Source of the DNA: a bacterium | GTDB lineage: Bacteria > AUK180 | Direction: 5' to 3' | Assembly: GCA_030622125.1 (NCBI GenBank) | Contig: JAUXGM010000052.1 | Span: 1-13,394 of the forward strand | Length of the DNA: 13,394 nucleotides | In this document: positions 1-13,394 of the stretch, in pieces | How the letters are laid out: each line of letters begins with the position of its first letter | How positions within the stretch are numbered: the stretch's first letter is position 1 | The notes under the pieces: model-generated | Databases searched by the model: none | Told to the model about the DNA's origin: nothing | Seen by the model: only the letters and a program-made list of their open reading frames with translations | Program-made: the position numbers and the translations under genes

Positions 1-2871
1 AATTATTATGCAATTGCAACATACAATTGTTTAGACCAATATACTTATGGAACGGATAAATTCGAGATCTGGATATCAAATCCTGCACTGGCACCGATCT
101 TAGGATCGGCAGCCGGCGGCAACGGTTATGTATTTTTGGATTGGAGCGATGTTAACGGTTCGGATTATTACACAATCTATAGATCTACAGAGGCAGGTGG
201 TCCTTATACATCATTAATAACGGAGATTGTTTCGCAATACAAAGATAGTGATGTAATAAACGGAACAACATATTACTATGTAATTACGAATTATGATGCA
301 GAAAAGGATCCCGTAGAAAGTGTTTATTCAAATGAAAGATGGGCAATACCGGATACCTGTTTACCGACAGGGGATTCGGTAGTTATCAGTGAGATAATGA
401 TCTATCCGAGAGCAACCATTCAAAATGATGAAGGCGAATGGGTAGAACTTTATAATCCTACGGATATAGATATATCAATAGACGGATGGAGTTTATCCGA
501 TCTTGGTATTGATACCTATACTATTACGGTGGATTGTCCGCCGGTTCCGGCACACGGATATCTTGTGCTTGCCGCAACGGATAATATCGCTTTGAACGAC
601 GGATTAGTTCCCGATTATGTTTACAATAGAGCATCGGGAGGTCCGGGTGCCTTTGCACTTGGAAATAACGGTGATGAGGTTATATTAAAAGATGATACAG
701 GCACCACGATTGATATGTTGATCTATGATACATCATGGTTTGATCAAGGATATTCAATTACAAAGGTTGATATGCTTGCATGTTCAGACCAAAAAGGTTC
801 ATGGACAAATGAAACGACACAATGGAATCCGCCCGACAGTAGTTACGGAACACCGGGGACATCCAATTTCCCGTTCGGACTTTATTGGGCAACTGCTCCA
901 CAGCAGGAGGTATTGGATAAGGTTGATTTTTCATTTACACACGAGGTTGATGTAGCATCTGCCGATAGTGTGTTTAAATATTCTTTATATGAAACCGATA
1001 CCCCTACAAATACAATTACACTTTACAATATTTATATCAGCACAGATGAACAAACGGGTTATTTTGATACGGATACACTAACTCCGGGTGTCGGATATAC
1101 ATTGGAAATTATAGGTGCGATCCAGGATATTTATTATCATCCCGTAACAGCTGAATACCAAGCTTATTCCTTTACTACACCGATATATCTGTTGGGTGAG
1201 AACAGTCCGATCCTCTTCCCCGAATGGTCTAATGACGGGCAGAAGGTTGCATATATTATTTACTATTCCACAGGATCCAATATATGGGTACAAAATCGTA
1301 ACGGTTCCGGAAAAAGCCAGATTACTGTAAATTCCGATAATGTTTCTCATGTCGGGCAATTTTCATTTTCTTTCGATGACCAATATATAATTTATACGGG
1401 AAACGCCGGTGGTTACACACAATTGAGAAAAATTGCCCTTTCAGGTGGACCTTCGGAATTAATGGAACCGCCATCAGCTACATTATGGGGCAGATGGAAT
1501 GATCCGCATTGGACGGATTCAGCCAACCAATTCACGGGAACAGAGATGGTTGCAGCCTCTATTTCAGGGGAAATATGGGTATTTAATCCGGCAGTAATTC
1601 AAATTGATTCACTGAGTTTGATCAGATTGACACAACTTACGGGAAGTGATACGGATGCTTATTTGCATGACTACATTACTGTGGATAAATTAATGCAGCC
1701 CAAATGGTCTCCGGATAATAAGAGCATTACATTTGTTAGAAGACATGCAGGTGCAGGTGTTGTTCAAAGTGATATATATCTAATGAAGAATGTTCAGGAT
1801 ATTATTACATCCGGAATACCTATTACAAGTTGGACGGATCCCAATCTTGTTTTAATTACTACATATATTCTACCGTGCTGGTCTCCGAGTATTTCGGTTG
1901 ACGGTTTACAGGTTTCTTATGTTGTTGATGTAAATAATGCTTTTAACAATGTAGGTTTTTGGACTGATCCGGATTCACAATTTGTTAGTGCTAATTTTGA
2001 TGCCTATTATGAAAAAACGGATGGAACCGAAACGGATGGAAAGATACTTGAAGATAATCCTTATAATGAGGGCTTTATGAAATGGGCACCGGCAGGGGGC
2101 GATCAATTTATTTATGCTACACGGAACGATTCGGGAAAGTATAGTATTAACCTGATCACCAAAACGGAAACCTCCGGATTTAATAAAGCGGGTATATTAA
2201 GAGCACAGGATCACGGTTTCTCATATATTGAGATTGATAGCAGCGAAGAAGCAATGGATAGTGTTACGATACAAGCACCGATCAATATCCCGGCAATTTC
2301 GAGTAAATATCATTATATTGGTGAAGCAAGATTATTCACCTATCAAGGTAAAAGGAATATTTCAATAGATGGAACCGTCTCGATCCATTTTATGAATGCG
2401 GAGGTTAGAAATATTATCAGGAATGATCTTGTAATGCTCTATTATAATGAAGATAACAATGGATGGGAAGAAATTGATTCTACTTATCAATCCGATGATA
2501 TCGGTGGAAATATTATTTCAAAGGTAAGTTCACTTGGATATTATGCAATTGCTTCTTATACAAAAGCGATCAGTACTGATGATGCAGTAATTATTTATCC
2601 GAACCCATTTAAACCTAATACCGATGCAACCAATACTGAAATAAATATTGAAACGGATTATGTAGTTAAAAGTATTGATATCTATACCATTGCAGGCGAG
2701 AAATTGGATTATACGATTGGTAATTTTGAGACCTTTAGTCCCGTGAGATTAACGAACGGTTATAAATTATCCGGTGATAAGATGGCGGATTTGGCTTCGG
2801 GAATTTATTTGATCGTGATCAAAGGTATTAGCGGTGAAAGCAAGGTTTTAAAACTTGCCATTGTAAAATAA
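1..2871 (+). CDS. Large secreted multidomain surface protein, 3' part (FN3, lamin-tail, Ig-like, PD40 propeller, C-terminal sorting domain)
   Basis: The frame is open from the first base, so the gene starts outside the window; 956 residues are visible. In window residue numbers, a fibronectin III-like domain spans about 30-115 (motif DWSDVNGSDYYTIYRS). A lamin-tail domain follows at about 125-285 (SEIMIYPR, then GEWVELYNPTD and GWSLSD). An Ig-like domain is at about 290-395. Beta-propeller PD40/TolB-type repeats occupy about 400-690 (FPEWSNDGQKVAYI, PKWSPDNKSITFVR). The last 100 residues hold YPNPFKPN and end in GIYLIVIKG...KVLKLAIVK, the pattern of FlgD-like/type IX-secretion sorting domains. 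Known for such domains: the protein is exported and often kept at the cell surface. The ligand or substrate cannot be read from the sequence, and no enzymatic motif is visible. The next gene begins 57 bp downstream, after a hairpin. Confidence 0.85.
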   Translation, partial: NYYAIATYNCLDQYTYGTDKFEIWISNPALAPILGSAAGGNGYVFLDWSDVNGSDYYTIYRSTEAGGPYTSLITEIVSQYKDSDVINGTTYYYVITNYDAEKDPVESVYSNERWAIPDTCLPTGDSVVISEIMIYPRATIQNDEGEWVELYNPTDIDISIDGWSLSDLGIDTYTITVDCPPVPAHGYLVLAATDNIALNDGLVPDYVYNRASGGPGAFALGNNGDEVILKDDTGTTIDMLIYDTSWFDQGYSITKVDMLACSDQKGSWTNETTQWNPPDSSYGTPGTSNFPFGLYWATAPQQEVLDKVDFSFTHEVDVASADSVFKYSLYETDTPTNTITLYNIYISTDEQTGYFDTDTLTPGVGYTLEIIGAIQDIYYHPVTAEYQAYSFTTPIYLLGENSPILFPEWSNDGQKVAYIIYYSTGSNIWVQNRNGSGKSQITVNSDNVSHVGQFSFSFDDQYIIYTGNAGGYTQLRKIALSGGPSELMEPPSATLWGRWNDPHWTDSANQFTGTEMVAASISGEIWVFNPAVIQIDSLSLIRLTQLTGSDTDAYLHDYITVDKLMQPKWSPDNKSITFVRRHAGAGVVQSDIYLMKNVQDIITSGIPITSWTDPNLVLITTYILPCWSPSISVDGLQVSYVVDVNNAFNNVGFWTDPDSQFVSANFDAYYEKTDGTETDGKILEDNPYNEGFMKWAPAGGDQFIYATRNDSGKYSINLITKTETSGFNKAGILRAQDHGFSYIEIDSSEEAMDSVTIQAPINIPAISSKYHYIGEARLFTYQGKRNISIDGTVSIHFMNAEVRNIIRNDLVMLYYNEDNNGWEEIDSTYQSDDIGGNIISKVSSLGYYAIASYTKAISTDDAVIIYPNPFKPNTDATNTEINIETDYVVKSIDIYTIAGEKLDYTIGNFETFSPVRLTNGYKLSGDKMADLASGIYLIVIKGISGESKVLKLAIVK

Positions 2872-2877
2872 TGATAT

Positions 2878-2909
2878 ATTCGGGTGCCTCTTTTGGGTGC
2901 CCGAATTTT
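2878..2909 (+). terminator. Intrinsic terminator after the surface-protein gene
   Basis: The arms ATTCGGGTGCC (2878-2888) and GGTGCCCGAAT (2896-2906) pair over 11 positions with two G-U wobbles. The loop is short, and the hairpin begins 6 bp after the stop codon. The following T run is short (four Ts counting the last stem base, then G), so termination may be incomplete. Confidence 0.65.
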
Positions 2910-2928
2910 GATTAAAAGGAGATTGTTT

Positions 2929-3111
2929 ATGAAAAAACTTTACAAATCAAAAGAAAACAGGGTAATATTTGGCATCTGTGGTGGTATAGGGGAGTATTTT
3001 AATATTGATCCCGTTATCATAAGAATAGTATGGCTTCTCTTTGTATTGGGACTTGGCACAGGTATTCTTCTTTATATTATTGCTGCTTTTATCATTCCCA
3101 ATCCAAATTAA
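2929..3111 (+). CDS. Small PspC-domain inner-membrane protein
   Basis: This 60-residue protein is essentially one PspC domain. It has a basic N-terminus (MKKLYKSKENRVIFGICGG), the family pattern GGIGEYFNIDPVIIRIVW at about 18-35, and one hydrophobic membrane helix at about 35-56. The ATG at 2929 was chosen because AAAAGGAG lies about 8 bases upstream; longer in-frame extensions run back into the terminator hairpin. PspC-domain proteins sit in the inner membrane, and in E. coli PspC relays envelope stress to the phage shock response. Stand-alone short PspC proteins like this one are widespread in bacteria and their individual roles are mostly unknown. There is no pspA or pspF nearby. No promoter of its own is obvious, so expression may depend on readthrough of the preceding hairpin. 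Confidence 0.85.
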   Translation: MKKLYKSKENRVIFGICGGIGEYFNIDPVIIRIVWLLFVLGLGTGILLYIIAAFIIPNPN

Positions 3112-3146
3112 GGGAATAGGAAGTTACCCTCTCTCTGTAGCCTGCC

Positions 3147-3182
3147 CCGTATCCGATTTTCATCAGGACAGTCCCGATACGG
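3147..3182. repeat. Nested inverted repeat downstream of the PspC gene
   Basis: Arms CCGTATC (3147-3153) and GATACGG (3176-3182) are perfectly complementary. Between them lies GGACAGTCC (3166-3174), itself a short inverted repeat. There is no adjacent T run, so a terminator role is weak; it looks more like an interspersed palindromic element. The rest of 3183-3340 is C/T-rich, heptamer-like sequence (for example ctcacaactcaaaact) with no gene visible. Confidence 0.4.
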
Positions 3183-3342
3183 AATCCAGTATTTCTTTTC
3201 TTCACTCATATACTCATTCTCCCATCCACTTATCTACTTTTACCTAACTCACAACTCAAAACTTTCTTCCCACCCTCGCTAAATCCTGAAAATCAGCATT
3301 TTAAAAGAACTTGTTAAATGAAAATTTTACTTTTCTACCTGT

Positions 3343-3496
3343 CCAGCACTTTGTAAAGGTGCTGTGATTTATCCATTCCTGTTTTTCTTGCTTAAAGAAA
3401 ATTACTTAATTAAGTTGACAAAATTTATTGTCCCCGATTTTTAATTAGGGACGGTGGTTTAAAGCAATTGACCACAGCACCTTTCCAAAGTGCTGG
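3343..3496. repeat. Pair of inverted REP-like hairpins (BIME-like), left of the abiE module
   Basis: Two hairpins in opposite orientation bound a 154-bp unit. The left one, CAGCACTTTGTAAAGGTGCTG (3344-3364), folds with a 9-bp stem. The right one, around 3473-3496, is its reverse complement over 24 bases with one mismatch. The interior holds a GGGACGGTGG motif (3448-3457). The pair resembles bacterial interspersed mosaic elements or a small MITE. No transposase is encoded inside, so any mobilising enzyme would be elsewhere in the genome. A matching pair lies at 5522-5679. Confidence 0.65.
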
Positions 3497-3508
3497 ATTG
3501 ACAATTAT

Positions 3509-3542
3509 AAAAAGGTGTCAGGTTGGTGCTTTGGTTCTTTCA
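3509..3542 (+). repeat. 34-bp direct repeat, left copy
   Basis: This copy begins AAAAAGGTGTCAGGTTGG, ends GTTCTTTCA and is identical over 34 bases to 5393-5426. The two copies flank the abiE toxin-antitoxin operon and are 1,884 bp apart. They could be ends of a transferred segment or copies of a dispersed repeat. Confidence 0.8.
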
Positions 3543-3740
3543 GATTTTGTTGATAGAGAATGAAAAATAAAAGAAAAATAATTAATTTCGAAAAATTTAT
3601 GATATAATGCGTTAACTAAAACAGGAAAAATAGTTGTCGTTAGGTGAGAATTTTAATTGACGCTCATCAAAGAAGAGGAATATAATTTCAAAAGATGACA
3701 AGAACAATTTCAAATATCAGTTAAAAAATAACATTCATAC
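3543..3740. other. AT-rich non-coding leader region before abiE
   Basis: No convincing gene is present. An extended -10-like TGATATAAT occurs at 3600-3608 without a good -35. Its surroundings (aaaaatttatgatataatg, 3591-3609) closely resemble the core of the main abiE promoter (aaaaatttgatataatg, 3754-3770). It may be a second start site or a decayed duplicate. Confidence 0.35.
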
Positions 3741-3806
3741 TTGACATATATCTAAAAATTTGATATAATGTTACAAAATGAATGTAATAATAAATAAATA
3801 CATTCA
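3731..3806. promoter_or_regulatory. Operator-like inverted repeats around the abiE promoter
   Basis: TGAATGTA (3779-3786) and TACATTCA (3799-3806) are perfect 8-bp arms separated by 12 bp, downstream of the -10. A third half-site, ACATTCAT (3731-3738), lies just upstream of the -35 and is complementary to ATGAATGT (3778-3785). Known for the family: AbiEi antitoxins bind inverted repeats at their promoter and repress it cooperatively. The repeats here are placed as that model would require; binding is inferred. Confidence 0.65.
3741..3769 (+). promoter_or_regulatory. Consensus housekeeping promoter of the abiE operon
   Basis: TTGACA (3741-3746) and TATAAT (3764-3769) match consensus exactly with a 17-bp spacer. 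A TG at 3761-3762 also gives an extended -10. The start codon of abiEi lies 50 bp beyond the -10. Such a strong promoter fits an operon held down by its own repressor. Confidence 0.85.
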
Positions 3807-3818
3807 AAAAGGAACACT

Positions 3819-4418
3819 ATGAAGAAAGAGAAGAAAATAATAAAACTTATTGAGGAAAAGGGAATAATTCGTGTTAAAGAGGTAGAATCTTTGAATATTT
3901 CAAGACAATATTTATATCGACTTGTAAGAAGAGGAATTCTTGAAAAGGTTAATAGGGGTATGTACAAAATAAAAAATAGGAAATTCCCCGATGATGAAAT
4001 GTTACTTATTCTTACAAAAAAAATCAATAATTTTACAATATGCCTTTTGAGTGCACTTCAATATTATAACATGACAACTCAAAACCCCTCCCAAATATGG
4101 GTTGCGGTAAAAAATAACTATCGCATTCCTAAAATAAATATTCCCATAAAAATCAATAGATTCAGTGGTAAATCTTTAACATCGGGTAGAAAAAAGGTTA
4201 AAGTTGGCAATATGGAATATTTTATATATAATTCAGCGAAAACAGTATGTGATTGTTTTAAATTCAGAAATAAAATCGGACTGGATATTGCAATTGAAGC
4301 TTTGAAAGCATATATAAAAGATGAGCATGGAGATATTAATGAATTGTGGAAATTTGCAAAGATCGATAGAGTGGAAAGGATTATAAAACCCTATATCTAT
4401 AGTTTGTTAAATGAATAA
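3819..4418 (+). CDS. abiEi: AbiEi-family antitoxin and transcriptional repressor
   Basis: This 199-residue protein has an N-terminal winged helix-turn-helix at about 1-52 (IIRVKEVESLNISRQYLYRL, then RGMYKI). The AbiEi C-terminal domain follows at about 70-199, with LSALQYYNMTTQNPSQIWVAV and the signature KTVCDCFKFRNKIGLDIAIEAL at 141-162. Length and domain order fit type IV AbiEi antitoxins, which repress their own operon and neutralise AbiEii without forming a stable complex with it. AAAAAGGA precedes the ATG by about 6 bases, and the start lies 50 bp after a consensus promoter with inverted repeats. The stop overlaps the abiEii start by 8 bp, indicating translational coupling. The gene is visibly richer in A/T and lysine than the surface-protein gene upstream, which together with the flanking repeats suggests transfer. 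Confidence 0.9.
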   Translation: MKKEKKIIKLIEEKGIIRVKEVESLNISRQYLYRLVRRGILEKVNRGMYKIKNRKFPDDEMLLILTKKINNFTICLLSALQYYNMTTQNPSQIWVAVKNNYRIPKINIPIKINRFSGKSLTSGRKKVKVGNMEYFIYNSAKTVCDCFKFRNKIGLDIAIEALKAYIKDEHGDINELWKFAKIDRVERIIKPYIYSLLNE

Positions 4419-5271
4419 GAAAAATTTGGTTCAATCTATAAAAGATAAGTTATTAAATATTGCAAAAGAGGAAAATGTTAATTACAATTTTATTCTTATT
4501 AAATACGGTACTGAAAGTTTTCTACAGCGATTAGCGTTATCAAAATATAAGAATAATTTTATTTTAAAAGGTTCAACTCTATTTTATATATGGTTTGGAA
4601 AAGGTTTAAGACCCACTTATGATGTTGATTTTTCAATTAATAAGGGTTATACACTTGAAGAGATTTTAAAAATTGTACAAGAAATATGCTCTGAAATAGA
4701 TGTTAATGATGGAATTAAATATGATCTTAATTCAATAAAAGGTAGAAAAATAATGAATCAAAGGCAAGAAATTGGGTATAGAATAAAAATAAGAGCTAAA
4801 TTAGGAAATACACAAATCCCAATACAAATAGATCTGGGACTGAATAATTCAATTAGTCTATTTACAGATACAATTTCATATAAAAAAATCTTGGATAATA
4901 AATCATTTTCAATATTGGCTAATTATCCGGAGATAGTTATTGCTGAAAAATTTGAATTCATTGTGAAATCCGGAATGTTTAACAGTCGTATGAAGGATTA
5001 TTATGATGTTTGGTTTTTGTTAAAGAATTTAAAAATAAGAAAGGATATACTAAAAAAAGCAATGATAACAACATTTAATAAAAGAAAAACGAGATTACCA
5101 AAAAACATTCCTGTTGGCTTAAAAAAGGAATTTTACAATAATAGGGAAAAGCAAGTTATGTGGGAGGCATTTTTAAAAAGAATTAATATAGGAATAACAC
5201 CGTTAGAAATTGTTATTAAAGAAATAAGAAAAACAATACTCCCAGTGATAAAAAATATAAATGAACTTTAA
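4411..5271 (+). CDS. abiEii: AbiEii/AbiGii-family nucleotidyltransferase toxin
   Basis: This 286-residue protein carries the family's nucleotidyltransferase motifs in order. FILKGST is at 50-56 and TYDVDF at 69-74, with the two metal-binding aspartates D71 and D73. IPIQIDLG is at 136-143, where D141 is the likely third acidic residue. IVIAEKFEF is at 175-183 with K180, and SRMKDYYDVWFLL at 192-204. Family knowledge: AbiEii toxins are DNA-polymerase-beta-fold nucleotidyltransferases that arrest growth, and AbiE systems protect against phages by abortive infection. Some homologues add nucleotides to tRNA acceptor stems. All catalytic positions look intact, so an active toxin is likely. The ATG overlaps the end of abiEi by 8 bp (ATGAATAA). 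No terminator is visible after it. Confidence 0.9.
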   Translation: MNKKNLVQSIKDKLLNIAKEENVNYNFILIKYGTESFLQRLALSKYKNNFILKGSTLFYIWFGKGLRPTYDVDFSINKGYTLEEILKIVQEICSEIDVNDGIKYDLNSIKGRKIMNQRQEIGYRIKIRAKLGNTQIPIQIDLGLNNSISLFTDTISYKKILDNKSFSILANYPEIVIAEKFEFIVKSGMFNSRMKDYYDVWFLLKNLKIRKDILKKAMITTFNKRKTRLPKNIPVGLKKEFYNNREKQVMWEAFLKRINIGITPLEIVIKEIRKTILPVIKNINEL

Positions 5272-5462
5272 AATTTGATGGAAAGAAATTTTACTATATA
5301 GATCAAATTGAAATTGACCGGAATGATCTGAAGAAAATTTTCAAAGGGAATGCTATTGAATTAAGAGTAATTCCATTGATAATGTTCTTTAAAAAAAGGT
5401 GTCAGGTTGGTGCTTTGGTTCTTTCAATTTTTTTTCTCGTTCATGAAATGAGTTTTGTTTAA
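5265..5462 (+). pseudogene. Open-frame remnant, probable 3' end of a displaced gene
   Basis: A third frame is open from 5265 to a TAA at 5460-5462, without a start codon in its first half. The first 37 or so codons read like real protein (KFDGKKFYYIDQIEID, then RNDLKKIFKGNAIELRVIPL). From about 5386 the frame runs into the poly-A stretch and then the 34-bp direct repeat, after which the translation loses coding character. I do not recognise the family. The simplest reading is the tail of an older gene, cut off on the left by arrival of the abiE segment and on the right by the repeat. A chance open frame cannot be excluded. Confidence 0.4.
5393..5426 (+). repeat. 34-bp direct repeat, right copy
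   Basis: This copy is identical to 3509-3542 and in the same orientation. It sits 122 bp after the abiEii stop, inside the open-frame remnant. Similarity stops at both ends of the 34 bases apart from the A run. Confidence 0.8.
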
Positions 5463-5477
5463 TATTATTAGAAAAAA

Positions 5478-5516
5478 ATGGGAACGGTGGCATAAAAGAA
5501 GTTTTGAGTTTTGAGT
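5478..5516 (+). repeat. GGGAACGGTGG element with GTTTTGA heptamers
   Basis: Bases 5478-5503 match 13061-13086 at 24 of 26 positions (core ACGGTGGCAT...AAAGAAGTT). The core is followed by the 7-base unit GTTTTGA twice (5501-5514). A related GGGACGGTGG is at 3448-3457. Confidence 0.6.
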
Positions 5517-5521
5517 TTACC

Positions 5522-5679
5522 CCGCACTAAATATTGGTGCGGTGGTTGTGAGTTGAAGAAAGAAGAGATTCACCGCAGAGACGCAGAGTTCGCAGAGGAA
5601 TAATAGATGCTTAGTTCTGAGAAGAAACAAAAGAAAACAAGGAAATATAATAACCACAGCACCTTTTCAAAGTGCTGTG
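5522..5679. repeat. Pair of inverted REP-like hairpins, right of the abiE module
   Basis: The left hairpin, CCGCACTAAATATTGGTGCGG without its outer base, has a 9-bp stem at 5522-5530/5534-5542. The right hairpin has perfect arms CACAGCAC (5655-5662) and GTGCTGTG (5672-5679). Both share the GCACT...GGTGC plan of the hairpins at 3344-3495, in opposite orientations, and the span (about 155 bp) matches that pair. The right hairpin lies 33 bp past the stop of the minus-strand response regulator gene and may also act as an end-of-operon structure; no strong T run follows it. Confidence 0.6.
5571..5598. repeat. cgcagag short repeats
   Basis: CGCAGAG occurs three times at 8-9 bp spacing, within CACCGCAGAGACGCAGAG and the bases that follow. 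This type of dispersed repeat recurs in intergenic regions of many environmental bacterial genomes. It lies inside the hairpin pair at 5522-5679. No gene is seen between 5463 and 5711. Confidence 0.55.
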
Positions 5680-5711
5680 ATCAACTCTCAACTATCTACT
5701 CACTTCCTTAT

Positions 5712-6995
5712 TTACAGCTTATATTTTTCTATGCGATAAATTAGTGTTCGACGCGTGATACCCAAAAGTCTTGCTGCTCGGCTTTTATTTCCCCTTGTTG
5801 TATTTAAAGCGTTGATAATTGCTTTGATCTCCATATCTTGAAGTGATGTCGGCGATTTATTTTCAATTCCGGAAAAATTCATACCTTCTCGTATTGAAAT
5901 AGGTAGATCGTCAAGAACGATCTTTTTCTTATTTGACAGAACAAAGGAATACTCGGCACAGTTCTCAAGTTCTCTAACATTTCCGGGCCAGGCATAATTT
6001 TTTAACAGCTCAATTACCTTTGATTCGATTATAATATCAATGTCCTTATTTTTCTTTATATAATGCGTGAATATTTCAATTATATCTTCTTTTCGTTCTC
6101 TTAACGGAGGTATCTTTATTGGGAAAACATAGATCCTGTAAAAGAGGTCCTCTCTAAACTTACCATCATTAACCAATTTTTTTAGATCCCTGTTTGTTGC
6201 GGAAATTATTCTTATATCAATCTTTTTATTGCTTCCGCCGACGATCTCAATTGTTTTTTCTTGGATTGCTCGCAATAATTTTACCTGTAAATAGAGCGGG
6301 ATATCACCGATCTCATCTAAAAAAAGGGTGCCGCCGTCTGCTAATTGAAATTTTCCGCTTCTTTTTTCTACCCCTGTTGCTGCACCTTTTCCTACCCCGA
6401 AAAGTTCTGCTTCGATAAGGGTTTCAGGAATAGCATTTAAATTTACCGGTATAAACGGTTTTTCCGCTCTCTTTGAATTTTTATGAATAAAGCGGGCAAA
6501 AAGTTCCTTTCCAGTTCCGGATTCTCCCAACAAGGTAACCGTTGTATTTTCATTTGCTACCTTCAAGGCAAGGTTTTTCACATTGTTCATAATGGTGCTC
6601 GAACCGATAATCTCATCACTATGGATCTCATTTTTAATTATTTTTTTCTTGTCTTCAATGATGAGATTAAAGAGTTTATCAATGGAAAATGGTTTAATCA
6701 GATAGTCAATTACACCTAATTTAAATGCCTTTATTGCAGATTCAGTGGATTCGTAAGCTGTCATCATAATAAATGATGCATTCGGTTGAAGAGGCTTTGC
6801 CTTTTCAACGAAGGCGATCCCATCAAGTTTTTGCATTCGGATATCGGAGACAATCGCATCGAATGTCTTTTCCGTCAGGCGTTTTAATGCAATCTCAGGA
6901 TCAATAAATGCTTCCACCTCAAGACCTTTCTTTATTAGTCCCTTTTTCAAACTTTTTACAAGTTCTTTGTTATCATCGAGTAAAAGTATATTCAT
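5712..6995 (-). CDS. NtrC-family sigma-54-dependent response regulator with altered GAFTGA loop
   Basis: 427 residues, full length for the family. The receiver domain (1-120) has acidic residues D7/D8, phospho-acceptor D51 (IVSDIRM), T79 and K101. The AAA+ domain (about 130-365) has Walker A GESGTGKE at 157-164, Walker B GGTLFLDEIGD at 221-231, sensor ATNRD at 266-270, arginine finger region FREDLFYR at 280-287 and WPGNVREL at 336-343. A Fis-type helix-turn-helix ends the protein (NKSRAARLLGITRRTLIYRI, 403-422). The sigma-54-contacting loop reads GAATGV (204-209) where most members have GAFTGA. Phosphorylated regulators of this type use ATP to open sigma-54 promoters. The start codon overlaps the histidine kinase stop in ATGA, so the kinase is its likely partner. 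A sigma-54 promoter lies in the same neighbourhood at 11582-11597. Confidence 0.92.
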   Translation of the reverse strand: MNILLLDDNKELVKSLKKGLIKKGLEVEAFIDPEIALKRLTEKTFDAIVSDIRMQKLDGIAFVEKAKPLQPNASFIMMTAYESTESAIKAFKLGVIDYLIKPFSIDKLFNLIIEDKKKIIKNEIHSDEIIGSSTIMNNVKNLALKVANENTTVTLLGESGTGKELFARFIHKNSKRAEKPFIPVNLNAIPETLIEAELFGVGKGAATGVEKRSGKFQLADGGTLFLDEIGDIPLYLQVKLLRAIQEKTIEIVGGSNKKIDIRIISATNRDLKKLVNDGKFREDLFYRIYVFPIKIPPLRERKEDIIEIFTHYIKKNKDIDIIIESKVIELLKNYAWPGNVRELENCAEYSFVLSNKKKIVLDDLPISIREGMNFSGIENKSPTSLQDMEIKAIINALNTTRGNKSRAARLLGITRRTLIYRIEKYKL

Positions 6996-8212
6996 CTTCT
7001 TCTTATTTTCACCTCTAAATGGAATTTTTTATTCCTATTTGTTATTTTTGTTTTTCCATTATGAATCGCAAAAATGGATCTTGCTAAAAAAATGCCGATT
7101 CCGTTTCCTGATTCAGATGTAGTAAAAAAGGGTTCGCCAATTCTCTTTAAAATTGCTCTTAAATTGGTGTTGATCTCATTTGATATTCTTAATATTACGA
7201 TACTTCTTCCTTTGAAAAGGGAAATTTCTACTTTCCCACCATCTTTTGAATACTTAAAAGCATTATCAATAACATTTTCAAGAGCAAGCGAAAGCATCTT
7301 TATATCACCTTTTATCTTGATTTTATCAAGTTTTTTGATTAGGATCAAACCCCTTCTTTTTATTATGTCATTTTTCTTCTTGATAATACCTTCTATTTCA
7401 TTTTTCAGATTTATTTCAGAAACATTCAAGGTGGTTTTATTTGAAAAATTTAAAATATCCGATGTATCCTGTGATATATCATCTATTATTGAAAATAATT
7501 TTTCCTTTTTTTCTTGATCTATATTATCTTCATTTTCAATTTTGAATCTTAATATCTGCAGGCTATTTTTAATTTTATGGGTAATGTTAAATCCAAGTAT
7601 ACCGAAAGCGGAGAGCTTATTATCAATAAATATTGCCTCTTCCATCTTAATATAAGAATAGATCCTTTTATAAAAAAAGTAGGAATAAACCAGAAAAAAG
7701 AGTAGTAAAAAAACAAAGAACAGTAGAAAATATCTCTTTCCTCTAAAAAAAATATTTGTAGTAGTTGTGTCAAAATATATAGAAAAAAAGAGTTTCTCGT
7801 CATTTTCAAGTTCAATATCCTCAATTACCCTTATTATCTTATCGGTTGTAATTATTTTCTTTGACGGATCAAGATTTATTTCATTTACCAACAACGGATC
7901 GGTAGCTGCAACAAGCTCTCTGTGATTATTATATATTGCTATTCCTTTAAGATCAAATATGTTGGAGACCTTATTTAAAACATTAAGGAGTTCTCTATAG
8001 GTCTCACTGTTCTTATCTTCGAAAGAGATAAGTGTTATAAATGAAAGATCACCGAGTTTTTTTACTGCATTTACCGACAGTTTTGCTCTCAATGTAACTT
8101 TTTGAATATTGGTTTCTTTCATTTTTTGATAGTATAAAAGAGAGCCGACAAAAAGAGTGGTAAATATCAGGAAGATAAACAAAAAGAACGGCAATCCCTT
8201 TTTAAAAATCAT
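6992..8212 (-). CDS. Membrane sensor histidine kinase
   Basis: 406 residues. There is a membrane helix at about 8-27, a small extracytoplasmic domain at about 30-158, and a second helix at about 161-180 rich in Phe/Leu. The HisKA-like region carries the H-box FNITHKIKNSL with H212. The ATPase domain has the N-box ENVIDNAFKYS (312-322), PFFTT (361-365) and the glycine box GNGIGIFLAR (369-378). The usual DNG of the G1 box is replaced by SNE at about 344-346, which may weaken nucleotide binding; some kinases tolerate this. No PAS or HAMP domain is evident. The ATG overlaps the end of the barrel gene by 11 bp, and the stop overlaps the response regulator start by 4 bp. All three are therefore translated as one unit. 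The signal is probably sensed in the periplasm, possibly through the barrel protein (inference). Confidence 0.88.
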   Translation of the reverse strand: MIFKKGLPFFLFIFLIFTTLFVGSLLYYQKMKETNIQKVTLRAKLSVNAVKKLGDLSFITLISFEDKNSETYRELLNVLNKVSNIFDLKGIAIYNNHRELVAATDPLLVNEINLDPSKKIITTDKIIRVIEDIELENDEKLFFSIYFDTTTTNIFFRGKRYFLLFFVFLLLFFLVYSYFFYKRIYSYIKMEEAIFIDNKLSAFGILGFNITHKIKNSLQILRFKIENEDNIDQEKKEKLFSIIDDISQDTSDILNFSNKTTLNVSEINLKNEIEGIIKKKNDIIKRRGLILIKKLDKIKIKGDIKMLSLALENVIDNAFKYSKDGGKVEISLFKGRSIVILRISNEINTNLRAILKRIGEPFFTTSESGNGIGIFLARSIFAIHNGKTKITNRNKKFHLEVKIRRR

Positions 8213-9512
8213 AGCCCAATCCGAAATAGACCTTAAAAAAGGTAGAATTCAATGTATCATCTTCAAGATGTCTTTCATAAGAAAGATTTATATCCGATTT
8301 CAGGTATGTCTTTTTACCGAAAAAATGCTTGATGCTTCCATAGAATGAGATAGAATTATAATCGTTATTTGATGAATCCTCTTCATTTTGTTTATAATCC
8401 TTTTTCGTAAATGAAGATGATACATTGATGTAGTTCTTATTTTTGAAGTTACTGTAATAGGCATAGAGAGTCGCTGAATTAAACGAAAGTGTCGTATCGG
8501 AATGAGTTTCCTTTTCCAATTTTGAATAGATCTCAAAGGTTTTATTGGAAACGGAGAACTTGTATCCGAATCGGGTACTTTTATCGGTAAAAGAATCCAG
8601 TACCCCCATATCATAAAGCTGGTCGTCAAGTTCCTCTGCATCTTGTTTCGTCCACTCCGGTAAAATATAGATTTGAGAATTCTTTAATATATTCAAGATC
8701 AACCTTGTAGATCCTGAAATTTCTTTATAATCGGGAGAATACGATGACGGCATCTCATTTTTTCTTTTTGTAAATTGAAATTCGATATTATAATCAAGAT
8801 GCTTTTTATTATTCTCATCACCGGTTATATTGAATTTGTAGTCGTTATAACTCATATCCTCATAATCCGTCTTTTGATCATAATCCTCATTTTCCACTTC
8901 CAACTCAAAAGAAGCATACTTTAACGGAGTGAGTTCAAGGGTAATTTTTGCATTGTTTTTTTCATAAGTATTGTATGTATCCGTCGAATGAGAAACCTCG
9001 TAGTTATCCTCTGCTTTCACATTAAATAATTTTCCCAAAAAAAAATCTATTGACGGCTGGAGATTCCAATTCAGTTGATCGGTATTATAATCATTTTTTA
9101 GATAATCCTGCTGCTCTATATATCCGCTGATATTGAAAGTTATTAAAGAAGAAATATTAAAATTTACATCCAGATCCGATCTATATATCGTATAAGAACA
9201 TGTATCCGAATCGGAATCTACATAGTTATCAAGAGAAAATTTAAGTGTAGAATAAAGAAGTGTTGTAAAGAAATTGGCTGTAACCGTAGGTGAAATTTCT
9301 CTTTTTTCCGATGATATAAATGCATCAAGTTCCTGATTGAAATTAAAGGCATATCCTAATGATTGTTCTCCTTCAAAATTAAACCTAAATCCGGGTGTTT
9401 CTTTATTTTCCGTTGTTGATCTATGTATCTCATAAAAAAGTCCACCGGAAATGTTATAAGAAAAAAGATCAAAAGCAATTAAAAATAAAGCAAGAATTAT
9501 TATTTTTTTCAT
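8202..9512 (-). CDS. Probable outer-membrane beta-barrel protein, first gene of the signalling operon
   Basis: 436 residues. The N-terminal signal peptide is KKIIILALFLIAFDLFSY, with cleavage probably near residue 19-20. The mature protein is rich in aromatic, Ser/Thr and acidic residues in alternating-strand stretches (FNFEGEQSLGYAFNF, KFSLDNYVD, FNISGYIEQ, YINVSSSFTKKDY), and the C-terminus FKVYFGLGYDF ends in the aromatic residue typical of barrels inserted by BamA. I do not recognise a named family. The length suggests a barrel of roughly 16-20 strands, an estimate only. The gene overlaps the histidine kinase gene by 11 bp. A barrel protein as first gene of a kinase-regulator operon suggests either a sensor/accessory role or control by that system. 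The ATG at 9512 gives the signal peptide; no strong ribosome site precedes it, and a promoter lies very close. Confidence 0.75.
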   Translation of the reverse strand: MKKIIILALFLIAFDLFSYNISGGLFYEIHRSTTENKETPGFRFNFEGEQSLGYAFNFNQELDAFISSEKREISPTVTANFFTTLLYSTLKFSLDNYVDSDSDTCSYTIYRSDLDVNFNISSLITFNISGYIEQQDYLKNDYNTDQLNWNLQPSIDFFLGKLFNVKAEDNYEVSHSTDTYNTYEKNNAKITLELTPLKYASFELEVENEDYDQKTDYEDMSYNDYKFNITGDENNKKHLDYNIEFQFTKRKNEMPSSYSPDYKEISGSTRLILNILKNSQIYILPEWTKQDAEELDDQLYDMGVLDSFTDKSTRFGYKFSVSNKTFEIYSKLEKETHSDTTLSFNSATLYAYYSNFKNKNYINVSSSFTKKDYKQNEEDSSNNDYNSISFYGSIKHFFGKKTYLKSDINLSYERHLEDDTLNSTFFKVYFGLGYDF

Positions 9513-9525
9513 ATTTTCTTAACCT

Positions 9526-9554
9526 ATTATAATAAAAAATGATCTAAAAATCAA
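9526..9554 (-). promoter_or_regulatory. Housekeeping-type promoter for the barrel-kinase-regulator operon
   Basis: On the minus strand, TTGATT (9554-9549) and TATAAT (9531-9526) are separated by 17 bp. The -10 ends only 13 bp before the ATG at 9512, so a transcript starting at the usual distance would have a leader of about 6-7 bases and no room for a Shine-Dalgarno sequence. Confidence 0.55.
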
Positions 9555-9592
9555 AAAAAGGGGAGGGGAAGGGGGACAGTTTTCTGCCCCCC
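9553..9592 (-). terminator. Hairpin after the coiled-coil protein gene
   Basis: On the minus strand GGGGGGCAG (9592-9584) pairs with CTGTCCCCC (9579-9571) over 9 bp with one G-U wobble and an AAAA loop. The wobble is an A-C mismatch on the plus strand, so the structure favours minus-strand RNA. A run of seven Ts follows, but only after an 11-base C-rich stretch, so it may be a weak terminator that lets some transcripts continue into the signalling operon. Confidence 0.5.
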
Positions 9593-9604
9593 GATAATAT
9601 AACA

Positions 9605-11551
9605 TCATAGTGATGTCAAGGTCTTATTGATACTATAAATGATGGCTTTATCAAAATATATTAACTTAACAAGTCCTTCGTAGGCTCTAAATATTGAAAT
9701 AAAGATCCTTTCAACAAATATAATACCGAAATAACTTTTCTTAAATAGTTGTAATTCCTTTCTTATTACCTTCCAGTCGGGAAGTATTTCAGCAAGTAAG
9801 GGTCTTGTTATTTCCGGAAAGATCATCACCATTACTCTGATCTCCGCAACCTTGTCTTTTATGATGTCCGCCTCTCTTTTCATTGCCTTTGCCAGATGTC
9901 CGCCTTCTTTTGCAAAATCGAGGATATCCCGAAGATGCGGTTTATCATTTATTATGTCTACACGTAGATTGTCAAGTAAATCGTTTTGAGTTTGAATATT
10001 ATCATTTAACGACATAATGGAACCATAGTTTGCCGCAGCCTTAATTTTATCCTTATCGGCTTGCGGTAATTTATCGATATCCTTGATCTTTGTTATTTTC
10101 TTCGGATCAATATCCAGATTAACAAGTTCAATGATCTGGTAGGAATTATCTTTAATTATACCGTTTATGTCTTTTAATCGTTGTGAATAATTACCAAGTT
10201 TATCCTTAAAATTCGCTTCATTATTTTCTTTATAGGCAGTTAATCTGTCAAAATAATTCTTCAATTTTAAGAGATTTACCTTCAGAATATTTCTTTCTCT
10301 TTTAAGATCAAGAGCTGTCTTTCTAATCCATTCACCCACATCTTCTTTTAATTCCCCATAGATCTTTTTCAGCTGATTTTTTATCTTTATTGTTTCAACT
10401 CTTAGTTTGATCACTCTGTTTTTAAGTGCAATGAAAACTTTTTTAAGTTTTTCAAATTGCGCTCTTAACTCCGGATCGGCATCTTCGCTGTTTGCTTCGA
10501 TCTTCTGGATCATCTTTTCAATGATCAGTACCCTTCTTTCCACTCTTTTTGTTAATATCTCAATTCTTCTGAATTTGGTCAAGGCGATCTTATAACCTCT
10601 GAACGCTTTTTTATATCTCTCCTTTTCAATATTTCTTTCAATGGATTTTATCAATTTATTCTCTTTTATCAGCATTTTTTTTAGTTCGGTGAGTCGTTTT
10701 CCAAGAATGAGCATTTCCTTTTTTATAAATTTGATCTGTAATCCGAGATCATCCTTATGTTCCTTGATGTATTCCTTGAGTTTTTCCTTGTATTCATTCC
10801 AGAAAGGCATAAATTTTTCTGCAATCGCTCTATCCTCAGCATACCTTTCCTTTACCTTTGTAAGGATACCTATAAACCAACCCTTGTGTTTTTTGCACCT
10901 ATCATCCACCTTGCTCCAATCAATGGAATCTAATTTTTCTTTCATTTTTCCGGCAATAAAGGTCTCTCTTTTAAATGACCTTTCTGCAATAAATCCACTT
11001 TTTGTAAATGGTATCAATGCCTTTTTGAATTCCGGTGTTTCAGGGTCGGCATTTTTTAATTTCTCACCTATTTTAACTGCAAGTTTACTTCTGTACCTAA
11101 ATCTTTTGGAATTAAAAAAGAAATTCTTTACAGCAGTTCTAAAATAGATCCTGTTTCTCATTACGATCGGGCAGGCAAATGTATCCGACGAATCATCTTC
11201 CTCATCATCATTGTCGTCGTCTCCTTCTCCCGGAAGAAGTTGAAGATTTACATTGGCACTATCCCTATTGAGATTTACCTTGTGATGGTTGGAATCATTA
11301 TACCCTTCCAGTGATGCCCAAACCTCATATTTTCCATAAGGTATCGGTTCGAATTCATAGCCTCCGGATTCCTCCGTAACCTCTACTTGATCAAGAAGCA
11401 GTCCCTCTTCATCGGCAATACTTACAACGCTTCCCATAGGCGATTCATTACCAGGGGCACCGACCTTGCCTGATATGACACCGTAATCCTCGGCAAAGGT
11501 AAGACCTGCAAGCAAAAATAACACTGTAACAACTAAACATAGCTTTTTCAT
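9605..11551 (-). CDS. Secreted protein with carboxypeptidase-regulatory-like domain and long coiled-coil region
   Basis: 648 residues from the ATG at 11551. That start is preferred over the GTG two codons upstream because GGAGG sits 6 bases before it and the product begins directly with a signal peptide (KKLCLVVTVLFLLAGLTFA, likely cut before EDYG). Residues about 23-107 resemble a carboxypeptidase-regulatory-like/Cna-B beta-sandwich (VISGKV, GGYEFEPIPYGKYEVWASLEGY). An acidic linker GEGDDDNDDEEDD follows at 108-120. Residues about 125-648 are highly charged, Lys/Glu/Ile/Leu-rich and almost entirely helical in character, consistent with long coiled coils, and no catalytic motif is visible. 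It is probably periplasmic or surface-exposed, perhaps a structural or adhesion factor (inference). A near-perfect sigma-54 promoter lies just upstream, and the downstream neighbour operon encodes a sigma-54 activator. No named family recognised. Confidence 0.8.
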   Translation of the reverse strand: MKKLCLVVTVLFLLAGLTFAEDYGVISGKVGAPGNESPMGSVVSIADEEGLLLDQVEVTEESGGYEFEPIPYGKYEVWASLEGYNDSNHHKVNLNRDSANVNLQLLPGEGDDDNDDEEDDSSDTFACPIVMRNRIYFRTAVKNFFFNSKRFRYRSKLAVKIGEKLKNADPETPEFKKALIPFTKSGFIAERSFKRETFIAGKMKEKLDSIDWSKVDDRCKKHKGWFIGILTKVKERYAEDRAIAEKFMPFWNEYKEKLKEYIKEHKDDLGLQIKFIKKEMLILGKRLTELKKMLIKENKLIKSIERNIEKERYKKAFRGYKIALTKFRRIEILTKRVERRVLIIEKMIQKIEANSEDADPELRAQFEKLKKVFIALKNRVIKLRVETIKIKNQLKKIYGELKEDVGEWIRKTALDLKRERNILKVNLLKLKNYFDRLTAYKENNEANFKDKLGNYSQRLKDINGIIKDNSYQIIELVNLDIDPKKITKIKDIDKLPQADKDKIKAAANYGSIMSLNDNIQTQNDLLDNLRVDIINDKPHLRDILDFAKEGGHLAKAMKREADIIKDKVAEIRVMVMIFPEITRPLLAEILPDWKVIRKELQLFKKSYFGIIFVERIFISIFRAYEGLVKLIYFDKAIIYSINKTLTSL

Positions 11552-11581
11552 AAGCACCTCCGTATGTTTTGATATTAAAAC

Positions 11582-11597
11582 AGCAACTACTGTGCCA
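11582..11597 (-). promoter_or_regulatory. Sigma-54 (-24/-12) promoter for the coiled-coil protein gene
   Basis: The minus strand reads TGGCACAGTAGTTGCT, against the consensus TGGCACGNNNNTTGCW. GG and GC are exactly 10 bp apart, and only the G after TGGCAC differs. Transcription would start near 11571, giving a leader of about 20 bases that just includes GGAGG before the ATG at 11551. This geometry makes a chance match unlikely. Confidence 0.8.
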
Positions 11598-11634
11598 TTA
11601 TGGGAAATCCCGAACCTTACTGAATCTATCGCAA

Positions 11635-11649
11635 TTTTGTTTCACAAAA
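11635..11649. promoter_or_regulatory. Palindrome in the divergent gap, candidate activator site
   Basis: TTTTGT-TTC-ACAAAA is a 6-bp perfect inverted repeat centred at 11642. It lies between the two divergent sigma-54-type elements, about 70 bp upstream of the predicted minus-strand start. An enhancer role for the Fis-type helix-turn-helix of the regulator is only a possibility. Confidence 0.3.
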
Positions 11650-11660
11650 AATAAACGATA

Positions 11661-11676
11661 TGGTACACTCTTTGCC
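11661..11676 (+). promoter_or_regulatory. Second sigma-54-type element, facing citXG
   Basis: TGGTACACTCTTTGCC has GG and GC exactly 10 bp apart and keeps the TTGC core. It deviates from consensus at three informative positions. The predicted start near 11687 would leave a leader of about 105 bases before citXG. An extended -10 (TGGTATAAT, 11681-11689) lies just downstream and overlaps that start, so the same area could also serve the housekeeping sigma factor. Confidence 0.45.
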
Positions 11677-11746
11677 GTTATGGTATAATTATGAGAAGTC
11701 AGCCCCTCAGAAAAGCACCCGCCCCCGTTTATTCCTTGATTGGAAT

Positions 11747-11775
11747 TTGAGAAAAATTTTAAAAAGTGGTATAAT
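11747..11775 (+). promoter_or_regulatory. Housekeeping-type promoter of citXG
   Basis: TTGAGA (11747-11752) and TATAAT (11770-11775) have a 17-bp spacer and an extended-10 TG (11767-11768). The -10 ends 16 bp before the ATG, so the leader would be about 10 bases and start around the AAAGGTG ribosome site. Confidence 0.65.
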
Positions 11776-11791
11776 TATATAAAGGTGAAAG

Positions 11792-13078
11792 ATGAAAGAC
11801 GCAATCCTTAATGCCAGAGAAAAACGGTATCAATATCAGAAAAAATTGTTAAAAAGGCACAATAAATTGATCACATTTTCTCTTACTCCGCCGGGAAATA
11901 GAAAGGTAACAAAAAATTACACAAAATATTTTTCTTTTGTAAGTAAAATATTTGAGGAGAATTTTAAAAAGATACTCTTTAAAAAAGATGAGATCATTGA
12001 TGATGGCGGTTATCAAACAACCTATTTTTTTAAAAAGGATATTTCATTATTAAAAAAGCAATTTGTTGAGTTTGAAAATATCTACATTTTCAATATTATC
12101 GATATAGACATAATAACCGTTGAAGCCGGAATTATGAGGCGAAGAGACCTCGGTTTAAGTGAAAGAAAGTGCATTGTTTGTAAAAAAGGAAGTTCCAAAG
12201 AATGCTTTATAAATGAAAATCATTCTATATCCGATGTAAGAAAAGAATATCTAAAAAGGGCTAAAAGAATTGTCTCTATAAAGAAGATAAAGAAAAACTT
12301 AAAAAGGCAATTAAAGAATTCACTTTTTATCGAACTTACCACAACACCAAAGTATGGACTTGTCGATCTTATGGGAAAGGGAATTCATAAGGATATGGAT
12401 TTTAAACTTTTTGAAAAATCAATTGATGTGATCTGTAATGATATTGACATACTTTTTGATCTCGGTATAAATACATTGAGGATAAGAGAAAAGGTTACCT
12501 TGAACAATATCCGTAAAAAAGGTAAGATCATAGAAGATAAGATGTTTAAAATAACAAAAGGGATAAACACATTAAAGGGTGGAATATTTATATATTCATT
12601 AATATTTTTTTCAATTGGTTTTGCAATTACCCATAATGAAGACATAGAACCGAATTCCATATTCGGCTATATAAAGAATATTACGAACAAGATAACGGAT
12701 GAACTATCAAATAAGAATTTAAAGTCATTTTCCAGATTATGCTACGACAAATATAATGTTACGGGCATCAGAGGTGAGGTTGAAAACGGGCTTTCGTCCG
12801 TTCGGAAAGTATTGAATATCAATCTTAAATATCAAAGTATAAATGAGCTTTCATTAAGAAGATTTTTATATCTTTTCAAAAATTGTGATGATACCCAGGT
12901 AATAAAAAAAATCGGTTTAAAATTATATAGAAAGATACAGAAAAACATTGATCCTTCCAATTGCAATTTAAATGAAGAATTGGAAAAATATCGTTTATAT
13001 GTTGAGAAATACCATTTCTCTGCGGGCGGTGTTGCCGATCTACTTTCCGTTGTTTTTTTTATGGGGACGGTGGCATGA
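11792..13078 (+). CDS. citXG: Fused CitX-CitG: citrate lyase prosthetic-group synthesis
   Basis: 428 residues. The N-terminal CitX part (about 1-160) has LNAREKRYQYQKKLL, TPPGN and the signature RRRDLGLSERKCIVC at 116-130. CitX transfers the phosphoribosyl-dephospho-CoA group to the acyl carrier subunit of citrate lyase. The CitG part (about 175-428) has TPKYGLVDLMGKGIHKDMDF (185-204), KGINTLKGGIF (256-266), TGIRGEVENGLSSVR (324-338) and SAGGVADLLSVVFF (410-423). CitG makes the triphosphoribosyl-dephospho-CoA precursor from ATP and dephospho-CoA. The usual NTHKG reads NTLKG here. The final residues GTVA come from a dispersed GGGGACGGTGG repeat, so the natural C-terminus may be slightly replaced. 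No citrate lyase subunit, ligase or transporter gene is in the window. The start is supported by AAAGGTG 5 bases upstream. Confidence 0.88.
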   Translation: MKDAILNAREKRYQYQKKLLKRHNKLITFSLTPPGNRKVTKNYTKYFSFVSKIFEENFKKILFKKDEIIDDGGYQTTYFFKKDISLLKKQFVEFENIYIFNIIDIDIITVEAGIMRRRDLGLSERKCIVCKKGSSKECFINENHSISDVRKEYLKRAKRIVSIKKIKKNLKRQLKNSLFIELTTTPKYGLVDLMGKGIHKDMDFKLFEKSIDVICNDIDILFDLGINTLRIREKVTLNNIRKKGKIIEDKMFKITKGINTLKGGIFIYSLIFFSIGFAITHNEDIEPNSIFGYIKNITNKITDELSNKNLKSFSRLCYDKYNVTGIRGEVENGLSSVRKVLNINLKYQSINELSLRRFLYLFKNCDDTQVIKKIGLKLYRKIQKNIDPSNCNLNEELEKYRLYVEKYHFSAGGVADLLSVVFFMGTVA

Positions 13079-13086
13079 AAGAAGTT
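13061..13086 (+). repeat. GGGGACGGTGG dispersed element overlapping the citXG end
   Basis: ATGGGGACGGTGGCATGAAA and the bases to 13086 match 5478-5503 at 24 of 26 positions. The first half codes the last residues and stop codon of citXG. Confidence 0.65.
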
Positions 13087-13150
13087 GAGAGTTGAGAGTT
13101 GAGAGTTGGAATGCAAATGAAGAATGAATAATGAACAATGAAGAATGGGT
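13084..13150. repeat. Two adjacent heptanucleotide tandem arrays
   Basis: GTTGAGA is repeated three times plus a partial copy (13084-13109). The unrelated unit AATGAAN follows four times with one further degenerate copy (13116-13150). More 7-base duplications follow: GAGGTTA twice at 13270-13283 and ATAGTAA twice at 13324-13337. These resemble short tandemly repeated repetitive sequences known from cyanobacteria. No gene is visible between 13079 and 13394. Confidence 0.75.
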
Positions 13151-13188
13151 AATAAGAGAATAAGGGAATAAGTAAAACAATACTAATC

Positions 13189-13224
13189 TCCGAAAAACCA
13201 TAAAAGAGGGACATTACCTCAACA
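13189..13224 (+). repeat. Direct repeat, copy 1 (CCATAAAAGAGGGACAT type)
   Basis: TCCGAAAAACCATAAAAGAG and the following GGACATTACCTC recur at 13356-13390 with a few differences and one base fewer. The copies start 167 bp apart. Confidence 0.65.
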
Positions 13225-13237
13225 ACAAGAAGCTAGA

Positions 13238-13270
13238 GGTTGCCTGCCTGTGCGTTGCACGCAGACAGGG
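13238..13270. repeat. Imperfect GC-rich hairpin
   Basis: CCTGCCTGTGCG and CGCAGACAGG pair imperfectly (one mismatch, one bulge) around a TTGCA loop. It stands out as GC-rich in an AT-rich region between the two direct repeat copies. No T run is adjacent, so I do not call it a terminator. Confidence 0.4.
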
Positions 13271-13355
13271 AGGTTAGAGGTTAGTGAAAAACAATATTAA
13301 ACTCAGTGAATAGTAAATCGTCAATAGTAAATAGTAAAGTAAAAAAATATAAAAA

Positions 13356-13390
13356 TCCGAAAAGCCATAAAAGAGGGACATACCTCATCA
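13356..13390 (+). repeat. Direct repeat, copy 2
   Basis: TCCGAAAAGCCATAAAAGAG and the following GGACATACCTC match 13189-13224. The window ends just after it, so further copies beyond the edge are possible. Confidence 0.65.
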
Positions 13391-13394
13391 AACT

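Follow-up and report, generated by a model that had tools for sequence, protein, structure and literature searches.

An abiE operon between direct copies of a dispersed repeat best described as a RAYT-type terminal repeat, with a promoter-bearing long form found mostly ahead of defence-type genes

The window analyzed here is an entire contig (C28) of 13,394 nucleotides from a 2.08-Mb bacterial genome assembled into 192 contigs at 96% completeness, hereafter G000. On its forward strand lies an AbiE operon composed of abiEi (3819-4418), which encodes an antitoxin/regulator of 199 aa (PADLOC AbiEi, 1.3e-66; PF13338, 45.9 bits), and abiEii (4411-5271), which encodes a nucleotidyltransferase-type toxin of 286 aa (PADLOC AbiEii, 3.2e-76; PF08843, 115.8 bits). 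The two genes overlap by 8 bases, and the operon looks intact. It is preceded on the same strand by its own sigma-70-type promoter (3741-3769; TTGACA-17-TATAAT, 12/12 consensus positions, with a TG ahead of the -10 element). Between this promoter and abiEi, an inverted repeat can be read from the sequence, GAATGTA-12-TACATTC (3780-3805, arms 3780-3786 and 3799-3805), and could serve as the AbiEi operator; AbiEi is known to autoregulate via inverted repeats (PMC7319586). The overlapping two-gene organization, with an AbiEi regulator/antitoxin and an AbiEii nucleotidyltransferase, is the same as in the AbiE type IV toxin-antitoxin system (PMC3985639), and no structural difference was found from that system. 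The operon is predicted to work as a type IV toxin-antitoxin driven by its own promoter. The sequence-only reading had regarded AbiE as acquired cargo, in agreement with the GC content of the operon (24-28% versus 33% for the window) and with its closest relatives, which are ~29-39% identical and come mostly from unrelated phyla. No AbiEii was found in IMG/VR, and phages and plasmids contain distant relatives only. The response regulator neighbouring abiE has only ~42% matches among many paralogues in same-family genomes of other genera, with no clear orthologue.

The operon is flanked by two forward-strand copies of a 34-base sequence (3509-3542 and 5393-5426), identical at 34 of 34 positions, in direct orientation and 1884 bases apart, as had been noticed from the sequence alone. 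The probability of a 34-base match by chance in 13 kb is negligible. The similarity tapers off on both sides, to 91% over 3505-3551 versus 5389-5435, and the two copies have different forms. Copy 2 consists of the core only and diverges immediately past TTTCA, whereas copy 1 is extended by a tail, AGATTTTGTTGATAGA..., into a long form (3505-3567, forward strand) that aligns with long units on contigs C84, C95 and C191 and in the genome of a different genus of the same family (G002), and that is recovered by models R1 (E 2.0e-19) and R2 (E 1.2e-15). The promoter half of this tail is degraded (a 9/12 sigma-70-type match in 3550-3579). Because of this degradation, and because 200 bases beyond it abiE has a promoter of its own, the long unit need not serve abiE, and it is probably no longer the promoter of the operon. 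Between 3543 and 5392, the only recognisable genes are abiEi and abiEii, with no transposase, integrase or other recombinase open reading frame (ORF). A recombinase gene between the 34-mers would be expected if they delimited a composite transposon or an integrative element. An open frame past the abiEii stop (5272-5392; FDGKKFYYIDQIEIDRNDLKKIFKGNAIELRVIPLIMFFKK) runs into copy 2 and may be the remnant of another gene.

The identity of the two copies had been taken to imply recent duplication, dispersal or recombination, and a count of the 34-mer across the genome had been proposed. The exact 34-mer occurs in G000 only at the two window sites. With up to three mismatches allowed, two additional copies appear, on C84 and C95 (two mismatches each), and C191 carries a more degraded copy. 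These subfamily members differ from the window copies at 2, 2 and 5 of 34 bases, respectively, and pairwise differences within the subfamily are 0, 2, 2, 2, 5 and 7. Given such a family, the perfect identity of the window pair is only mildly surprising; it is compatible with the subfamily and is not by itself proof of a recent joint event. The pair does belong to a dispersed family and is not a product of chance similarity, so that this part of the earlier claim holds.

The intergenic stretches around abiE contain several further repeat families. A block of ~140 bases after abiE (5544-5685) recurs with 94-95% identity on C65 and C69 of G000 and partly on C91 and C119, which indicates that the intergenic regions of G000 form mosaics in which several repeat families are combined. 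One of the numerous dispersed families of this genome consists of palindromic CAGCACCTTT..AAAGTGCTG repeats, located in the window at 3342-3366, 3473-3497 and 5653-5677; two of these palindromes score as terminator-like. Another family is represented at the end of the contig by a 45-base direct repeat (13170-13214 versus 13337-13381, 87% identical, ending in AAAAGAGGGACAT). Such mosaics, combined with the location of acquired genes in long intergenic regions, raise the alternative that independently inserted repeats flank abiE by coincidence, which is favoured by the additional families in the same two intergenic stretches, including the recurrent block, and by the ordinary genes that adjoin core-only copies elsewhere. 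We consider this explanation rather unlikely, since it accounts neither for the orientation of the long form into defence-type genes nor for the repeated direct brackets, both described below.

Alignment of all copies gave the core consensus GTGYCAGGTTGnnnnTTTGnnnnTTTCA, preceded by a run of A. The variable 4-mer occurs twice within the core, and its two instances tend to match (ACGC/ACGC, CTTC/CTTC, ACGG/ACGG); in the window subfamily the two 4-mers are GTGC/GTTC. The long form continues beyond the core with a tail of the type AGATTTTATTGATTGGAATTTGAGAAAAA-...-GTGATATAAT, which in the best copies reads TTGAGA-17-TATAAT in the alignment, with a start codon a few bases further. From several long copies a short leader ORF resembling M...(I/V)YKLYDLTDE continues, and the motif (I/V)Y(K/E)(L/Q)Y(D/N)LT was observed directly 3' of several units, ahead of the accessory gene (loci L110 in G002:C31, L113 in G002:C215 and L120 in G000:C65). 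Compared with shuffled sequences, the window copies fold no better (z 0.94 and 0.32), the sole good folder being the copy on C84 (z -3.3), and the search of the window against Rfam gave no match; a hairpin or RNA-structure reading of the repeat was set aside, the window copies having no support from folding.

About 10 further recognisable copies of the core are present in G000, and the core also occurs in three related genomes; core matches number 10 in G000, 16 in G002, 4 in G001 and 3 in G004. Models derived from the copies identified more than 12 members each in G000 and G002 and few in G001 and G004, with nothing convincing in the further relatives examined. When 290 genomes were scanned with mismatches allowed, the core was confined to this family, save for scattered single two-mismatch matches in other lineages, and neither the exact core in GTDB r220 and IMG/VR nor the repeat unit in plasmids gave any match.

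The origin of the core is suggested by its association with RAYT-like Y1 transposase genes. In G002 (C188:3842-4909), two inverted cores enclose an intact protein of 324 aa with matches to Y1_Tnp (33.6 bits, cut-off 23) and, slightly below the cut-off of 80, to REP_Tyr_transpos (71.7 bits). In G000 (C122:4426-5270), inverted cores enclose a homologue 48% identical to this protein and devoid of its first 62 residues, the HFH motif among them; both elements sit between purC-like and purH-like genes. The core as the inverted ends of RAYT-like genes corresponds to the terminal repeat of a RAYT-like element in the TIRtron sense, and the repeat is best described as a RAYT/TIRYT terminal repeat rather than an attachment site. 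Its present mobility in G000 is doubtful because the sole cognate RAYT found lacks the N-terminal part. Four other RAYT genes of G000 bear different inverted ends, of the GGGGACGGTGG family in three and of another sequence in the fourth. An early idea that these four, the first to be found, own the 34-mer was dropped, three having GGGGACGG-family ends and the fourth another sequence. In the elements of L051, L052 and L053 (C73, C140 and C141), each inverted GGGGACGGTGG end is followed by the element's own tandemly doubled short word, e.g. TTGCAAAAGTTGCAAAA, which is the same at both ends; this constant-plus-doubled-word design is as in the GTGCC core.

In TIRtrons (TIRYT), RAYT-like Y1 transposase genes are flanked by inverted repeats that are also found dispersed (PMC3733652), and the present core likewise flanks a Y1/RAYT-like gene in inverted orientation and is dispersed without a transposase gene. 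Unlike TIRtrons, the long form described here is fused to a promoter tail, and direct pairs surround non-transposase genes. Additionally, a GTGCC motif, within a core reading GGTGYCAG, is found in place of GGGGWSAS, which is common to some terminal inverted repeats only and is not universal (PMC3733652). REP elements and REPINs (PMC2817692, PMC3116915, PMC6006769) are similarly short, extragenic, dispersed repeats tied to RAYT-like genes, but they occur in hundreds of copies rather than about ten, and the repeat studied here has neither the GTAG/GTGG tag nor a consistent hairpin, and is therefore not a REP in the strict sense (PMC6006769).

The genes downstream of the long form distinguish it from the core. 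Near-identical promoter sequence was found upstream of non-homologous genes, with the long form at ~18 loci in two genera. Among copies with a same-strand ORF within ~400 bases, the following gene is of a defence or toxin-antitoxin type in 14 of 16 cases, compared with 2 of 16 in a small control set of genes led by long intergenic regions from 20 arbitrarily chosen contigs (Fisher p 2.4e-5, a value that is indicative only because functional classes were assigned by the author after seeing the genes). In G000, these genes encode AbiE (C28), a DNA methylase with an MjaI-type endonuclease (C95), AlbA_2 (C150), a nucleotidyltransferase of PADLOC type PDC-M05A and, after a second unit, Fic (both C69), DUF4062/HATPase_c_4 (C65), an AlbA_2-type fragment (C175), and a two-ORF module whose second ORF is nucleotidyltransferase-like by eye, without a Pfam match (C184). 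In G002, they encode AlbA_2 and RhuM/Fic (C31), DUF1016 twice (C319 and C55) and a HATPase_c_3 protein (C215), and in G004 a KAP NTPase (C16). The exceptions, not defence-like, are a Metal_resist protein (G000:C84) and a DUF3267 protein following the third unit of G002:C31. All ten proteins of this set scanned with PADLOC matched a known or candidate defence model, some AlbA_2 matches being partial; a handful of the 16 controls also matched, partly via generic domains. By contrast with the long form, core-only copies adjoin ordinary genes or RAYT genes. The sequence-only reading had proposed that copies at intergenic sites unrelated to cargo would make the flanking coincidental; such sites are occupied by the core-only form and not by the long form.

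In the concept of putative mobile promoters, near-identical promoter-bearing sequence is found ahead of non-homologous genes. The long form matches this description, with the difference that it is coupled to a terminal repeat of transposase type and, in most cases, to genes of a defence type. Repeats of this kind are known; a terminal repeat that bears a promoter and is associated with defence genes is unusual. Several observations count against the explanation favoured below: the degraded tail of copy 1, the truncated cognate RAYT of G000, the small control set, the two long copies that precede non-defence genes, and a promoter tail standing without the core in the window itself (11735-11767, forward strand, 21-base motif exact), ahead of a citX-citG fusion gene (11792-13078).

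Direct brackets around accessory genes other than abiE were found at three loci. On G000:C69, the second unit begins right after the stop of the ORF following the nucleotidyltransferase gene; on G000:C150, a unit lies within a few bases of the AlbA_2 stop; and on G002:C31, RhuM/Fic lies between two units identical at 117 of 125 bases, the second of which includes the opening codons of that gene. Two nearly identical GGGGACGG-family repeats in direct orientation enclose a broken AbiE pair in G001; the surrounding island also contains HsdR, an HsdS-like ORF, an intact AbiE, ORF6N and HepT/MNT genes. Of the repeat pairs identified by script, all 5 that surround RAYT genes are inverted, and 10 of the 12 others are direct.

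These brackets bear on the proposal that the pair marks a cassette, in which a unit plus abiE would move as a module by homologous or site-specific recombination, and entry into an existing core-only copy would leave one copy on each side. The forms of the copies fit, copy 1 having an element-side tail and copy 2 none, and so do the several directly bracketed accessory genes, with the close spacing on C69 and C150 and the similar units of G002:C31. However, the majority of loci carry a single copy, the pair neither encloses nor adjoins a recombinase gene, and the spacing of the repeat after the stop varies, reaching ~120 bases after abiEii. We regard this explanation as unlikely. What stands of the cassette claim is that the repeats are not due to chance, belong to a dispersed family and lie repeatedly beside accessory genes, several of them directly bracketed. 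That the pair delimits a mobile AbiE cassette is not supported: the two copies differ in form, the repeat is mostly single elsewhere, and the core caps RAYT-like genes in inverted orientation and adjoins ordinary genes.

Gene-plus-repeat arrays in direct orientation also recall the cassette array of an integron, in which the repeat would be the attC site and abiE a cassette, and small C-terminal integrase-like fragments are scattered over G000:C65, G002:C294, G002:C110 and G001:C95. This reading is disfavoured and highly improbable: the TIGR02249 integrase model gave nothing over the cut-off in 7 genomes, where full-length matches were XerC/XerD-like; neither GTTRRRY nor RYYYAAC, the attC core sites, is present in the unit (3505-3567, both strands inspected); and the units, dispersed among contigs, bear promoters directed at the following gene. 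The fragments themselves are short C-terminal pieces of tyrosine recombinases resembling integron integrases (L120:2293-2520 on G000:C65; L230 on G001:C95, ending in VRSPADF), and their position near accessory genes makes them possible integron relics. A speculative proposal, which we hold to be quite improbable, is that this lineage has a non-integron gene-cassette system that operates at the long unit, as terminal repeat plus promoter and sometimes leader ORF. Driven by RAYT or recombination, such a system would gather individual defence genes into direct-repeat arrays in which they are expressed, the abiE bracket being one such cassette.

The probable explanation, in our assessment, is that the window 34-mers are two members of a dispersed family whose core forms the ends of RAYT-like Y1 transposase genes as a TIRtron-type terminal repeat, the long form lying upstream of abiE and the core-only form downstream. 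The repeat would have been dispersed by RAYT action, by recombination between the numerous intergenic repeats, or by both, and long copies may have been retained where their tail expressed newly arrived genes. Either a local duplication or successive insertions could have left abiE with a direct copy on each side. This bracket gives homology for deletion or exchange and is not evidence of a dedicated mobile cassette; excision, loss or insertion of abiE by recombination between the copies would be possible in principle.

This outcome is a correction to the view, tempting when two repeats match perfectly, that such a pair marks where a mobile cassette begins and ends, and the promoter-bearing terminal repeat ahead of defence-type genes is a more interesting finding than the cassette interpretation. 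What RAYT-type repeats do is a matter of continuing debate. Turnover of defence genes is rapid, and the ways in which new arrivals find a site and come to be expressed are not well understood. If the present interpretation is true, a promoter-carrying, transposase-type repeat oriented into unrelated defence genes would be a concrete route to wire them up.

Follow-up and report, generated by a model that had tools for sequence, protein, structure and literature searches.

A predicted sigma-54 promoter before a secreted rod-protein gene and a linked NtrC-type regulator with an altered GAFTGA loop in Candidatus Mcinerneyibacteriota

The window analyzed here, a stretch of 13,394 nucleotides, is an entire contig (C28) of a 2.08 Mb draft genome of Candidatus Mcinerneyibacteriota. 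Its minus strand carries a gene for a secreted rod-like protein preceded by a sigma-54 -24/-12 element, followed by genes for a predicted outer-membrane beta-barrel protein, a membrane histidine kinase, and an NtrC-type response regulator (Table 1). Comparisons were drawn across seven genomes of the phylum (G000-G006), of which G000 is the genome of the window, while G005 (3.2 Mb) and G006 represent a second family. The block is flanked by an AbiEi/AbiEii type IV toxin-antitoxin pair (3819-5271) and by a divergent CitX-CitG fusion gene for citrate lyase prosthetic-group assembly (11792-13078), whose extended sigma-70-like promoter (11747-11775) lies in the same intergenic region as the sigma-54 promoter. 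A search of the window for known RNA elements found none.

Table 1. Features of the rod-protein gene and the adjoining sensor-regulator operon, in the order in which the minus strand is read
Feature	Position	Strand	Basis or remark
Candidate regulator-binding element GTACCATATCGT	11655..11666	-	Counterpart in orthologue promoter: palindromic GTACCATATGGT
Sigma-54 -24/-12 promoter element TGGCACAGTAGTTGCT	11582..11597	-	Exact TGGCACN5TTGCW match
Predicted transcription start (+1)	11571	-	12 nt counted from C of the -12 GC
Shine-Dalgarno sequence GGAGG	11557..11561	-	5-nt spacer to ATG 11551
Secreted protein, 648 aa	9605..11551	-	ORF, domain matches, AlphaFold2, Foldseek
GC-rich stem-loop behind the rod-protein gene, probably a terminator or processing hairpin	9571..9592	-	9-bp stem, -19.9 kcal/mol, z -2.9
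Sigma-70-like promoter TTGATT-17-TATAAT of the downstream operon	9526..9554	-	Promoter scan
Predicted outer-membrane beta-barrel protein, 436 aa	8202..9512	-	25% identical end to end to orthologue
Membrane histidine kinase, 406 aa	6992..8212	-	H-box His 212, HATPase_c domain
NtrC-type response regulator, 427 aa	5712..6995	-	Receiver, AAA+, Fis-type HTH
Codons for GAATGV, altered sigma-54-contacting loop	6369..6386	-	GAFTGA in canonical activators

The promoter element TGGCACAGTAGTTGCT has the GG at -24, the GC at -12, and the 16-bp layout typical of its class, and differs from TGGCACGNNNNTTGCW by a single mismatch at position 7, where A replaces G; an A at this position is common among exact matches across the phylum. 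No other stretch of the window matches TGGCACN5TTGCW exactly, and base composition predicts about 0.005 such matches in 13.4 kb. When exact matches were counted on both strands with the reversed pattern as control, the window genome held seven against none for the control (about 0.7 expected by base composition), and the seven phylum genomes together held 32 against three. False matches to the motif do occur, since G001, G002, and G004 each have one exact site that falls within an open reading frame. Other exact sites stand before genes for Hsp20/DnaK, secreted TPR, OmpA-like, and prepilin-like proteins, which are sensible genes for sigma-54 control. All seven genomes encode rpoN. The preliminary description of this DNA had held that a genome without this gene would speak against the promoter; the copy in the window genome was instead found to be intact (PF04552, E 6.9e-52; a 474-aa open frame with the RpoN box ARRTTAKYRE).

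Counting from the predicted transcription start gives a leader of 20 nt up to the ATG. The longest open reading frame opens at an upstream GTG (11557), but the ATG is better placed relative to the ribosome site. Upstream of the coiled-coil gene, its strand has no sigma-70-like promoter with a score above 9/12. The near-consensus minus-strand element with one departure, and the leader of about 20 bases with a well-placed GGAGG, had both been proposed in the preliminary description, and both are borne out by the mismatch count and the computed spacing. We consider the site very likely to be a genuine sigma-54 promoter. Taken alone, such a promoter is ordinary, and the literature searched contained no description of sigma-54 regulation in Candidatus Mcinerneyibacteriota.

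The product of the gene behind this promoter appears to be built as a head on a long rod. A putative signal peptide, recognized by inspection of the protein sequence, is followed by a beta-sandwich (residues ~22-105), an acidic linker (~109-126), and an all-helical coiled-coil region from residue 128 to the end. The beta-sandwich resembles CnaB domains in Foldseek searches, and the CarboxypepD_reg family (PF13620) matches the window protein below its cut-off (E 1.3e-5) and the orthologue described below above it (E 3.7e-10). An AlphaFold2 model computed from a two-sequence alignment (mean pLDDT 71) places about 500 residues in long helices. Together with the putative signal peptide, this predicted helical region makes the earlier label of a secreted coiled-coil protein a fair one. 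No NCBIfam family matched the protein at the threshold used, and thus no PEP-CTERM sorting signal was seen. Display of the rod protein at the cell surface is probable.

A GC-rich hairpin and a sigma-70-like promoter separate the rod gene from the three genes that follow. At the corresponding locus of G005 (L058), a different hairpin occupies the same place after the rod gene, and the promoter position holds a perfect TTGACA-17-TATAAT (12/12 consensus). Because this promoter of their own lies behind a hairpin in both genomes, the last three genes are best regarded as a separate operon, and the placement of the regulator in the next operon downstream had been right. Judged from this arrangement, the rod gene forms a predicted sigma-54 unit and the sensor-regulator genes a predicted housekeeping unit. 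A single operon running from the sigma-54 promoter through the regulator was rejected as the simplest reading, given that both elements intervene in both genomes; some read-through from the sigma-54 promoter past the hairpin may occur.

Within the downstream operon, the kinase gene overlaps its neighbors on both sides and is therefore counted as part of it. The kinases of the window and G005 share 28% identity over the aligned region, and the regulators share 49%, with nearly identical DNA-reading helices. A structure model of the barrel protein was uninformative (mean pLDDT 27), and the second half of its orthologue weakly matches BBP2_2. The G005 barrel gene is interrupted by an in-frame TGA (L058 7705-7707), beyond which normal-looking sequence continues; this may be a nonsense mutation, an assembly error, or a case of recoding. 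A further small secreted helical protein is encoded in G005 at L058 11004-11888, overlapping the regulator gene, and has no counterpart in the window.

Searches with the 648-residue protein returned a single full-length relative, in G005, which aligns along its length; identity is 27% over the segment aligned by BLAST and 31% over the full alignment. A scan of the genome contigs with the rod protein found the G005 contig alone, and among 98 domain-wide relatives only G005 was recovered, apart from short N-terminal matches in one genome. The gene order of coiled-coil protein, likely beta-barrel, histidine kinase, and NtrC-type regulator on one strand is common to both genomes, while the outer neighbors of the four-gene block differ entirely. 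The four genomes of the window's own family lack the rod gene, so that its distribution is patchy. Neither the rod gene nor a close match to the regulator was found in the other five phylum genomes, and the two consequently appear to have been gained or lost together. Conservation of the module hence rests on the one, rather divergent, pair of genomes that carry it.

The promoter is conserved along with the gene. In G005 the element TGGCACTTGAATTGCT (L058 4390-4405) ends 51 bases before the ATG of the orthologue, whose ribosome site is GGAGGAG, and no sigma-70-like promoter was found in the region upstream. G005 has three exact -24/-12 matches in 3.2 Mb, one of which fronts the orthologue; by our own arithmetic, the probability of this placement by chance is about 1e-4. 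The element is thus kept before the sole detectable orthologue, including the GG/GC pair, the loss of which in relatives retaining the gene had been named beforehand as an observation that would count against the promoter.

The two promoter regions also share a candidate regulator-binding element, GTACCATATCGT in the window and GTACCATATGGT in G005, placed at -69 and -88 from the -24 box, respectively; a second TACCATA copy lies at 11685-11679 in the window. Each of the two genomes with the module has a single copy of the 12-mer GTACCATATSGT, located within this promoter region, and the matches of the 12-mer in the rest of the phylum (G001, G003, G004) lie in or beside coding sequence only and were taken as chance. 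Since the pattern was derived from these very promoters, its rarity is suggestive only. In shuffle tests, a shared element of this quality was reached in 11 of 500 trials for the last 140 bp with 15-mers, and in 180 of 500 under the least favorable setting (full regions, 12-mers).

The regulator itself departs from its family in the loop that contacts sigma-54. This loop reads GAATGV in the window regulator and NIATGV in its G005 orthologue, neither of which has an aromatic third residue. The remaining machinery is in place: the AAA+ motifs GESGTGKE, LFLDEIGD, FREDLFYR, and GNVREL are intact in both regulators, and the AAA+ domain of the window regulator matches PF00158 (E 1.7e-61), with intact Walker A/B, arginine-finger, and sensor motifs. 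This preservation suggests that ATP-driven remodeling is still under selection. The nine other activators of the genome carry GAFTGA, one of them in the form GAFTNA. No other loop without Phe or Tyr was seen among the readable sampled regulators, which included the best matches from 386 genomes, and no further regulator with an ATGV loop was present among those best matches, the loops of a few loci being unreadable. The window and G005 regulators cluster only with each other (support 97/91), which makes a single origin of the changed loop likely.

Replacements of the loop Phe by residues other than Tyr have been treated as inactive for sigma-54 (PMC3162934), and for PspF, PMC2941729 cites Zhang 2009 for Tyr alone being able to replace it. 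On account of its GAATGV loop, we therefore do not count the window regulator among proven sigma-54 activators. It may act in an unusual manner, together with a partner, or without touching sigma-54. The preliminary description of the neighbor as an NtrC-type sigma-54 activator agrees with its NtrC type and intact AAA+ domain, but the altered loop does not support a working sigma-54 activator. The proposal that the coiled-coil protein is the regulated output is probable and agrees with the promoter and the retained gene order, while direct activation is called into question by the change from Phe to Ala.

Several known systems resemble the module in part. In their survey of sigma-54 promoters, Francke et al. 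2011 (PMC3162934) described genes for the cell exterior with a -24/-12 element and an intact rpoN, as well as secreted or envelope products beside an NtrC-type two-component regulator, and the present locus is alike in both respects. It differs in belonging to Mcinerneyibacteriota and in that the linked regulator does not satisfy the GAFTGA criterion of the survey. A departed sigma-54 loop is shared with NtrC-family proteins without GAFTGA that work on sigma-70 promoters, such as Rhodobacter and Caulobacter NtrC, HupR, TyrR, and VpsR (PMC10274813, PMC3162934), and the response regulators among them have the same receiver-AAA+-Fis architecture as the window regulator. In contrast to the Caulobacter and Rhodobacter NtrC proteins, which have deletions within the loop, the window loop is full length, with Phe changed to Ala, Ala changed to Val, and Thr kept. 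Moreover, unlike in this group, the gene next to the window regulator has a conserved sigma-54 promoter. The PrsK/PrsR pair of PEP-CTERM/exosortase systems likewise combines a kinase and an NtrC-type regulator near secreted surface proteins. Membership in this system was rejected, as the regulator scored 328 bits against a cut-off of 502.6 (TIGR02915) and the kinase 32 bits against 300 (TIGR02916).

Considering these observations together, we lean towards the following explanation. The sigma-54 promoter would drive expression of a secreted protein whose CnaB-like head is joined to a long rod of helices, and a separate sigma-70 promoter would keep the barrel, kinase, and regulator operon at a basal level. 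Upon an envelope signal, the kinase could phosphorylate the regulator, which might bind the palindromic element some 60-90 bp ahead of the -24 box, thereby switching the rod protein on. The regulator might open the sigma-54 complex itself by means of its A-T-G-V loop, or team up with an activator that has a normal loop. We infer the direction of control, from regulator to rod gene. That the linked regulator controls the rod gene at all is probable. The more specific proposal, that a regulator without the loop Phe opens the conserved sigma-54 promoter to which it is linked, either by itself or in rings mixed with a normal activator, is one we put forward tentatively and with less than even confidence. 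If it were true, an aromatic residue thought indispensable for sigma-54 activation would be replaceable in a native system. The module presents a conserved pairing of a regulator that fails the published sigma-54 test with a linked target that has retained a perfect sigma-54 promoter, and the question of whether the GAFTGA Phe is essential in nature can be tested on this one small module.

Alternatively, though we regard this as rather unlikely, one of the nine GAFTGA-type or GAFTNA activators encoded elsewhere in the genome could open the promoter, and the linked regulator could have lost its contact with sigma-54 and act, at this promoter or at others, in repression or in sigma-70-type regulation, in the manner of TyrR, HupR, or Rhodobacter/Caulobacter NtrC. 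Such a loss would account for Phe having given way to Ala in both orthologues, in a position where all other readable sampled regulators have Phe or Tyr; substitutes are at hand in the nine activators, and NtrC proteins lacking GAFTGA and acting on sigma-70 promoters are documented (PMC10274813, PMC3162934). It fits less well with the perfect sigma-54 promoter kept before the linked target in both genomes, with a loop that retains Thr and the second Gly next to intact ATPase motifs, and with the loop deletions that set the Rhodobacter and Caulobacter proteins apart. An improbable further alternative is that the sigma-54 promoter is real and the kinase and regulator operon controls unrelated genes, their linkage being incidental or reflecting a shared structural role of barrel and rod. 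The hairpin and separate promoter that part the two units, and the weak significance of the shared upstream element, would be in keeping with this possibility, but the gene order is maintained across two families amid entirely different outer neighbors, and the rod gene and a close regulator match are both absent from the other five genomes. It is very improbable that the 16-mer matches by chance and that an unrecognized promoter serves the gene: although about 0.7 exact matches are expected genome-wide and single sites in G001, G002, and G004 sit inside open frames, the site lies on the correct strand with fitting leader spacing, the element recurs before the orthologue, the pattern is enriched 32:3, and neither upstream region has a strong sigma-70 promoter.

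The survey of exact sites yielded further observations across the phylum. In six of the seven genomes, such sites precede genes for Hsp20 and/or DnaK (L007, L069, L074, L076, L083, L091), which suggests sigma-54 control of chaperones throughout the phylum. Links between sigma-54 and chaperones have been reported elsewhere (PMC12316311). In G005 and G006, exact sites stand before the gene for a radical-SAM-like protein and before ABC transporter genes that follow short peptides (L079, L084, L085), and these loci are possibly modified-peptide systems. One exact site (L002 1182-1167, minus strand) ends 12 bases short of the earliest possible lpxC start; it would either produce a transcript nearly without a leader or be a chance site.

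Four other exact sites, one each in G000, G001, G002, and G004, are located about 55-60 bp after a sigma-54 regulator gene, with no clear gene behind them (L008 1293-1118 minus, in G000:C171; L086 1501-1690; L072 and L087 1516-1395 minus). Beyond each of them lies a strong hairpin, GGGAAGGYGC...CCTCCTT...GCRCCTTCCC, for which Rfam holds no matching family. Each of these four genomes has exactly one occurrence of the pattern and none of its reversed control. Three of the four folds expose the anti-Shine-Dalgarno sequence CCUCCUU in the hairpin loop, the remaining folded stretch having ended before the hairpin closed, and G000 and G002 have a second loop of the CCTCCTT type. The hairpin looks like a candidate small RNA under sigma-54 control that could cover ribosome sites, in a layout that resembles LuxO with its Qrr RNAs.
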